From Litorimonas taeanensis (GTDB taxonomy: Bacteria > Pseudomonadota > Alphaproteobacteria > Caulobacterales > Maricaulaceae): a DNA stretch of 64,000 nucleotides. The first letter of the stretch is position 1. Every line of letters starts with the position of its first letter. The translations under genes were made by a program, and so were the position numbers. The stretch is from NCBI RefSeq assembly GCF_003634015.1, contig NZ_RBII01000001.1:868001-932000 (forward strand). The letters are read 5' to 3'. The notes beneath the pieces were generated by a model. That model made no database searches. It was given only the letters and a program-made list of their open reading frames with translations, and had not been told where the DNA came from. Positions 1 through 64,000 of this stretch are shown here, piece by piece.

Positions 1-1
1 G

Positions 2-385
2 AAGCTAAATGGAGATTATGTCCGTAAGCTCATTCGCAATAGACGCGTGAATGCTGTTCATGACTGTTCCGATGGCGGTCTCGCCATTACTGCCTGTGAA
101 ATGGCTTTTGCCTCTAATATGGGTTTACATTTATCAGAACCTACTGAAGGTACACTTCATGGTTGGCTTTTCGGCGAGGACCAAGGAAGATACCTGCTAG
201 CAGTAGAGAAAAATTCCGTTAACCCAGTAATCTCTACGGCGCATAGTAAAGGAATATCCGCACAAATCGTGGGAACTGTTGGCGGTGACCGCATTAAAGC
301 TGACGGCGCATTTGATGTTTCTGTTCAAGGCCTTCGGGAGAAACATGAGTCTTGGTTGCCAAATTTAATGAAAAGCACTGATTAA
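2..385 (+). CDS. purL: phosphoribosylformylglycinamidine synthase subunit PurL, C-terminal part (5' end outside window)
   Basis: Frame open from base 2 to the TAA at 383-385. The start of the gene lies before the window. The visible ~127 residues hold the PurL C-terminal signature VHDCSDGGLA followed by EMAFA, part of the second AIRS/PurM-like domain. The enzyme makes formylglycinamidine ribonucleotide from FGAR, ATP and glutamine-derived ammonia in purine synthesis. The stop codon shares one base with the bolA start, so the two are probably cotranscribed. The first ATG in frame (base 47) is inside the domain and is not the true start. Confidence 0.93.
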   Translation, partial: KLNGDYVRKLIRNRRVNAVHDCSDGGLAITACEMAFASNMGLHLSEPTEGTLHGWLFGEDQGRYLLAVEKNSVNPVISTAHSKGISAQIVGTVGGDRIKADGAFDVSVQGLREKHESWLPNLMKSTD

Positions 386-627
386 TGGCAATGAAGGGTG
401 AAGATATAGCGGCCATGATTCAAGAGGCTTTGCCTGACGCGCAGGTGGAAATGATTGATTTGGCTGGTGATAATAATCACTGGAAAGCCGTTATCGTCAG
501 CAAGGCTTTTTCAGGGCTTAATCGCGTACGTCAGCACCAGCTTGTCTATGCGGCTTTAAAAGGGAAAATGGACGGTGCAAATGGCGAACTCCATGCCCTC
601 GCACTTGAGACCAAAGCCCCCTCTTGA
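385..627 (+). CDS. bolA: BolA family protein
   Basis: 80 residues, the usual length of short BolA/IbaG proteins. The segment with [13 protein letters not shown] and the following [12 protein letters not shown] is the BolA fold, including the conserved HQxVY region that contributes a cluster ligand. BolA proteins pair with CGFS monothiol glutaredoxins to bind a [2Fe-2S] cluster and act in iron-sulfur and iron handling. The gene overlaps the purL stop by one base and a CGFS glutaredoxin follows 82 bp downstream, which supports the pairing. The start could also be ATG 391, two codons later. Confidence 0.93.
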
Positions 628-709
628 AACCACGAAAATGATGCCCAATTATAGGGCTAAAGTATTATTCATAGTTTTATGTCTGAAAATTATAGGAAAA
701 GAACACCTC

Positions 710-1036
710 ATGGACGTTAAAGAGCGAATTTCAAAAACAGTATCTGACAATGACGTCGTACTCTTTATGAAAGGTACACCCGTCTTTCCTCAGTGCGGGT
801 TTTCATCAACAGTTGTACAGGTTTTCGACTATCTTGGCGTGAATTACGAGAGCGTCAATGTCCTAGAAGACATGGAAATCCGTCAAGGTATAAAAGATTA
901 CAATAATTGGCCAACCATTCCCCAAGTCTTTGTTAAAGGTGAATTTATTGGCGGGTGTGATATTGTGCGCGAAATGTTTGAAAGCGGTGAACTACGCACA
1001 ATGCTCACTGAAAAAGGCGTTGAAACAACAGCTTAG
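710..1036 (+). CDS. grxD: monothiol glutaredoxin, Grx4 family
   Basis: 108 residues. The motif KGTPxFPQCGFS puts the CGFS active site at residues 29-32, with the TIPQVF cis-proline loop and the GGCD glutathione-binding motif behind it. This class carries [2Fe-2S] clusters and partners with BolA, encoded just upstream. An open frame extends back to 575, but ATG 710 is preceded by AGGAAAAG at good spacing and matches the family N-terminus, so the longer form is rejected. It acts in the cytoplasm. Confidence 0.94.
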
Positions 1037-1157
1037 TGCTTTTGTTTATAGCTAACGCCCACTTAATGGCAATTTAAACGTCTATAAAGCCTCTTGTAGT
1101 AATACTGTGTCAGCGATGAATTATCGCGGGCACAGATACTTCAGGAATATATTGGCA

Positions 1158-1748
1158 ATGGATGAGAACACTCCACAATCGGAACTGGAATTACAAATCC
1201 AAGCCGTTCGGGTCGAAGCCGAAAAAAGGGATTCGGAACCTTACAAAATCCGTCGTAAATCTAAAGCTCCATCACAATTGTTAAATGGCCTAGTTCGCTT
1301 CAGTCTTTTAGGGGCTGTAGTTATGATGGGATATATTAGCCTCCACTATATACCCGCTTATTTTAACCCATCCAAATATTTGAATGCTAATAAGCAGTAT
1401 GTGTCTTCAAAGAGATTAGACACAAATGAGAGCGGCGCCTTAGTTGGCCATTATCTAGATGTCACGAGTGTCAAAAAAACTTACCTCCGTCAGGGACAGG
1501 CGCTTCGCGTTCAATATTTGCGCCCTGATAACAGCAACATCGAATTGCGTATTAAACGATGCCGGTCCGTATTTCTCATTGAAGTCTTTAAGTGTGAGGT
1601 CGTAGGAGAAAAAGTCGTGCAAATCACCGAAGGGCAAAATGGGACACAGCGCTTCATTTTTGAGGATAAGGGATTTTATATGTTGGAAGAGCGGGTTTCA
1701 GGTCAAACGAACTCCAAAGACTTCCGCGTAGTCTGGAGCCGAGTGTAA
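1158..1748 (+). CDS. hypothetical single-pass membrane protein
   Basis: 196 residues from ATG 1158, which has AGGAAT nine bases upstream. GTG 1107 and ATG 1116 are in-frame alternatives with weaker ribosome sites. The first ~45 residues are charged and probably cytoplasmic. A hydrophobic segment (LVRFSLLGAVVMMGYISL) follows, then a polar domain of about 130 residues, presumably periplasmic, with two cysteines (RCRSV, KCEVV) that could form a disulfide. I do not recognise a family. It stands alone between the glutaredoxin gene and a shared terminator. Confidence 0.65.
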   Translation: MDENTPQSELELQIQAVRVEAEKRDSEPYKIRRKSKAPSQLLNGLVRFSLLGAVVMMGYISLHYIPAYFNPSKYLNANKQYVSSKRLDTNESGALVGHYLDVTSVKKTYLRQGQALRVQYLRPDNSNIELRIKRCRSVFLIEVFKCEVVGEKVVQITEGQNGTQRFIFEDKGFYMLEERVSGQTNSKDFRVVWSRV

Positions 1749-1772
1749 CCTCTCTTTTCAGATGGTTTATGC

Positions 1773-1806
1773 AAAAAAACCCGCCAAATTGGCGGGTTTT
1801 CTTTTT
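1773..1806. terminator. bidirectional intrinsic terminator between the membrane protein gene and rpsD
   Basis: Arms AAAACCCGCCAA (1776-1787) and TTGGCGGGTTTT (1789-1800), flanked by A and T runs on both sides. It lies between the convergent stop codons at 1748 and 1825, so it can end transcription from either side. Confidence 0.9.
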
Positions 1807-1824
1807 GTTTGTCTGGAGTTCTCT

Positions 1825-2442
1825 CTAGCGAGAGTAAAATTCCACAACCAAGTTTGGTTCCATAACAACTGGGTATGGCACTTCGTCAAAACTAGGAACA
1901 CGTGCGAAAGTAGCTTGCATACCTTTTGGATCAACGCTGATATAATCTGGTAATTCACGTTCAGCACTTTCTAGAGCCTCAAGAACCAATGCCATTGTGC
2001 GCGACTTCTCACGAACTTCAATGACATCACCAACGTTACAACGATAAGAAGGAATGTTTACTTTTTTACCGTTCACAAGAACATGACCGTGGTTCACGAA
2101 CTGACGTGCAGCGAAAACAGTTGGAACGAATTTAGCACGATAGACAATCGCGTCCAAACGGCGCTCTAGCAAACCAATAAGGTTTTCAGAAGCATCCCCC
2201 TTCATCCGTGTGGCTTGGTCATATGTTTTGCGGAATTGTTTTTCCATGATGTTGCCGTAATAGCCTTTAAGCTTCTGCTTGGCGCGAAGCTGTGTACCAA
2301 AATCAGATAGCTTTGATTTACGACCTTGGCCATGCTGACCAGGGCCATAAGGGCGTTTGTTAACTGGAGATTTCGGGCGGCCCCAAATATTCTCGCCCAT
2401 ACGGCGATCAATTTTATATTTTGCTGAATTACGCTTAGACAT
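1825..2442 (-). CDS. rpsD: 30S ribosomal protein S4
   Basis: 205 residues, the normal S4 length. It begins [14 protein letters not shown] and carries the alphaproteobacterial S4 pattern ([21 protein letters not shown]) followed by the S4 RNA-binding domain ([28 protein letters not shown]). S4 nucleates assembly of the 30S body by binding 16S rRNA. The frame extends six codons upstream to a TTG, but ATG 2442 gives the family N-terminus. It is monocistronic here, outside the large ribosomal operons, as is common in this class. Confidence 0.97.
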
Positions 2443-2659
2443 GCGTTTGTACTCTTTCAATCGACGTGGCCCGGCTCATCCAACCTATTTGGATAGCGAT
2501 TACAACGGCGGCACCACACCTTCCCGTAATAAAGCGCGCCTTTTAGCGGTCTTTGCCTGTAAGTCAACTCTGCAATGTAGAGGGCTAAAATACTGAACCG
2601 CTGATTACTGTCATAATATTTGAGTTGTTTTAAACGTGTCTCTGTGACAATCGCGAGAG

Positions 2660-3589
2660 ATGAAAACGATTACCCCTCTGACCTCTCAGACCGACTTAAC
2701 CAGACATGGTTTATGGGCAGGTGTTGCCGCCTATTTTATATGGGGGCTATTTCCGTTTTATTTCAAAGCGACGGCGAGTATTAGCGCTGTAGAACTGGTC
2801 TCCCACCGAGTTATCTGGTCAGTCCCATTTGGGTTGCTTATCATCATTTTCCGCCATCAAATCGGTGAAGTAATCTCGGCATTAAAAAAGCCAAAAACAA
2901 TTGCTTTACTCTTCCTCGCAGCAGTCGCCCTTGCTTTGAACTGGGGTATGTACATATGGGCAATCCAGCAAAATCAAATTTTCCAAGGCAGTTTAGGCTA
3001 TTACATAAACCCAATTATATATGTCCTCGTGGGTGTCGTATTTATGGGTGAAACTTTGTCAAAAGCCCAAGGCATAGCGACTGCCCTCGCCTTTTTCGGT
3101 GTTGCTGTCTTAACGATCTATGGCGGCGTATTTCCAGGAATCGCTCTTTTTCTAGCGATTACCTTCACAACCTATGGCGTTATACGAAAGAAAGTAGAGA
3201 TTGGCGCTATGCCAGGTCTTTTTATTGAGACCTTATTACTGTTACTTCCAGCTATAGTATATTTGTTATGGGTTGCTCAACAAGGCACGTTACAGTTCAC
3301 TCATCTTGGAACAAAGATGGACATCCTTATCCTGTTAGCAGGTCCGATCACTGTACTCCCTCTGCTCGCATTTGCTTTCGCAGCAAGACGGCTAAAACTC
3401 TCAACCTTGGGATTCTTACAGTTCATTGGACCTACTTTGCAATTCTTATGTGGTCTATATTTTGGAGAGACCTTTACCCTAGCACATGCAGTTTGCTTTG
3501 GCTCGATTTGGATTGGTGTGGCTATATTCAGCTATGATGCTTGGCAAAAAAACAAAAAAGTGAAACGTCTGATGAAACCAATTGGTTAG
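2660..3589 (+). CDS. rarD: RarD-type EamA transporter
   Basis: 309 residues with about ten hydrophobic segments, i.e. two EamA repeats. RarD-specific features are WGLFPFYFK near the N-terminus, ELVSHRVIWS, and LNWGMYIWAIQ followed by GSLGYYINP. The family is annotated as chloramphenicol-sensitivity protein RarD within the drug/metabolite transporters. The real substrate is not established. It is divergent from rpsD across about 217 bp and has no operon partner. Confidence 0.9.
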   Translation: MKTITPLTSQTDLTRHGLWAGVAAYFIWGLFPFYFKATASISAVELVSHRVIWSVPFGLLIIIFRHQIGEVISALKKPKTIALLFLAAVALALNWGMYIWAIQQNQIFQGSLGYYINPIIYVLVGVVFMGETLSKAQGIATALAFFGVAVLTIYGGVFPGIALFLAITFTTYGVIRKKVEIGAMPGLFIETLLLLLPAIVYLLWVAQQGTLQFTHLGTKMDILILLAGPITVLPLLAFAFAARRLKLSTLGFLQFIGPTLQFLCGLYFGETFTLAHAVCFGSIWIGVAIFSYDAWQKNKKVKRLMKPIG

Positions 3590-3631
3590 TCAAGTCTGAC
3601 TTTAATCTCGCTTCATTAATCTGGCTTCCGT

Positions 3632-3922
3632 TTAACGTTGCCCCGATAAGAAATTCATAAATTCATGCCCACCGGGAGACACCGCAAAAATTCCTATTAA
3701 ATATGCCGTAAACATAATGAGGGTCTGAGCTGCAAATAAAAACACGCCATCTAAAACCATGTTTTTGGGCAAAGACAACGGAGTGCTTTTAACATTTTTA
3801 TGCCTTGCAGTGGCAAAAATCAGTGTTGAGAGAAAAGCAAGTAATAAAACGACACTACCAGGCCATGCCAAGAACCCTGCCACTATCGCTACAACAATCA
3901 AACAATACCCAAGATACTTCAT
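3632..3922 (-). CDS. hypothetical small membrane protein
   Basis: 96 residues with three or four hydrophobic stretches (YLGYCLIVVAIVAGFLAW, VVLLLAFLSTLIFA, VFLFAAQTLIMFTAYLIGIFAV). ATG 3922 has GAAGG eight bases upstream, better placed than for the GTG two codons before it. It starts 14 bases after the trmJ stop and its ribosome site lies between the two genes, so it is probably cotranscribed with trmJ. No family recognised; the inner membrane is the likely location. Confidence 0.65.
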   Translation of the reverse strand: MKYLGYCLIVVAIVAGFLAWPGSVVLLLAFLSTLIFATARHKNVKSTPLSLPKNMVLDGVFLFAAQTLIMFTAYLIGIFAVSPGGHEFMNFLSGQR

Positions 3923-3936
3923 CGTCACGACCTTCT

Positions 3937-4731
3937 TTATTTTATACGCGCTTTACCGCGCCCCTCGGCCAGCGCTTTCACAATACCGCGAAAGGTTCTG
4001 ACTTCCTGTACTGTCATTTTTGCACGTGTCAAAGGCGCTCTTATGTTTTGCGACATCAACGCCCGTTTTGATTCAGGAAAGAAAAACCCCGCATTGTCGA
4101 GCTCTTGTTCTAAATGTTCAAAAAGTCCTGTTAAATCCTTGCGCTCGGCAGCGTCACTAATCTCCGGATTAAACACATCAGGTATATTGGGTAAGGAGGC
4201 GTTAGCCCAGATATAGGCAAAAATGTTTACCGCTTGAGCTAAGTTAAGAGACTGAAAAGCTTGATTCACGGGATATGTTAAAATTGCATCTGCTAATACA
4301 ACATCAGCATTTGTTAACCCTGCTTTTTCAGGTCCAAACAATATCCCTGTCGGTAAGCCAGATGCACTAAGCCCCTTAAGCTTAGGTCCAATGTCATCAG
4401 TTCCAACAACAGGAATTTCTAACTCTCTACGACGCGCCGTCGCGGCCAAAACATATTGCAAATCAGATACAGCCTCTTCAACTGTATCAAAGACTCTCGC
4501 TGTATTTAGAACATCTACAGCTCCCGCCGCCATAGGTTCCGCCGCAGGATTTGGCCACCCGTCACGAGGCGCCACGAGCCGCAGATCCGTTAGACCAAAA
4601 TTCAACATGCAACGACACGCGGCACCAATATTTTCGCCAAGTTGTGGACGCACTAGAATCACGGCTGGCACAGGAGAGTCAGTCTCTTGCGCAACAATGC
4701 GCCCTAATTGGTCTTTCGTCGTTTTTCCCAT
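3937..4731 (-). CDS. trmJ: tRNA (cytidine/uridine-2'-O-)-methyltransferase, TrmJ-like
   Basis: 264 residues from ATG 4731; an ATG three codons earlier is possible. SPOUT-fold motifs are in order: RPQLGENIGAACRCMLNFG (motif 1), ILFGPEKAGLTN (motif 2), and YPVNQAFQSLNLAQAV (motif 3, forming the SAM knot). TrmJ methylates the ribose at position 32 of tRNA. A C-terminal helical extension is present as in TrmJ and unlike TrmL. It is divergent from icd. Confidence 0.88.
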   Translation of the reverse strand: MGKTTKDQLGRIVAQETDSPVPAVILVRPQLGENIGAACRCMLNFGLTDLRLVAPRDGWPNPAAEPMAAGAVDVLNTARVFDTVEEAVSDLQYVLAATARRRELEIPVVGTDDIGPKLKGLSASGLPTGILFGPEKAGLTNADVVLADAILTYPVNQAFQSLNLAQAVNIFAYIWANASLPNIPDVFNPEISDAAERKDLTGLFEHLEQELDNAGFFFPESKRALMSQNIRAPLTRAKMTVQEVRTFRGIVKALAEGRGKARIK

Positions 4732-4857
4732 TTCTTTCACCTAAATGCGTAACCAGAACCCATGCACTAATAATGTAGCGTTCTTTAGTCTTTAGTTTTT
4801 GTGCCACTGGTGTTAAAGGCGGCGCAAACTTAATCCAAACCGCTTACAGAGGTAAAT

Positions 4858-6069
4858 ATGGCTAAAATCAAGGTAAATAATCCCGTCGTTGATATGAATG
4901 GCGACGAGATGACGCGCATCATCTGGGACATGATTAAAGAACGTCTCATTCATCCTTACCTCGACATTGAACTTTTGGACTACGATCTATCCATTCAGAG
5001 TCGTGATGCTACAGACGATCAAATTACTGTTGATGCTGCCAATGCCATCAAAAAGTATAATGTCGGCATCAAGTGCGCGACAATCACACCTGACGAACAA
5101 CGCGTTGAAGAATTCGACCTAAAGAAAATGTGGCGGTCTCCAAACGGGACTATTCGCAATATCTTGGGTGGTGTTGTATTCCGTGAACCGATTATTTGTA
5201 ACAACGTCCCTCGCCTAGTTCCTGGGTGGACCCAACCTATCGTTATTGGACGTCACGCTTTCGGTGACCAATACAAAGCGACAGACTTCCTAGTCCCAGG
5301 CAAAGGTAAGCTTATGATGACTTGGGAAGGCGAAAACGGCGACAAAATTGAACGTGAAGTCTTTGACTTCCCAGAAGCCGGCGTGGCCATGGGTATGTAT
5401 AACCTTGACGCCTCTATTCGTGACTTTGCACGCGCTTGCTTCAATTATGGTGTACAACGCAAATGGCCTGTTTACATGTCGACTAAGAATACAATTCTTA
5501 AAAAGTATGACGGCCGCTTTAAAGATATTTTCCAAGAGATTTTTGATGCTGAATTTGCAGATAAATTCGCTGAATTTGGCGGTGAGTATCAGCACCGTCT
5601 AATTGATGACATGGTCGCAGCGGCAATGAAATGGTCTGGCGGATACATTTGGGCCTGTAAAAACTACGATGGGGATGTACAATCTGACACTGTCGCACAA
5701 GGTTTTGGCTCACTTGGGTTGATGACTTCTTTCCTTTTGACACCAGACGGGAAAACTATGGAAGCAGAAGCAGCACACGGTACAGTGACACGTCACTACC
5801 GTAACCATCAAAAAGGTGAAGCAACCTCCACTAACTCAACAGCGTCTATCTTTGCTTGGACACGTGGCCTCGCACACCGCGGTAAAATTGACGATAATGA
5901 AGAGCTAATCAAATTTGCAACGGGTCTAGAGAAAACAGTAATCGAAACCGTTGAAGGCGGCCAAATGACAAAAGACTTGGCCTTACTTGTGGGTGATCAG
6001 CAAGGCTGGCTTACAACAGAAGGTTATCTCGAAGCAATTGCTGAGAACTTCGAACGAAAAATGACATAA
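4858..6069 (+). CDS. icd: NADP-dependent isocitrate dehydrogenase (eukaryote-like homodimeric type)
   Basis: 403 residues. It starts [23 protein letters not shown] and contains SPNGTIRN, the substrate-binding [12 protein letters not shown], and [17 protein letters not shown]. This is the homodimeric NADP-IDH subfamily shared with mitochondria and alphaproteobacteria, not the E. coli type. It oxidises isocitrate to 2-oxoglutarate with NADP in the TCA cycle. GAGG precedes the ATG at proper spacing. It is monocistronic, with its own terminator. Confidence 0.97.
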
Positions 6070-6094
6070 ACCCACAACCTAAAGAAACAAATTT

Positions 6095-6126
6095 AAAACC
6101 CACCTCTTATGGTGGGTTTTATTTTG
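6095..6126. terminator. bidirectional intrinsic terminator of icd; contains the esterase stop codon
   Basis: Arms AAAACCCACC (6095-6104) and GGTGGGTTTT (6111-6120) with loop TCTTAT, T-rich on the plus side and A-rich on the other. The stop codon of the convergent esterase (6119-6121) lies inside the right arm, so both genes appear to share this element. Confidence 0.88.
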
Positions 6127-7183
6127 CCTGAAGAGTAGGTTTTTGACCCGCCTTCATAATGACACACATGCCTCGCCACGTTTCTGGGTCTTCATTATAC
6201 GCCTCAAAAGTAATTACTTGAGCGTTGAGTGAATCACACGGCTTTTCGATGTTATCTTTGGCTTTGTCCGATAACGGAGGCACCATGCCATCTTTAAACA
6301 TCCAAAATGATTCACTATTCGTCCCCACTCTATATGGCGTAGAAAAATTGGTCCGAACCATATCAAGTGCCGCAGGGTGATAAATGGTACCATGGTCTTC
6401 GTGATTACGTCGATCAACATAAGTCCAATTAGGAACCTCATTATCTTGTAATGCTTTAATAAGTACATCTAAACCACGCTGCATTTCACCGCCTTCATTG
6501 CCCATTGTCAGGTATAGCGATGGGGTTTTCTTATCACTTTCATTTAAAATCTCAGACGCAGTTAAGGGCACTGCCAATTCATCCCACCAAAGGCTTGGAC
6601 TGACCGCAGCAAAATGGGTGAACAAACTTGGCGCATTCAAATAGGTTTCTGTAACAAATAGTCCAGCAAGAGACTCGCCCAATAAAATCCTACGCTTATC
6701 AGTGCGGTACTTCGCTTCTACCCATGGAATAACATCACCCTCCAAAAATGCCCTAAACTCATCCGCACCGCCCCTTTCAGGAAAAACATCATTATAGCGT
6801 GGATTATCAGACGGAGGCGTTAATTCAGCGGCTCTATTCACTGTCTCAACACCGACTAAAATCATTGGCTCAACTGTCCAATTAATATCAATTGACTGGA
6901 GTATACCGGCAATGTGGGGGAAGTCCTGCTCAGCGCCACCATCGATGAGATAGAGTACTGGAAAGTCTTTTTCAGGTTCCGCAAAATATTGTTGGGGCAG
7001 CCGGATCGAAATATTGCGAGTTGTTCCAAATACATTTGATGTAACTGTATAGCTCTTACCAATTTCTATTGGCTTCCACTCAGATGATGCTTCTTCATCC
7101 CTTTCACCTACTTCAAAGCTACTCTCGTCAACACAAGAGAGCAGTATTAGAGAAGAGATGCTTATTAGTATAGCTTTTAACAT
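6119..7183 (-). CDS. alpha/beta-hydrolase esterase lipoprotein (esterase D / Fes-like)
   Basis: 354 residues. The N-terminus is a lipoprotein signal with lipobox LLSC (Cys17), so the protein should be lipid-anchored in the envelope. The region around 55-270 fits the putative esterase family PF00756. FPVLYLIDGG is the core strand region, and the nucleophile elbow LLGESLAG places Ser171. NHEDHGT near residue 265 is a candidate for the catalytic His. The substrate cannot be read from sequence; relatives cleave ferric-siderophore, acyl or glycerol esters. Confidence 0.8.
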   Translation of the reverse strand: MLKAILISISSLILLSCVDESSFEVGERDEEASSEWKPIEIGKSYTVTSNVFGTTRNISIRLPQQYFAEPEKDFPVLYLIDGGAEQDFPHIAGILQSIDINWTVEPMILVGVETVNRAAELTPPSDNPRYNDVFPERGGADEFRAFLEGDVIPWVEAKYRTDKRRILLGESLAGLFVTETYLNAPSLFTHFAAVSPSLWWDELAVPLTASEILNESDKKTPSLYLTMGNEGGEMQRGLDVLIKALQDNEVPNWTYVDRRNHEDHGTIYHPAALDMVRTNFSTPYRVGTNSESFWMFKDGMVPPLSDKAKDNIEKPCDSLNAQVITFEAYNEDPETWRGMCVIMKAGQKPTLQAK

Positions 7184-7454
7184 TCCAACATCTTGACCAC
7201 TGCCGTAACTATCTCAAGGATTTTCTGTTTCGCAGGCTTATCAAGACGAAACTACAACCCAATATATACGCGGAGTGCAAACAACAAAGCCGCTTTCATA
7301 GGCGATGATTGATTAAAATGTGCGAAATTCGCAGGGAGTTATATCTCTTAAATTACCAAATTTTCGGTCAGTTATGGTTATACTTGAATATATCCAGACA
7401 TAGCTGCACACTCGCGGACCTAGCCGACTTTACAATTTAATCAAGACAAACGTC

Positions 7455-7964
7455 ATGCCCTATAACGACATTCCCCAAGGCGATGCCCCAGATTTCGTTT
7501 ATACTCTTTAGATTGCAGCTTCTATTGAGACTGTATGGAGTAGTCTCATTGAGAAAGAAATCACTCAGAAATATTGGGGCCGAGAAAATAGATCCGACTG
7601 GAAACAAGGGTCGATATGGGAACATATACGTACAGACGGTTCGAATGCCGTCGATATTCATGGACAAGTAATTGAATGCATCCCGCCTAAAAAACTGGTT
7701 GTGACATGGAATGCTCTAGAGACAAGTACGACTCATGAACCAGCCCCTTCACTTGTGACATATGAAATGCTTGCCTTAGGCCCAGATACCAGACTTACTG
7801 TTACTCATAGCCTGCTGAACAAAGACTCCGTTATGCATAACGGCGTAACGCAAGGATGGCAGGCAGTCTTATCAAATTTAAAAACAGTGTTGGAAACAGG
7901 CAAGCCTCTATCTTCGCACTTATGGGGCGAAGCGGAGCCAGAACACCCTGATGATGGCTATTAA
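7455..7964 (+). pseudogene. SRPBCC / AHSA1-domain protein interrupted by an in-frame amber codon
   Basis: Reading from ATG 7455 gives 18 residues ending DFVYTL, then TAG at 7509-7511. The same frame then continues unbroken to 7964 with an AHSA1-like (START/Bet v1 fold) domain: IAASIETVWSSL, QKYWGRENRSDWKQGS, ECIPPKKLVVTWN. Relatives have an aromatic residue, usually Tyr, where the stop is, so one base change (TAC or TAT to TAG) explains it. The first ATG after the stop (7701) is past half of the domain. TAG is a normal stop elsewhere here. A recent loss of function is most likely; amber readthrough or a sequencing error is possible. Confidence 0.8.
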
Positions 7965-7975
7965 GCCTTACTTGG

Positions 7976-8332
7976 CTAGGCTTGAGTCCAAACGGCTAAA
8001 TTATTACCACTGGGATCATTAAAATGAAAACGGCGACCGCCAGGGAAGCTGAAAATACTTTTTGTCACAATGCCGCCTTCTGCGCGAATAGATGCCTCTG
8101 ATACTTCAAGGTCATTGGAGTATAGAACTATCAGAGCGCCCTGCTCTGACGGCTTTCGATCACTATCCATATCAAAACCGCCATCCAAACCAGCGCCTTG
8201 AATAGCCGTGTAAGTCTCCCCATAGTCAATGAATGACCAACCAAAAACCTTCCCATAGAAGGTCTTCATTACATCATTATTCACTGAAGGTAGTTCAATA
8301 TAGTTCAAACTGTGATGTTGAATGTCAGTCAT
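7976..8332 (-). CDS. VOC (glyoxalase/bleomycin resistance) family protein
   Basis: 118 residues, one VOC module pair. The pattern is LNYIELPSVN ... TFYGKVFGWSF, a central GGFD, then GGRRFHFNDPSGNNLAVW, which is the usual end of the fold. Such proteins are metal-dependent lyases, dioxygenases or resistance proteins; the substrate is unknown. It starts 8 bases after the pcm stop, so it is likely the last gene of a surE-pcm-VOC transcript. The ribosome-binding site is weak. Confidence 0.82.
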   Translation of the reverse strand: MTDIQHHSLNYIELPSVNNDVMKTFYGKVFGWSFIDYGETYTAIQGAGLDGGFDMDSDRKPSEQGALIVLYSNDLEVSEASIRAEGGIVTKSIFSFPGGRRFHFNDPSGNNLAVWTQA

Positions 8333-8340
8333 TATATCGC

Positions 8341-8967
8341 TTACAAACTACGTGATTTTCCGGGCTCTATCATATCAAGATTAAGCGGCATGAGGGTTTC
8401 TTCTGATACTTTAGAGCGCGCCTTTGAATATCGCATAAGCTGTTCATCCACCACCGCTATCATCTCTCCACCCGTCGCTAATTGCTCAAGTAACATGGGC
8501 GGTGCGGCACGCGACGCGCACCCCATGATAATTCGGTGAAATGGCGCTTGTCCTGCCCAACCATAACGACCATCTCCATGACGTATGACTGTATTCATAA
8601 CCTGCAAATTAGAAAGTCGCCCCTCTGCATCTGCTATCAATTTTTTATACCGTTCAACCGCGTAAACTCGCTTGCATAAATGAGACAGAACAGCCGTTTG
8701 ATACCCACTCCCCACACCTATTTCTAAAACTTTATGGCCTTTTTCTACTCGAAGGAATTGAAGCATTAAAGATACAATCCAAGGCGCCGTTATGGTTTGA
8801 CCACAATCTATTGGTAAGGATTGCTCCGCATAGGCTTTATCAAAATATTCGGCGGGCACGAAAGCCTTACGAGGGGCTAGTTCTATCGCTCGAAGAACTT
8901 TATTGTCTGAAATGCCCTTCCCTCGAAGGCGCATAACCATATCGATAAGACCAGGATCAAACGCCAT
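8341..8967 (-). CDS. pcm: protein-L-isoaspartate O-methyltransferase
   Basis: 208 residues, typical PCMT length. It has PRKAFVP and SLPIDCGQTITAPWIVSLML (substrate region), then the SAM-binding motif VLEIGVGSGYQTAVLS. The enzyme methylates isoaspartyl residues in damaged proteins to allow repair. It sits 13 bases downstream of surE, a pairing conserved in many proteobacteria. It begins at ATG 8967 without a clear Shine-Dalgarno, suggesting translational coupling to surE. Confidence 0.93.
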   Translation of the reverse strand: MAFDPGLIDMVMRLRGKGISDNKVLRAIELAPRKAFVPAEYFDKAYAEQSLPIDCGQTITAPWIVSLMLQFLRVEKGHKVLEIGVGSGYQTAVLSHLCKRVYAVERYKKLIADAEGRLSNLQVMNTVIRHGDGRYGWAGQAPFHRIIMGCASRAAPPMLLEQLATGGEMIAVVDEQLMRYSKARSKVSEETLMPLNLDMIEPGKSRSL

Positions 8968-8980
8968 TTATATGAATGCG

Positions 8981-9745
8981 CTATTCATCAATTGCATGAG
9001 ACATATCATCTAAAGTCTCAAAATGCGTTAAATCAGTGTGAAGCGGCGTGACTGAGACATAGCCATCATAAATCGCTCGCAAATCTGTGCCTGCCGGAGG
9101 GTTTGATTTTTTGGCGCCATATGTTAGCCAAAAATAATTGCCACCCCTTGGGTGATCTCGCTTATCAACCCCTGACATTTGGTAATCTCGGTGACCTTGG
9201 CGTGTGATTTGTATGCCTTTCACCTCTTCCGCAGGCAAATCTGGTATGTTTACATTGGGTACAACATGTTTTGGCCAACTAGCTTTCAGTAATTTTTTTA
9301 TTACGTCGGGACATAGCGCCTCAGCTGTTTCCCATGGGAGACTTGTGGCGCCTTGAAAACCACGTGCGAGTGAAATAGCGATTGATGGGATTCCCATTTG
9401 CATACCTTGGAGCGCACCAGCGACCGTACCCGAAAAAGTCACGTCTTCGGCCAAATTTTGCCCGCGATTCACTCCCGACAAAATAAGGTCTGGTGGTTCG
9501 TCACATAAAAGGTCTTTCAGCGCTAAAATAACACTATCCGTTGGGGTTCCTGTTACTGAATAAACACGGTCTTCAATTTTTCTTAGGCGGACAGGATTGT
9601 GTAATGAGACACCTCGCGAAGCCGCAGATTGTTCAGTATCTGGCGCACATACCCAAACATCGTCAGATAATTGAGCCGCCACACGGCGTAACACTTTCAT
9701 ACCTTCGGCACGAACACCATCATCATTTGTCAGAAGAATTTTCAT
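8981..9745 (-). CDS. surE: 5'/3'-nucleotidase SurE
   Basis: 254 residues. It begins MKILLTNDDG with the metal-binding Asp pair at residues 8-9, followed by AAPDTEQS-type, SVTGTPTDSV and SGVNRGQNLAEDVTFSGTVAGA, all SurE hallmarks. It removes phosphate from nucleoside monophosphates and is linked to stationary-phase survival. It precedes pcm. The expected upstream partner serS is present but separated from it by rraA on the opposite strand. Confidence 0.95.
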   Translation of the reverse strand: MKILLTNDDGVRAEGMKVLRRVAAQLSDDVWVCAPDTEQSAASRGVSLHNPVRLRKIEDRVYSVTGTPTDSVILALKDLLCDEPPDLILSGVNRGQNLAEDVTFSGTVAGALQGMQMGIPSIAISLARGFQGATSLPWETAEALCPDVIKKLLKASWPKHVVPNVNIPDLPAEEVKGIQITRQGHRDYQMSGVDKRDHPRGGNYFWLTYGAKKSNPPAGTDLRAIYDGYVSVTPLHTDLTHFETLDDMSHAIDE

Positions 9746-9883
9746 ACCTCTTCCTATACGCGATTCTTTTTAAAAGGAACCGTTTCTCATCACTACTCCT
9801 GTTCAAACATATATGATGATTTACTCTATGTAAGCAGCTAACTAGGTATGAGAAAACTCTGTTTTAATCACACGAGAAATTCT

Positions 9884-11664
<1,781 letters not shown>

Positions 11665-11829
11665 CTATAACGAAGCCCTTTTGGCCCGTAAACTCTTTTG
11701 CCCTTTTCCGGCTTTTCTATGTCAAATGAATCACAGCTTACAAAGTAGCAATTTCTATACTTATTCATTTACAGTTCAGCTTGTTCCACTAAAGCGCCTC
11801 ATTCTTGATTTCATTCAAAAGGAAATATG

Positions 11830-12549
11830 ATGAAAAACATAGTTTTGGCGACAGCCTTCACATTCGCTTTAGGAACTACAACGGCACAAGCTCAGTTCTT
11901 CGAAGGTTTCTCTGGCGAAGCTGCCCTTACAGGCTCAAAAACAACAGGTAACACGGATACAACTGATGCAGGCTTAGCTCTCAAGCTTGAAAAAGCAGGC
12001 GAAAATTGGACACATAAAGTCAAAGCTTCAGCTGACTTTGGTGAATCAAATGATGTAACCAATAAAAAACGTTATGCCCTTGGGTACCAAATAGACCGTC
12101 AACTAACGGACCGTAGCTATGTCTATGGTAATGCAGATTATTTCAGCGATGACTTTGGGTCATATCAGGAAGGTTACTTCCTCGGCGGTGGTTATGGTTA
12201 TAGCGTACTAGTCGATTCACCTGTAACATGGGATTTAGAAGCTGGTCTTGGCTTCCGTTCACAAAAGGAACAAGGAGTACTTGGCGTCCGTGAAGACGAA
12301 TTGGCCGCACGATATACGTCTGATTTTGATTGGGTTTTTAACGACAATGTCTCTCTCTACAATGACACCGAGCTGACTTATGCCCAAAGCGATACAAATA
12401 TTTGGAATGAAACCGGTATCACATCGCAAATTGCTGGCAACCTCGCCGCACGTGTGTCCTTCCGCGTAGATCATCACACAGATGTTCCTGTCGGCATCGA
12501 GAAAACAGATACAATCACACGTGTCGGAATTGTTTACACTATGAAGTAA
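11830..12549 (+). CDS. DUF481 outer-membrane beta-barrel protein, copy 1
   Basis: 239 residues from the second of two adjacent ATGs, six bases after AGGA. A signal peptide ends near AQA-QFFEGF. The rest is alternating beta-strand with many aromatics (YVYGNADYFSDDFGSY, GGGYGYSVL) and ends in VGIVYTMK, a DUF481/YdiY-like barrel. The function of the family is not known. A paralogue of the same length follows 159 bp downstream. The gene is divergent from serS. Confidence 0.85.
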   Translation: MKNIVLATAFTFALGTTTAQAQFFEGFSGEAALTGSKTTGNTDTTDAGLALKLEKAGENWTHKVKASADFGESNDVTNKKRYALGYQIDRQLTDRSYVYGNADYFSDDFGSYQEGYFLGGGYGYSVLVDSPVTWDLEAGLGFRSQKEQGVLGVREDELAARYTSDFDWVFNDNVSLYNDTELTYAQSDTNIWNETGITSQIAGNLAARVSFRVDHHTDVPVGIEKTDTITRVGIVYTMK

Positions 12550-12577
12550 ACAAAACATATTTGACAATTAAAACACT

Positions 12578-12616
12578 GGTATGGCTTCCCTATTTAGCGC
12601 CATGAGAAGCCATACC
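12578..12616. repeat. 11-bp inverted repeat between the two DUF481 genes
   Basis: Perfect arms GGTATGGCTTC (12578-12588) and GAAGCCATACC (12606-12616) with a 17-base loop. No U-run follows directly, so it is not a classic intrinsic terminator. It may stabilise the 3' end of the first DUF481 message or be a regulatory site for the second. Confidence 0.6.
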
Positions 12617-12708
12617 AAGCGATTGTTTTCGCGGCTTTTATTTCTTTCGTTTACACGATATTTACCAAGATGTTATTTTATCCTGCCTGACAATACGTAG
12701 GATTCATC

Positions 12709-13449
12709 ATGAACAAATCAGCCTTTATTATACCCCTTATTGTTGCACTGTATGCATCTTCTGCAGACGCACAATTCATTGAAGGCTTTACAGGTGAAGT
12801 TGCCGCAGACGGGGCCGTTACAACCGGTAACACGGAAACTACAAATTTAGGGTTTCGAATCAAACTTGCTACAGCCACAGAGCAATGGCGACACTCATTC
12901 AAATCCTCAGCTCAATATGGACGTGCGAACGGAAGCACAAATAAGTCTCGATATGATTTAGGGTACCAATTAGACCGTGACGTAAATGATCGCATGTACT
13001 TCTTTGGCAATGCTGATTATTTCAGCCATGACTTCGGAGCCTTCAAACAGGGTCATTATCTTGGTGCAGGGTTAGGGTATCAGGCTTTAGAAGAAGACCC
13101 GGCTCGACTCAGACTCGAAGCTGGCCTCGGTTATCGATCTCAGAAATCCCGCCTCCAAGCAGGCAATCCGTTAGGTGTTGCCTCTACAACAAAAACTGAA
13201 CTTGCAAGCCGATTCGTATCTGATTTTGACTATGCTTTTAACGAAAAGGTTTCATTTCGGAATGATACGGAACTTTTATATTCTAATTCCGATACCTTCA
13301 TTACGAATGAGTCTGGAATCAAATCTAAACTCTGGGAGAACATTAGTCTTCTCGCATCGTTCCGGGTCGAAAATCACAGCGAAGTTCCCGATGGCCGAGA
13401 AAAAACAGATACAATCAGTCGTTTAGGTGTTGTCTACACAATGAAGTAG
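12709..13449 (+). CDS. DUF481 outer-membrane beta-barrel protein, copy 2
   Basis: 246 residues, clearly a paralogue of the preceding gene. The mature start QFIEGFTGEVAADGAVTTGN aligns with QFFEGFSGEAALTGSKTTGN, and both end VYTMK. It has a signal peptide ending near ADAQ, a beta-barrel pattern and about six extra residues in one loop (after SQKSR). The two appear to derive from a tandem duplication that has diverged considerably. The role is unknown; expect outer-membrane location. Confidence 0.85.
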   Translation: MNKSAFIIPLIVALYASSADAQFIEGFTGEVAADGAVTTGNTETTNLGFRIKLATATEQWRHSFKSSAQYGRANGSTNKSRYDLGYQLDRDVNDRMYFFGNADYFSHDFGAFKQGHYLGAGLGYQALEEDPARLRLEAGLGYRSQKSRLQAGNPLGVASTTKTELASRFVSDFDYAFNEKVSFRNDTELLYSNSDTFITNESGIKSKLWENISLLASFRVENHSEVPDGREKTDTISRLGVVYTMK

Positions 13450-13481
13450 GTGAAATACTGTTTAGCCTCTATAATAGCTAA

Positions 13482-13985
13482 ATGACGTCACGCCCAATTT
13501 ACCTTTGCCTAATGCGCCACGCGAAATCTTCTTGGTCAGACGCCTCCTTAACAGACCACCAACGGCCACTTAATGACCGAGGCCGAGCCGCTGCTGAGTT
13601 GATCGGAGGCGTTCTCAGCGTCAGGGGATATGCCCCAGATGTAATCTGGTGTTCAGATGCCAAGCGAACACGTGAAACGGCGATGAAACTCATACGGGTC
13701 ATACCTGGCGCTCAGCAGGTCTTATACAATCCACTGTTTTATCATGCGAGCCCACAAGATGTTTTTTCGGTCTGTGACGGATTGCCCGCCCCCACACAGA
13801 ACTTAATGCTCCTAGGGCATAATCCAGGGTGGGGAGAATTATTCACGCATTTCTCAGAGTATGATCATGACTTTCCTACAGCGGCCTGCGCAGTATTTGA
13901 AGCCAAAGCATTGCCTGTGACAAATTGGTTTAGACCTCATCACTGGAAGTTCGTAGACCTTTTACTCCCCAGACCCCTTGCCTAA
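13482..13985 (+). CDS. sixA: SixA-type histidine phosphatase
   Basis: 167 residues. The catalytic RHAKSSW (Arg12, His13) at the N-terminus and the later LLGHNPGW with the second histidine are the phosphoglycerate-mutase-superfamily SixA pattern; the DRGRAAAE and SDAKRTRETA segments also fit. SixA removes phosphate from phosphohistidine proteins such as PTS-Ntr phosphocarriers or HPt domains. It starts 32 bases after DUF481 copy 2 and may be read from the same transcript. Confidence 0.88.
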   Translation: MTSRPIYLCLMRHAKSSWSDASLTDHQRPLNDRGRAAAELIGGVLSVRGYAPDVIWCSDAKRTRETAMKLIRVIPGAQQVLYNPLFYHASPQDVFSVCDGLPAPTQNLMLLGHNPGWGELFTHFSEYDHDFPTAACAVFEAKALPVTNWFRPHHWKFVDLLLPRPLA

Positions 13986-13994
13986 TCAACACTA

Positions 13995-14168
13995 ATGAAA
14001 ATTGTGTTCTCCATAATTAAAGTATATTGGGCATTTCTGTATTACCCACTCATGCTAACCCTGTTTATATATTTATGGATAAAGGGCGCCCATTGGGGCT
14101 GGGGCGCCCTTGTTGTTATGGCTATGATAGTTTTTGATCCGCTTTGGCGAATTATAATCAGGCGTTAA
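13995..14168 (+). CDS. small membrane protein of 57 residues
   Basis: A short open frame from ATG 13995 to TAA 14166-14168. It encodes 57 residues with two hydrophobic helices (VYWAFLYYPLMLTLFIYLW and WGALVVMAMIVFDPLW), a short loop containing GAHWGWGA, and a basic end IIIRR. It starts 9 bases after the sixA stop in the same direction, with no strong ribosome site. The aromatic-rich two-helix layout and basic tail look like a real small membrane protein. I do not recognise a family. Confidence 0.5.
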   Translation: MKIVFSIIKVYWAFLYYPLMLTLFIYLWIKGAHWGWGALVVMAMIVFDPLWRIIIRR

Positions 14169-14171
14169 AAC

Positions 14172-14579
14172 TTAGCCCCATTTACCACCAAGACTAAGGA
14201 GAGTGTCTTCACGGCGTAGAACATAAAGTAAGCCCATTGCAGCAGCGGCCGGAATAGCCGCCAAAAAGAGCTGATTATAGCTTTCTTGCCCTGGAATATA
14301 ATGCTTGATGGTCACCAAGATAGCACCAGCATGTAAAATGAAAACAAGAGCATAACTCACTGATTTCTTAAGCCCTAAAACAAAAGAAATAAGTAACGTC
14401 ATCCAAAAAACACCAATTGCGAGCCCCAACCATTCGGGCATGTCGGAAACGCTATAATACTTTTTAGCAATTCCTTTTGCAGAATCGGGTGATGTGAAGC
14501 GCATTAATTGCCAAGGAAGTAAAAAGGCAAATATAGAAAGACGTGTGAGTAAAAGTGCAGGTTTTAAAGATTTTGGCAT
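14172..14579 (-). CDS. hypothetical four-helix membrane protein, DoxX-like
   Basis: 135 residues from ATG 14579, with GGAGGG five bases upstream; the in-frame TTG four codons earlier overlaps that site. Four hydrophobic segments are visible (LTRLSIFAFLLPW, WLGLAIGVFWMTLLISFVLGL, YALVFILHAGAILVTI, LFLAAIPAAAAMGLLYVL). Size and layout resemble small DoxX-like proteins, but I see no diagnostic motif, so the family is tentative. Convergent with the 57-aa protein gene; downstream of gltX on the same strand. Confidence 0.7.
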   Translation of the reverse strand: MPKSLKPALLLTRLSIFAFLLPWQLMRFTSPDSAKGIAKKYYSVSDMPEWLGLAIGVFWMTLLISFVLGLKKSVSYALVFILHAGAILVTIKHYIPGQESYNQLFLAAIPAAAAMGLLYVLRREDTLLSLGGKWG

Positions 14580-14650
14580 ATCGCCCTCCAATTTAAGTTG
14601 GAAGGCCTTTAATCAACTGCATGTTAACATCCAAGACACACTTCCGTTAC

Positions 14651-15991
14651 TTATCCAATTTTGCCCTCTAATCTTAGCCGCGCTTTCTCTGCCCCCATCA
14701 AAGCTAGCAGTGGCTCCATCTCTGGGCCATGATCTTGCCCTGTTAAGGCACGTCGAAGAGGCATAAACAGCCCCTTCCCTTTACGACCTGTTTCAGCTTT
14801 AACTGCACTTAACCAAGGCCCCCAGCTGCCTTGATCGACAGTCTCAGGTAACAATCCTGCAGCTTGTGCGCAAAATTCTTTGTCTTCTTCTTCTATGCGT
14901 CCTGGCATAGGAGCAAACAAAGTCGTCGACCATAAAACAGCATCAGATAGTTTTTCAACATTTCCTCGAATAGCAAACCAAAGCGCGGATCCACCTGCAA
15001 CACCAAGCGCTTCCAATCGCTCTTCAACGTCTTCAAACGGAGTTTCGTGTAATAAGCGCCCATTGATTAGCAACAACTCATCCTCATCAAAACGCGCGGG
15101 CGCACGACCAATTTTTTCAAAACTAAACTCTTCAACTAATACGTCCAATGATGGACGCGCCTCGATTGGATCAGACGTCCCAATTTTTCCAAGCAAAGAA
15201 CAAATAGCGAGTGGCTCTATATATTGCTCTCTTAACTCCCCCATTGAAAGAGAACCAAGACGCTTTGAGAGCCCCTTTCCATCCTTGCCAACCAATAGCG
15301 GTGTATGCGCGAAAGAAGGAAGATGATCTGATAATGACTTAAAAATTTCAATCTGTGCGCCAGAGTTGGTTACATGGTCTTCACCCCGGATAACATGGGT
15401 GATTTTAGCTTCAATGTCATCGACTACACTCGGTAAGGTATAGAGGAATGAACCATCAGCCCGGATTAGAACAGGATCGGAAATAGATGATGTATCGATG
15501 GTTTGCTCACCTCTAACTATATCCGTCCAAGTCACTGGATTGCCTGAAAGTTTAAAACGCCAATGGGGCTTTCGGCCTTCTGCCTCAAGCTTAGCAATAT
15601 CTGCATCAGTTAGCTCTAAAGCGCCGCGGTTATAAACAGGGGGTTTTCCTTGGACTCGCTGTAATTTTCGCTGACGATCTAGCTCTTCTGATGTTTCATA
15701 ACAGGGATACAAAAAACCTTCAGCTTTTAACTTTTTCGCTGCGGCTTCATATTCTGGAAATCGGTGAGATTGATTAAAGGTTTCCTGCCACTCAAAACCT
15801 AGCCAAGTCAGGTCCTCGCGTATACCATCTTCATAGGCATTTGTGCTGCGCTCCAAATCCGTATCATCAATACGCAATATAAACGTCCCGCCTTCTTTTT
15901 TAGCGAAAAGCCAATTCATTAGGGCAGTGCGTACATTGCCAACATGGAGCTTACCTGTTGGGGATGGAGCAAATCTAACTCGGACTGTCAT
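14651..15991 (-). CDS. gltX: glutamate--tRNA ligase
   Basis: 446 residues from ATG 15991, giving MTVRVRFAPSPTGKLHVGN with the class I HIGH-like motif (HVGN). The open frame runs 14 codons further up, into the nadE stop region. The KMSKS equivalent is LSKRLGSLS. RIDDTDLERS and VIRGEDHVTNS are the usual conserved blocks. It charges tRNA-Glu, possibly also tRNA-Gln for later amidation. It starts 13 bases after nadE, so the two are probably cotranscribed. Confidence 0.95.
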   Translation of the reverse strand: MTVRVRFAPSPTGKLHVGNVRTALMNWLFAKKEGGTFILRIDDTDLERSTNAYEDGIREDLTWLGFEWQETFNQSHRFPEYEAAAKKLKAEGFLYPCYETSEELDRQRKLQRVQGKPPVYNRGALELTDADIAKLEAEGRKPHWRFKLSGNPVTWTDIVRGEQTIDTSSISDPVLIRADGSFLYTLPSVVDDIEAKITHVIRGEDHVTNSGAQIEIFKSLSDHLPSFAHTPLLVGKDGKGLSKRLGSLSMGELREQYIEPLAICSLLGKIGTSDPIEARPSLDVLVEEFSFEKIGRAPARFDEDELLLINGRLLHETPFEDVEERLEALGVAGGSALWFAIRGNVEKLSDAVLWSTTLFAPMPGRIEEEDKEFCAQAAGLLPETVDQGSWGPWLSAVKAETGRKGKGLFMPLRRALTGQDHGPEMEPLLALMGAEKARLRLEGKIG

Positions 15992-16004
15992 ATCAAGTCT
16001 CTTT

Positions 16005-17678
16005 TTATAATTTTTTGTCAGTCGGGACGGCATCCCGATATCGGTTAGTTATCGGATAGCGTCGATCGCGTCCGAAATTTTTTGTGCCTATTTTCACACC
16101 AGGTGGAGCCTGTCGACGTTTATATTCAGCTATATATAGCAAATGCTGAATACGAGAGACATCTTTGGTGGAGTGCCCTCTTTCGAGTAACGTTTCGACT
16201 GCACATTCTTCATCGATTAAGCCACGAAGAATATCATCCAGGACATCATACTCAGGTAGGCTATCACTGTCTTTTTGGTCATCACGCAGTTCCGCCGAAG
16301 GAGGTTTTGTGATTATTCGTTGAGGAATAGGGTTTTCAGGGCCTAGTAAATCATCTGGATTATGCAAGTTCCGCCAATCAGCTAAGGCAAAGACTTCTGT
16401 TTTATATAAATCTTTCAGAGGGTTATAACCGCCACACATATCACCATAAAGCGTTGCGTAACCTACAGCCATTTCAGATTTATTCCCCGTCGTCACAAGC
16501 ATTGGGCCAAACTTGTTAGATAGCGCCATTAGCACAAGCGCACGAGATCGAGATTGAATGTTCTCCTCAGCCGTAGAGGGTTCCAGGCCCTTAAAAAATG
16601 GCTCCAGCATATCATTAAAAGCATCAATGGCTGGTTTTATAGGGATGACATCATATCGGCAGCCCAATCGCTCAGCACAAGCTTTAGCGTCTTCGACACT
16701 TTCAGAACTGGTATATTTTGTCGGCATCATCACACACCAAACGCGGTCTGCCCCCAAAGCATCTACAGCAAAAGTAGCCGCCATAGCGCTATCTATTCCG
16801 CCGGACATGCCCAATATGACTTGTTTAAATCCGTTCTTATTGACGTAATCCCCTAACCCTAAACAAACTGCTCGCCAATCTGCCTCATAGCCTGTTAATT
16901 GTTGTTCGACTTTTGCTTGTTTACACACCCACTTATGCGCCTCTTTTTCCCACGTAGACACATCATAATCTGGGACAAAACTTTTCAGCGATTGGACAAT
17001 AGCGCCTGCTGCGCTCATTGAAAAACTTGAGCCGTCAAAAACAAGCTCATCCTGACCACCAACTTGATTGACATAGATAAGCGGTAGTCCTTCGTTAAAA
17101 ACTTTGGCGCCAAGAGCCGCGCTTCGCTCAGATAAAGCAGTGCGCCGCCAAGGGGACCCGTTAGGTGATATTAAAATCTCTGCCCCTTGGTCCGCTAGAT
17201 GGCTTGCGACGCCCTCTTGCCAGAGGTCCTCACAAATCGGAAGCCCAATCTTCACACCTTTAAATTCAATGGGTTGAGGCAAAGGCCCTCGTGTAAAAAT
17301 ACGAGCCTCATCAAACACTCCATAATTCGGCAAATGGTGTTTTTTACGGACATCTGTGATCTCGCCATCACGCATAAACAAGGCAGCGTTATATAGCTTT
17401 GAATCCTCAAGCCAAGGCAAGTTAAATACCACAGCCGGACCGTTTTTAGTCATACCAGCAAAGTTTTCCGCTAATTTTTTACAGTCTTCAACCGCCGCAG
17501 GTTTTAGAACAAGGTCTTCAGCGGGATAACCTATTATAAACTGCTCGGGTAAAACGAGGATATCTGCCCCGTCATTTTTTGCCCGCTCATAGGCAGTTTT
17601 TGCGAGTTCAATATTGGCCTCAAGTGCCCCCACTGTGGGGTTTAGTTGAGCCGAAGCAATTTTAAGGCGTTTCGTCAT
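16005..17678 (-). CDS. nadE: glutamine-dependent NAD+ synthase
   Basis: 557 residues, two domains. Residues 1 to ~250 are a nitrilase-type glutamine amidase with the catalytic Glu (LPEQF), Lys (RKKHHLPNYG) and Cys (LPICEDLW). Residues ~275-550 are the NAD synthetase with the P-loop MSGGIDSAMAA and TTGNKSEMAVGY. It converts deamido-NAD to NAD with glutamine as nitrogen source, the last step of NAD synthesis. It starts at ATG 17678; gltX follows. Confidence 0.96.
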   Translation of the reverse strand: MTKRLKIASAQLNPTVGALEANIELAKTAYERAKNDGADILVLPEQFIIGYPAEDLVLKPAAVEDCKKLAENFAGMTKNGPAVVFNLPWLEDSKLYNAALFMRDGEITDVRKKHHLPNYGVFDEARIFTRGPLPQPIEFKGVKIGLPICEDLWQEGVASHLADQGAEILISPNGSPWRRTALSERSAALGAKVFNEGLPLIYVNQVGGQDELVFDGSSFSMSAAGAIVQSLKSFVPDYDVSTWEKEAHKWVCKQAKVEQQLTGYEADWRAVCLGLGDYVNKNGFKQVILGMSGGIDSAMAATFAVDALGADRVWCVMMPTKYTSSESVEDAKACAERLGCRYDVIPIKPAIDAFNDMLEPFFKGLEPSTAEENIQSRSRALVLMALSNKFGPMLVTTGNKSEMAVGYATLYGDMCGGYNPLKDLYKTEVFALADWRNLHNPDDLLGPENPIPQRIITKPPSAELRDDQKDSDSLPEYDVLDDILRGLIDEECAVETLLERGHSTKDVSRIQHLLYIAEYKRRQAPPGVKIGTKNFGRDRRYPITNRYRDAVPTDKKL

Positions 17679-17808
17679 AGAGCGGGTTTAGCGGGGGGAA
17701 GAGTATGCGGCAAGAAGATTGCCCCCATAAGTTAACAAAATAAATTAGGCAGGCGAGACGCGCTCTACTGCTAGTCAATAAAGCTTTCAACAAACCCGAA
17801 ATACATCG

Positions 17809-19404
17809 TTATTCCACAATGCTCTTTTGTATTTTCAAATGCGTTTCACCTACCTGCATCAGAGCGGCTGAGCCATAATATTTCGTGAACTCAGGGGTAA
17901 ATATTCCCGCAGCAACCGCTGGGTCAGTTTGTACTAAAGCCTTTGCCTCTTCTATAGTCTCTACGTTAAAAATATATAGGCCTCGCTTATTCCCGCCTTC
18001 AATAAAAGGACCTGATAAAACGAGCTTTTTCTCATCAGCAAGGCGTTTCATATTTGCAAAATGACCTCGGAAAATTTCGCTACGTTCCTTTTCATCAGAA
18101 ATAACAGCCTCTCCCGTTAGAAGAACCGCCATTACATATGGCTTCATCCCGTATTCGTCCGCCCCTAACTCTGCCGCCAATTCTGCATCATAATCAGGTT
18201 TCGAAGTATAAAAGGCCGCCAAACTCCGAAACATGTCAATATTATCGTTAATTGATGTCTGACCGCTCTTTCCGTTCTTTTCAAACGTGCGGTGAGCAGC
18301 ATTTTTGGCAATCACAAGGTTAGCTTGAGGGTTTACATAAATATATTGCCCATAAATCCCCACGGCGAAATAATCGCCAGCATTCGGCCCTTTTTGAGGC
18401 ATTGGCACCCACCATTGATAACCATAACCAGTACCGCGGTCGGGGTGAAATATAGGAGAATGGTTGGTTGTAGACTCACCTACCCATTCGGCGGGGATGA
18501 TCTGTTCACCTTCCCATTCACCATTTTGTAAAAACAATTGACCAAATTTTGCGTAGTCACGTGTTCGTAAGTTTAATCCACCAAGAGCAAAAGCTACGTC
18601 TTTACCATCAGTCAAATAATATGGTGCCTTGCCGAAACCAAGTTTCTCACCATAGGTCTCTTCGAATAGTTTATGAAGGCTTTTTCCTGTAGCCGCACGA
18701 AGTGCCATCGCAGCGACATGCGTATCAATAGATACATATTGCCAGCCCGTGCCAGCTTCATAATCACGCTCACTTAAACTTGCTGCATATTTATCCATAG
18801 AACCACCAAGCCCTAGGACACGGCCCATATCGTTAATATCGGATTTTGGGTCCATATAGTCTTCATTGAACCTAACTCCACTAGACATGTTCAAGACATT
18901 GGCAAGACTTACCCCTTCATAGGCAGAGCCAATTAGCGACGGTACATATTTTTCAACAGGGTCATTCAGGCTCTCAATTTGACCATTAGCAATCGCATTA
19001 CCGTAAAGTCCCGACATAAATGATTTCGCCACGGACCAGCTAATCCGCAAGTCATCTCTGGTAGTCCCTTTATAATAACTTTCATGAATAAGCTTACCAT
19101 CTTTAATAATTACAAGGCTCGTCGTTTCTAGTTCGTCTAGTACATCAAGTAGCTTTCGCTCTTCCCCTGCAATTTCAACAGTCTGAGGCAGGCTCTTAAT
19201 GGATTCAGGCCAAGTCTTTGACGGCCCAACCATCAAGTCATGATGTAGGAATGCTGCATCCATATGGGAAAAGTTTTGAACAATCTTATCTTGGTCAAAC
19301 AGACTGTTAACAGTCATCAATCGTTTAATTTTCGTGATATTCAGAGCAATCAACACACCTAATATAAGAACAATGACCGAAATAATTTTTAAAACTGTTC
19401 TCAC
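17809..19404 (-). CDS. beta-lactamase-family serine hydrolase fused to a C-terminal YCII domain
   Basis: 531 residues. A TM anchor or signal covers residues ~5-24. A class C beta-lactamase-like hydrolase follows, with SxxK at Ser124-Lys127 (SWSVAKSF) and GYGYQWW near the substrate pocket, akin to 6-aminohexanoate-dimer hydrolases. The last ~105 residues are a YCII/YciI-like domain (KPYVMAVLLTGE, GHFANMKRLADEKKLVLSGPF, TDPAVAAGIF) with its conserved His and Asp. The substrate is unknown. The start overlaps the oxidoreductase stop by four bases, indicating an operon. Confidence 0.82.
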   Translation of the reverse strand: MRTVLKIISVIVLILGVLIALNITKIKRLMTVNSLFDQDKIVQNFSHMDAAFLHHDLMVGPSKTWPESIKSLPQTVEIAGEERKLLDVLDELETTSLVIIKDGKLIHESYYKGTTRDDLRISWSVAKSFMSGLYGNAIANGQIESLNDPVEKYVPSLIGSAYEGVSLANVLNMSSGVRFNEDYMDPKSDINDMGRVLGLGGSMDKYAASLSERDYEAGTGWQYVSIDTHVAAMALRAATGKSLHKLFEETYGEKLGFGKAPYYLTDGKDVAFALGGLNLRTRDYAKFGQLFLQNGEWEGEQIIPAEWVGESTTNHSPIFHPDRGTGYGYQWWVPMPQKGPNAGDYFAVGIYGQYIYVNPQANLVIAKNAAHRTFEKNGKSGQTSINDNIDMFRSLAAFYTSKPDYDAELAAELGADEYGMKPYVMAVLLTGEAVISDEKERSEIFRGHFANMKRLADEKKLVLSGPFIEGGNKRGLYIFNVETIEEAKALVQTDPAVAAGIFTPEFTKYYGSAALMQVGETHLKIQKSIVE

Positions 19405-20315
19405 TCAAACTCTCTCCCATCGATATTTATAGCTATTCGTGCGGCCTCATACCCATCTTTCGCTGTGACACTGACTGGTGAGCCTTCTAATACAGCAGAG
19501 ATAAATTGTTCAGTAGCGGCCCCCAAACTGTCTTTTGCCGAAGGATTATCACCAAAATTAGTATCAAGCTTAAAAGGTGTATTATGCTGTAAGGTCTTCT
19601 TACCGAAGTCGATAAGGACTGTGCCAGAAGGGTATTGAATAGTCATTTGTCGCCCAACTTCATCAGCAACGCGAGAGGCCGTTAATATAGCGCTACCTGA
19701 TTTATACGTTAATTCCGCTCTTGCACGATCGGGTCTTGGGGTATTAACAGTTTCAGACGTCCCACTTATGCTGTGAGGAATATCACGCATCAGCATGCAG
19801 CATAAATCAATATCATGTGTCATTAAATCTAGCGTAACAGAGGTATCACCGCCACGACGAGAGAATGTTGATTTCCTAATGCCAACTATCTTTTGTGGTG
19901 TCTCATCGACCTTATCTAGACCTATTGCCCGAATGACGTAACGTTCCTGATGCCCAACTTGTACAACACGGTTACGCCCCTTTGATAAAGATAATATTTC
20001 TTCGGCGTCTTTAATCGAGGTCGCCATAGGCTTTTCGATAAGAACATGGCAATCTGACTTTAATGCATTAATGGCCGAAGGGCCGTGATTAACAGCTGGG
20101 TTTGCTAGGATAATGGCATCACATACGGAAAATAGCGCTTCCTCAGTTTTAAAATCGATTGTGCCATATTTCTCTGCTAATTCTTGGCGTTTTTCTGGAT
20201 TGGGATCATATACGCCAACAAACGTCACCTTTGGGTGGCTCGCAAGCTTCCCAGCATGATAGCCTCCAAAGACACCTGCACCTAGAAGCCCTACTTTTAA
20301 TCGTTTTTGAGTCAT
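19401..20315 (-). CDS. Gfo/Idh/MocA family oxidoreductase
   Basis: 304 residues. The Rossmann motif GLLGAGVFGGYHAGKL is at the N-terminus and the family signature EKPMATS near residue 95 carries the nicotinamide-site Lys. A C-terminal alpha/beta domain follows, with MTHDIDL as the usual His/Asp region. Such enzymes oxidise sugars or related compounds with NAD(P). It is the first gene of a two-gene operon with the hydrolase-YCII fusion. The substrate cannot be deduced. Confidence 0.88.
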   Translation of the reverse strand: MTQKRLKVGLLGAGVFGGYHAGKLASHPKVTFVGVYDPNPEKRQELAEKYGTIDFKTEEALFSVCDAIILANPAVNHGPSAINALKSDCHVLIEKPMATSIKDAEEILSLSKGRNRVVQVGHQERYVIRAIGLDKVDETPQKIVGIRKSTFSRRGGDTSVTLDLMTHDIDLCCMLMRDIPHSISGTSETVNTPRPDRARAELTYKSGSAILTASRVADEVGRQMTIQYPSGTVLIDFGKKTLQHNTPFKLDTNFGDNPSAKDSLGAATEQFISAVLEGSPVSVTAKDGYEAARIAINIDGREFE

Positions 20316-20451
20316 ACTCTCTCTTTGGAGGTTAAAACTTAGAATGTCAGCAGAGAATCACTTTAAATGATTCGTCGCTATTATTTGAAATTTCAGTTTT
20401 TTTACGTTGGGAATGTGGGTATTTCTCAGCTTTTACATAAAAAACTGACCA

Positions 20452-20476
20452 AAAAACCCAGTAAAACAGGGTTTTT
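20452..20476. repeat. hairpin in the region between the oxidoreductase gene and HU
   Basis: Arms AAAAACCC (20452-20459) and GGGTTTTT (20469-20476) with a 9-base loop. It has the form of a weak bidirectional terminator but lies between two divergent genes, 83 bp before the HU start. It could be a 5'-UTR element of HU or mark the end of an unseen short transcript. Confidence 0.45.
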
Positions 20477-20559
20477 AATGACTCATTAAGTAAAACCCTT
20501 ACTTTGCTATCCAAGGCTCCATCACATCGAATGGACCCATGATAATAGGGAGACCCATC

Positions 20560-20832
20560 ATGAATAAAAAAGAACTTGTCAGCGCAATTGCTGCACACAC
20601 AGATTCAACACAATCAGCCGCTGGCGAATTTCTTAACGCCTTCTGCGAAGTTGTTGTATCTGAAATGAAAAAAGGCGATGGATCAACAGTTGCGATTCCA
20701 GGTTTCGGTCAGTTTGTGGCCAAGCATCGCGCAAGTCGTGAAATGCGTAATCCCGCAACAGGTAAAATGATGATGAGCAAGGCCAAAACATCGGCTCAGT
20801 TCAAGGCATCTGCTGGCCTTAAAGACCTCTAA
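20560..20832 (+). CDS. hup: HU family DNA-binding protein
   Basis: 90 residues from ATG 20560 (GGGAGA upstream); the open frame starts seven codons earlier. It begins MNKKELVSAIAAHT and has the beta-arm signature IPGFGQFVAKHRASREMRNPATGK that inserts into the DNA minor groove. HU bends and compacts DNA. An own terminator follows, so it is monocistronic and probably highly expressed. Confidence 0.94.
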   Translation: MNKKELVSAIAAHTDSTQSAAGEFLNAFCEVVVSEMKKGDGSTVAIPGFGQFVAKHRASREMRNPATGKMMMSKAKTSAQFKASAGLKDL

Positions 20833-20856
20833 CCCACATTAAAAGTTAGAATACTC

Positions 20857-20888
20857 TACCGATAAGGCATCGCCTTATCGGTATTTTT
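20857..20888 (+). terminator. intrinsic terminator of the HU gene
   Basis: Twelve-base perfect arms TACCGATAAGGC (20857-20868) and GCCTTATCGGTA (20872-20883), loop ATC, followed by TTTTTAT. It lies 25 bp after the HU stop and is a strong canonical terminator. Confidence 0.92.
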
Positions 20889-20928
20889 ATGCCTGCTTCA
20901 GAGGTGTGATAGTCGAGAAGTCGCCCTC

Positions 20929-22314
20929 CTAGCTAGCTAATCTTACGCCCTCATCCTTGCGGTAACTTTTAAGCTCTTCTGCAATTTGGAAAGCCAATTC
21001 CAAAGCTTGAGTGGCATTTAAGCGCGGATCACAGTGGGTATGATAGCGTGAAGACAAATCTTCTTCCCGTACAACCTGAGCGGACCCACCTACGCATTCT
21101 GTCACATTTTGTCCCGTCATTTCAAAATGCACGCCGCCAGGCCAGCAGTTTTCAGAATGAAGAACTTGCATGAAGCCTTTGACTTCACTCAGAATATTGT
21201 CAAATGGACGCGTTTTATAACCCGTTCCAGTTTTGATTGTATTACCGTGCATCGGGTCGCATGACCAAACAACATGACGTCCTTCGCGCTTCACTGCACG
21301 CGCCAGAGACGGCAAGCCTTTTGCCACTTTATCATGCCCATACCGCGCAATAAGCGTGATTCGACCAGCCTCATTATGTGGGTTCAAGACATCCAATAGC
21401 TGCATGAGTTCATCGGGCTCCAACCCCTCACCCACCTTCATTGCGATTGGGTTATCAATTCCACGGAAAAACTCCACATGCGCATGGTCTAATTGGCGTG
21501 TGCGATTTCCAATCCAAAGCATATGTGCCGATGTATCATACCAACGTCCTGACGTACTATCGATACGCGTCATTGCCTCTTCATACCCGAGCAATAGCCC
21601 CTCGTGAGAGGTATAATAATCCGTTTGCGCCATTTGTGGTGTTGTATCCGGCGTGACACCACAAGCATCCATGAAGTCCATGGCGTCTGAAATCTTTTCA
21701 GCCATGACCTTATACTTCTCATTAGTTTCTGAACCTTCTACAAAGCCTAAATTCCACTGATGAATATTCCGCAAATTAGCATACCCCCCCATAGAAAAGG
21801 CTCTAAGCAGGTTTAGCGTCGAAGCACTTTGACCATAGGCCTTAATAAGACGGTTTGGATCAGGCACGCGGCTCTCCGGAGAGAACTCCATTCCATTAAT
21901 ATTGTCACCACGGTAACTCGGCAGTGTGATGCCATCACGAACTTCAACTGGAGAACTTCTTGGTTTACCAAATTGCCCAGCAATTCGGCCAACTTTAACA
22001 ACAGGTTGTCCAGCCCCATAGGTAAGTACGACCGCCATTTGCATTTTAACGCGGAACATGTCTCTCAAATTATCAGGATGGAACTCTTTAAAACTCTCCG
22101 CGCAATCTCCGCCTTGTAGCAAAAAGGCTTTGCCCATGGCGACTTCACCCAAGCGCTGTTTTAGTTTTTGCGCTTCCCCTGCAAAAACGAGCGGCGGGTA
22201 CCCTTTAAGCTCTGTTTCAGCATCTGCCAAAGCCTGAACATCCGGATAGTCATCTGGAATGTGTAAGGCTGGCATTCCGCGCCAACTTGAAGGGGACCAA
22301 CGTTTCTGAGTCAT
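20929..22314 (-). CDS. aroF: 3-deoxy-7-phosphoheptulonate synthase, class II
   Basis: 461 residues from ATG 22314, giving MTQKRWSPSSWRG; the frame runs 50 codons further up without family character. The plant-type (class II) DAHP synthase pattern is clear: LLQGGDCAESF, VGRIAGQFGKPRS, LPSYRGDNIN, WIGNRTRQLDHAHVEF and WSCDPMHGNT. It condenses PEP and erythrose 4-phosphate in the first step of the shikimate pathway. It is divergent from the M24 peptidase gene and stands alone. Confidence 0.95.
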   Translation of the reverse strand: MTQKRWSPSSWRGMPALHIPDDYPDVQALADAETELKGYPPLVFAGEAQKLKQRLGEVAMGKAFLLQGGDCAESFKEFHPDNLRDMFRVKMQMAVVLTYGAGQPVVKVGRIAGQFGKPRSSPVEVRDGITLPSYRGDNINGMEFSPESRVPDPNRLIKAYGQSASTLNLLRAFSMGGYANLRNIHQWNLGFVEGSETNEKYKVMAEKISDAMDFMDACGVTPDTTPQMAQTDYYTSHEGLLLGYEEAMTRIDSTSGRWYDTSAHMLWIGNRTRQLDHAHVEFFRGIDNPIAMKVGEGLEPDELMQLLDVLNPHNEAGRITLIARYGHDKVAKGLPSLARAVKREGRHVVWSCDPMHGNTIKTGTGYKTRPFDNILSEVKGFMQVLHSENCWPGGVHFEMTGQNVTECVGGSAQVVREEDLSSRYHTHCDPRLNATQALELAFQIAEELKSYRKDEGVRLAS

Positions 22315-22406
22315 AATGAGGCTTTTTTTACTAAATTCAGTCGTTTTACATAACAGTCTTGCAAAGATTTGCCTAGCAGAAGAATCGTACAGAAATATAC
22401 AGCGAT

Positions 22407-22437
22407 TTGCATAGCAAACGAAAAAATGTGCTATACT
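22407..22437 (+). promoter_or_regulatory. putative sigma-70 promoter of the M24 peptidase gene
   Basis: An extended -10 TGCTATACT (22429-22437) with a possible -35 TTGCAT at 22407-22412, spacing 19. It lies 27 bases upstream of ATG 22465. Confidence 0.5.
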
Positions 22438-22464
22438 GACGATAATATTAGAGCGGAGCCCCAT

Positions 22465-23673
22465 ATGACCTTAGGTGTAGGCGGAAAAACAGCTGAACAG
22501 GCCCTAGCAACGCTTTCAGACATGACTGAGGGCGTCACCTCCATTTCTTATGATGAATATGCCGCCCGCATTGTCAAAGCACAGCGTTTAATGAACGAGC
22601 AAGGGCTAGAGGCATTATACCTCCACGCAGGAACCTCCCTCTATTACTTCACCGGCACACATTGGCACGGCTCAGAACGGATGGTCGGGGCTATTTTACT
22701 CCAACAAGGCCCTCCTATTTACATTGCCCCTGCATTTGAAGAAGGCACCTTGAATCAATTCATGACTATTAAAGGCGAAGTTTTGACATGGGATGAGCAT
22801 GAAAGCCCTTACACATTGATAAGCCAGCATCTTGCGACTATGGGCATCAATAAAGGCGTAATAGGCATAGATGAAGCAACTCCTTTCTTCGTTTCTGACG
22901 GCATTGCAAAGGCTAGTCAGGCTTTTTCTTTCACAAATGGTGCCTCAGTTACTGCCTCATGCAGAATGATAAAATCGCCCGCTGAATTGGCCCTAATGAA
23001 ACGGGCAAAAGAAATGACACTTGCTGTTCACAAGGCCACAGCCTCTATGCTGCGCTTAGGTATCTCAACGGAGGAAGTCGGCGATTTTATTGATGCAGCC
23101 CACCGTAAAGTCGGCGCACCTAAAGGATCTTACTTCAAGATTGTTCTCTTTGGGCAGGACACATCTTTCCCACACGGCGTTAAATCTCCCAAGTCATTAG
23201 AGGCCGGAGATATGGTACTCATAGACACGGGCTGCCAACTTCACGATTACATATCTGACATTACACGAACATATGTATTTGGCACGCCAACAGCCAAGCA
23301 AAGACAAGTGTGGGAAGCAGAGAAGGCCGCGCAGGCTAAAGCTTTCGAAGCGGCACAAATTGGAAAAAGGTGCGGGGATGTCGATTTAGCAGCCAGAAAG
23401 GAGCTTGAAAAAAGAGGCTTTGGGCCAGGCTACAAAACCCCAGGTCTTCCCCACCGTACAGGTCACGGAATCGGTCTCGACATTCATGAATGGCCTTATT
23501 TGAACTGGGGCGATAACACGATATTAGAAGAAGGAATGTGTTTTTCAAACGAACCCATGATCTGCCTCTATGGTGAGTTTGGAGTGCGGCTAGAGGACCA
23601 TTTCTATATGGATAAACAAGGACCCGTTTGGTTTACGAAACCCAGCCGAAGCATTGATGCCCCGTTTGACTGA
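22465..23673 (+). CDS. Xaa-Pro aminopeptidase, M24 family
   Basis: 402 residues from ATG 22465 with CGGAG seven bases upstream; the longer frame from 22369 would run through a likely promoter. There is an N-terminal creatinase-like domain, then the pita-bread catalytic domain. Metal ligands fall in IDTGCQLHDYISDITRTY (two Asp), HRTGHGIGLDIHEWP (His), FSNEPMICLYGEFGVRLEDHF (two Glu). It removes an N-terminal residue before proline. It has no signal peptide, so is probably cytoplasmic. Confidence 0.92.
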   Translation: MTLGVGGKTAEQALATLSDMTEGVTSISYDEYAARIVKAQRLMNEQGLEALYLHAGTSLYYFTGTHWHGSERMVGAILLQQGPPIYIAPAFEEGTLNQFMTIKGEVLTWDEHESPYTLISQHLATMGINKGVIGIDEATPFFVSDGIAKASQAFSFTNGASVTASCRMIKSPAELALMKRAKEMTLAVHKATASMLRLGISTEEVGDFIDAAHRKVGAPKGSYFKIVLFGQDTSFPHGVKSPKSLEAGDMVLIDTGCQLHDYISDITRTYVFGTPTAKQRQVWEAEKAAQAKAFEAAQIGKRCGDVDLAARKELEKRGFGPGYKTPGLPHRTGHGIGLDIHEWPYLNWGDNTILEEGMCFSNEPMICLYGEFGVRLEDHFYMDKQGPVWFTKPSRSIDAPFD

Positions 23674-23698
23674 GTAGTTCAATTATATCGATACCAAC

Positions 23699-26458
23699 TT
23701 ATTCTGATGGGTGTTCTTCAGCAGAGGCATCATCGCTCTCATCGTCACTCTCAAGAATGCGTTCAACGGAGACGACTTTCTCACCATCTCTTGGTTTAAT
23801 GACAGTAACGCCGCGTGAGCTTCTAGATACAATACGAATGTTGCGTACGGGACAGCGTATTAATAAACCACCATCAGTAACAATCATAATTTGGTCTTGC
23901 TCATCGATTGAGAAAGACCTGACTAATGCTGCGTCAGGCTCGCCTTTACGGCCAAGCTCTTGTGCAGTTACGCCTTGGCCACCTCGGTTCATACACCGGT
24001 AGTCATATGACGAACTCCGCTTACCAAATCCATCATTAGCGAGAGTTAAGAGGAACTGCTCGTTAGCTTGAAGAAAACCGAGACGTTCTTCATCAAGAGA
24101 AGTTTCAATATCAACATCTTCTTCATCGTCAGTTTCGTCACCTAAAGCACGACGCATCGCATTTGCGTGTTTCATATAGGCGCGCGCTTCATCAGTTTCT
24201 ATATCCACATGCCGCAGAACCGCCATTGAGATAACTTCATCCCCTTCCGACAAACGAATACCACGAACGCCAGAAGAGGTACGACCAACAAAACGGCGAA
24301 CATCAGTCGCCCGGAAGCGAATGGACTTACCTTGAGCGGAAGTAAGAAGGATATCATCTTCTTCGTTACAGAGGCGAACATCAACAATTCCGTCGCCTTC
24401 ATCAGGCTTCATAGCAATCTTACCGTTGCGATTAACCCGTGTGAAATCCGAAAGAGAATTACGTCTTACACCGCCAGAACGCGAGGCAAACATAATATCC
24501 ATATCAGCCCACTCTTCCTCGTTCTCTGGCAGAGCCATAATCGAGTTAATAGTTTCATTCTGATCTAGTGGCAAAAGATTCACGAGCGCCTTACCGCGGG
24601 TGGCAGGACCGCCAAGAGGTAGTTTCCAGACTTTAAGCTTGTATGCCATTCCAGTAGAAGAGAAGAATAGTACTGGTGTATGCGTACTCGCCACAAATAC
24701 TGTCGTAACAACGTCTTCATCTTTGGTCGACATCCCTGAACGGCCACGTCCACCCCTGCGCTGTGCGCGGTATGTATCAAGTGGCGTCCGTTTTACATAG
24801 CCTGCAGACGTAACAGTAACGACCATATCTTCTACGGCAATTAAGTCTTCATCATCAAAATCGAGGTCGCCTTCCATAAAGATAGAACGGCGCGGTGTCG
24901 CATATTTCTCTTTAATTTCAGAAAGTTCGTCACGAATAATAGTTTGAACCCGCTCGCGGCTACGAAGAATATCCAGCAAATCAGTAATAAGCGCGGCTAA
25001 CTTCTCGGCCTCATCTGTAATTTCATCCATCCCCAAAGCTGTTAACTTCAAAAGACGCAAATCAAGAATAGCTTTAGCTTGCTCTTCAGTGAGCTGTATT
25101 GTGCCATCATCGAGTAGCTTAGACCGCGGATCTGCAATAAGCTTGATTAGCGCTCCCATACTATGGGCCGGCCAAGTACGGTTCAACAGATTGCGGCGAG
25201 CTTCTTTAGGATTCGCTGAACCACGAATGATTTTTATAATTTCATCAATATTGGCAACGGCAGTTGCAAGCCCCACCAAGATATGAGCTCGGTCTCGGGC
25301 TTTCCCTAAGTCAAATTTTGTCCGGCGCGCGATGACTTCTTCACGGAACTCTAAAAAGGCAATCAGCATTTGACGCACATTCATTTGTTCTGGTTTACCG
25401 CTATTAAGCGCCAACATATTTGAACTAAAATTCTGCTGCAATTGCGAGAAACGGAATAACTGATTTAAAACTACATCTGGAACAGCATCTCGTTTAAGTT
25501 CGATAACGACACGCATACCAACGCGGTCAGATTCGTCACGTACGGCAGAGATTCCTTCGATTCGTTTTTCATTTACGAGCGCCGCAATTTTCTTAATCAT
25601 CGACGCTTTATTTACTTGAAAAGGAATTTCCGTGACAACAATTGCCATACGGTCTTTGCGTATTTCCTCTATTTCAGTTTTGGCCCGCATTACAACGGAT
25701 CCACGTCCGGTTAATACCCCCTGCTTTGCGCCGCCACGGCCCATGATAAAGGCACCAGTAGGAAAATCTGGCCCAGGAATAATTTCGAGGAGTTCAGTGT
25801 CGGGTAGATTAGCATCATCCATTAAAGCCAAAGTCGCATCAATGACTTCGCCAAGGTTATGCGGCGCTATATTGGTCGCCATACCAACAGCGATACCACC
25901 AGCTCCATTGACTAATATATTGGGAAAGCGCGCAGGCAAAACAACAGGCTCAGATTCTGAGGCGTCATAGTTATCCTGGAAATTTACAGTTTGCTTTTCA
26001 ATGTCAGCTAAGAGCGACGCAGCAGGTCGATCCATGCGGACCTCAGTATAACGCATAGCTGCAGGTGGATCACCATCAACAGAACCAAAGTTACCTTGGC
26101 CATCTAATAATGGCAGGCGCATTGAGAAATCTTGTGCCATTCGCACTAGCGCATCATAAACGGCCGAATCCCCATGAGGGTGATATTTACCAATCACATC
26201 GCCAACGACGCGCGCAGATTTCTTGTAAGGCTTTTCACGAGTAAAGCCATTTTCATGCATTGAATATAGAATACGTCTATGCACGGGCTTCAAGCCATCA
26301 CGCACATCTGGGATAGCACGAGAGACAATCACGCTCATAGCATAATCAAGATAGGAGCGTTTCATCTCCTCTTCAATTGTTATGAGAGAAACACCTTCAG
26401 GCAGTGGCGCAGCACTGTTTTCCTCATCATTTTCCGGGATATCATTTTCATCGCTCAT
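23699..26458 (-). CDS. gyrA: DNA gyrase subunit A
   Basis: 919 residues. The catalytic Tyr is at residue 137 (AAMRYTEVR). The quinolone-determining region PHGDSAVYD has Ser98 and Asp102, the susceptible wild-type residues (E. coli Ser83 and Asp87). The GyrA box QRRGGRG and the beta-pinwheel repeats of the C-terminal domain are present, and the tail is acidic. GGGGAG precedes the ATG. With GyrB it introduces negative supercoils. Its leader has a terminator-like hairpin. Confidence 0.97.
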
Positions 26459-26473
26459 TTTATGATCTCCCCT

Positions 26474-26503
26474 AAAAAAACGAGCCGCTCGAATCGTGCG
26501 GCT
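26474..26503 (-). promoter_or_regulatory. terminator-like hairpin in the gyrA leader
   Basis: On the minus strand, stem AGCCGC/GCGGCT (plus positions 26498-26503 and 26483-26488) is followed by G and seven T (26474-26480), then AGGGGAGATC and the gyrA start. No minus-strand gene lies upstream, because sodC is divergent, so this is not the end of a neighbour. It may attenuate gyrA transcription. Confidence 0.55.
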
Positions 26504-26666
26504 ATCGACTATTTTTGTAGCATTTACGCAGAGTTACCGCAAATTATTAGGCAATAATCATCTTATAAAACCTTTTAATTTATGAAGCTTTTAATGAAGC
26601 ATGTCGTTTGGGAACTTTATATGGTATAAACCATTCTATTGTTAGATATTTGCTTCGGAGAACAAG

Positions 26667-27212
26667 ATGGCCATACATAAGTTATTACCACTTTCTGCAC
26701 TCATAGTCCTCACGGCATGTTCAGGGAATAGTGAACCTACCAATAACAAAAATAATACGGCCTATATTCATGAAATTATTTCTCCCACAGGTGATGTGTT
26801 AGGGTCTGTCTCATTAAAAGACCTCGGGATGGGCGGCACCTCAGTTATGATTTCAGTGTCTGGTATTTCAGAAGGACAACACGCTATGCACTTTCACGAA
26901 GTTGGAAAGTGTGAAGGTCCAGACTTCAAATCTTCGGGCGGGCATTACAACCCCGATGGACGTGCACATGGCAAAAAAGTTGCCGACGGCCCTCACGTCG
27001 GAGATATGATGAATATTAACGTGGGTGCGGACCAGAAAGGTGAATTCATGATCGTTAATGAGCGTGTGTCAATTCATGGGGATCATGATTTACCCGCCCT
27101 ATTCGATGCGGACGGAACGGCGCTAATATTACATGAAAAAGCGGATGATTATGAAAGCCAACCTAGCGGCGCCGCTGGCGCTAGGATTGGATGTGCCCTC
27201 ATTAAACCTTAA
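26667..27212 (+). CDS. sodC: Cu/Zn superoxide dismutase, lipoprotein
   Basis: 181 residues. The N-terminus is a lipoprotein signal with lipobox LTAC (Cys18), so the enzyme is anchored in the envelope. The Cu ligands lie in HAMHFHEVGKC and ILHEKADDY; the Zn region is GGHYNPDGRAHG and FDADG. Two conserved cysteines (GKCEG and RIGCAL) can form the usual disulfide. It dismutates periplasmic superoxide. It is divergent from gyrA. A second, nickel-type SOD is encoded near 40.3 kb. Confidence 0.93.
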   Translation: MAIHKLLPLSALIVLTACSGNSEPTNNKNNTAYIHEIISPTGDVLGSVSLKDLGMGGTSVMISVSGISEGQHAMHFHEVGKCEGPDFKSSGGHYNPDGRAHGKKVADGPHVGDMMNINVGADQKGEFMIVNERVSIHGDHDLPALFDADGTALILHEKADDYESQPSGAAGARIGCALIKP

Positions 27213-27222
27213 TCATTAGCCC

Positions 27223-28602
27223 TTATTCATCCCCGGGCCAAATTTTGTTCCACCATTTGGTGTCTTTAACGGGTTTAGAGACATCAAATTTTTGCCCCAT
27301 TCCACTTTCCTTAATTTTGTCAAAGATATCCTCTCTTTGCCAGCCTGTTAAATTAGCCAGCGTTTTTACTTCTTCATCTTTGCGCTTGTTGACGCCTATC
27401 TTGTATTCTTTGGCGGCCTCACATTGCATTTCACCTTCAAAAGCATGGCGAAGAATATAGCGCCCTTGAAAATTTTGGCGATCCCCCGTGGTTTTGAATT
27501 TTAAGTCCTCCGGAAAGCTTTCGGCGTCATATCGTACATGCAGGCGCGTTACATATACATCCTGTGCCTGTGGCATTGGCCGCCCTCTTTGTAAAACATC
27601 TGCATCAGACGAATCATTAATCCAAAATACTCCAAGTTCTTGCAGTTCATCGCGGGAGAGAGGATCGGCTGCACAAGGGTCACACCAGTTCATATCCCAA
27701 GCATATTCCATAAAGACACCGTGCCCCCCTTCTCGTTCAGCCGCCGTGGCATACATATCTTTATAAAAACGCCCAAAATCGTCTTTTATAAAAATGGGTA
27801 ATTCTTTGTCAGAGGGAATTTTTATAGTCCGATAATTCGTAGTCTCCACTTTACCTTTCCGGGTTAAGGCATAGACAAATAAATCTTGGTCACCTTTGGC
27901 ATTCACTGTGCCAAGTCGGATGGGCAGCATAAACTTAGGACTTTCATAGGCCACGGCAATCGGGCGGAGCATTTCGCCACCTGCTTTAGCCTTTGCTTCT
28001 AAATTCACTTTCGCGACAAAGAACTTCATGTCTTGTTTGATGTAACTTCCGAGCGTTGATTTCGCTTTCTCAGGCACTTTATACCCATTGTTGTCTAGCC
28101 AGATTTGTAGACCATCGCTTTGGGACGCTGATAAAACGAGAATATCGTATTCACCGACCGAGAACTTTTCTTCGATTGTCACGCCTAAAGCTTCCGACGA
28201 GCTTTCCTTCTCAAGCACAGCACCGTCCATCATCGGGGCACTAGAAAAGACACGGTATTTTCGTTCATCACAGGGGTTATCATCAAAATATTCAACCAAA
28301 CGGGGGGCGGTATAGGCATCAAGGTGTTCAAGCAAAGCAGGATCTGAGACATGGACTTGCTCTTTAGTTATCACTGTTGGCACAGGAATAACCATAGCAA
28401 ACTCTGTCGGGTCGCCCTGATAATCATTCGCCATTGTAATCACTGTGCGATCCCCATCCCGAACCAACGCGACCTTAGAACTGGAATTGAACAAATCTGT
28501 TTCAGCCTTTGCAACATAGAACCCACAAAAAGCATTGGCCGCCGGGGCCAATCCAAGAGTTGAAAGGGCAAATACACTACTCAGCAGGTATGAAAGACGC
28601 AT
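27223..28602 (-). CDS. DUF2330 domain secreted or membrane-linked protein
   Basis: 459 residues from ATG 28602. The signal peptide ends near ANA, followed by FCGFYVAKAETDLFNSSSKVALVRDG, the DUF2330 start. Several cysteine pairs follow (NPCDERK, WCDPCAADP). The WCDPC motif resembles a metal- or redox-type CxxC, though nothing is known for this family. The gene overlaps the RnfD-like gene by 26 bases, and this pairing occurs in other bacteria. A shared role in an electron-transfer or membrane complex is inference. Confidence 0.8.
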   Translation of the reverse strand: MRLSYLLSSVFALSTLGLAPAANAFCGFYVAKAETDLFNSSSKVALVRDGDRTVITMANDYQGDPTEFAMVIPVPTVITKEQVHVSDPALLEHLDAYTAPRLVEYFDDNPCDERKYRVFSSAPMMDGAVLEKESSSEALGVTIEEKFSVGEYDILVLSASQSDGLQIWLDNNGYKVPEKAKSTLGSYIKQDMKFFVAKVNLEAKAKAGGEMLRPIAVAYESPKFMLPIRLGTVNAKGDQDLFVYALTRKGKVETTNYRTIKIPSDKELPIFIKDDFGRFYKDMYATAAEREGGHGVFMEYAWDMNWCDPCAADPLSRDELQELGVFWINDSSDADVLQRGRPMPQAQDVYVTRLHVRYDAESFPEDLKFKTTGDRQNFQGRYILRHAFEGEMQCEAAKEYKIGVNKRKDEEVKTLANLTGWQREDIFDKIKESGMGQKFDVSKPVKDTKWWNKIWPGDE

Positions 28603-29476
28603 GATTAGTCTCCTTATTGATGTTTGAAGCTGGATTTGTTTCAGATGACTTGTGGCGGGGCCAAACATATTGATGGTTTTTAAAAACCCTATCGATAAGC
28701 GGTACGAATGGAGCCGTTAGAATAAGCCCAAGGATTATCCCTGCTGAATTATAAAAGCCGAATTGAATTGTGAAACCGATGATTGCCACGATAGGCGCAT
28801 ATATAAGCCGTCCACCCCTCGCGTCAGGCGTCGTTTTTGGGTCAGAAATCATAAAAAACGCAAAAATTAATAGGGCCCCACTTTGCATTTGGTGAACAGG
28901 TATCGTCATTGGGTCTCCAAGCCATAAAGCTCGAGCAAAAACCAAAACGGCATAACTTCCTAATAAAGCCAAACTTACATCCCAGCGCTTGGCTTTCCCT
29001 GTCACAACCCCACCCAAGCTTAAAAGTAATAAGGCAAAAAACGGCGCCTGCCCCCACTGCCCTGGTGAAATCCAAGCCGCGCTGAATAGAGTTGACAGAA
29101 CAACTAAACCAAAATTGGCTGGATTGAAAATATGCTTACCATTCCAGCGCAATATGTATTTTGAAGAAATCGCTAATACACCTGCCGCGATAGATAGAGT
29201 TACCGACCCGGTCCGAAGTAATATGGTAAGTGATAGCGCAGAAATCAGCGGACTCCGAAGATCAAAGGGGCGCCCTAAGACTTTATCCGCTAAAGCTTGC
29301 GTGGTTAAAGTTGAACCAACACACCCAACCACGTGCCACCAAGGCAATTCAAATCCAAAATGAAATACCCCAAGAAGAATAAGAGTAGACAAAACGGCAA
29401 TTTGGTAGTGTCGTGGGTCAGTGGATAGCCAATCCCGCACTATTATCCATTGTGTTTTGCTCAATGCTGACCCCAT
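28577..29476 (-). CDS. RnfD/NqrB-like membrane protein (orphan)
   Basis: 299 residues with about nine hydrophobic segments. NGKHIFNPANFG and the C-terminal block GALLIFAFFMISDPKTTP match the RnfD/NqrB family. I do not see the S-G-A-T flavinylation motif of true RnfD, and no other rnf or nqr gene is in the window, so this is not a normal Rnf complex. It is translationally coupled to the DUF2330 gene. A partner role in a small redox or transport system is inferred. Confidence 0.78.
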   Translation of the reverse strand: MGSALSKTQWIIVRDWLSTDPRHYQIAVLSTLILLGVFHFGFELPWWHVVGCVGSTLTTQALADKVLGRPFDLRSPLISALSLTILLRTGSVTLSIAAGVLAISSKYILRWNGKHIFNPANFGLVVLSTLFSAAWISPGQWGQAPFFALLLLSLGGVVTGKAKRWDVSLALLGSYAVLVFARALWLGDPMTIPVHQMQSGALLIFAFFMISDPKTTPDARGGRLIYAPIVAIIGFTIQFGFYNSAGIILGLILTAPFVPLIDRVFKNHQYVWPRHKSSETNPASNINKETNHASFIPAE

Positions 29477-29602
29477 TTAATATATACAATTTAATAACGC
29501 CGCTAATTATGGCGAAACAAGGGCGCATGGACAGTTCATTACATGACAAATTGGTCATAACCGCATGAATTAACTGAGGTCGAAAATCTCTCTGAGACAC
29601 GA

Positions 29603-30031
29603 TTATTTACGAGTTATAACTCTAAATCCAACAATGGTAATAAGCATAGACGATAAAAATAATATGACGTTCAAACCTGCAAAAGTCAGGCCCGAAATGG
29701 CAGGCCCAGGACAAAGACCTACTAACCCCCACCCTATGCCAAACAAGACCGCCCCTAATATCAAACGCGCATCAATGTCTTGGCGCTTTGGCAATCTGAA
29801 CTCTGAACTAAATAATGGTTTGGATGTTCTAAATATATATCGATAGCCAAAGAAAGTGTTGGCCAGAGCGCTGACCATAACTATTGCAAGGCTAGGGTCC
29901 CAATCTCCAGATATATCTAAAAAGGCAATGACCTTAGCGGGGTTGACCATTTGAGAGATTGTAAGCCCCACGCCAAACAATAGTCCCGCGAAAAAAGTCG
30001 AAATAGCGCTCTTCAAATCACCCACCAACAA
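29603..30031 (-). CDS. YeeE/YedE (DUF6691) family half-transporter, second gene of the pair
   Basis: 142 residues with four hydrophobic segments. GLLFGVGLTISQMVNPAKVIAFLDISGDWDPSLA and GLVGLCPGPAISG are the DUF6691/YeeE pattern, with a conserved Cys in the pore region. Relatives move thiosulfate or another sulfur compound. The start is uncertain: TTG 30031, GTG 30028 or TTG 30016 (after GGTGGG). It overlaps the partner gene by 14 bases. Confidence 0.82.
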   Translation of the reverse strand: MLVGDLKSAISTFFAGLLFGVGLTISQMVNPAKVIAFLDISGDWDPSLAIVMVSALANTFFGYRYIFRTSKPLFSSEFRLPKRQDIDARLILGAVLFGIGWGLVGLCPGPAISGLTFAGLNVILFLSSMLITIVGFRVITRK

Positions 30032-30443
30032 AATGTTTAAGGATGAATACGGTCACTATACCGGTTATCATAAACGTCGCAGTCGCTATTAAAGATCGCA
30101 TAGACAGGCGCGCATTACCACAAACGCCGTGTCCACTTGTACATCCACTGCCAAGCTGCGTTCCCAGTCCCACTAAGACGCCCGCTAGAATTAAAAAAGA
30201 CCCTTGTACTGGAAATGTAACGTCCAAAAGCTCCTCGTTCCAGAAAGAAACAAGAGTAGGCCCTAAGATTAACCCTATTAAAAAAGATACACGCCAAAGC
30301 CTGTCATTTTTCGTCGCCGTAAATAATCCACCCAAAATACCACTAATGCCGGCAATACGACCAACGGACCACATGAGAAAGACAGCAGAGAGCCCGATCA
30401 AGGCTCCACCAACGCTCGCGGATATAGGGGTGAAATTTTCCAA
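30018..30443 (-). CDS. YeeE/YedE family half-transporter, first gene of the pair
   Basis: 141 residues with four hydrophobic segments and the signature GLGTQLGSGCTSGHGVCG, which carries the two conserved cysteines of YeeE/YedE sulfur transporters. Split pairs like this are common and often accompany an ArsR regulator and a persulfide dioxygenase, neither of which is in the window. The pair probably forms one transporter in the inner membrane for a reduced sulfur compound. Confidence 0.85.
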   Translation of the reverse strand: MENFTPISASVGGALIGLSAVFLMWSVGRIAGISGILGGLFTATKNDRLWRVSFLIGLILGPTLVSFWNEELLDVTFPVQGSFLILAGVLVGLGTQLGSGCTSGHGVCGNARLSMRSLIATATFMITGIVTVFILKHFVGG

Positions 30444-30475
30444 CGCAAACAGCTACCTAATGTTAAGCTGGCACC

Positions 30476-30976
30476 TTAAAACGGAATATCGTCATCAATT
30501 GCGAAATCCTCTTTCGGTCCTTCCATCGCAGAGGCTGAGCGCGAACCACCACCTTGATCCATATTACCGTAACCGCCGCGGTCTTGGTTATACCCGCCCC
30601 CGCCAGAAGAACGGCCACCGCCACTATCACGGCTATCTAGCATCGTCAGGGACCCATTAAAGCCCTGCAACACAACTTCTGTTGTGTATTTGTCATTACC
30701 GTCACGGTCCGTCCATTTACGAGTCTGGAGCTTACCTTCAATATAAAGCTTAGAACCTTTTTTAACATAACGCTCAATAACGCCGACAAGACCTTCGTTA
30801 AATACAGCAATATTATGCCACTCTGTCTTTTCCTGACGTTGGCCTTGCTTATCTTTCCATTGCTCTGATGTCGCAATTGAGAAGTTCGCAACCTTCCCAC
30901 CATTTCCGAAAGTTCTGATTTCAGGGTCTTTTCCGACGTTGCCGATCAGAATAACTTTATTGACTGAGCCCGCCAT
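30476..30976 (-). CDS. ssb: single-stranded DNA-binding protein
   Basis: 166 residues. The OB fold covers residues 1 to ~110 ([41 protein letters not shown]). A glycine-rich linker and the conserved acidic tip DDDIPF, which recruits partner proteins, complete the protein. AGAGGTG precedes the ATG. It is divergent from uvrA with a LexA box between them. Confidence 0.96.
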
Positions 30977-30987
30977 AATTCACCTCT

Positions 30988-31016
30988 TGACGTTTTTGTT
31001 CTTTATATGTTCTATT
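30988..31016 (+). promoter_or_regulatory. putative uvrA promoter overlapping the SOS box
   Basis: TTGACG (30988-30993) and TCTATT (31011-31016), spacing 17. The -10 is a poor match. The LexA box occupies the spacer, a typical repressor position. Confidence 0.4.
30998..31012. promoter_or_regulatory. LexA (SOS) box, alphaproteobacterial type
   Basis: GTTC (30998-31001), seven bases TTTATAT, GTTC (31009-31012): an exact GTTC-N7-GTTC direct repeat. It lies between the divergent DNA-repair genes ssb and uvrA. LexA should repress one or both until DNA damage. Confidence 0.82.
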
Positions 31017-31135
31017 GCTTATAGAGCGACTCTGCAAGAGCCGTCAGCATCGGACTTGTTTTGCGACCAATGGCAAACTAAGTCCACGCTATAGAGAATA
31101 AAACCTGTTAACTCTTCCGATTATTGGACCGTTTC

Positions 31136-33991
31136 ATGGCAATGCTGAAATCCATACAAGTGCGCGGCGCACGCGAGCACAACCTCAAGGGGGTTGATAT
31201 TGACCTTCCCCGCGACAAACTGATTGTGATTACGGGGCTGTCAGGATCGGGCAAATCCTCCCTCGCCTTTGATACAATCTATGCCGAGGGGCAAAGACGC
31301 TATGTTGAGAGCCTGTCAGCCTATGCACGGCAATTTCTAGAGCTTCAAGGCAAGCCGGATGTTGACTCCATAGAGGGCCTTTCTCCTGCGATCTCGATTG
31401 AACAAAAAACAACCTCAAAAAACCCGCGTTCAACAGTTGGTACAGTCACTGAAATTTATGACTACATGCGGCTTCTCTGGGCGCGTGTTGGCGTCCCCTA
31501 CTCTCCAGCGACAGGCCTTCCAATTGAAAGCCAAACGGTCTCACAAATGGTCGATATTATTATGGCTCTACCTGAGGGGACGAAGCTTTATATCATGGCG
31601 CCTTTTGTGCGAGGCCGAAAAGGTGAATTTCGCAAAGAACTCGCTGAGTTTATGAAGCAAGGGTATCAACGTGCGAAAATCAATGGACAGATTGTACGAA
31701 TAGAGGAAGCGGAAGCACTCGATAAGAAATATAAGCATAATATAGACATTGTCGTTGACCGCATCGTCGTTCGCGAGGGTTTAGAAACACGCTTAGCGGA
31801 CAGTTTAGAAGCAAGCCTTCGAATTGCAGACGGCCTCGCGGCCGCCGAATATGCAGACGAACCAGACAAACGGATATTGTTTTCAGAAAAATTTGCATGC
31901 CCTGTATCTGGCTTTACCATTTCAGAGATCGAGCCCCGATTATTTTCATTCAACAACCCTTTTGGGGCCTGCCCAACTTGTGATGGCCTTGGCAAAGAGA
32001 TGAAGTTCGATAAAGGCCTTGTCGTTCCGGACGAAAGAAAGTCTCTAGCAGGTGGTGCTATCTTGCCATGGTCGAAAAAAGCAGACGGGCTTTATATGCA
32101 AACGCTTGAAGCCTTGGCTAAGCATTACGGCTTCAAAGTCGACACCCCTTTTGAAAAACTATCAGAAGGCGCGCAAAATGTCGTACTCTATGGCACAAAT
32201 GGAGCGAGCGTTAATTTCCATTACAAAGACGGTAAGCGTTCTTACAAAACAAGTAAACCATTTGAAGGCGTGATTCCCAATTTACAACGCCGATACCGTG
32301 AAACTGAATCCTCATGGATACGCGATGAGCTCGGAAAATACATGTCCAACGCTCCCTGTGAAGCCTGCGGTTCAAAACGACTAAGACCAGAAGCACTCAG
32401 CGTTAAGGTCGCCGGTATGGACATTTCTGAACCTGGCGAAATGTCTATCCGAGACGCATATGCACGCTTCAAAGAGCTTGGCACAGAATTATCAGGCACT
32501 GATTTAGAAATTGCAGAACGTATTTTAAAAGAGATTAGAGATCGTCTTGAATTCTTAAACGCAGTTGGGCTTGATTACCTTACTTTAGGGCGCGGCTCGG
32601 GTTCTCTATCAGGCGGAGAAAGTCAGCGTATTCGTTTAGCCAGTCAAATCGGCTCTGGACTTACAGGCGTATTGTACGTCTTGGATGAGCCTTCAATTGG
32701 CCTTCACCAACGCGACAATGAACGCTTATTAGAGACATTGCAAAACCTTCGTGACCTTGGGAATACCGTTCTGGTCGTAGAGCATGACGAGGATGCTATT
32801 CTTACTGCAGATTATGTGGTCGATATGGGCCCTCGCGCTGGCATTCATGGCGGCGAGGTCGTGGCTTCAGGTACGCCAAATCAAATCAAGAAATCTAAAA
32901 AGTCTCTCACGGGACAATATTTGACGGGAAAAAAAGAAATAGAAATTCCGGCTAAGAGACGTGAGCCCCAAGAACATAAGGTGCTCTCAATTAAAGGGGC
33001 TACTGGTAACAACCTAAAGAACGTCGATGTAGACTTTCCTCTCGGTTTAATGACTTGCGTAACAGGCGTTTCAGGAGGCGGTAAATCGACGCTGACGATA
33101 GAAACACTCTATAAAGCCGTTGCCCGCAAATTAAACAAATCCTCTGTCCAGCCAATGCCCCATAAATCCATTGAGGGCCTAGAACATTTGGATAAAGTCA
33201 TTGATATTGACCAATCCCCCATTGGCCGCACGCCACGCTCTAATCCCGCTACTTATACAGGTGCCTTCACCCCTATTCGTGAGTGGTTTTCCAATCTTCC
33301 AGAAGCGAAAACACGTGGCTACAAACCTGGCCGGTTTTCCTTTAATGTTAAGGGGGGACGTTGCGAAGCCTGCCAAGGGGGTGGCGTAATTAAAATTGAA
33401 ATGCACTTTCTGCCAGATGTCTACGTGACGTGTGATGTTTGCGACGGCAAACGGTATAATCGCGAAACCCTTGAGATAAAATTCAAAGGAAAATCAATAG
33501 CTGATGTCTTAGATATGAGTATCGATGAAGGAGCAGACTTTTTTAAAGCTGTCCCAACCATCAGAGACAAACTTGTAACATTACAGCGCGTAGGCTTAGG
33601 TTACATAAAGGTCGGTCAACAAGCGACAACTTTATCGGGCGGCGAAGCCCAACGCGTTAAACTCGCCAAAGAGCTTGCAAAACGCGCGACAGGCAGAACG
33701 CTCTACATCTTAGATGAACCCACAACAGGTCTACACTTTGAAGACGTGAATAAGCTTTTGACAGTTCTAAACGAACTTGTTGGAACTGGTAACACAATGA
33801 TTGTTATTGAACACAATTTGGATGTTGTAAAAACTGCTGACTGGATAATTGATATAGGCCCTGAAGGCGGAGACGGAGGCGGCGAAATTGTCGCAAAAGG
33901 CACGCCAGAAGAAGTTGCAAAAGTCGAAGCCAGTTGGACTGGCCGCTATTTAGGGCCGTTACTGCATCGTGATAAAGCCCGGAAGTCGTGA
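31136..33991 (+). CDS. uvrA: excinuclease ABC subunit A
   Basis: 951 residues from ATG 31136 (a TTG at 31124 and an ATG at 31142 are alternatives). There are two ABC ATPase modules with Walker [10 protein letters not shown] and GVSGGGKST, two LSGGE signatures, and zinc-finger cysteines [14 protein letters not shown] and [15 protein letters not shown]. It recognises bulky DNA lesions in nucleotide excision repair with UvrB. It is probably LexA-controlled. Confidence 0.97.
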
Positions 33992-34079
33992 CGGATTATG
34001 TGACCAGCTCCAATTGTGTCGCAATTACAGAGTGCCCCAGAAATATCTCAAGACCCTATAATTGGTTTATCGCATTCTA

Positions 34080-34116
34080 AGTGAGCCTAGACTTATTTTT
34101 AGGGTCTACTCTCACT
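34080..34116. repeat. imperfect inverted repeat between uvrA and the membrane-protein gene
   Basis: Arms AGTGAG-CC-TAGAC (34080-34092) and GTCTA-CT-CTCACT (34104-34116) with two mismatches and loop TTATTTTTAGG. Without a clean U-run it is only a possible terminator for the convergent genes. Confidence 0.35.
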
Positions 34117-35095
34117 CGAAGGCTGCTGTTGGATCATCTTGGAGCCACAACTTTACGGCATAAGCAGAAACGCCGGCAATCCAAAGCATCCAGCCAGACC
34201 AAGCGGCCGCCAAGGCCGCCATACCTAGAACAGCGACAAACATAATCAATGGGTTGGAAAGCCTCTCAAACATAGCCTGAAAAACGATAGATGGATTGTC
34301 TGTTCCCAAACCCGAAATTGCCGTGATGAAGTCAGGGTTTCCCGAAACGGCGATCAAAACAATCATGTAAACGATATAATAAGCAATATACCCACCTACA
34401 TAAGTCACGAGATAAGCCCCAAAAAGAGGCCAGAACCTGCGCTTTGTAATGTTCTTAGCCGATAGAATGTGCACTTTTTTTGTCAGCGCAGTTAAAGCTG
34501 CTGCGCAAGCCACCCGAACTGGAAAAACAACTAACGCAAAAATTATCACGGCGATTACGGCAAAAACAACGACAGCCGCACCTAAGACCGGCGATAAAAA
34601 GCCAAACACGCCCCCTATTATGCCCGCAAGCATACTCAGTAAAACTGTGACGAAAAACATGAGAACATAAAACCCTAGCTGTACTAGCATGTTTCGCATG
34701 GTGAAGGCATTAAACCGTATAGGTAGACGTGCGGGCTCCTCTCCCGTTAGGTACTTCCGATAAAAGGCGGCTTCGCCTAATGCGCTAGAAATCCATATCC
34801 CTAACATAAATAAGCCATATATAGGCAGAGCGTTTCCAACAGAAGATAAGTATGCAATTGGTGCCTCCGTATCATTGGACAAGACTGCCCTATTATAAAT
34901 CCAACTCGCTTCAGAGAACTCTGCCATAACAGGCATTAAAAATGGTACGGTGACTAAGAAGACTACAAAGATCACAGCACTATGCCAAAACCAAAGGCGT
35001 AAAGCATAGTCCTTCCCTCCCGATGTGTTGAACCAAGCCGTAGTGGCCTGTCCGAAATCATACTTGGCTTGTGGATCTCTAACTTCGACGTTCAT
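34112..35095 (-). CDS. hypothetical polytopic membrane protein
   Basis: 327 residues with about six hydrophobic segments ([64 protein letters not shown], a long valine-rich one, [15 protein letters not shown], and one near the end). A soluble N-terminus of ~35 residues precedes them. No motif points to a function and I do not recognise a family. It is divergent from trmFO, whose start is 85 bp away. Inner membrane. Confidence 0.75.
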
Positions 35096-35180
35096 TATAT
35101 ACCCTCACAACCTAGTGATATCTGCATTCCGAGTCTTTGGCGGATTGATTGTTAGAGCTTCCTGCCCTATTGGCTCGTCC

Positions 35181-36578
35181 ATGGTCAAGGCAGTACATAT
35201 CATCGGCGCGGGATTAGCAGGATCAGAGGCCACTTGGCAGTGCGTCTCGCGCGGCGTACCCGTCATATTGCATGAGATGCGCCCAGACAGAATGACCGAA
35301 GCACATCAAGGCTCTGGTTTCGCGGAACTCGTCTGTTCAAATTCATTTCGTTCGGATGACGCACTAGGAAATGCTGTTGGCCTTCTCCATGAGGAAATGC
35401 GGCGTGCTGGTAGCCTGGTCATGGGCATGGGTGATATGACAAAGCTTCCTGCGGGTGGAGCCCTCGCAGTAGATAGAGAGGCTTTTTCAGAAGCTATCAC
35501 AACAATATTGCAACAACACCCACTTGTTACGATTGAGTATGGGGAAGTCAAAGGCCTACCGCCTAAAGAATGGGGTAATACAATTATTGCTACAGGGCCT
35601 CTTACAGCACCCGCATTGGCTCAAGATATTTTACAAACAACAGGAGAGGACAGTTTAGCCTTTTTTGATGCGATAGCCCCAATCGTTTATAAAGACAGCA
35701 TCAATTTTGATATTGCTTGGATGCAGTCCCGATATGACAAAAAAGGCCCTGGTGGAGACGGAGCCGACTATATCAATTGTCCGCTTGATAAAGAGCAATA
35801 TGAAACCTTTATCGAAGCCCTTGTCTCTTCTGAACAAACTGAATTTAAAGACTTTGAAAAAGACACACCTTATTTCGAGAGTTGCCTCCCTATAGAAGTC
35901 ATGGCGTCTCGTGGAGCAGAAACTTTGCGCTGGGGACCAATGAAGCCTGTCGGTCTAACAAATCCTCATAATCCAACAGTAAAAGCTCATGCCATTGTTC
36001 AGCTAAGGCAAGATAATGCCCTTGGCACACTTTACAATATGGTTGGTTTCCAAACGAAAATGAAGTATGGGGCACAAACTGAAATCTTAAAAACCATCCC
36101 CGGGTTAGAGAAAGCTGTATTTGCCCGATTAGGCGGAATTCATAGAAACACCTTCATCAACTCTCCGAAATTACTCAACGATCAGCTCCAACTGAAAGTC
36201 AGACCTGACCTACGTTTCGCCGGTCAAATTATGGGCGTTGAAGGCTATGTGGAATCGTCCGCTTTAGGACTTATCGCGGGCCGCCTTGCCGCCGCACAAG
36301 CATTGGGTCAAACAGATATAAAACCACCCCGAACCACCGCATTAGGCGCTTTAATGGAACATGTAACAGGCGGTTTCATGGACGGTCCAAAAGCTAAATT
36401 TCAACCAATGAATGTAAACTTTGGTTTGTTCCCCCCCATGGAAGAAGAAATTATTTACAAATCTCCTGATGGTAAGCGCTTGCGCGGCAAAGATAAAACA
36501 CGTCACCGTAAAGGCTTAATGGCTAAGCGAGCTCTCAGAGATATAAATGTATGGGTGAAAGATGGCCTTGCAAGCTAA
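35181..36578 (+). CDS. trmFO: methylenetetrahydrofolate--tRNA-(uracil54-C5)-methyltransferase
   Basis: 465 residues from ATG 35181, which gives [17 protein letters not shown] with the FAD-binding GxGxxG. The frame opens 52 codons earlier without family similarity. [29 protein letters not shown] and [12 protein letters not shown] are TrmFO marks. It makes ribothymidine 54 in the tRNA T-loop using methylene-THF and FADH2. Convergent with the GDYXXLXY gene, four bases apart. Confidence 0.96.
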
Positions 36579-36582
36579 GGCC

Positions 36583-37074
36583 TTATCGTTTGGGGTTTAT
36601 TATATTCTTATTCTCATCGGCCAAACCAACTAATATCGCTCGCCCCGTTTCATCAACCTTGAAGACACCGTATCGTGCAGAGACATAATCTTGCGCCGTT
36701 CCATTTTCAAAATAAAATCTTGGGCTGCCAATATTGATACCAAACCGCTCTTTAATATAGGCGATTTTATACTCCTCGTCAGAAGTCGTAACATCCCCTA
36801 CCCTTAGAAATTCACCGACTCCTTCTTTATCAGTAAAGATTAGTGTGCCTTGAGGTTCTAATTTATCTTGAGGGATGTTTTCTGAGCGGTCTTGAGCATA
36901 TTGCAGTGCCATATAATCACCCATCATCAAGGCTCTTGGGTCAACAGGGCGTAACTCCAACAAGACTATCCTACCATTGGCTCGCAGCTGCTCTAACGAG
37001 TAAATTTGTGAGCTTAACAATGCTACGATAATTACACCCGTAAATGCGATAATGAGATAGCGCAGCCACGTCAT
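36583..37074 (-). CDS. GDYXXLXY domain protein
   Basis: 163 residues. An N-terminal TM helix or signal anchor (YLIIAFTGVIIVALLSSQIY), then the family signature GDYMALQY near residue 52 in the context LRPVDPRALMMGDY. The rest is a beta-rich domain probably outside the inner membrane. Function unknown. Genes of this family usually follow DUF2157/DUF4401 genes, as here, with a four-base overlap. Confidence 0.9.
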   Translation of the reverse strand: MTWLRYLIIAFTGVIIVALLSSQIYSLEQLRANGRIVLLELRPVDPRALMMGDYMALQYAQDRSENIPQDKLEPQGTLIFTDKEGVGEFLRVGDVTTSDEEYKIAYIKERFGINIGSPRFYFENGTAQDYVSARYGVFKVDETGRAILVGLADENKNIINPKR

Positions 37075-39173
37075 AAATAGCGCTCACGAGCAGATATCTT
37101 ATCAGCGAAAAGATATATCATGAGGAATGTAAAGCCCACCCCCAACAACAGATAGGACTTAACACCTAAGCTCAAACTAAGGTCGTAATACAACATATAA
37201 AGAAAATAAATTTGTCCCAGCACACCAATTATTGCAAGAGTGCGAGACCCCACAATGTATCCTAAAAGCACCAATAGAAGTGCAGAAGCGCCGCCAAATG
37301 GTAATAATGCCATTGCGAAAATTAAAGGCCCCAACACCAATAGCGGTGGTCGCCATTTACTTATATTACCCTTATCTTTGTTTAACCAAAACATGATGAA
37401 AGCGATTAAAATCAGACTTACACCTTTTATGTCCCATCCAATGTCAGAAAAAACATCCTCACCAACCAAGGTTTCGATTCTATTAGTGTGAATAAGTGCG
37501 ACCCCTAATAATGCAGGGGCTATCAAAAAGGCTGTGCCGGCAGAAGCAAAATAACGGCCGAACAAGGGGCGAGTTAGTAAAAAAGTACCTGCTAAACTCG
37601 ATACAGTAAGAAATGCTATTTCTGCTAGCCGGTTATCAAAATGATGGAATAATTCGAACCCCACGCATCCGATAAAAATTCCAGCGGTAAAAAACTCAAT
37701 TATACGATCTTTTATAGACAATAAGGCAAGTCCACTGAGTGCCATTGCCGTCCACAAAACCACGTCTGTATTATGCGTTAAAAACCCTATACCGAAAAGG
37801 ATAGCAGAAAAACCAACAACAAGAAGAGTATTAAAAAAGTGTCTTGTGAAAGGACTCTTTATCTTTCGCCTCATAAAGAGAGCGAGCAAGAAAATGTTTC
37901 CGCCACATAATAAGAGAGGGCCACCTTCAGGCCTTATCCTGCTAAAAACTAAGGCTAAGAATACACCTAAGAACACTATACCAAATAGGGCAGCCACAAC
38001 ACCTGCAATCGCCAAAAAAAGCTCTACATACCACGGCGCCTCATCCTCTTTGGTGTGCAACGCGTATTGTAGGTTAGCAATACCTTCATTTGATAAGAAG
38101 GGGCTTATATGATTCCAAGACACGTTTTTCTCTAATCTATTTCCAGATATCTTATGATGGGTTGGATACGACGCTTTCAACACAGAAGCGAAATGCTTAA
38201 ATAGTATAGCCATGCCTATAACGAGGCCTACCGTTCCAAGAAACATAAGAAATATTCCAATAACCCCTCCAAATAAATCAAATTCCAATAGAACTCGGAA
38301 GAATATTTGAACAAAAATTACAAAACCAATGAAGGTGGAGAGACACAACTCGGCGAGGCTAGATCTAGTCCCATAAAGGTAGATTAACTTGAAACAAACG
38401 AGAGATAAGTAAGATAAAGATAGAATAGTTGATACAAAAGTGGATTGCCCCCAAAATGTTGTAGTAAATCCATAAATCACTACGGCTCCAAAAACCGCGG
38501 TGTATAAAACCCGGAACCAAAGGGCACTTGCCCAATCACGCCCTGGCCGTAAAAACTTATCGAAAACAACACGCATAACAAAAACTAGAAATGCGATAGT
38601 GGCGATAAACAGCTCTGCTTTAGTTTCTTGCCCTACAAGCCTTAACCCAGTTTCTGCATATGAAAAAATCGCAGTTAATGCTATAACTAGCCATACGGTC
38701 CAATGGGCTAAATTTCGAGACAGGGCTGCAAACGGCAGTGTAAAAGTCGCCCAAAGAGCAAACGGCGTGTAAATTAAGGCTGGTGTCTGATAAACTTGCC
38801 CAAATATTGCGAGGAAAACCCCTACCAAAACGGTTGAAACAATACCTAGAGCTTGAGGAATTTTACCATCAAGATTAAAGTGCAACCATGCGGTTAGACT
38901 TAATATAAACCCGACACCAACAATTGAGAATTTATACATATCGGCGAGATCGAACCAATTATGGGCAAAGAAGAATATAACGCCTGAGAGGATATGGCCA
39001 ATAGCTAGGGCAAAAAGCGCTTTCAAAGCCCACCCATTCCACTCAGAATCATCTCGAAACAAATCCAATGACGACAAAAAAGAACTTTTTACGTCCATTC
39101 CGCAGTTCACTAACGTCAAAAATTGGTTTCTTGATAAACTCTCTATTTTGTCATGGGCCGTCTGCACACTCAA
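37071..39173 (-). CDS. DUF2157-DUF4401 fused membrane protein
   Basis: 700 residues. Residues ~10-190 match DUF2157: a charged helix, then GVIFFFAHNWFDLADMYKF and GIVSTVLVGVFLAIFGQVYQT. The C-terminal half begins PWYVELFLAIAGVVAALFG near residue 375 and fits DUF4401, with about ten TM helices. These two are usually neighbouring genes; here they are one reading frame. Function unknown, perhaps envelope-related. It overlaps both neighbours by four bases, so the three genes form a tight operon. Confidence 0.83.
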   Translation of the reverse strand: MSVQTAHDKIESLSRNQFLTLVNCGMDVKSSFLSSLDLFRDDSEWNGWALKALFALAIGHILSGVIFFFAHNWFDLADMYKFSIVGVGFILSLTAWLHFNLDGKIPQALGIVSTVLVGVFLAIFGQVYQTPALIYTPFALWATFTLPFAALSRNLAHWTVWLVIALTAIFSYAETGLRLVGQETKAELFIATIAFLVFVMRVVFDKFLRPGRDWASALWFRVLYTAVFGAVVIYGFTTTFWGQSTFVSTILSLSYLSLVCFKLIYLYGTRSSLAELCLSTFIGFVIFVQIFFRVLLEFDLFGGVIGIFLMFLGTVGLVIGMAILFKHFASVLKASYPTHHKISGNRLEKNVSWNHISPFLSNEGIANLQYALHTKEDEAPWYVELFLAIAGVVAALFGIVFLGVFLALVFSRIRPEGGPLLLCGGNIFLLALFMRRKIKSPFTRHFFNTLLVVGFSAILFGIGFLTHNTDVVLWTAMALSGLALLSIKDRIIEFFTAGIFIGCVGFELFHHFDNRLAEIAFLTVSSLAGTFLLTRPLFGRYFASAGTAFLIAPALLGVALIHTNRIETLVGEDVFSDIGWDIKGVSLILIAFIMFWLNKDKGNISKWRPPLLVLGPLIFAMALLPFGGASALLLVLLGYIVGSRTLAIIGVLGQIYFLYMLYYDLSLSLGVKSYLLLGVGFTFLMIYLFADKISARERYL

Positions 39174-39991
39174 ACTCTGCCGCTAAGCACAGCCTTAAGC
39201 AAGCGAATTTGTTTTGTAAAAGCCAGATAGGATATAGATTGGGTTTTAGGATCATATTTCTCATGGGTAAGTTTTGCTATATATGGGCCAATCAAAGACG
39301 CATAAGCTATGGCAGGGAAAGCTATCGCTTCTAACGTCTTTAATTCAGACCGCCCCTGTTTATAGGTCTTCTCGGCTTGCGCACACAGTCTCTCATAAGT
39401 CACTTCACGCAACATAGTTTCGTGATAAAACCCATACCCTCTGGCGAGCCCTGTTAAGCCCCAAGCGGTCCCCATTGTCTCTACGGCTGCTTGCGGATCA
39501 ACACCGCACAGCTTCACCGCTATTTTCATAAGAACACCAGATGTTTTCGCGCAGTAATCTTGCGCATCAGATAAACTGCTGAATGGCCGTGGGTCTATGT
39601 CACGTTCACGACCATCTATTAACTGATCCACCCAATATCGAGGAATATCAAATTCTAAAAACAAGGCCCGCAGCGGTGTAGTAATCTCATGTTTTCTGAC
39701 CGTCTCAGTCTCGTAGATTTCCGTAATTACGTCGCGCCACCACTGATAACGTATTTGCCCTATCATAGGTTCGCTGACTAATTCTGGAATTCTCGCAAGT
39801 TCCAAATGAAAGGCATAAAGAAGAATCAATCGCTCTCGAACACCAGGTTCAGCGAATAAAGACGATCTGTATCTATCGGGATCAGCCTGTTCCAATCGAG
39901 CAATCACGTCTTGATGTAGAGAGAAAAGCAAAAATTTATCCAACCTCTTTATGTTTAACGCGTAAGTAAACTGTCTGCCCCTTGTGGTCAA
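39170..39991 (-). CDS. squalene/phytoene synthase-fold protein, NDUFAF6-like
   Basis: Up to 273 residues, start uncertain: TTG 39991 or a later TTG such as 39931, after AAGAGG. The blocks RLILLYAFHLELARIPELVSEPMIGQIRYQWWRD and GLARGYGFY are those of the alphaproteobacterial proteins related to mitochondrial NDUFAF6, a complex I assembly factor. The usual DxxxD catalytic motifs of prenyl synthases are not intact (LELAR, DAQDY region), so carotenoid or squalene synthesis is unlikely. First gene of the DUF2157 operon. Confidence 0.78.
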   Translation of the reverse strand: MTTRGRQFTYALNIKRLDKFLLFSLHQDVIARLEQADPDRYRSSLFAEPGVRERLILLYAFHLELARIPELVSEPMIGQIRYQWWRDVITEIYETETVRKHEITTPLRALFLEFDIPRYWVDQLIDGRERDIDPRPFSSLSDAQDYCAKTSGVLMKIAVKLCGVDPQAAVETMGTAWGLTGLARGYGFYHETMLREVTYERLCAQAEKTYKQGRSELKTLEAIAFPAIAYASLIGPYIAKLTHEKYDPKTQSISYLAFTKQIRLLKAVLSGRV

Positions 39992-40019
39992 AATCTAATC
40001 AGCATAGTCTCCACAAGGG
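39979..40019. promoter_or_regulatory. 9-bp inverted repeat flanking a possible promoter of the nickel-SOD operon
   Basis: Perfect arms CCCTTGTGG (39979-39987) and CCACAAGGG (40011-40019), 23 bases apart. TTGTGG inside the left arm and TAGTCT (40005-40010), next to the right arm, are 17 bases apart and could be -35 and -10 elements. Candidate operator; the regulator is unknown. Confidence 0.5.
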
Positions 40020-40068
40020 ACTAAATATTAACAGCAAATATTGCGCCTTTAAAAAGAGAGATATTTTC

Positions 40069-40275
40069 ATGAAACAGAAACTTAAAACTATCACAGTTTC
40101 ATCCGCTTTAGCGGCAATCGCAACACCTGCCCTCGCAGATGGCGGTCATGTGCATATGACCACAATGGAATCGATTGTTCACTTCCTATCCAGTCCAACA
40201 CATGGGCTGATCACCCTTGCCATTATTGCAACTGCTGGATTTGTTGCCGTTAAAATGCTTCGGAAAAAGTCTTAA
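40069..40275 (+). CDS. small secreted/membrane protein with N-terminal histidines, first gene of the sodN operon
   Basis: 68 residues from ATG 40069 (the open frame starts 29 codons earlier). A signal peptide ends near PALA-DGG; the mature start DGGHVHMTTMESIVHF is rich in His and Met. One TM helix (GLITLAIIATAGFVAVKML) and a basic tail RKKS follow. The stop codon overlaps the strong ribosome site of sodN. The HxH start and position suggest nickel handling for the SOD; a faint likeness to HupE/UreJ N-termini is only an impression. Confidence 0.7.
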   Translation: MKQKLKTITVSSALAAIATPALADGGHVHMTTMESIVHFLSSPTHGLITLAIIATAGFVAVKMLRKKS

Positions 40276-40287
40276 GGAGACCCAATA

Positions 40288-40779
40288 ATGTTACACACTT
40301 TACTTTCCAAATTTGACAACCATATCGATTCAGCTTCGGCCCATTGTGATATCCCCTGCGGTATTTACGATGCCCGTATTGTCACGTATTACGCAGTTTC
40401 AACACTTCGCCAGATGGACATTCTTCTTAGCTTAAAAGACAAGGGTCTCTCGGAGACAGCTTTTGCAATGCAAGCTGCTCGTAATACAGCCAAAAAAGAA
40501 GAAATGGCTGAAAACACAAAACATCAAACGCGCATTATTTGGGGTGACTTCATGAAGGGTGACCACTTGGTCAAACACCCCGGCGCTCACGAACTTGCCC
40601 ATAAAATTATGATGGCTGGATCAGCCTGTAAGCAAGACTTGCATCGTGAAGATGGACTTAAACTTGTTGAGCTTTGCAACGAATTTGCAGAAATGTTCTG
40701 GGACATGAAAGGCGTGAAAACTAAGAAGGTAACAACGCCATATGCGCCGAATGTCGAAGTGGTCGAACCTGATCTGTAA
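40288..40779 (+). CDS. sodN: nickel superoxide dismutase precursor
   Basis: 163 residues. The nickel hook HCDIPCGIY starts at His19; the mature enzyme would begin with that His and bind Ni through His1, Cys2, Cys6 and the backbone. The first 18 residues are the propeptide to be removed by SodX. A four-helix bundle follows. AAGGAG lies eight bases before the ATG, a strong site. It dismutates superoxide in the cytoplasm. sodX follows after six bases. Confidence 0.96.
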   Translation: MLHTLLSKFDNHIDSASAHCDIPCGIYDARIVTYYAVSTLRQMDILLSLKDKGLSETAFAMQAARNTAKKEEMAENTKHQTRIIWGDFMKGDHLVKHPGAHELAHKIMMAGSACKQDLHREDGLKLVELCNEFAEMFWDMKGVKTKKVTTPYAPNVEVVEPDL

Positions 40780-40785
40780 GTTATT

Positions 40786-41079
40786 ATGCTTTCCGCCATT
40801 AAGGTTGAGGGAGATAGTATGTCTCCCACGCTCTGCAATGGCGACTATATTGTAATAATAAAGCCCCGCTCTATAAGAGCGGGGCTTATTTTTGTTATAA
40901 ATCACCCTCGTCTCGGATGTATAGTGAAAAGGCTAGAAACAATCGGCGAGAGTGAACTCTGGTTCAAAGGTGACAACCCAATCTCCACTAGCTCTCTTAA
41001 AATAGGGCCCGTCCAACAAGAAATGTTACGAGGACGAGCTATTCTAGCTATTACTCCAAAAGGAATAAAGCGGCTTTAA
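40786..41079 (+). CDS. sodX: nickel-type superoxide dismutase maturation protease
   Basis: 97 residues, S26 signal-peptidase fold. The catalytic Ser11 is in VEGDSMSPTL and the Lys48 in GCIVKRLE. It has no membrane anchor, as expected for the cytoplasmic SodX protease that trims the SodN propeptide. The start ATG 40786 lacks a visible Shine-Dalgarno, so translation probably depends on coupling to sodN. A complete intrinsic terminator lies within codons 26-36. Confidence 0.9.
   Translation: MLSAIKVEGDSMSPTLCNGDYIVIIKPRSIRAGLIFVINHPRLGCIVKRLETIGESELWFKGDNPISTSSLKIGPVQQEMLRGRAILAITPKGIKRL
40861..40894 (+). terminator. intrinsic terminator embedded in the sodX coding sequence
   Basis: Perfect 11-bp arms AAGCCCCGCTC (40861-40871) and GAGCGGGGCTT (40877-40887), loop TATAA, followed by ATTTTTGTT. 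It lies 75-108 bases into sodX and 82 bases after the sodN stop. The same bases encode KPRSIRAGLIF in the SodX frame. It should end most sodN transcripts unless ribosomes on sodX cover it. Confidence 0.8.
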
Positions 41080-41094
41080 TCGCCTTACTTATCT

Positions 41095-42078
41095 TCAAGC
41101 CTCTTGCGCGTTCCCAGTATTCACACCGCGTTTCAAATTTAGTAAAATCAACAAAGGCGACGCAACAAAGATTGATGAGTACGTCCCAACAAAAACGCCC
41201 CAAATCATAGCAAATGAGAAGCCACGCAATCCGTCTCCCCCTAAGAAGTATAGAGCGAATAGGGCTAGTAATGTTGTAAATGATGTCAAAATCGTACGGC
41301 TTAACGTATCATTGATGGACAAGTTCAATACATCTGGCATTGGCATTTTCTTATATTTTCTCAGATTCTCTCGAACACGGTCGTAAACGATAACTGTGTC
41401 GTTAAGAGAATAACCAACAATCGTCAAAATTGCTGCGATAATCGAAAGGTTAAACTCAATTTGAGTAAGGCTGAAAATCCCAATGGTTAATATCACATCA
41501 TGAAATAGAGCCAGAACAGCGCCAAGTCCGAACTGCCATTCAAATCGAAACCAGATATAAGCCAACACCATGAATAAGGCGAGACCAACAGCCAAAGCCC
41601 CCTTTGTCCTCAGTTCTCCGGACACTTGCGACCCCACAGATTCTTGACTGCGAATGCCATCAGGCACAACAAAGCCCTCTATGTTTTCAACAAGGGCCGC
41701 TTGCGCTTTTTGCATAGCCTCTTGTTGTGCGGTGGCTCCGGTTTCATCACTTTCGGGCTGAAGCGGAATACCAATACGAACAAGGTCGTGCGGCTTAATG
41801 GCTGTTGTTGACGGCGCAATCCCTTGTACAGTGGCACCAGGGAAACCCGCATCTGCCATTACAGAGCGAATTTCCGCAAGGTCAGGCTCGCCTCCAGTAT
41901 CAATTTCAATGACGGTGCCGCCTGTGAAATCAATACCGTAATTAAGCCCTCGTGTCGTAAAGAGGAATATGGAAGCTATAATCGCTAATACACTCAAAGC
42001 ACCTGCAATCATACGCAGGTTGATGAAAGGAACCTTTGGTTCCTTTGGCAAAAATCGAACGAGAGAAATATCTTTCAT
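41095..42078 (-). CDS. secF: protein translocase subunit SecF
   Basis: 327 residues. TM1, then GLNYGIDFTGGTVIEI, the SecF signature, a periplasmic loop, and five further helices with IVGYSLNDTVIVYDRVREN and SINDTLSRTILTSFTTLLAL. With SecD it uses the proton gradient to pull translocated proteins out of the Sec channel. It starts 14 bases after secD. Convergent with sodX. Confidence 0.96.
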   Translation of the reverse strand: MKDISLVRFLPKEPKVPFINLRMIAGALSVLAIIASIFLFTTRGLNYGIDFTGGTVIEIDTGGEPDLAEIRSVMADAGFPGATVQGIAPSTTAIKPHDLVRIGIPLQPESDETGATAQQEAMQKAQAALVENIEGFVVPDGIRSQESVGSQVSGELRTKGALAVGLALFMVLAYIWFRFEWQFGLGAVLALFHDVILTIGIFSLTQIEFNLSIIAAILTIVGYSLNDTVIVYDRVRENLRKYKKMPMPDVLNLSINDTLSRTILTSFTTLLALFALYFLGGDGLRGFSFAMIWGVFVGTYSSIFVASPLLILLNLKRGVNTGNAQEA

Positions 42079-42092
42079 TGTCCAGTTCCCTC

Positions 42093-43706
42093 TTAAATCG
42101 GTAGTGTTTTAGGACGTGAGCGTCGAAGCCACGTCGCCGTTAACAAACGTGCGAAGACGACCGCCGTAAAGACGCTCATGATAATCCCAATTGCCAATGT
42201 AACCGCAAAGCCGCGAATTGGTCCTGAACCGACAAAATAAAGTGTTACAGCGGCAATTAAGGTCGTGATGTTCGCGTCCAAAATTGGGGCAACTGAACGA
42301 CGATAACCTGTTTCAATTGCATTAACTGGTGGACGTCCAATATAGCTTTCCTCTCGAATGCGTTCAAATATCAATACATTCGCATCAACCGCCATACCAA
42401 TCGTCAAAATAATTCCAGCAATACCTGGTAGTGTCAGCGTTGAACCAAACAATGACAAAGCCGCAGCAATCAGAATGATATTCACCGTCAAGGCAATGTT
42501 AGCAATTGTTCCAAACCTTAAACCATAAGATAGCCACATAAACACAGCCACGCCAGCCAGACCGATAAATGAAGCAATTTTACCTGCATTGATAGAGTCT
42601 TGCCCCAATCCTGGCCCTACAGTCCGCTCCTCTACAATTATCAGCTTGGCCGGTAATGCACCCGCATTCAATAAGAGAGACAATTCGCGCGCGCTATCGA
42701 TTGTAAAGCTACCTTCGATAAAACCATTACCGGACGGAATAGCACTCTGAATATTTGGTGCAGTAATTATCTCATTATCCAAGACAACAGCAAAACGCTG
42801 ACCAATATTCTTTAACGTCAGATCACCGAACAATGTTGCACACCGAATATTGAAACTAAAATTCACTATTGGGTAATTGCCTGTTGGATGAAGACCTTCT
42901 GAGGAAGATTTCAAACATTCACCTGTAATACGTGTACGTTTATCGACAATAAGGCCCGTACTACCATCTTCCATTGGGAAATACGCCGCACCTGGTGGCA
43001 AACGGCCGTCAATGGCCGCGCGTAGTGCCGCAGCATTCTCAGAGTCTTTGCGAACAAGGTGGAATGAGAGATTAGCTGTTTTATTAATACGGCTCTTAAT
43101 TTCATCAATATTTTTCGCCCCCGGCACTTGAAGTAAAATTCGGCTATCACCTTCTCTCGCTAACGTCATTTCTGTCGTGCCAGTCGGGTCAATCCGTTTA
43201 CGCAAAACTTCAATAGATTGCGCAATAGTCCGCCGTTGGATTTCCTCAATATTAGCCTGAGTAATTGAGACGCGAAAACCTTTATCGCCATTTTGTTCAA
43301 CCAGCGTCGTACGATCTTGGCTTAAACCGCCCGGATCAACCAATTGAGACTGGCTTCGCAGAACTTCTAACGCTTTTGTCATATCAGCAGCGTCGCGCAA
43401 TCTGCCCACTACTGCATTGTTCTCAACTCGAATAAATTCTGTACGAATGCGCCCCGCATCAGAAAATCCCTGACGGACATTTTCTCGTTCATTGTCAAGA
43501 GCTTGTTCCAACACACTCGTTAAGTCGACCTCAAGGAGCATATGTGCCCCGCCCTGCAAATCGAGCCCTAAATTCAACGTCCTTTGCATAGGCGACGGTA
43601 ATTTAGCCCTCACATCAGCAGGCACAGCGTTTGGAAGAGCAAATAAAAGACCGAATAAAACGGCCCCTAAAATAAAGGTAATTTTCCAGCGGGAGAAAAA
43701 TAGCAT
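42093..43706 (-). CDS. secD: protein translocase subunit SecD
   Basis: 537 residues. TM1, LGLDLQGGAHMLLEVD, a long periplasmic region with two parts (VLRKRIDPTGTTEMTLAREGDSRILLQVPG is the P1 mark), then five TM helices with GMAVDANVLIFERIREE and DANITTLIAAVTLYFVGSGPIRGFA. It forms the SecDF complex with the next gene and YajC. yajC lies 51 bp upstream in the same direction. Confidence 0.96.
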   Translation of the reverse strand: MLFFSRWKITFILGAVLFGLLFALPNAVPADVRAKLPSPMQRTLNLGLDLQGGAHMLLEVDLTSVLEQALDNERENVRQGFSDAGRIRTEFIRVENNAVVGRLRDAADMTKALEVLRSQSQLVDPGGLSQDRTTLVEQNGDKGFRVSITQANIEEIQRRTIAQSIEVLRKRIDPTGTTEMTLAREGDSRILLQVPGAKNIDEIKSRINKTANLSFHLVRKDSENAAALRAAIDGRLPPGAAYFPMEDGSTGLIVDKRTRITGECLKSSSEGLHPTGNYPIVNFSFNIRCATLFGDLTLKNIGQRFAVVLDNEIITAPNIQSAIPSGNGFIEGSFTIDSARELSLLLNAGALPAKLIIVEERTVGPGLGQDSINAGKIASFIGLAGVAVFMWLSYGLRFGTIANIALTVNIILIAAALSLFGSTLTLPGIAGIILTIGMAVDANVLIFERIREESYIGRPPVNAIETGYRRSVAPILDANITTLIAAVTLYFVGSGPIRGFAVTLAIGIIMSVFTAVVFARLLTATWLRRSRPKTLPI

Positions 43707-43757
43707 GTTTAAGCCTAAGACAAAAACACCGTCAATTATTTGACGGCGTAATAAGAG

Positions 43758-44093
43758 TTATTTCTTTTTTGTTGAAGCGTCATTTGCTGCAACGCTTCGG
43801 TTGCGAACATCTGCAATCATTGTTCGAACAACTTTGATATCAGTATCACCAAATGTTACTGTAAGTTCTTCATCAGCAACCTTTTTAACCTTACCAATTA
43901 AACCGCCATTTGTGACAACGGTATCACCGCGCATAATTTCAGAGAGAAGTTGACGGTGGGCTTTCACCCGTTGGTTTTGCGGTCTTATGATAAGAAAATA
44001 AAAAATAAGGCCGATTAAAAGAAACGGCATAATCTGCATTGCGAGGCCACCCGCGCCAACAGGAGTTGCAGACTGCATAATCAAAGCGAACAT
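43758..44093 (-). CDS. yajC: preprotein translocase subunit YajC
   Basis: 111 residues. One TM helix (IMPFLLIGLIFYFLIIRPQNQR) followed by the soluble YajC domain with MRGDTVVTNGGLIGKVKKV. It associates with SecDF in the inner membrane. First gene of yajC-secD-secF. Confidence 0.94.
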   Translation of the reverse strand: MFALIMQSATPVGAGGLAMQIMPFLLIGLIFYFLIIRPQNQRVKAHRQLLSEIMRGDTVVTNGGLIGKVKKVADEELTVTFGDTDIKVVRTMIADVRNRSVAANDASTKKK

Positions 44094-44179
44094 ATACGCT
44101 CCCCAATATCCTAGACGTCATTTGTGACGCGTTTACATAACGGCCTATATAGGCAGGATATGAATGATTGCAACGAAAA

Positions 44180-44207
44180 GGGGCCGCAATTTTGTGATTG
44201 CAGCCCC
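44180..44207 (-). terminator. intrinsic terminator after the LysM gene
   Basis: Near-perfect arms GGGGCCGCAA (44180-44189) and TTGCAGCCCC (44198-44207), one mismatch. On the minus strand TTTTCGTT follows. It separates the LysM gene from yajC. Confidence 0.65.
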
Positions 44208-44233
44208 AAAACTCAGTCAATCTATGTGTAGAG

Positions 44234-44971
44234 CTAACGCGTTAAACAATGTCCTTGAGGTAAAAGGAGTTTTTGCCCGGGTTTCAAATTATCTTTGTCA
44301 CCAATTCCGTTTGTCGAAACGATATCGTCAACACTTGTGCAGGTTCTACGCGCAATACCATAAAGCGTATCCTTAGGCAGTACGGCATAAATAGACGATG
44401 TTTGAACACCTACAGGCTGTACAACACGCATGACCGAGCCATTAGCATATGGCGTGTTAGATATAACTGGCTGAGTAGGTGATAGATATGTTGATGAAAC
44501 CTTCACTTGCGTTGGCAGAATTAAAGACTGTCCTAAAGCGATGGCGCTCCCCTGTATGCCATTTGCCTCTTGTATATCCTGAATGCTGATATTGTATCGT
44601 TTTGAGATATTATAGAGCGTGTCACCCTTTACGACATTGTGGATAACCGTAGTATCTACGATCGATGTCGCTGTCGTTGGTACAGGTGTATCAGAATGCG
44701 AATATTGGACATCACCACGCGTATAGCTTTGATACGTTTGGACACGCCTTGCTTCATCAATAACGCTTTGTTGCTCATTACTGATGGCTGTTCCCTGTTG
44801 GACAGGAGCATGCTGTGCGTGGACAACGGCTACATTTCCGCCATTTACTGACAAGCTCCCATAAACACGAGGTTTAAATCTATCATCATCACTACTGGAC
44901 ACCTGAGCTAAAGCGCTAACTCCAGATAAAGCTAAAGTTATCGTCACGATTGGTAAAACTAATTTACGCAT
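44234..44971 (-). CDS. LysM domain envelope protein
   Basis: 245 residues from ATG 44971 (GGGG six bases upstream); another ATG lies four codons before. A signal peptide ends near ALAQ. A low-complexity Ser/Thr/Val region follows, then LysM 1 (HNVVKGDTLYNISKRYNIS ... SLILP) and LysM 2 (YAVLPKDTLYGIARRTCTS ... KLLLP). No peptidase M23 domain follows, although the gene holds the place where many alphaproteobacteria have a LysM-M23 protein. Likely binds peptidoglycan. Confidence 0.85.
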   Translation of the reverse strand: MRKLVLPIVTITLALSGVSALAQVSSSDDDRFKPRVYGSLSVNGGNVAVVHAQHAPVQQGTAISNEQQSVIDEARRVQTYQSYTRGDVQYSHSDTPVPTTATSIVDTTVIHNVVKGDTLYNISKRYNISIQDIQEANGIQGSAIALGQSLILPTQVKVSSTYLSPTQPVISNTPYANGSVMRVVQPVGVQTSSIYAVLPKDTLYGIARRTCTSVDDIVSTNGIGDKDNLKPGQKLLLPQGHCLTR

Positions 44972-45049
44972 TGCAAGCCCCATTTATAAAACTGAGCTAT
45001 TATCACCGAACAGGGTTAAAAAAGTGTTGCAGACCTATCTCTTAGTGCA

Positions 45050-45886
45050 TTACGCATCTGCATCAGCAGGGGATTTCTCTAATATTCCAACAGAAAATAT
45101 CGAAATCTCGTACAACAAATATATAGCAGCCCCTAAGACTAGCTGGGTAATTGGGTCTGGAGGCGTAACAAAAGCCGCGAAGACAGCAATTCCAAATAAG
45201 GCGTATTTCCGTGCCGATTTCAAAGCCGAAGCGCTGACTATTCCTGCACGCCCCAGTAAGGATAAAATAACTGGCAATTGAAAGGATAAACCAAACGCTA
45301 AAAACAGTGTTGTTGCGAGTTTCAAGTAATCGCTAATTTTAGTGAGAAGTTCAACCTTATCCGTATCACCAATGGCCTGCTGATTGAAGGCAAATTCCAT
45401 CACATAGGGGAACACGAAAAAGAAGACTAATGAAGCACCAACCATAAACAAAACAGGAGACGCAAAGAGATAGGGTAAAAAAGCCCGTTTTTCATTTTTG
45501 TACAAACCAGGCGCCACAAATCGGTAAAGTTGATAGGCAAGGATCGGAAAACTCAAAACAATACCGCCAAATATACATATCTTGATACGTACAAAGAAAG
45601 TCTCTAGCGGCTGCGTCGCAATCAAACCTGAATCCAAAGCCGCCTCACCCGCTGCCATCAAGTCCTTATTATATCGGTCCAATCCTGTGTAAAATGGATA
45701 CATTAAAAGCTGTTGAATTTGATCCAAAAAAGGAATGCATACTAAACAGCCTAGAACTAATCCTAACACGCACTTGATTAAACGCGAACGGAGTTCAATA
45801 AGATGATCCATAAGCGGCGCGCGGCTCTCGTCCACATCATCCTCACGAGTGCTCGCTTTACTCTCTATAGCGTTAAGCCCCGCCAC
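45050..45886 (-). CDS. tatC: Sec-independent translocase subunit TatC
   Basis: 278 residues from GTG 45886, chosen because AAGGAG lies seven bases upstream; ATG 45913 is the alternative. It overlaps the tatB stop by 14 bases. LMDHLIELRSRLIKCV, the N-terminal TatC mark, and YQLYRFVAPGLYKNEKRAFLP are present, with six TM helices. TatC binds the twin-arginine signal peptide and forms the receptor complex with TatB. Confidence 0.93.
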   Translation of the reverse strand: MAGLNAIESKASTREDDVDESRAPLMDHLIELRSRLIKCVLGLVLGCLVCIPFLDQIQQLLMYPFYTGLDRYNKDLMAAGEAALDSGLIATQPLETFFVRIKICIFGGIVLSFPILAYQLYRFVAPGLYKNEKRAFLPYLFASPVLFMVGASLVFFFVFPYVMEFAFNQQAIGDTDKVELLTKISDYLKLATTLFLAFGLSFQLPVILSLLGRAGIVSASALKSARKYALFGIAVFAAFVTPPDPITQLVLGAAIYLLYEISIFSVGILEKSPADADA

Positions 45887-46265
45887 TAGAGGGCTCCTTG
45901 CGTTTAGGTTCATCAACACCGTCACCACTGTCAGATGAAGATTGAGTGTTACTTTCTGAAGTCCCTTCCCCAACTGCGCCTCTGAGGTCTCGATTAAGGT
46001 CTTGCATTTCAGATTTTATATCACCGGCCAAATGTTCTATTGATCCCATTTTACGAAGCTCGGCAATTTCTTTACGCATCTCAGCGATTTCATCTTCGGC
46101 ACCCATTTCATCAAATGCATCTTTAAACTCTTGGCCCATAGACCTAATCTTATGCATAAACTGGCCAATTTTTCTCATTAACTTAGGCAAGTCTTTTGGC
46201 CCGACAACGATGATTGCCAACAAAGATAAGACAATGATTTCTGCAAAACCAAGCTGCGGGAGCAT
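45873..46265 (-). CDS. tatB: Sec-independent translocase subunit TatB
   Basis: 130 residues. One TM helix with the conserved LGFAEIIVLSLLAIIVVGPKDLPKLMR, an amphipathic helix, and an acidic, Ser-rich tail. Partner of TatC. It lies between tatA (44 bp upstream) and tatC. Confidence 0.93.
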   Translation of the reverse strand: MLPQLGFAEIIVLSLLAIIVVGPKDLPKLMRKIGQFMHKIRSMGQEFKDAFDEMGAEDEIAEMRKEIAELRKMGSIEHLAGDIKSEMQDLNRDLRGAVGEGTSESNTQSSSDSGDGVDEPKRKEPSSGGA

Positions 46266-46309
46266 GAGATTCCCTTTAAACGACCACTAAAACTTTCAGG
46301 CTTAAGGCC

Positions 46310-46522
46310 TTATTTTTTAGTCGCTTTTTCTTTTTTGGGCGTTACGTCTATAGCGTCATCAACAGCGTCTGATACATCATCAGCACCATCTTTTAAGCCC
46401 CTTTTGAAACTTGTAATTCCCTTACCCATGTCCCCCATGATAGAGCTAATTTTACCACGCCCACCAAAAACAAGCACAGCAAGAACAAGTATAATAGCAA
46501 TTTGCCAAGGTCCAATAGCCAT
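46310..46522 (-). CDS. tatA: Sec-independent translocase subunit TatA
   Basis: 70 residues. [33 protein letters not shown] is the TatA TM and amphipathic helix, with a Lys-rich end. It forms the protein-conducting ring of the Tat system. It follows scpB by 75 bp. Confidence 0.94.
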
Positions 46523-46597
46523 AGTCTCTTCCTTAAATCCTAAATCTACCTAAGACGATGTTAGCCTAGAGGCAATACACGTCTTAAATATAGTCAG

Positions 46598-47350
46598 TTA
46601 GTCTGTTTCACCTTCATCCAAAAAATCTTCAAAGAAATTCGGATCTTCTGTTTCCATTTCCATGGGGTCTTCATCATTTGCCAACTCGTCCATCATCATT
46701 GGCTCTGGCATTTCAAAATCTTTCGGCAGTCTCGGGTCAAGAAGTCCAGCCGCCTTCAGGTCATCTCGTCCTGGTAGGTCAGCAATTGTCTCTAAGTTGA
46801 AATGTGCCAAAAACCCATCTGTTGTCCCATATGTTACTGGGCGACCAGGGGTACGACGACGCCCTCTCAATCGAACCCAAGACAACTCCATCAAAACGTC
46901 AATTGTCCCCTTACTAACAGCAACACCTCTAACATCTTCAATTTCCGCCCGCGTAACCGGCTGGTGATAAGCTATGATAGCAAGAGTTTCTAATGCTGCG
47001 TTTGAAAGCTTTCTAGGGGCCTCTTTTACATCGGTTAGACTTTGCTCCAAATCAGGTGCGGTTTGAAACCGCCATTTATCAGCAACACGGACCAGATTAA
47101 CCCCTCGCCCTGCATAATCGCGCGTCAACCGGGCAAGCAGAGCGCCGACATCCGCGTCCTCAGGCATTCGCTCTCGTAATGTTTGCGTATCAATTGGCTC
47201 CATCGCAGCAAATAAAAGAGCCTCGAGCAAGCGTAAATCTTTATCAATAGCTTCCGCTTCTGGCGGAGTTTTCAGACGGTCAGACAAACGCACCACATCT
47301 TTCTCAATCGCAGCATTAGCCTGATCTACACGGTTAGAAGTATTGGACAT
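46598..47350 (-). CDS. scpB: segregation and condensation protein B
   Basis: 250 residues. Winged-helix ScpB with LRLLEALLFAAMEPID, LETLAIIAYHQPVTRAEIEDVRGVAVS and YGTTDGFLAHF. The acidic C-terminal extension (DEDPMEMETEDP) is typical of alphaproteobacteria. With ScpA and SMC it forms condensin. It overlaps scpA by one base. Confidence 0.94.
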   Translation of the reverse strand: MSNTSNRVDQANAAIEKDVVRLSDRLKTPPEAEAIDKDLRLLEALLFAAMEPIDTQTLRERMPEDADVGALLARLTRDYAGRGVNLVRVADKWRFQTAPDLEQSLTDVKEAPRKLSNAALETLAIIAYHQPVTRAEIEDVRGVAVSKGTIDVLMELSWVRLRGRRRTPGRPVTYGTTDGFLAHFNLETIADLPGRDDLKAAGLLDPRLPKDFEMPEPMMMDELANDEDPMEMETEDPNFFEDFLDEGETD

Positions 47351-48165
47351 CAGGCCTTTTCCTTTCGGCTACGGACGAAAATCGGAGTAAAAACACCGCT
47401 CTGTCTAAGTTCAATATCCCCTTCTTTGGCCAGTTCTAAACTGGCTAGTAGAGAACTAGCTTTTATAGAAGCTGAAGGCACATCGGTTCCAAGCTCGGTA
47501 GTTTGCGGAAGCAAGCCCTCAAGGGCAGTCCATTCATCAATATCACCACCGGCATTTTGCAAAGCACGCCTTAACCTAGCACGAGCGTCTTCTAAGCTCA
47601 GAACCTTTGGTTTTGGCAACTTATGATTTTTAAAGGCGGAGCGAGAGCGGGATTTGCCGTAAGCTGAGAGTAAATCGAAAACTTCTGCTTCATAGAGAGG
47701 CGATGTTCGAGACCTCAATCCCTCGGGCATGCCGCGTTTATGGACAGCTTGACCAATAACAGGCAATCGAAACAAGCCTTCCGCCGCTGAACGCATCGCC
47801 GCCAGCCTCTCCAATCTAAAAGCAAAATGCGCAGCAAGTTCTTCGACTTCTAGAGGCACCTCCCCTTGGTCATCTTTTGGTAAAATTAATTTCGACTTTA
47901 AATAAGCCAACCATGCGGCCATTACCAAATAATCTGCAGCCAACTCAATTCGTAGGTCCTGTGCAGATTTAATGAAAGCAATATATTGCTCTGCCAATTC
48001 CAAAATAGACAAGCGGGCTAGATCAACTTTTTGCTTACGAGCAAGCTCCAATAGCAAATGGAGTGGCCCCTCATAGCCATCAATGTCGAGAATGAGCGCT
48101 TCCCCCTCATCAGAGGCTTCATTAGCCGCTTCAAAAGCAAGGTCTTCTTGAAAGTCCTCAGCCAC
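47350..48165 (-). CDS. scpA: segregation and condensation protein A
   Basis: 271 residues. The kleisin N-terminus FEGPLHLLLELARKQKVDL (here YEGPLHLLLELARKQKVDLA) and DYLVMAAWLAYLKSKLILP are present. GTG start at 48165, whose first base is the first base of the nagZ stop overlap (TAGTG). Bridges the SMC heads. Confidence 0.94.
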   Translation of the reverse strand: MAEDFQEDLAFEAANEASDEGEALILDIDGYEGPLHLLLELARKQKVDLARLSILELAEQYIAFIKSAQDLRIELAADYLVMAAWLAYLKSKLILPKDDQGEVPLEVEELAAHFAFRLERLAAMRSAAEGLFRLPVIGQAVHKRGMPEGLRSRTSPLYEAEVFDLLSAYGKSRSRSAFKNHKLPKPKVLSLEDARARLRRALQNAGGDIDEWTALEGLLPQTTELGTDVPSASIKASSLLASLELAKEGDIELRQSGVFTPIFVRSRKEKA

Positions 48166-49175
48166 TACAGAACCTGCTTCATCAAAAGACTGAATTCACG
48201 CTCAGCTTCGTCACGTTCAAACAATAGGGGCATTCCAGCGCAATAGTCAGCAATAGCAGCGCGAGATTTAGCCTTACCCTCAAGATTTTTTGCACCTTTG
48301 ACAACTTCTACCATATCAGGCAGTACACCCGAACACTGTAGAGCAACATCACAGCCCGCGGCTAATGCACGTTCCGTCTTACGGGTTAACGTCCCCTTCA
48401 AAGCTTTCATGTCCAGATCATCACTCATCACTAAACCATCAAAACCAATAGCGTCTCGAATCAACGACTTTAAAGCTGATTTAGAGACTGTAACAGCTGT
48501 AGACGAATGTGATGTATAGACTGCATGTGCAGTCATAGCCATTGGTGCATCTTTGAGAGCCTGAAAGGTCTTAAAATCCGTCTTTTCTAGCAGTTCACGA
48601 GACGTAGAAATTACTGGTAATGCTTTATGACTATCTACTGTAGCACGGCCATGCCCTGGTATATGTTTTATAACTGGAGCAATGCCGCCATTCATCAAAC
48701 CCGCCATACAAGAATTTGCCATATCAATGGCAGGGTCAATTTCTTGAGAAAAAGCTCTATCTGAGATAATGGGATCGGCATCAGCTTGAGGCAAATCCAA
48801 AACTGGTGCGCAATCTGCTGTAATACCTACAGCTCGTAAATCATCAGCAATCAATCTGTAGGCAAGATAGCTCGCCCGTCGTCCCAAATGCGGAGAAATG
48901 GTATATAGCTCCCCAAATTTCGAGGCTGCAGGATAAAGCGGCCAGTGCGGGGTTTTTAACCTTTGTACCCGACCACCTTCCTGATCCACAAAGATTAGGC
49001 AGTCTCTTCCAACGCAGCCACGAATATCCTCACAGAGCTTCTTTACCTGCTTTGGCGTTTCGATGTTTCGCGCAAAAAGAATAAATGCCCATGGATTGGC
49101 ATCGCGAAAAAACGCACGCTCACTTTCGGTCAAAACAGGGCCTGAAAGCCCTAAAATAACGGCTAACTCTGCCAC
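48165..49175 (-). CDS. nagZ: beta-N-acetylhexosaminidase NagZ (GH3)
   Basis: 336 residues. The GH3 signature VIKHIPGHGRATVDSHKALP, with the catalytic His, and GLVMSDDLDMKAL, with the catalytic Asp, are clear. It cleaves GlcNAc from anhydro-muropeptides in the cytoplasm during cell-wall recycling. GTG start directly after the SPOR stop codon, so translation is coupled. Confidence 0.95.
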   Translation of the reverse strand: MAELAVILGLSGPVLTESERAFFRDANPWAFILFARNIETPKQVKKLCEDIRGCVGRDCLIFVDQEGGRVQRLKTPHWPLYPAASKFGELYTISPHLGRRASYLAYRLIADDLRAVGITADCAPVLDLPQADADPIISDRAFSQEIDPAIDMANSCMAGLMNGGIAPVIKHIPGHGRATVDSHKALPVISTSRELLEKTDFKTFQALKDAPMAMTAHAVYTSHSSTAVTVSKSALKSLIRDAIGFDGLVMSDDLDMKALKGTLTRKTERALAAGCDVALQCSGVLPDMVEVVKGAKNLEGKAKSRAAIADYCAGMPLLFERDEAEREFSLLMKQVL

Positions 49176-49940
49176 TTAACGCTTTGTCACGTAACAGGCT
49201 TGATTGGAGGCCTTAAAAGTTTGACATAAAATATTTGCAGACGACTTATCTGCTAATCCCGCCACGCGAGTTCGATAATAAATCCCTTTTTCGGCAAGGT
49301 CGACACGTTTGATATCGGCATAAAGCCCTGTTCCCAAAACGTCAGAGAACTGGGACTCTAACTTAGCCCACACAGCATTTGCATCCGCCTGAGACCTAAC
49401 TGACGCCACCTGCACCACATACTCGCTGCCACCTGTCGCTATTGCAGGTCTTGTGGGTTGAGTTACCGCAGGTACGGGATTTGGGCGGCTAACATCTGGA
49501 ACGGGTTCAGAGCGAAATGTATCCCTAGAAGGAGTCACCGGAGGATCAACTTGGATGTTGGCGGCATTCGGATCACGCTGGGGAATTGTTACAGGCTCTT
49601 CTGGCGAGGTAATATTAGACACATCTGTGTCAGGCGCACTTCCATCCATGACATCAAACACCTTACGATCTTGGTCTGGCACTTGGAGGCCTTCGCGATC
49701 ATCGGGTACTACCTTGAACGGTGTATTCTCGGCCGTTATGCGAGGTGCTTCATTTCTATCACGGCTACCTTCTGGATGATAAATTTTCAATATCGCAAAA
49801 GCAATCGCCAGTAAGATCATCATACCGATTGCAAGCTTCAATAATCCTTGTCGCCCCGAACTGTCGCGGACATCAAATGGAGTTAATGGCTCGTCATCTG
49901 CAACCATATCAGGTGAAAATTGATCATTATTCGCCGTCAT
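49176..49940 (-). CDS. SPOR domain protein
   Basis: 254 residues. A TM helix (LLKLAIGMMILLAIAFAIL) after a 30-residue acidic cytoplasmic part, a Pro-rich disordered linker, then the SPOR fold (EYVVQVASVRSQADANAVWAKLESQF ... YRTRVAGLADKSSANILCQTF). SPOR domains bind denuded septal glycan, so a division or cell-wall role is likely. Adjacent to nagZ, a conserved arrangement. Confidence 0.92.
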   Translation of the reverse strand: MTANNDQFSPDMVADDEPLTPFDVRDSSGRQGLLKLAIGMMILLAIAFAILKIYHPEGSRDRNEAPRITAENTPFKVVPDDREGLQVPDQDRKVFDVMDGSAPDTDVSNITSPEEPVTIPQRDPNAANIQVDPPVTPSRDTFRSEPVPDVSRPNPVPAVTQPTRPAIATGGSEYVVQVASVRSQADANAVWAKLESQFSDVLGTGLYADIKRVDLAEKGIYYRTRVAGLADKSSANILCQTFKASNQACYVTKR

Positions 49941-50064
49941 TAATCGGTACCTTCCGTCAGTTTAAAGCCAGACTCACACTGAATACACAGCAACCCCTGT
50001 GGTTTTTACCTTGCTATAAACGAATCGCCCCTGTGTCAGCCCTGTATAACAGCCACAAATAGCT

Positions 50065-50098
50065 TTTAAGCCCCTATTTTAAAAAACAGGGGCTTAAA
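50065..50098 (-). terminator. hairpin after gor, probable terminator
   Basis: Arms TTTAAGCCCCT (50065-50075) and AGGGGCTTAAA (50088-50098), 12-base A/T-rich loop. It lies between the gor stop (50133) and the SPOR gene start. The U-run beyond the stem is poor, so the assignment is moderate. Confidence 0.55.
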
Positions 50099-50132
50099 CT
50101 TTCATTAAGGCTAATAAATTCGTTTAAGACCT

Positions 50133-51515
50133 TTAAGTGACAACGGTCGTTTTATTAATTTCGCGCGGCTTCAATGTGACAATTTCCTCTGAAATAGTAG
50201 GGTGCACGGCACATGTGGCATCAAAATCTGCTTTCGTCAGTCCTGCTTTGACGCAAATTCCTAAAGGCTGAATCATTTCCGCACTGTCATCACCTACAAT
50301 ATGGATACCAATCACAGTTTCTTGCTTTCCTTGCGTAATTAGCTTCATAAATACTTTTTGAGGTTTCTCTGCGAGGACATTCTTCATTGGCCGAAAATGA
50401 GTCGTATAGACGGTGATATCATCACCATGCATTTTACGTGCTTCACTCTCTGTCACCCCAACGACACCAATAGGTGGCCGTGTGAAGACCGCGCTAGCAA
50501 TCTGAGTGTGATCATAAGCCGTCGCATTGTCTTTAAAGACAGTTTCGATAAAGGCCATACCTTCGCGAATTGCAACTGGTGTTAAATTCACGCGGTTTGT
50601 CACGTCACCAACAGCATAGATATTATCCTGAGATGTTTTAGAGTATTTATCGACCTTTACGGCGCCGTGCTCATCAACATCCACTCCCGCATTTTCAAGC
50701 CCCAATCCCTTAGTGTGCGGCTTTCGCCCTGTAGCCATAAAGACGACATCCGTACCAATTTTAGAACCGTCATCAAACGTCACAATATAGCCACCAGATG
50801 TTTTCTTGATTTCAGTAGGCGACAAATTAAACTTAACGCTCACTCCGTTTTGCTCTTGAACGACCCCAGCTTCGTCGCGCACCTCTGCGTCAAAACCGTT
50901 TAAGAGTCTGCCTCCACGATATACCTGAGTTGTTTTACAGCCTAATCCAGCGTAAATTCCTGCAAACTCACACGCAATATAACCCCCACCAATAACAAGA
51001 ACACGCTCAGGGAGTGTTTCAAGCGTAAACGCATCATCTGAAACAATAGCATGCTCAATACCAGGTATTTCAGGAGCCCAAGGTCGACCACCCACTGCGA
51101 TTAAAATCGTTTCCGCAGTTACTGTTTTCCCGCTTGTCGCCAAACGTACTGTATGTTCATCAACAAATTCAGCTCTTTCGCGAAAGACTTCGGCGCCGTT
51201 TTTTTCTAAAATCGTAGAATATATACCAGACAAACGAGCCACTTCTTTTTGAATAGAATCTCGTAGAACAGGCCAATCAAACCGAGTTTCCCCGACAGTC
51301 CACCCATATTTCTGGGCGTCTTTAATCGCGCCGCCAAAGTCAGCACCATATACTAAGAACTTTTTGGGTACGCACCCACGGACTACACAAGTTCCACCTG
51401 GCAGGCTCTCTTCCGCAACGCCGACTTTTTTACCCAATTGTGCCGCAAGTCTGCCAGATCTTACTCCGCCAGAACCGGCACCAATAACAAATAAATCGAA
51501 ATCGTAATCGCTCAT
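50133..51515 (-). CDS. gor: glutathione-disulfide reductase
   Basis: 460 residues from ATG 51515. FAD motif VIGAGSGGVRSGR, the redox pair Cys43/Cys48 in GGTCVVRGCVPKK, an NAD(P)-binding VIGGGYIACEFA, and the C-terminal HPTISEE with the catalytic His. The GCVPKKF context favours glutathione reductase over lipoamide dehydrogenase. Maintains reduced glutathione, which also serves the glutaredoxin encoded at 710. Confidence 0.93.
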   Translation of the reverse strand: MSDYDFDLFVIGAGSGGVRSGRLAAQLGKKVGVAEESLPGGTCVVRGCVPKKFLVYGADFGGAIKDAQKYGWTVGETRFDWPVLRDSIQKEVARLSGIYSTILEKNGAEVFRERAEFVDEHTVRLATSGKTVTAETILIAVGGRPWAPEIPGIEHAIVSDDAFTLETLPERVLVIGGGYIACEFAGIYAGLGCKTTQVYRGGRLLNGFDAEVRDEAGVVQEQNGVSVKFNLSPTEIKKTSGGYIVTFDDGSKIGTDVVFMATGRKPHTKGLGLENAGVDVDEHGAVKVDKYSKTSQDNIYAVGDVTNRVNLTPVAIREGMAFIETVFKDNATAYDHTQIASAVFTRPPIGVVGVTESEARKMHGDDITVYTTHFRPMKNVLAEKPQKVFMKLITQGKQETVIGIHIVGDDSAEMIQPLGICVKAGLTKADFDATCAVHPTISEEIVTLKPREINKTTVVT

Positions 51516-51591
51516 GATCAAACCTTATAAAACATTCAAAATTGGCCCATTATATAAGTGACACACTGCCAAAAAACAGGGGCTGCATAAT

Positions 51592-52296
51592 TTAATCGCG
51601 AGATAGCTCCATCACCTTAGCGTGATCCACCTCACCGACAATGATGACGTCTGCCAAATCAATAAATAGACCATGCTCCATAACGCCCGGAATCTGAGAG
51701 AGCGCTCGCGCTGTTTCAACGGGGGATGGGATCAATTCACATTTACTATCTAAAATCCAATGACCACCATCCGTTACAAGAGGACCACTTTTATCCTTGG
51801 CTTGACGCAATACAGTTTGTGCCTCCCGGCACCCCGTGTCCTTTAAGGCTTGATAAATTTTCTCTGCCGTAAGCGCCATTGCAAAAGGATCAACTTCAAT
51901 CGGCAAAGGAAAGGCGCCAAGCGTATCAACCAGTTTTGCGTTATCTACAATGACAACCATTTTCGAAGACGCGTGAGCAATTATTTTTTCACGTAACAAG
52001 CAGGCACCCCCACCTTTAATAAGTGAAAACGCAGGGTCAACTTCATCTGCTCCATCGACCGTCAAATCAATCTTCTCAACCTTGTCAGCGTCCACTAATG
52101 GGATACCTGCTTCAATCGCACATTCAGCTGTACGTGCTGAAGTAGGAATACCTTGGATTTTCAACCCGCCTGCAACGCGTTCGCCAAGTTGGTCGATAAA
52201 AATCTCGGCCGTAGAACCTGATCCCAACCCTAATATCATACCATCTCGGACAAATTCCAAAGCTGCAATGGCTGCATTTTCTTTTGCTACGTTCAT
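51592..52296 (-). CDS. rpiA: ribose-5-phosphate isomerase A
   Basis: 234 residues. GLGSGSTAEIFIDQLG, GADEVDPAFSLIKGGGACLLREKIIA and the catalytic Glu in that block identify RpiA. Interconverts ribose 5-phosphate and ribulose 5-phosphate. It starts two bases after glmU, so the two are cotranscribed. Confidence 0.96.
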   Translation of the reverse strand: MNVAKENAAIAALEFVRDGMILGLGSGSTAEIFIDQLGERVAGGLKIQGIPTSARTAECAIEAGIPLVDADKVEKIDLTVDGADEVDPAFSLIKGGGACLLREKIIAHASSKMVVIVDNAKLVDTLGAFPLPIEVDPFAMALTAEKIYQALKDTGCREAQTVLRQAKDKSGPLVTDGGHWILDSKCELIPSPVETARALSQIPGVMEHGLFIDLADVIIVGEVDHAKVMELSRD

Positions 52297-52298
52297 GA

Positions 52299-53669
52299 CT
52301 AGCCCTTCGAAGCGTTTTGAGAGGTAGCTTTGCGCTTGGCTTTTGCCGCTCTATATCGTTCAGCCCACCCCTCTTTTATACTTTGCTTAGCACGAGCAAC
52401 AGCAAGAGCATTGTCTGGGACATCATTTGTAATGACACCACCTGACCCCAAATAAGCCCCCTCACCGATTGTGACTGGCGCCACCAAAGAAGAATTGGTT
52501 CCAATAAAGGCGCCATCTTTTATAGTGGTCTTATGCTTATCGAAGCCATCATAGTTACAGGTTATAGTCCCTGCACCGACATTAACGCCTGCCCCTAAAT
52601 CTGCATCACCAATATACGACAAATGATTGATTTTACTGCCTTTACCTAACCTTGTCTTTTTTGTTTCAACAAAGTTACCGACCTTTGTTTCTTCACCCAA
52701 AATAGTACCTGGGCGTAAACGTGCAAAAGGACCAATCTGGGCGCCATTACCGATTTCAGCTCCTTCAATATGACAAAAACTATGAATGACAGCATGTGAA
52801 CGAACAATAGCCCCAGGCCCAAAAACGACATTTGCGTCGACGGTGACGTCAGACTCTATAATCGTGTCATAGGCAAAATAGACACTCTCAGGATGTTTTA
52901 AGCTAACCCCGTTCTCAAGCGCTCTTTCTCGCATGACATCTTGAAAAGCAGCTTCTGCGTTAGCAAGGTCTCGACGGTTATTCACGCCTAACACCTCCGC
53001 CTCTTCTGCAATAACGACCTCAGATCGTTTGCCGTCATTGTTCATGATTTCGACAATGTCGGTTAAATAGAATTCCCCCTTCGCATTGTTGTCATCGACC
53101 AGAGCAATAGCCTTTAACATTGATTGACAGTCCCCCGCCATCACACCGCTATTACACAAACCGATTTCAAGTTGCTCCGCTGAACACTCTCGCGCCTCCA
53201 CGATTGCCTCAAGACTATCGTCAGCACGCATAACCAGCCGCCCATAGGCTGCTGGGTCCTCGGCATTGAACCCCATCACAACTAAATCAGCGGTATCATC
53301 CAATCTTTCAAACACTTTTTGAAGTGTCTCAGCACGTATAAGCGGCGTATCAGCATACAACACAACCACTTGGCCATCAAAATCACCAAGAGCCTCTCTT
53401 GCGCAATTCACAGCGTGCGCCGTACCTAATTGTGGCTCTTGTATAGCAATATCAAAAGCCATTGCTTCGGCTGCGGAGCGCACGTCTTGATTAGCTTCTC
53501 CAACAACGCAAACTGTGCGCTCGACATTCGCGCTCGCGGCTAAGGCCCCGACCCACTCAATAAGCGGTCTATGGCCAACAGGATGCAGAACCTTTGATTT
53601 AACGGACCGCATGCGCGTACTCTTACCAGCCGCTAAAATTACCGCTGCACGTTTTTTGGACGAGGTCAT
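52299..53669 (-). CDS. glmU: bifunctional GlmU (GlcN-1-P acetyltransferase / GlcNAc-1-P uridyltransferase)
   Basis: 456 residues. The uridyltransferase half has VILAAGKSTRM and LYADTPLI; the C-terminal left-handed beta-helix has hexapeptide repeats (PGTILGEETKVGNFVETKKTRLGKGSKINHLSYIGD). Makes UDP-GlcNAc for peptidoglycan and lipid A. First gene of a glmU-rpiA transcript; divergent from gph. Confidence 0.96.
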   Translation of the reverse strand: MTSSKKRAAVILAAGKSTRMRSVKSKVLHPVGHRPLIEWVGALAASANVERTVCVVGEANQDVRSAAEAMAFDIAIQEPQLGTAHAVNCAREALGDFDGQVVVLYADTPLIRAETLQKVFERLDDTADLVVMGFNAEDPAAYGRLVMRADDSLEAIVEARECSAEQLEIGLCNSGVMAGDCQSMLKAIALVDDNNAKGEFYLTDIVEIMNNDGKRSEVVIAEEAEVLGVNNRRDLANAEAAFQDVMRERALENGVSLKHPESVYFAYDTIIESDVTVDANVVFGPGAIVRSHAVIHSFCHIEGAEIGNGAQIGPFARLRPGTILGEETKVGNFVETKKTRLGKGSKINHLSYIGDADLGAGVNVGAGTITCNYDGFDKHKTTIKDGAFIGTNSSLVAPVTIGEGAYLGSGGVITNDVPDNALAVARAKQSIKEGWAERYRAAKAKRKATSQNASKG

Positions 53670-53767
53670 AATAATATGAATTCCCTTAAGTTTATTTGGT
53701 ATTGGGCATAGCGAATGTTATGCCACACTGCACCCCATAATTTAAGAGAAATAGGCTTCTTCACTCT

Positions 53768-54508
53768 ATGCGCGCCACCACCCCAATGCCCCACCCTCTT
53801 CACAGGCACAAACCTTACTCCAACTTTGTTTTATGCTTTGATCTGGATGGCACCTTAATCGACACGGCTCCCGACCTTGTAAGAGTGACGAATGAAATGA
53901 TTGCAAAATTAGGCCTAGGCAAAACTCACTACGCAAAAGCCCGGCAAGAGGTTGGATATGGTTCTCGGGCTTTAATCGCCAATGCTTGTACTCGCGCAGG
54001 TTTTGACCTGACGACAGAGCAACTGGAAGATCTACAAAAACAATTCTTAACGCGTTATGCAGAAACAATAGCGGACCATAGTCAACCTTTTCATGGCGTC
54101 ATGGACACACTTAAACAATTACGTCGCGGCGGGGCAACATTGGTCGTTTGCACAAATAAACCAGGCTATTTGGCGCGACCATTACTGGAACACCTCCGTA
54201 TGACGTGGCTTTTTGAGAACATAGTCGGCGGTGACGAGGCACCGCGATCCAAACCACATGCTAGCCATATATATATGGCAGCAGGCCTTCAGAATAGAAC
54301 CAAAGACATAATCATGGTCGGTGATAGCTATCCAGACATTAGGGCGGGACATAATGCCGGCGTTCCAACTATCTTAATGCGATATGGGTACACTGCAGTT
54401 AAACACCATAAACTCAGACCAACAATCGCCCTTGATCGTTTCAGAGATATACCTTTGGCCCTAGAGCAGATACAAAAAAAGCCGCTTCGTTTCAGAAGCG
54501 GCTCTTAA
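53768..54508 (+). CDS. gph: HAD phosphatase, phosphoglycolate phosphatase type
   Basis: 246 residues. HAD motif I FDLDGTLIDTAPDL (nucleophile Asp), motif II VVCTNKP, and motif IV MVGDSYPDI. The cap domain is of the Gph type. It clears 2-phosphoglycolate. The last ten codons form part of the terminator of the convergent gene. An N-terminal tail of ~18 residues before the core could be shorter if an internal start is used. Confidence 0.85.
   Translation: MRATTPMPHPLHRHKPYSNFVLCFDLDGTLIDTAPDLVRVTNEMIAKLGLGKTHYAKARQEVGYGSRALIANACTRAGFDLTTEQLEDLQKQFLTRYAETIADHSQPFHGVMDTLKQLRRGGATLVVCTNKPGYLARPLLEHLRMTWLFENIVGGDEAPRSKPHASHIYMAAGLQNRTKDIIMVGDSYPDIRAGHNAGVPTILMRYGYTAVKHHKLRPTIALDRFRDIPLALEQIQKKPLRFRSGS
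54473..54503 (-). terminator. intrinsic terminator for the 66-aa gene, inside the gph 3' end
   Basis: Arms AGCCGCTTC (54480-54488) and GAAGCGGCT (54495-54503), loop GTTTCA. On the minus strand it is followed by a run of T (A run at 54474-54480). The plus-strand side has only CTTAAT. The element is contained within the gph coding sequence. Confidence 0.8.
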
Positions 54509-54529
54509 TAAAAATCTATCGCTTGTATA

Positions 54530-54730
54530 TTAAGCAAAGTTCTCTGTTGATTTAACGGGCACTCCGTTAACCATATTTGATCGTACATCTGTACGTGCAG
54601 AACGCATAGAGGCTAAAAAACCGCCCTGAACAAGATTGATGCGTACATCATGCCCCCGTTCAGCCCAATAAGCTTCAATTTGTTCTTTTAACTTTTCGGC
54701 GCCTTCGCGCGTGCAATAGTCACCTTTCAT
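54530..54730 (-). CDS. conserved hypothetical protein, 66 residues
   Basis: ATG 54730 has GAGG five bases upstream and gives MKGDYCTREGAEKLKEQIEAYW; the frame extends 26 codons further up without support. It has a helix with ERGHDV, then FLASMRSARTDVRSNMVNG, a pattern I associate with a small uncharacterised alphaproteobacterial family. No signal or TM; cytoplasmic. Function unknown. Confidence 0.7.
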   Translation of the reverse strand: MKGDYCTREGAEKLKEQIEAYWAERGHDVRINLVQGGFLASMRSARTDVRSNMVNGVPVKSTENFA

Positions 54731-55065
54731 AACATCCTCTTTCAATTTCAGTTCAATATTCGATAAATGCGGGGGAGCGCACATAACCGAATTTTCTGTT
54801 GTCGTCATCCGTGAACTCTAAATAAGCATATGCAGCTATCTTGCAAGAATACTCATAGGTTTTTCTTATAAAATATTTGTCATCTTGTTTTTTCGGAAAA
54901 TTCAGGCTGTGTTCATATTAGCTGAAATTCAGAATATTCCACCTAAATGCCTCCTATATATGAAATATTTTATTATCTTTAGCGCACTTTAAGTGCACAA
55001 CCCGCTTGAGCTGAAAATAAATTAAACTTATAAATCTGAAAACACACATCAGTATTCAAATATTT
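54731..55065. other. AT-rich intergenic region between the 66-aa gene and the XRE regulator
   Basis: 335 bp without a convincing gene. It contains the upstream part of the 66-aa gene, a short palindrome GCACTT-T-AAGTGC (54984-54996), and a good promoter for the regulator at 55006-55034. I see no RNA gene or repeat array. Confidence 0.6.
55006..55034 (+). promoter_or_regulatory. putative sigma-70 promoter of the XRE regulator
   Basis: TTGAGC (55006-55011) and TATAAA (55029-55034), spacing 17. The palindrome 54984-54996 lies just upstream and could be an operator. Confidence 0.5.
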
Positions 55066-55608
55066 ATGCCCAACCTTCATTCTCGTATAAAGCAAAACAG
55101 AAAGCGTCTAGGGCTTTCACAAAGCGATTTAGCTGAAAAATGCGGCGTAAGTCAGCCAACCGTAGCGAACTGGGAGCGCGGAGGACACATTCCAAGACAA
55201 GAAGCTTTAAAACGAATCGCTGAAAATCTCGGTGTAGATTCAGTTTGGCTAATTTCAGGCGAAATGCCCGTCAATCAGTCCCCTGCATTTCAATATTTGA
55301 ACACGCCCATACGCCATGTTCCAATATATAATTGGTTTAAAAACGCCCGAAATTTCTCAACAGCTCTCCCCATACGCTATGCGAGTGTAGCGACGGAGTC
55401 CGACGATGTATTTGGCATCATAGCTCCTAAAAATAGTGAATATGGCGAAGGCACATTATTAGTATTCGACCGCACGGCCAAAATTGCCGCGAACACTCGC
55501 TTTCTTGCGCAAGATCATAAAGAATTAATAATTTCTGATGCCGCAACAATAGAAGGCTCAAACCTGTTGCCACTTGCTCGACTGATATACTCAGTAGTGT
55601 CCCATTAA
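55066..55608 (+). CDS. XRE-family regulator with a degenerate S24-like C-terminal domain
   Basis: 180 residues. The helix-turn-helix at residues ~5-60 has RLGLSQSDLAEKCGVSQPTVANWERG. The C-terminal part (HVPIYNWF ... FGIIAPKNSEYGEGTLLVFD) resembles the LexA/CI S24 fold, but I do not find the catalytic Ser-Met and Lys, so self-cleavage is unlikely. Target genes unknown; autoregulation is possible. Confidence 0.8.
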   Translation: MPNLHSRIKQNRKRLGLSQSDLAEKCGVSQPTVANWERGGHIPRQEALKRIAENLGVDSVWLISGEMPVNQSPAFQYLNTPIRHVPIYNWFKNARNFSTALPIRYASVATESDDVFGIIAPKNSEYGEGTLLVFDRTAKIAANTRFLAQDHKELIISDAATIEGSNLLPLARLIYSVVSH

Positions 55609-55634
55609 AATAGAACTGAAGTAAACAGGTTGAA

Positions 55635-56450
55635 TTACGGCTTAGCGGCAGGTTCAGACATCGCTTCCATATTTGCGTCTGCTTGACGAATTGCAGCCTC
55701 AAGACGGTCTTCCGCGGTTTGAAGATTCTTTTTTGGATCTTGATAAAATGCTGTTAACTTCATCACTTGCAAGAAAGACTTATTTAGAAAACGTCCCCAG
55801 AACTTCATAGGCCTATCAAAATCGAACAAAAGAATGACGCGCTCTTCATCCGTGTCGTTCCAGACTTCATGCTCATACGTGTCATCGAAAACAAAAATCT
55901 CACCCTCTTCCCAAGCCGTAATTGTATCTTCCACTCGTATACGGCATTTCTCCCTGTCTTTTGGAATTATCAAACCAATATGGGATCGCAGGATGCCTTT
56001 GGTGACACCTTTATGCGCCGGAATATGGTAACCTGGCGCCAATATTGAGAACATAGCCGTTTGGAGATTAGGCACAGTTTCTAGAATTTGCGCCGTTTTG
56101 GGGGCTAAGGACGCATTTTTTTCTAAACGCTGCCCAAAGCCAAAAAGAACAAAGGTTTTCCAATTTTGCTCTTTTGCAAGACGGTATTGATCCGGTGAAA
56201 TTTCTTGAAACCCTGGAATAGCCTCACGGTATTTCAACACCTCTAAGGCTTCAGCTTGTATTGTCTTCCAATTGTCTGTGAATTCACTCAGAAACGGAAA
56301 ATAAGAATTATCAATTTTAGGCGTATCCGGCACAATAGATTGACCCGATTGAAACTTCGCTATTTTTCTAACAAGTTTCTTTCCCGTCTTTTTAATGAAA
56401 GCACGTCTCGGGTTCTTAAGGTGCTGGGGTTTTTCAACTGTATCAACCAT
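55635..56450 (-). CDS. aspartyl/asparaginyl beta-hydroxylase-fold protein, LpxO-like
   Basis: 271 residues. Fe(II)/2-oxoglutarate dioxygenase of PF05118: IPAHKGVTKGILRSHIGLIIP and FDDTYEHEVWNDTDEERVILLFD hold the HxD/E...H metal site and the 2-oxoglutarate Arg. Relatives include LpxO, which hydroxylates lipid A acyl chains, and its position next to envelope genes fits that. An N-terminal basic region (KKTGKKLVRK) is present. The substrate is not determined. Confidence 0.82.
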   Translation of the reverse strand: MVDTVEKPQHLKNPRRAFIKKTGKKLVRKIAKFQSGQSIVPDTPKIDNSYFPFLSEFTDNWKTIQAEALEVLKYREAIPGFQEISPDQYRLAKEQNWKTFVLFGFGQRLEKNASLAPKTAQILETVPNLQTAMFSILAPGYHIPAHKGVTKGILRSHIGLIIPKDREKCRIRVEDTITAWEEGEIFVFDDTYEHEVWNDTDEERVILLFDFDRPMKFWGRFLNKSFLQVMKLTAFYQDPKKNLQTAEDRLEAAIRQADANMEAMSEPAAKP

Positions 56451-56561
56451 AGTGAGCGCCCGTTAGCGCGAAATGCGCTTTTCGTCTATCCTGTATATTT
56501 GTTAAATTCAGCCACATTAAAGGACTGATATCAGCCTTAACTTGAGCCTGAAGGCTATCGC

Positions 56562-57770
56562 TTATTGCGCTGCCTCCACGAAAGGCTCTGAATGCGCCTC
56601 CTGATTTAAAAATTCGGCTATAGCATCTGCTGCCTTCACAGAGGATTTGCCCCCTGAAAACTCAAAAGTATCTTCGAAGGCTTGATTTTGAGCCGGCAAA
56701 TACTCTTCGTGAGTTTCCTTCGCTTGACGGACCATTTCAATTAGATTTTCAACACTGTCCAATACCGGACCTGTTGTCCAATTTGTATAGAACGGGTTAC
56801 CAGCCCAATCAGCATTATGAGAGTTTAGAAAAATCGTAGGTCTACGCTTTTCTAAAAACTCGTATATTTGTGAACTCACATCGCCAATGTATATGTCGGC
56901 ACGCCGCGTGTAAGTCATATCAACACTTCTTGCAGAGCCTAAATCTATATGGATGTTAGGTAAATTTTCGAAGCGTTTCGGTAAATTTTTCCTAAGTCGC
57001 ACACGCTTGTGTTCAACCGATGTGTGCATTTTCCGTTCAAACAACATGATATGAGGCGCAAAAATTAGGTTAATGTCAGGCGTCTTTGCAAAAGCATCTA
57101 AAACATCAACGCCCATGTCGTACCAAGAAGATAAATGCGGATCAAAGTGCGGGTTGTACAACACAACTGGATTATCGTTTTCAAACATATCAAGATTAGC
57201 TGGAACATGGGGGACGAAATCAAATTTAGGGTAACCCGCAATAGCATAATGCCCATCTCGAATTAGGCCGTGCTCTTTATGCCTTTTTTCGTCTTTCTCG
57301 CCAGCAACAAGGACGAAATCAAAGTCACGTATGGAAGACTTTTGCGCCACAGCGCGATCCCCTGCCCCATGATGCGTTAGTACAAATTTCAAATGATTTA
57401 GGCCAAATTGGGTTTTTAATAACAAACTCGTAGATTCAGGCACTACAAAAACATCATAAGAAGACAGAAGTTCAAGGTTGTGTTTTAAGACTAAGACACG
57501 GCGTGCTGGCGCGACAGCATTTGCTGCCCTCACAATACCTTTGTCAATCTTACTCACATCCAGATCAACAAAGTTAGTTCTCCGACTTAACTCAGGCCCC
57601 AAACCTGAACAAACGAGTTCCTTTTGATCCTCAGTAGAGGTCAAGACATCAATATTTAAATGCGGATGGCGAACCAACATTTCTTTTAAAATCGGTGCCG
57701 TATGTGCCACTTGGTGCGGCACTTCATGGTTATAAATAAATCCGATTTTTAATTGCCTAGGGGTATGCAT
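56562..57770 (-). CDS. CDP-glycerol glycerophosphotransferase-like protein
   Basis: 402 residues. The C-terminal half resembles the TagF/TagB glycerophosphotransferase family: LYNPHFDPHLSSWY, LIFAPHIMLF, ADIYIGDVSSQIYEFL and RPTIFLNSH. It may transfer a glycerophosphate or similar group onto a lipid or sugar. It is 97 bp downstream of the HAD gene, same direction, and may be in the same transcript. Confidence 0.78.
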   Translation of the reverse strand: MHTPRQLKIGFIYNHEVPHQVAHTAPILKEMLVRHPHLNIDVLTSTEDQKELVCSGLGPELSRRTNFVDLDVSKIDKGIVRAANAVAPARRVLVLKHNLELLSSYDVFVVPESTSLLLKTQFGLNHLKFVLTHHGAGDRAVAQKSSIRDFDFVLVAGEKDEKRHKEHGLIRDGHYAIAGYPKFDFVPHVPANLDMFENDNPVVLYNPHFDPHLSSWYDMGVDVLDAFAKTPDINLIFAPHIMLFERKMHTSVEHKRVRLRKNLPKRFENLPNIHIDLGSARSVDMTYTRRADIYIGDVSSQIYEFLEKRRPTIFLNSHNADWAGNPFYTNWTTGPVLDSVENLIEMVRQAKETHEEYLPAQNQAFEDTFEFSGGKSSVKAADAIAEFLNQEAHSEPFVEAAQ

Positions 57771-57867
57771 GTCATCTTTCTTTTACAAAAACTTTATATA
57801 ACCATTTCATCAATACGCATGAAATAAAATATCGTTTCATTTCAAGTCGATAAAAATGCCAAAATGC

Positions 57868-58566
57868 TTAAACGGCCTCAAACCCCTCTTTTGACGCCAT
57901 CCAATTTTGCACTCGCATATTACAGGCTTCAGCGATCTCTTTGAACTTTGGAGATGGATCAACCACAATGGGACAATCCACGACCTTCAGTAACGGTAAA
58001 TCAGCCTTGCTATCAGTATAAAAATAAAGTGTTGATGTTTCCTTTTTGCTCTGTTTGAGAAAGCTTAAGGTTCGATCCCTTTTTGCTTCGCCGTAACAAT
58101 TTGGGGACGCAAAATTTTCTTTCAAGGCCCCGCTCTCGTCCCAAGCCATTTCAGTTGCTACAAAGTCGTGTATATTTAAATACTTACAAATGGGCGCTAC
58201 GACCAAATCAACTGCCGCGCTCGCAATTAAAATTTGATGCCCTTTATCTCTGTGATACTCCAATGCTGCGATACCTCCTGGACGCAATCCTGTTTTCACT
58301 GTCTCTCTCGCAAAAGCCTCAGCCATTTGCTCTAAGCGCTCTCGCGGCAGACGCATTAGGCTCCAACGCATCATCGTTTTTTTAACAGCACCTCTTGGAA
58401 TTTTTCCAAATTTATATTGAATTTGAAAGGAAAGAGTACTGAACAACAAAGGCAACCAAAGGTGAGGTTTATTCTGAACAGAACGCCAAACAAACCGCCC
58501 CCATGTCCCGCGCTTCGTTAAAGTATAATCCAGATCGAATATAGCGACGACAGGTTTCTCAGTCAC
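57868..58566 (-). CDS. HAD-IB family phosphatase
   Basis: 232 residues from GTG 58566, with AAGGAG six bases upstream; ATG 58593 would give 241 residues and is less well placed. Motif I FDLDYTLTKRGTW, ILIASAAVDL (motif II) and TDSKADLPLL (motif IV) are present. The IB subfamily includes phosphoserine phosphatase-like and lipid-phosphate phosphatases. It overlaps the flippase stop by eight bases. Confidence 0.85.
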   Translation of the reverse strand: MTEKPVVAIFDLDYTLTKRGTWGRFVWRSVQNKPHLWLPLLFSTLSFQIQYKFGKIPRGAVKKTMMRWSLMRLPRERLEQMAEAFARETVKTGLRPGGIAALEYHRDKGHQILIASAAVDLVVAPICKYLNIHDFVATEMAWDESGALKENFASPNCYGEAKRDRTLSFLKQSKKETSTLYFYTDSKADLPLLKVVDCPIVVDPSPKFKEIAEACNMRVQNWMASKEGFEAV

Positions 58567-59989
58567 CACAGGCTCCTTTTGACTTTGTATCATTTACTAT
58601 CGCCAATCGGGCCTCCTTGTTTAATCCGTTGATGGTGTGTTTAATCAATATACCAACGACCATCATGCTAACAAAATACCCCACGACGACAGCGATTGCA
58701 GCTCCATATTCTCCCACGAGGCGCGTCAAGAAAAAGAAGCCAGCAATGTAAGCTACAAGCCCCGCAAGCCGAGCATAAATGGCACGTTCCGGCTTATTTG
58801 CCGCATAAAACACAGGGAAAAGCGGCGCAACCGCGGCATAAAGCGCGGCTCCAAAAACAAGAATTACAGCAAGCAGAACCGAGGCTTTATATTCCTCCCC
58901 TAGGGTGGACGCCATAATAAACGGCCCCGTTATGAAAATAACAAAAGAAAGCAACAACCCTACACTCAAAGAAATAACGCTAGCCTTTGTCACGAGCTTT
59001 AAAATCTGCCCCCCACGCTTGTTACTGATTATACGGGCAAGCTCAGGATAGATTGCTTGGTCAATAAGCTTAACACCCTCCGAAAGAAGCTTCGCAATTT
59101 CTTCTGCAATTCTATAAATAGCAACGAAAGCAGGCCCAAACACAGCCATAACTAAAAGTGCTGGCAAATGAGACACGCCAGCAGCTAGGGTCGAATCCAC
59201 GTTAGATTTCCAAACGAAACTCCACAGGCCTTTACGCGGTGACAGAAATTTTTCATCTGAATGCCATATAAGTTTGAATAGGTTACGCCAACAAACTTCA
59301 TAAAGACCCAACCCAATTTTGAATAAATAAGCAAAAACGGAAGCAAACCACCATACACACAAAAACCCTATGACGCCCCACCCCATTGTCATAGCGAGTA
59401 TTGCTCCGCCAAGGCGCAAAAATGGCATTACGAGTGCAGCAAAAGCCAACCATTGAAACTTATCAAATAGACGTAACACCCCAATGGGCGTCCCTGTAAG
59501 TTGGAATAGAACGACTGTAGAATACATGAAGACAAGCGGTTTTAGCTCCTCAATATTAAACCCATCTGCTTTCGGAGCTAGGCCGGGAAAAGCTTTCACC
59601 AACGCAACATAGGCCCCAAACAATAGCACAGCACTGCCATAAGCAAACAAAGCTGAAAACACGTCAATCTTCGCGCTAAATTTAATCAATCCCCCTAATT
59701 TTTCTGCGTTTTTCTCACTTTGATCGACAGAGCCAAACCGAATAATTGACTGCCAAGTTTGGAAAGTTGCGACTTCCGCAAAGAAAAGCATATAAGCATG
59801 GAGAAATATTATTATTCCAAAACTGACTTGATTATCTAGTGCTCGTTCTGTGATAATCAGAGTCGCCAGCCCCATAAGCATACCAATAGTTTTGGCCCCC
59901 ATTAACCATCCAGCATTAGCGGCCACACGATGCCCTGAGGATTTATCACAAGTGATATCCAGAATTGGTGTTTGGGAAGTTTTGTTCAC
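58559..59989 (-). CDS. polysaccharide/lipid flippase (Wzx/MOP superfamily)
   Basis: 476 residues with about 12-14 TM helices. It begins with a ~20-residue cytoplasmic part, then NAGWLMGAKTIGMLMGLATLIITERALDN, the usual start of Wzx-type flippases. It should move a lipid-linked sugar or modified lipid across the inner membrane. It lies between the nucleotidyltransferase (23 bp upstream) and the HAD gene. Confidence 0.85.
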   Translation of the reverse strand: MNKTSQTPILDITCDKSSGHRVAANAGWLMGAKTIGMLMGLATLIITERALDNQVSFGIIIFLHAYMLFFAEVATFQTWQSIIRFGSVDQSEKNAEKLGGLIKFSAKIDVFSALFAYGSAVLLFGAYVALVKAFPGLAPKADGFNIEELKPLVFMYSTVVLFQLTGTPIGVLRLFDKFQWLAFAALVMPFLRLGGAILAMTMGWGVIGFLCVWWFASVFAYLFKIGLGLYEVCWRNLFKLIWHSDEKFLSPRKGLWSFVWKSNVDSTLAAGVSHLPALLVMAVFGPAFVAIYRIAEEIAKLLSEGVKLIDQAIYPELARIISNKRGGQILKLVTKASVISLSVGLLLSFVIFITGPFIMASTLGEEYKASVLLAVILVFGAALYAAVAPLFPVFYAANKPERAIYARLAGLVAYIAGFFFLTRLVGEYGAAIAVVVGYFVSMMVVGILIKHTINGLNKEARLAIVNDTKSKGACGD

Positions 59990-60012
59990 AGATATGATAT
60001 AGTCTATCTTGA

Positions 60013-60768
60013 TTAAGAATTGAACCGAGAGAGCAGTATCTTTTCCACGACATCGTGATCTGAGACCTTATCGACATCAATAGCCGCCTCAGCATAGGGC
60101 AATAAAACTGGAGAAGCCTTAATCCCTATTTTTTTTCCAGCCTCATCAAAAGCTTGCGAAATCGACAATCGTCCTGCTGCATATCGTATCCCAAGCCCAA
60201 TCCCGACCTTTCGCGCCAATTGTAAGGGTTTCTTACGCAAGTGTTGCGCCTCACGCCAAAACTCTAAAGCGGCCAATCCTTGTGAATTTGCGATATAAAA
60301 GAGATTGCACCCTGAGACCGCCGTATCAGAAAACCGCAAATAAGTTCGTTTTGTTTCTGGATAGGCAGACTGAATAGTTTGTTCATCAGCAAGCCCAACG
60401 CAAAAGTCGGCGCCAGTCTTCTGTGATGCTTCTATGAAGAAACGCAAGATATCGGCGGTCAGCAAGGGATGGTCACCAGTCGTCATCAAACAAGGAAAGC
60501 TTGCATCTTTCAGCGCAAGCAAAGCGCTATCAGCAGGGCCATCACCTGAGGCCGCGATACTCCAGCCTTCAGAAAGAGCGGGATACCCCGAGACGATAAA
60601 GGGACGTTTTAATTCTGCTGCATCCAGAGCTTCCGCGACCCACTTAATCATGGGCTTACCTATCAACTGAGTTTCTACTTTGTAGGTCACATTGAAAGCT
60701 TCGCACAGCGGATCAGCCACGCCTGCTCTTTGCCCAGCGAGAACAAGCACTTGCGGAGAGTTATTCAT
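60013..60768 (-). CDS. nucleotidyltransferase (MobA-like NTP transferase domain)
   Basis: 251 residues. LVLAGQRAGVADPLCEAFNV matches the nucleotide-binding loop (LAGGxxxR variant), followed by GKPMIKWVAEAL and TTGDHPLLTAD with the metal-binding Asp. It would activate a sugar, glycerol or choline-like phosphate to the NDP form. Overlaps the acyltransferase gene by four bases. Confidence 0.82.
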   Translation of the reverse strand: MNNSPQVLVLAGQRAGVADPLCEAFNVTYKVETQLIGKPMIKWVAEALDAAELKRPFIVSGYPALSEGWSIAASGDGPADSALLALKDASFPCLMTTGDHPLLTADILRFFIEASQKTGADFCVGLADEQTIQSAYPETKRTYLRFSDTAVSGCNLFYIANSQGLAALEFWREAQHLRKKPLQLARKVGIGLGIRYAAGRLSISQAFDEAGKKIGIKASPVLLPYAEAAIDVDKVSDHDVVEKILLSRFNS

Positions 60769-61910
60769 GAAACGACCAGATCTTTTTTGTACATGCGATA
60801 AGTTTTATAGGCTTGGGCAGCGGCCTGCTCACAAATTCCAATCATGCCTTCATTATCTTCTAATATCCAAGACAGCTCGCAATGCGTGAAACCTTTAACT
60901 CTGCCTGCTGCGAAAACTGTTTCGCAAAGCTGTGCAACAAGGGACAGACCTTTTCGAGTATTTTGATGCTTCTTTCTAAGCCCCATTAGTGGAATACGCG
61001 ATTGTTTCGCCCCTGAGACCTTAAGCCTCCAAACTAACTTAGCCCAACCGAAAGGTAACAATTTTCCATTTAGGCCTTTTGTTAACTCATTCAAATCCGG
61101 AATCATGCATATGAAGGCAGCAGGTTCTCCATCGATATATCCAATCCATAGCCCCTCTTTAAAAATCAGAGGACGTATCTCTTTTGCCATATGCGATATT
61201 TGTTCGTCTGAAAATGGAACAAAACCCCAATTTTCGGACCAAGCATCATTGAATATATCCATAATTAAATCGACCTCTTGCCGAAACTTGGACATATCCA
61301 AACTACGCCAGGTGATAGATTTATTTTTATCAGCGTAATTAAGAAGTGATTGTAAGAACTTTGAACGAGGATATCCCGCTGAAAGATCAGCTTGAAACGC
61401 AAACATATCGGTGGCTTTTAACAAACCAAAAGATTCATACGCGGTTTTGTAATCCGGTCTCCCATAAGGCATCATAACAACAGGAGGTGTATCGAAACCT
61501 TCGATTAACAATCCACATTCTTCATTTACACTCCATTGAGCCGGGCCAATCATTTGTTGACGGCCTTTCGATATCAACCAATCTTCAGCTGATTTGAGCA
61601 ATGTCTCTGTAAGTCCCTCAGTTACAGCACAGTCTAAATAACCAAAAAAGCCAGCATTATCATTGCAGTGTTCATCATGATATTCATTGATAAATGCCGC
61701 TATTCGGCCAACGCATTTCGCCCCATGATAAGCCAGAAACAATGCTCGTTCTGTGGGCGCCCCAGGATTCTTTTTTACTGAAAACTGTTCTGATCGCTCA
61801 AATCTTAGTGGGGCTCGCCAGTTTGAATCTGCTCTGTAAAGGCTATATGGTAAATCAAGAAAGACTTTTAGCTCGGCTTTAGTCTCAACAGATTTAACCA
61901 CAAAAGTCAT
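60765..61910 (-). CDS. GNAT-like acyltransferase, YghO / bacterial ceramide synthase type
   Basis: 381 residues. RAPLRFERSEQF, GFFGYLDCAV, IGPAQWSVNEECGLLIEGFDTPPVVMMPYGRPDY and GLWIGYIDGEPAAFICMIPDLNE are typical of the YghO-like family of GNAT-fold proteins. To my knowledge the Caulobacter ceramide synthase belongs to this group. No serine palmitoyltransferase or ceramide reductase gene is in the window. First gene of the operon. Confidence 0.75.
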   Translation of the reverse strand: MTFVVKSVETKAELKVFLDLPYSLYRADSNWRAPLRFERSEQFSVKKNPGAPTERALFLAYHGAKCVGRIAAFINEYHDEHCNDNAGFFGYLDCAVTEGLTETLLKSAEDWLISKGRQQMIGPAQWSVNEECGLLIEGFDTPPVVMMPYGRPDYKTAYESFGLLKATDMFAFQADLSAGYPRSKFLQSLLNYADKNKSITWRSLDMSKFRQEVDLIMDIFNDAWSENWGFVPFSDEQISHMAKEIRPLIFKEGLWIGYIDGEPAAFICMIPDLNELTKGLNGKLLPFGWAKLVWRLKVSGAKQSRIPLMGLRKKHQNTRKGLSLVAQLCETVFAAGRVKGFTHCELSWILEDNEGMIGICEQAAAQAYKTYRMYKKDLVVS

Positions 61911-61972
61911 GTATATACTTTATCCTCTAAGGAGGGATTCAAAGCGAACGCCTCTTAAGCCGAGAGCCTTTG

Positions 61973-62548
61973 CTAATCATCAGCCCCTAGGTCAACTAAA
62001 TTTATGACTATATCGACGCCTGTGAGAGGAACATCAAATGAGGTTTCAGAATATTTCGGAAGCCTCAAAGCTTTGATTTCTGGGTTATTTGAAAGCCCAT
62101 ATGGCTCCAAAGGTTTAAAATTCCAAGCTTTCTTCAGCTTCCTATCTCCATCCCGATCATGATAGCCTACAACCGCATAAGACCCTGGAAGAGGAACATT
62201 TATACAAAGCTTTTGCGACCCTTCTTCAGCCGGGACACGAATCTTTCTCAATTTCCCTTTTTTCTTTAGGAAGTTAGCCTCACCAAAAAGTTCTAACTTT
62301 AAGATTCCCTCGGCTGTGACACCATTAACTGTGACGCGAATTTGTAGTCCATTTTCAACGCAGTAGTCAGATTTATCCCGCTCAAACAGATTCAAACCTG
62401 TCTGTCTGGCAATGTCTGAAACGATGTCTTGCTCACCTTCTTCTGCGTCATCTGATTGCGCCATAGCTGGCAAGGCAAAGAAAAACCCGAAAACAGCAAA
62501 TATTGCTAAAAATTCGCGTAAAAATCTGTGAACTAAGTTTGCTTTCAC
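61973..62548 (-). CDS. DUF2141 domain exported protein
   Basis: 191 residues. A signal peptide ends near AMA-QSDD. The DUF2141 core is ICINVPLPGSYAVVGYHDRDGDRKLKKAWNFKPLEPYGLSNN-like (residues ~112-155), with the HDxDGD acidic loop. Periplasmic or outer-membrane; function unknown. It precedes the acyltransferase operon by 62 bp, same strand. Confidence 0.83.
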   Translation of the reverse strand: MKANLVHRFLREFLAIFAVFGFFFALPAMAQSDDAEEGEQDIVSDIARQTGLNLFERDKSDYCVENGLQIRVTVNGVTAEGILKLELFGEANFLKKKGKLRKIRVPAEEGSQKLCINVPLPGSYAVVGYHDRDGDRKLKKAWNFKPLEPYGLSNNPEIKALRLPKYSETSFDVPLTGVDIVINLVDLGADD

Positions 62549-62654
62549 GGTCTACCCTTATTAAGCCTATTTCAAAGTCATCTAGTGTATTCGGTCTGAA
62601 CCAAGACTGAATATGGGGATAGGATGATAAGTGTAAAGGAATAACCTCAGATAT

Positions 62655-63872
62655 ATGCTAGGTCGGCTAAACCAATATTTGATGAAACGAGCCGCCGTGA
62701 GTATTGGCGGCCTCGTCGTTTTTGCTTGTTGCGTTCTCTTATTAGAACGGCTCCTAAGGATATTTGAAATCGTGTCGAATTCCGCAGATCCGGCCGCCGA
62801 CGCAACCCGAATGATTTACAATTTGCTACCTCATTATTTAGGTATGGCCGTGCCCATGGCGCTCCTATTGGGAACAATCATCACGATTGATCGGTTTTCT
62901 CGCTCAAGCGAACTTACAGCCGCTCTAGGTGCTGGCATTTCCCTATTTCATATGACGAAGCCATTCTTATTGTTAGCGAGTTTCTTAGCCTTCTTAACCT
63001 TGTTCATTGAAGGTTACATGCAACCTGTGGGCCGATACAACTATCGGCAACTTGTCAATGTGGTGAAACAACAGAGCTTCACCGCAGCGCTACGTGAAGG
63101 TACATTTACAACGGTTGGCACTCGGACGTTCTTTGCTGGCACTGATTTGCCTGGCGCCGCGATAGGCCCAATTTTCATTTATGAGTCTTCCGAAGATGAT
63201 TTGAACAATCAAACTGGTTTTCGAATTACAACGGCGAGCGAAGGACGACTCGTTGTGCGCGAAGACACCAACGAACCTGTTCTCCAACTTTCATCAGGCC
63301 GCGCTAATCAGGTCGACAACGGCACGCAAATTGACGGCGACCTTGGGTTCGGTAGCGCTTCTATAACGGGTGCAGCCTCTGACACTAAATTTCGAGAGAG
63401 AGGAGATGATGAACGCGAACTAACGTCAATGGAACTTTTCAAAAACAGACACGGCACCGTTTACGACACCTTGAGCGTTGAGACTAATAACGCGGCGCTA
63501 CATTTGCGAGCAGGTCGCGCCGTACTTTTGCTCATACTCCCGTTTATTGCGGTACCTTTTGGACTAAACTATGGCCGCAACCCTTCATCTGCGGGTATTT
63601 TTATAGGTGTTGTTTTTTTAGTTTCACTGCAAAAAGCGCTCGAATTTGGTCAAAGCCTAGGGGCCTCTGGTAAAATACCGCCATGGCTAGGTATTTGGTC
63701 AATCATTGCAATTGTCGCAATATTTGCTGCATATATCTTTTGGAAAAGTGCCTTCAAAATGGGACAACCTCCATTAACAGCCTTCGCACAGCAAATCTCG
63801 CATTACCAAGGCAAAGTAGTCAAGAAACTCTCCAACATTCGATTAAAGCTTGCTGGAGTCGAACGTGTTTAA
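62655..63872 (+). CDS. lptF: LPS export ABC transporter permease LptF
   Basis: 405 residues. The YjgP/YjgQ family: TM1 with NQYLMKRAAVSIGGLVVFACC, YLGMAVPMALLLGTIITIDRFSRSSELTA, a periplasmic jelly-roll domain, and three C-terminal helices. It forms the LptB2FG transporter that moves LPS from the inner membrane. lptG overlaps its end. Confidence 0.9.
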   Translation: MLGRLNQYLMKRAAVSIGGLVVFACCVLLLERLLRIFEIVSNSADPAADATRMIYNLLPHYLGMAVPMALLLGTIITIDRFSRSSELTAALGAGISLFHMTKPFLLLASFLAFLTLFIEGYMQPVGRYNYRQLVNVVKQQSFTAALREGTFTTVGTRTFFAGTDLPGAAIGPIFIYESSEDDLNNQTGFRITTASEGRLVVREDTNEPVLQLSSGRANQVDNGTQIDGDLGFGSASITGAASDTKFRERGDDERELTSMELFKNRHGTVYDTLSVETNNAALHLRAGRAVLLLILPFIAVPFGLNYGRNPSSAGIFIGVVFLVSLQKALEFGQSLGASGKIPPWLGIWSIIAIVAIFAAYIFWKSAFKMGQPPLTAFAQQISHYQGKVVKKLSNIRLKLAGVERV

Positions 63873-64000
63873 GTTTGGCTTGTATCTAACGAAAACTTTT
63901 CTGCTCACGTGGCTTACAACTGTATTTGGGTTTTTAGTCCTGATTGGACTATTGGACAGCCTTGCCAATGGCGGTGATATTGTGGCGAGTGGCCAGGGCT
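63865..64000 (+). CDS. lptG: LPS export permease LptG, N-terminal part (3' end outside window)
   Basis: GTG 63865 opens a frame overlapping the lptF stop by eight bases and running to the window end. It gives ~45 residues: MFKFGLYLTKTFLLTWL, a TM helix, then LIGLLDSLANGGD, matching the start of LptG after LptF. The rest is cut off. Confidence 0.75.
   Translation, partial: MFKFGLYLTKTFLLTWLTTVFGFLVLIGLLDSLANGGDIVASGQG

Follow-up and report, generated by a model that had tools for sequence, protein, structure and literature searches.

A terminator-like hairpin embedded in the sodX coding sequence appears to be maintained as RNA structure in a family of sodN-sodX loci

The early coding sequence of sodX, a putative maturation protease gene behind the nickel superoxide dismutase gene sodN, carries a terminator-like hairpin that, judged by codon choice across a family of related loci, is selected as RNA structure. 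Its sequence has the GC-rich stem, the short loop (3 nt), and the U-rich tract directly 3' of the stem that characterize an intrinsic (Rho-independent) terminator. Taking the evidence as a whole, we consider it likely that the hairpin is a selected intrinsic terminator of the sodN message over which sodX is layered. The relevant features of the window, by which we mean the whole 64-kb stretch of DNA that was analyzed, are as follows:

40288..40779, plus strand: sodN, nickel superoxide dismutase, 163 aa (TIGR02753, Pfam Sod_Ni, Shine-Dalgarno TAAGGAG)
40786..41079, plus strand: sodX, putative SodN maturation protease, 97 aa (Pfam Peptidase_S24/S26; Shine-Dalgarno absent)
40861..40887, plus strand: putative terminator hairpin, 12 bp, loop ATA, over sodX codons 26-34 (K P R S I R A G L) (scan, folding, covariation)
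40888..40896, plus strand: U-rich tail ATTTTTGTT of the hairpin on the sodNX transcript (T excess over synonymous expectation, 40 sequences)
40850..40860, minus strand: A-rich flank, giving a U-rich tail TATTATTACAA for transcripts from secF (minus-strand scan site; A excess, 40 sequences)
41095..42078, minus strand: secF, convergent neighbor, 15 nt beyond the sodX stop (TIGR00966, 324 bits)

SodN scored 119.1 bits against TIGR02753, over the NCBIfam cut-off of 90, and also matched Pfam Sod_Ni. The sodX ATG (40786) is spaced 6 nt from the sodN stop. SodX exceeded the cut-offs of both Pfam Peptidase_S24 (42.1 bits) and S26 (30.5 bits) and stayed slightly below that of TIGR02754 (61.1 vs. 63.25 bits), so it was named by gene order and domain and not by TIGR02754. 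The original prediction, made from this DNA alone, had called sodX the protease gene; adjacency to sodN and the S24/S26-type domain agree with that identity, whereas the TIGR02754 cut-off does not back it.

The hairpin stem AAGCCCCGCTC/GAGCGGGGCTT at 40861-40887 can be extended by one pair to 12 bp, including 8 GC pairs, and the full hairpin reads AAGCCCCGCTCT-ATA-AGAGCGGGGCTT (40861-40887). Its U-rich tail ATTTTTGTT occupies sodX codons 35-37, and hairpin and tail together span codons 26-37. A terminator embedded in sodX had been predicted here with an 11-bp stem and a TATAA loop at codons 26-36. The GC-rich hairpin with its U-rich tail is indeed present and starts at codon 26; the stem is one pair longer, the loop is reduced to ATA, and the stem ends at codon 34 with the tail beyond it. 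Folding of positions 40849-40902 gave -27.9 kcal/mol, compared to -8.7 ± 2.7 for 200 dinucleotide shuffles (z = -7.0, 0/200 as good). When the protein was held fixed and the codons were redrawn, the sodX region of the window folded at -23.3 vs. -7.0 ± 3.2 (p = 0.001). The terminator score of the hairpin was 35, and among the 311 control coding segments taken from the window none reached 28. A generic scan of positions 35000-47000 returned 17 terminator-like sites vs. 12.4 ± 4.2 in shuffles, and a bare scan match therefore means little. Among these 17 sites the sodX hairpin had the most pairs (12); the only others with at least 10 pairs, at 44207 and 43749, were both on the minus strand. Allowing up to 3 mismatches, the hairpin sequence occurred only once in the 2.78-Mb genome, and a mobile palindromic repeat inserted in genes was rejected on this ground. 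A known RNA family was likewise rejected: 11 Rfam matches (E≤1, 39800-41300) overlapped the hairpin and all were below their gathering scores.

Relatives were collected by a SodX search of 100 genomes, including the window's own (matches in 26), by a SodN search of the family (matches in 46 of 137), and by a SodN-alignment scan of named genomes, from which the best 80 loci of 304 encoding stretches were used. By SodN identity we divided the loci into a family (L029-L071 and L105, 62-91%) and outgroups (L072-L104 and L106-L108, 44-51%), the division being our own choice. The family includes Litorimonas, Hellea, Robiginitomaculum, and Algimonas, together with other Caulobacterales and others. 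The analysis set (n = 43) consisted of 42 family loci, taken from the best 80, and the window. The order sodN-sodX was kept in all 42 family loci reaching far enough, and the sodX frame was open in 44 family relatives: the 42 loci of the set plus L008 and L023, which carry the hairpin and stand outside the set. In L057 and L105 the contig is too short to include sodX; L027 and L028, not accepted as SodX, were omitted from the profile. In the wider set sodX was not found in 9 of 108 loci, family locus L105 among them.

Hairpins scoring at least 20 were called terminator-like, and the first 140 nt of sodX were scanned in the family. In the synonymous null each protein was kept fixed and codons were redrawn from the usage of its own locus (1000 shuffles per sequence). 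In a first version of the scan, which allowed stems to extend into the U tract, 22 of the 42 family loci reached score 20. The scan was revised after that shortfall, controls and shuffles were rerun, and the results for the family and the distinct outgroup sequences come from the revised scan.

Terminator-like hairpins were found in 37 of the 43 family sequences, compared to 0.86 expected from synonymous shuffles; the same score was reached by 7/920 control coding segments of these loci and by 3/311 in the window. Because synonymous recoding yields so few such hairpins, neither chance nor a by-product of the protein accounts for them. The synonymous null for folding agreed: 33 of 43 sequences had p<0.01 and 39 had p<0.05, the misses being L029, L043, L050, and L052. 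Thirty-five of the 37 scoring hairpins were at the ancestral place, and the other two sequences have a terminator-like hairpin elsewhere in early sodX (register shifted in L036, at +25 in L059). The distance from the sodN stop to the start of the stem was 67-100 nt in all but one of 36 scored loci, the exception being L059 (14 nt); the hairpin is thus internal to the operon, after sodN and before most of sodX. Six family sequences scored below 20. L029 has only a weak hairpin (score 17, folding p = 0.17), L063 (score 12.5, p = 0.003) and L045 (no scan match, p = 0.033) have imperfect stems, and L043, L050, and L052 gave no scan match. In L043 neither folding nor the terminator scan found a hairpin in early sodX.

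The tail was under selection as well. On the plus strand it contained on average 7.5 T in 12 nt vs. 6.6 under the synonymous expectation (z = 6.0, 40 sequences). Many relatives have a broken tail ATTTATGT, which may act as a weak terminator, and the tails of L049, L030, and L046 are poor in U (TTTGTCGTTG). In L030, L031, L040, and L046, 3-4 extra codons are paired into a longer stem.

Codons face codons across the stem: Lys pairs with Leu/Phe, Pro/Ala with Gly, and Arg with Ala/Pro/Ser. Codon tables were built from 40 of the 43 sequences (L036, L050, and L052 dropped). Among the 37 Arg rows the combination CGC-GCG occurred 10 times, CGG-CCG/TCG 24 times, and crossed combinations never (Fisher p = 7.6e-9, in a test that ignores relatedness, which inflates the significance of covariation). 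Three Arg rows fell outside the 2x2 test: L063 (CGT-CCG) and L029 (CGC-AAG) are mismatched, and L030 (CGT-GCG) forms a G-U pair. Pro stood opposite GGG in 32 of 33 rows and Ala opposite GGC in 6 of 6, in total 38 of 40 rows, with one Ser row (L029) left out of the table. In the 31 rows with Lys opposite Leu/Phe codons, AAG was matched by C in 10/10 and AAA by T in 20/21; four of the 35 Lys rows, with Ser, Tyr, or Arg partners, lie outside this test, and the third base of Lys fits its partner in 33 of all 35. The Gly codon of the stem was GGG in 33 of 40 rows, compared to 18% of Gly codons across the loci.

All three tables remained significant when the set was thinned to 35 and to 21 representatives. 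With 10 representatives (<75% identity) the p values were 0.048, 0.083, and 0.1, and only the Arg table, marginally, was below 0.05. Mapped on a sodN tree (a single-gene tree, midpoint rooted, supports not used), the third base of Arg and its partner required at least 12 and at least 14 changes when each side was counted singly, and only 15 as a pair. In the 36 of the 40 codon-table sequences that could be aligned gap-free, 94.9% of cells were paired and covariation was 0.416, compared to 0.196 in shuffles (0/500) and at most 0.12 in slid controls. Six pairs had two-sided changes, a less unusual number that 57/500 shuffles of these 36 sequences reached. In L037 and L038, CAC-GTG replaces CGC-GCG/CGG-CCG, so that His and Val stand in for Arg and Ala/Pro with the pairs kept. 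Compensating synonymous changes in relatives had been named beforehand as a check on whether the stem is kept, and codon covariation and the synonymous null bear this out strongly.

In the outgroups, 13 of 89 distinct sodX genes contained an embedded hairpin scoring at least 20, compared to 0.71 expected and 6/1143 in controls. The other 76 scored below 20, and the embedded hairpin is therefore not a general need of sodNX; the layout, as predicted from these genes, is recurrent and not universal. Six of the 13 come from Psychrobacter, where sodN was found in 7 of 105 genomes. In six of the 7, a hairpin unlike that of the family lies inside sodX at about +35 and covers the codons for S-M-H-P, which we take to be the active-site box; the seventh has a weaker stem there (13.5). 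This count stems from the first version of the scan and agrees with the revised scan for distinct sequences. One Psychrobacter sequence (L160) has ATC and GAA across the stem where the others have ACC and GAG, with the pair kept. The Psychrobacter tails contain 6 T on the plus strand and 2-4 on the minus strand, which argues for use on the sodN side. Among outgroup sodN-sodX gaps of at least 25 nt, 4/43 held a hairpin scoring at least 20 vs. 0.035 expected from plain shuffles.

Two outgroup observations stand by themselves. A Chloroflexota sodX (L077, about 2551-2590) has a strong embedded terminator-like hairpin at about +52 (score 34.5). In L171 and L182, from the family of the Synechococcus genome that contains L090, a terminator-like hairpin (25.5 each) lies in the sodN-sodX gap.

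Translation signals differ between the two genes. A Shine-Dalgarno match of at least 4 bases preceded sodN in 37 and sodX in 3 (TAAG twice, AGGT once) of 39 sequences, four of the 43 (L059, L053, L051, and L062) having been dropped because the start was unclear. In the window TAAGGAG lies ahead of sodN, and sodX has only a 4-nt TAAG match at the sodN stop. The original prediction had drawn this contrast for the window, where it is correct, and it proves to be a trait of the family. Family sodX start codons are mostly at the sodN stop or a few bases from it, which together with the absent Shine-Dalgarno suggests reinitiation, and sodX is probably translated in this way.

According to the mechanism we propose, most polymerases that have passed sodN would stop at about 40890-40896, the hairpin lying approximately 80 nt after the sodN stop. 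Termination at the hairpin would yield a sodN-only message, and the remaining polymerases would read through into sodX. Ribosomes can keep intrinsic terminator hairpins from forming (PMC5021804), and a ribosome within the first 25 sodX codons, close behind the polymerase, would block the hairpin and allow full-length sodX. A single promoter would then supply SodN in quantity and the protease sparingly, on the assumption that SodX is needed in small amounts. The original prediction had proposed this model, with ribosomes covering the hairpin; the sequence evidence supports it in part, and termination of secDF is an addition to it. Transcripts of secDF, arriving from the opposite side, would be ended by the same hairpin. 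Termination and its efficiency, the ribosome effect, the SodN:SodX ratio, and the minus-strand use are what we infer from these sequences.

In 38 of 42 family loci a convergent secF abuts or overlaps sodX, at a distance between -65 and +47 nt. The two genes lie tail to tail (window 41079-41095), with a 4-nt overlap of the stop codons in 17 of the 42, a tight arrangement that is widespread in the family. With this neighbor and a U-rich tail on both strands, the sequence has the marks of a bidirectional terminator. On the minus strand 26 of 43 sequences scored at least 20, compared to 6/901 antisense control segments, and A was in excess on the 5' flank, the U tail for secF transcripts (z = 5.7, 40 sequences, synonymous expectation). 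By strand, 25 of the 43 scored on both, 12 on plus only, 1 on minus only, and 5 on neither. Given the selection for U-rich tails on both strands and the near absence of space between sodX and the converging secF, the hairpin probably works in both directions and terminates secDF transcripts too. The original prediction overlooked both secF and the opposite-strand tail. With selection of similar strength on the minus-strand tail, part of the selection and of the covariation may be due to the ending of secDF transcripts.

The same data raise the alternative that the hairpin serves chiefly to terminate the convergent secDF operon and lies inside sodX only through the overlap or abutment of secF and sodX, its effect on sodX being tolerated. 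We regard this as unlikely, although it draws on the proximity of secF, the A excess, and the minus-strand scores. L066 and L070, which have no secF in the locus, score on both strands, and in L070 another minus-strand ORF abuts sodX. In L059 (2500-2600) there are two early-sodX hairpins, an ancestral one that is better on the minus strand (26 vs. 21; tail ATTTTTAATC) and a new one at +25 with a plus-strand tail, as though each had taken over one of the two terminator roles. Against this alternative, the plus-strand U excess is at least as strong as the A excess. L039, whose secF lies at a distance of 1439 nt, has a stem with a plus-strand score of 26.5 and lacks a minus match at the site, and in L063 an imperfect stem is still kept with secF 294 nt away. 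L050 and L052, which lack the embedded stem, have a strong terminator-like hairpin in the sodN-sodX gap, and the 8 nt after that stem contain 6 T on plus vs. 3 on minus in L050 and 5 on each strand in L052. Loss of the embedded stem together with a replacement hairpin supports a role in sodN/sodX expression as read from these loci. The 13 outgroup embedded hairpins, which were chosen by their plus tail, had a weaker minus tail in 12 cases and an equal one in 1.

A role in RNA stability or processing, for example as a 3' barrier that shields sodN mRNA after cleavage within sodX, appears improbable. A strong 3' hairpin is able to shield an upstream message, and the U-poor tails of L049, L030, and L046 would suit such a barrier; however, a barrier would not require a U tract, and the plus-strand tails are enriched in U, as is the sequence after the replacement hairpins, where the first 8 nt include 6 T in L050 and 5 in L052. 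We give hardly any credence to the idea that the hairpin slows ribosomes and so aids folding or membrane targeting of the protease. Its early and near-constant codon position across the family would fit, but selection on the U tails would not, and the L050 and L052 hairpins lie upstream of the sodX start codon, where no effect on elongation is possible. Equally far-fetched is the view that a conserved protein motif, K-P-R-x-x-x-[APS]-G-[LF], gives rise to the palindrome incidentally, without an RNA role. Lys with Leu/Phe, Pro with Gly, and Arg with Ala/Pro/Ser can pair in codon register, and the protein therefore permits the stem. Yet 39 of 43 sequences fold better than 95% of their protein-fixed codon shuffles, synonymous positions track the opposite arm (as with Gly GGG), and inserted codons lengthen the stem; this view was rejected on the synonymous null and the codon covariation.

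The proposed terminator of the sodN message has counterparts in known systems. In the E. coli rplL-rpoB operon a partial terminator lowers expression of the downstream gene; the operon logic is the same as proposed for sodNX, but that terminator is intergenic and outside coding sequence. Internal terminators also set stoichiometry in Clostridia ABC importers, where a stem-loop after the abundant first gene partly terminates the operon message (PMC9045158). The sodX hairpin likewise follows the first gene and would lower the downstream one; unlike those intergenic stem-loops, it is formed by codons of the downstream gene. An intergenic position as in Clostridia was seen in the family set only in L050 and L052, and not in the window. 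Bidirectional intrinsic terminators of convergent genes (PMC7566282, PMC12207403) have the same GC stem with an A tract before and a U tract after it, but the sodX hairpin is about 200 nt inside one gene, ahead of most of the coding sequence. In Zymomonas mobilis, terminators that separate in-line genes are enriched in A flanks too (PMC7566282), so that the A flank is no proof of two-way use. The mapped 3' ends of that organism fall into four classes, one of which comprises terminators internal to coding regions (PMC7566282), and the predicted sodX terminator resembles this class in lying inside a gene more than 50 bp past the start codon. RNA 3' ends within ORFs, from premature termination, are known in E. 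coli, where 20% of all ends in one data set fit intrinsic termination (PMC7815308); ends inside an ORF are what we predict for sodX. Each of these two catalogues concerns one genome, and their accessible parts do not show codon covariation, within one gene or family-wide. As in the ribosome-mediated attenuation of bmrCD (PMC4191407), the position of the ribosome relative to polymerase would decide whether the hairpin forms, but here the covering ORF is the functional enzyme gene sodX itself; no other leader peptide was seen upstream of the hairpin.

In Streptomyces the sodN-sodX intergenic region is conserved, and the stretch it matches, a small-RNA target, forms the 5' end of sodN mRNA (PMC3919588). 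The layout there therefore differs from the one described here, and the accessible part of that report was not found to mention a sodN-sodX terminator. In titles and abstract beginnings, a coverage that leaves most subscription journals outside, no published description of a terminator inside sodX was found, and the Clostridia importer terminators (PMC9045158) come nearest.

More tentatively, and slightly short of what we would call probable, terminator and working protease domain may share nucleotides family-wide, with RNA pairing having steered amino-acid changes (His/Val, paired inserts) and sodX translation acting as its own antiterminator, so that dosage is set in one dual-purpose sequence. 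Psychrobacter and scattered lineages would then have reached the layout at other codons, a sign that abundant SodN with scarce SodX has been selected for repeatedly. Terminators are usually sought between genes; here one is apparently held in coding sequence across a family by codon-level compensation. The sodX hairpin provides a testable case of two codes in one sequence with RNA structure steering protein sequence, and sodNX one of an operon fixing an enzyme-to-maturase ratio. It also suggests screening the second genes of enzyme-maturase operons for early covarying terminators.

On the other side of sodN, a 68-aa protein is encoded directly upstream (40069-40275, plus strand). Inspected by eye, it seems to have a signal peptide and a single membrane segment; it contains an HVHM stretch, and it gave a weak match to Pfam TrbC, under the cut-off. 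A nickel-handling role would be a guess. Relatives of this protein precede sodN in 12 of 42 family loci (tblastn).
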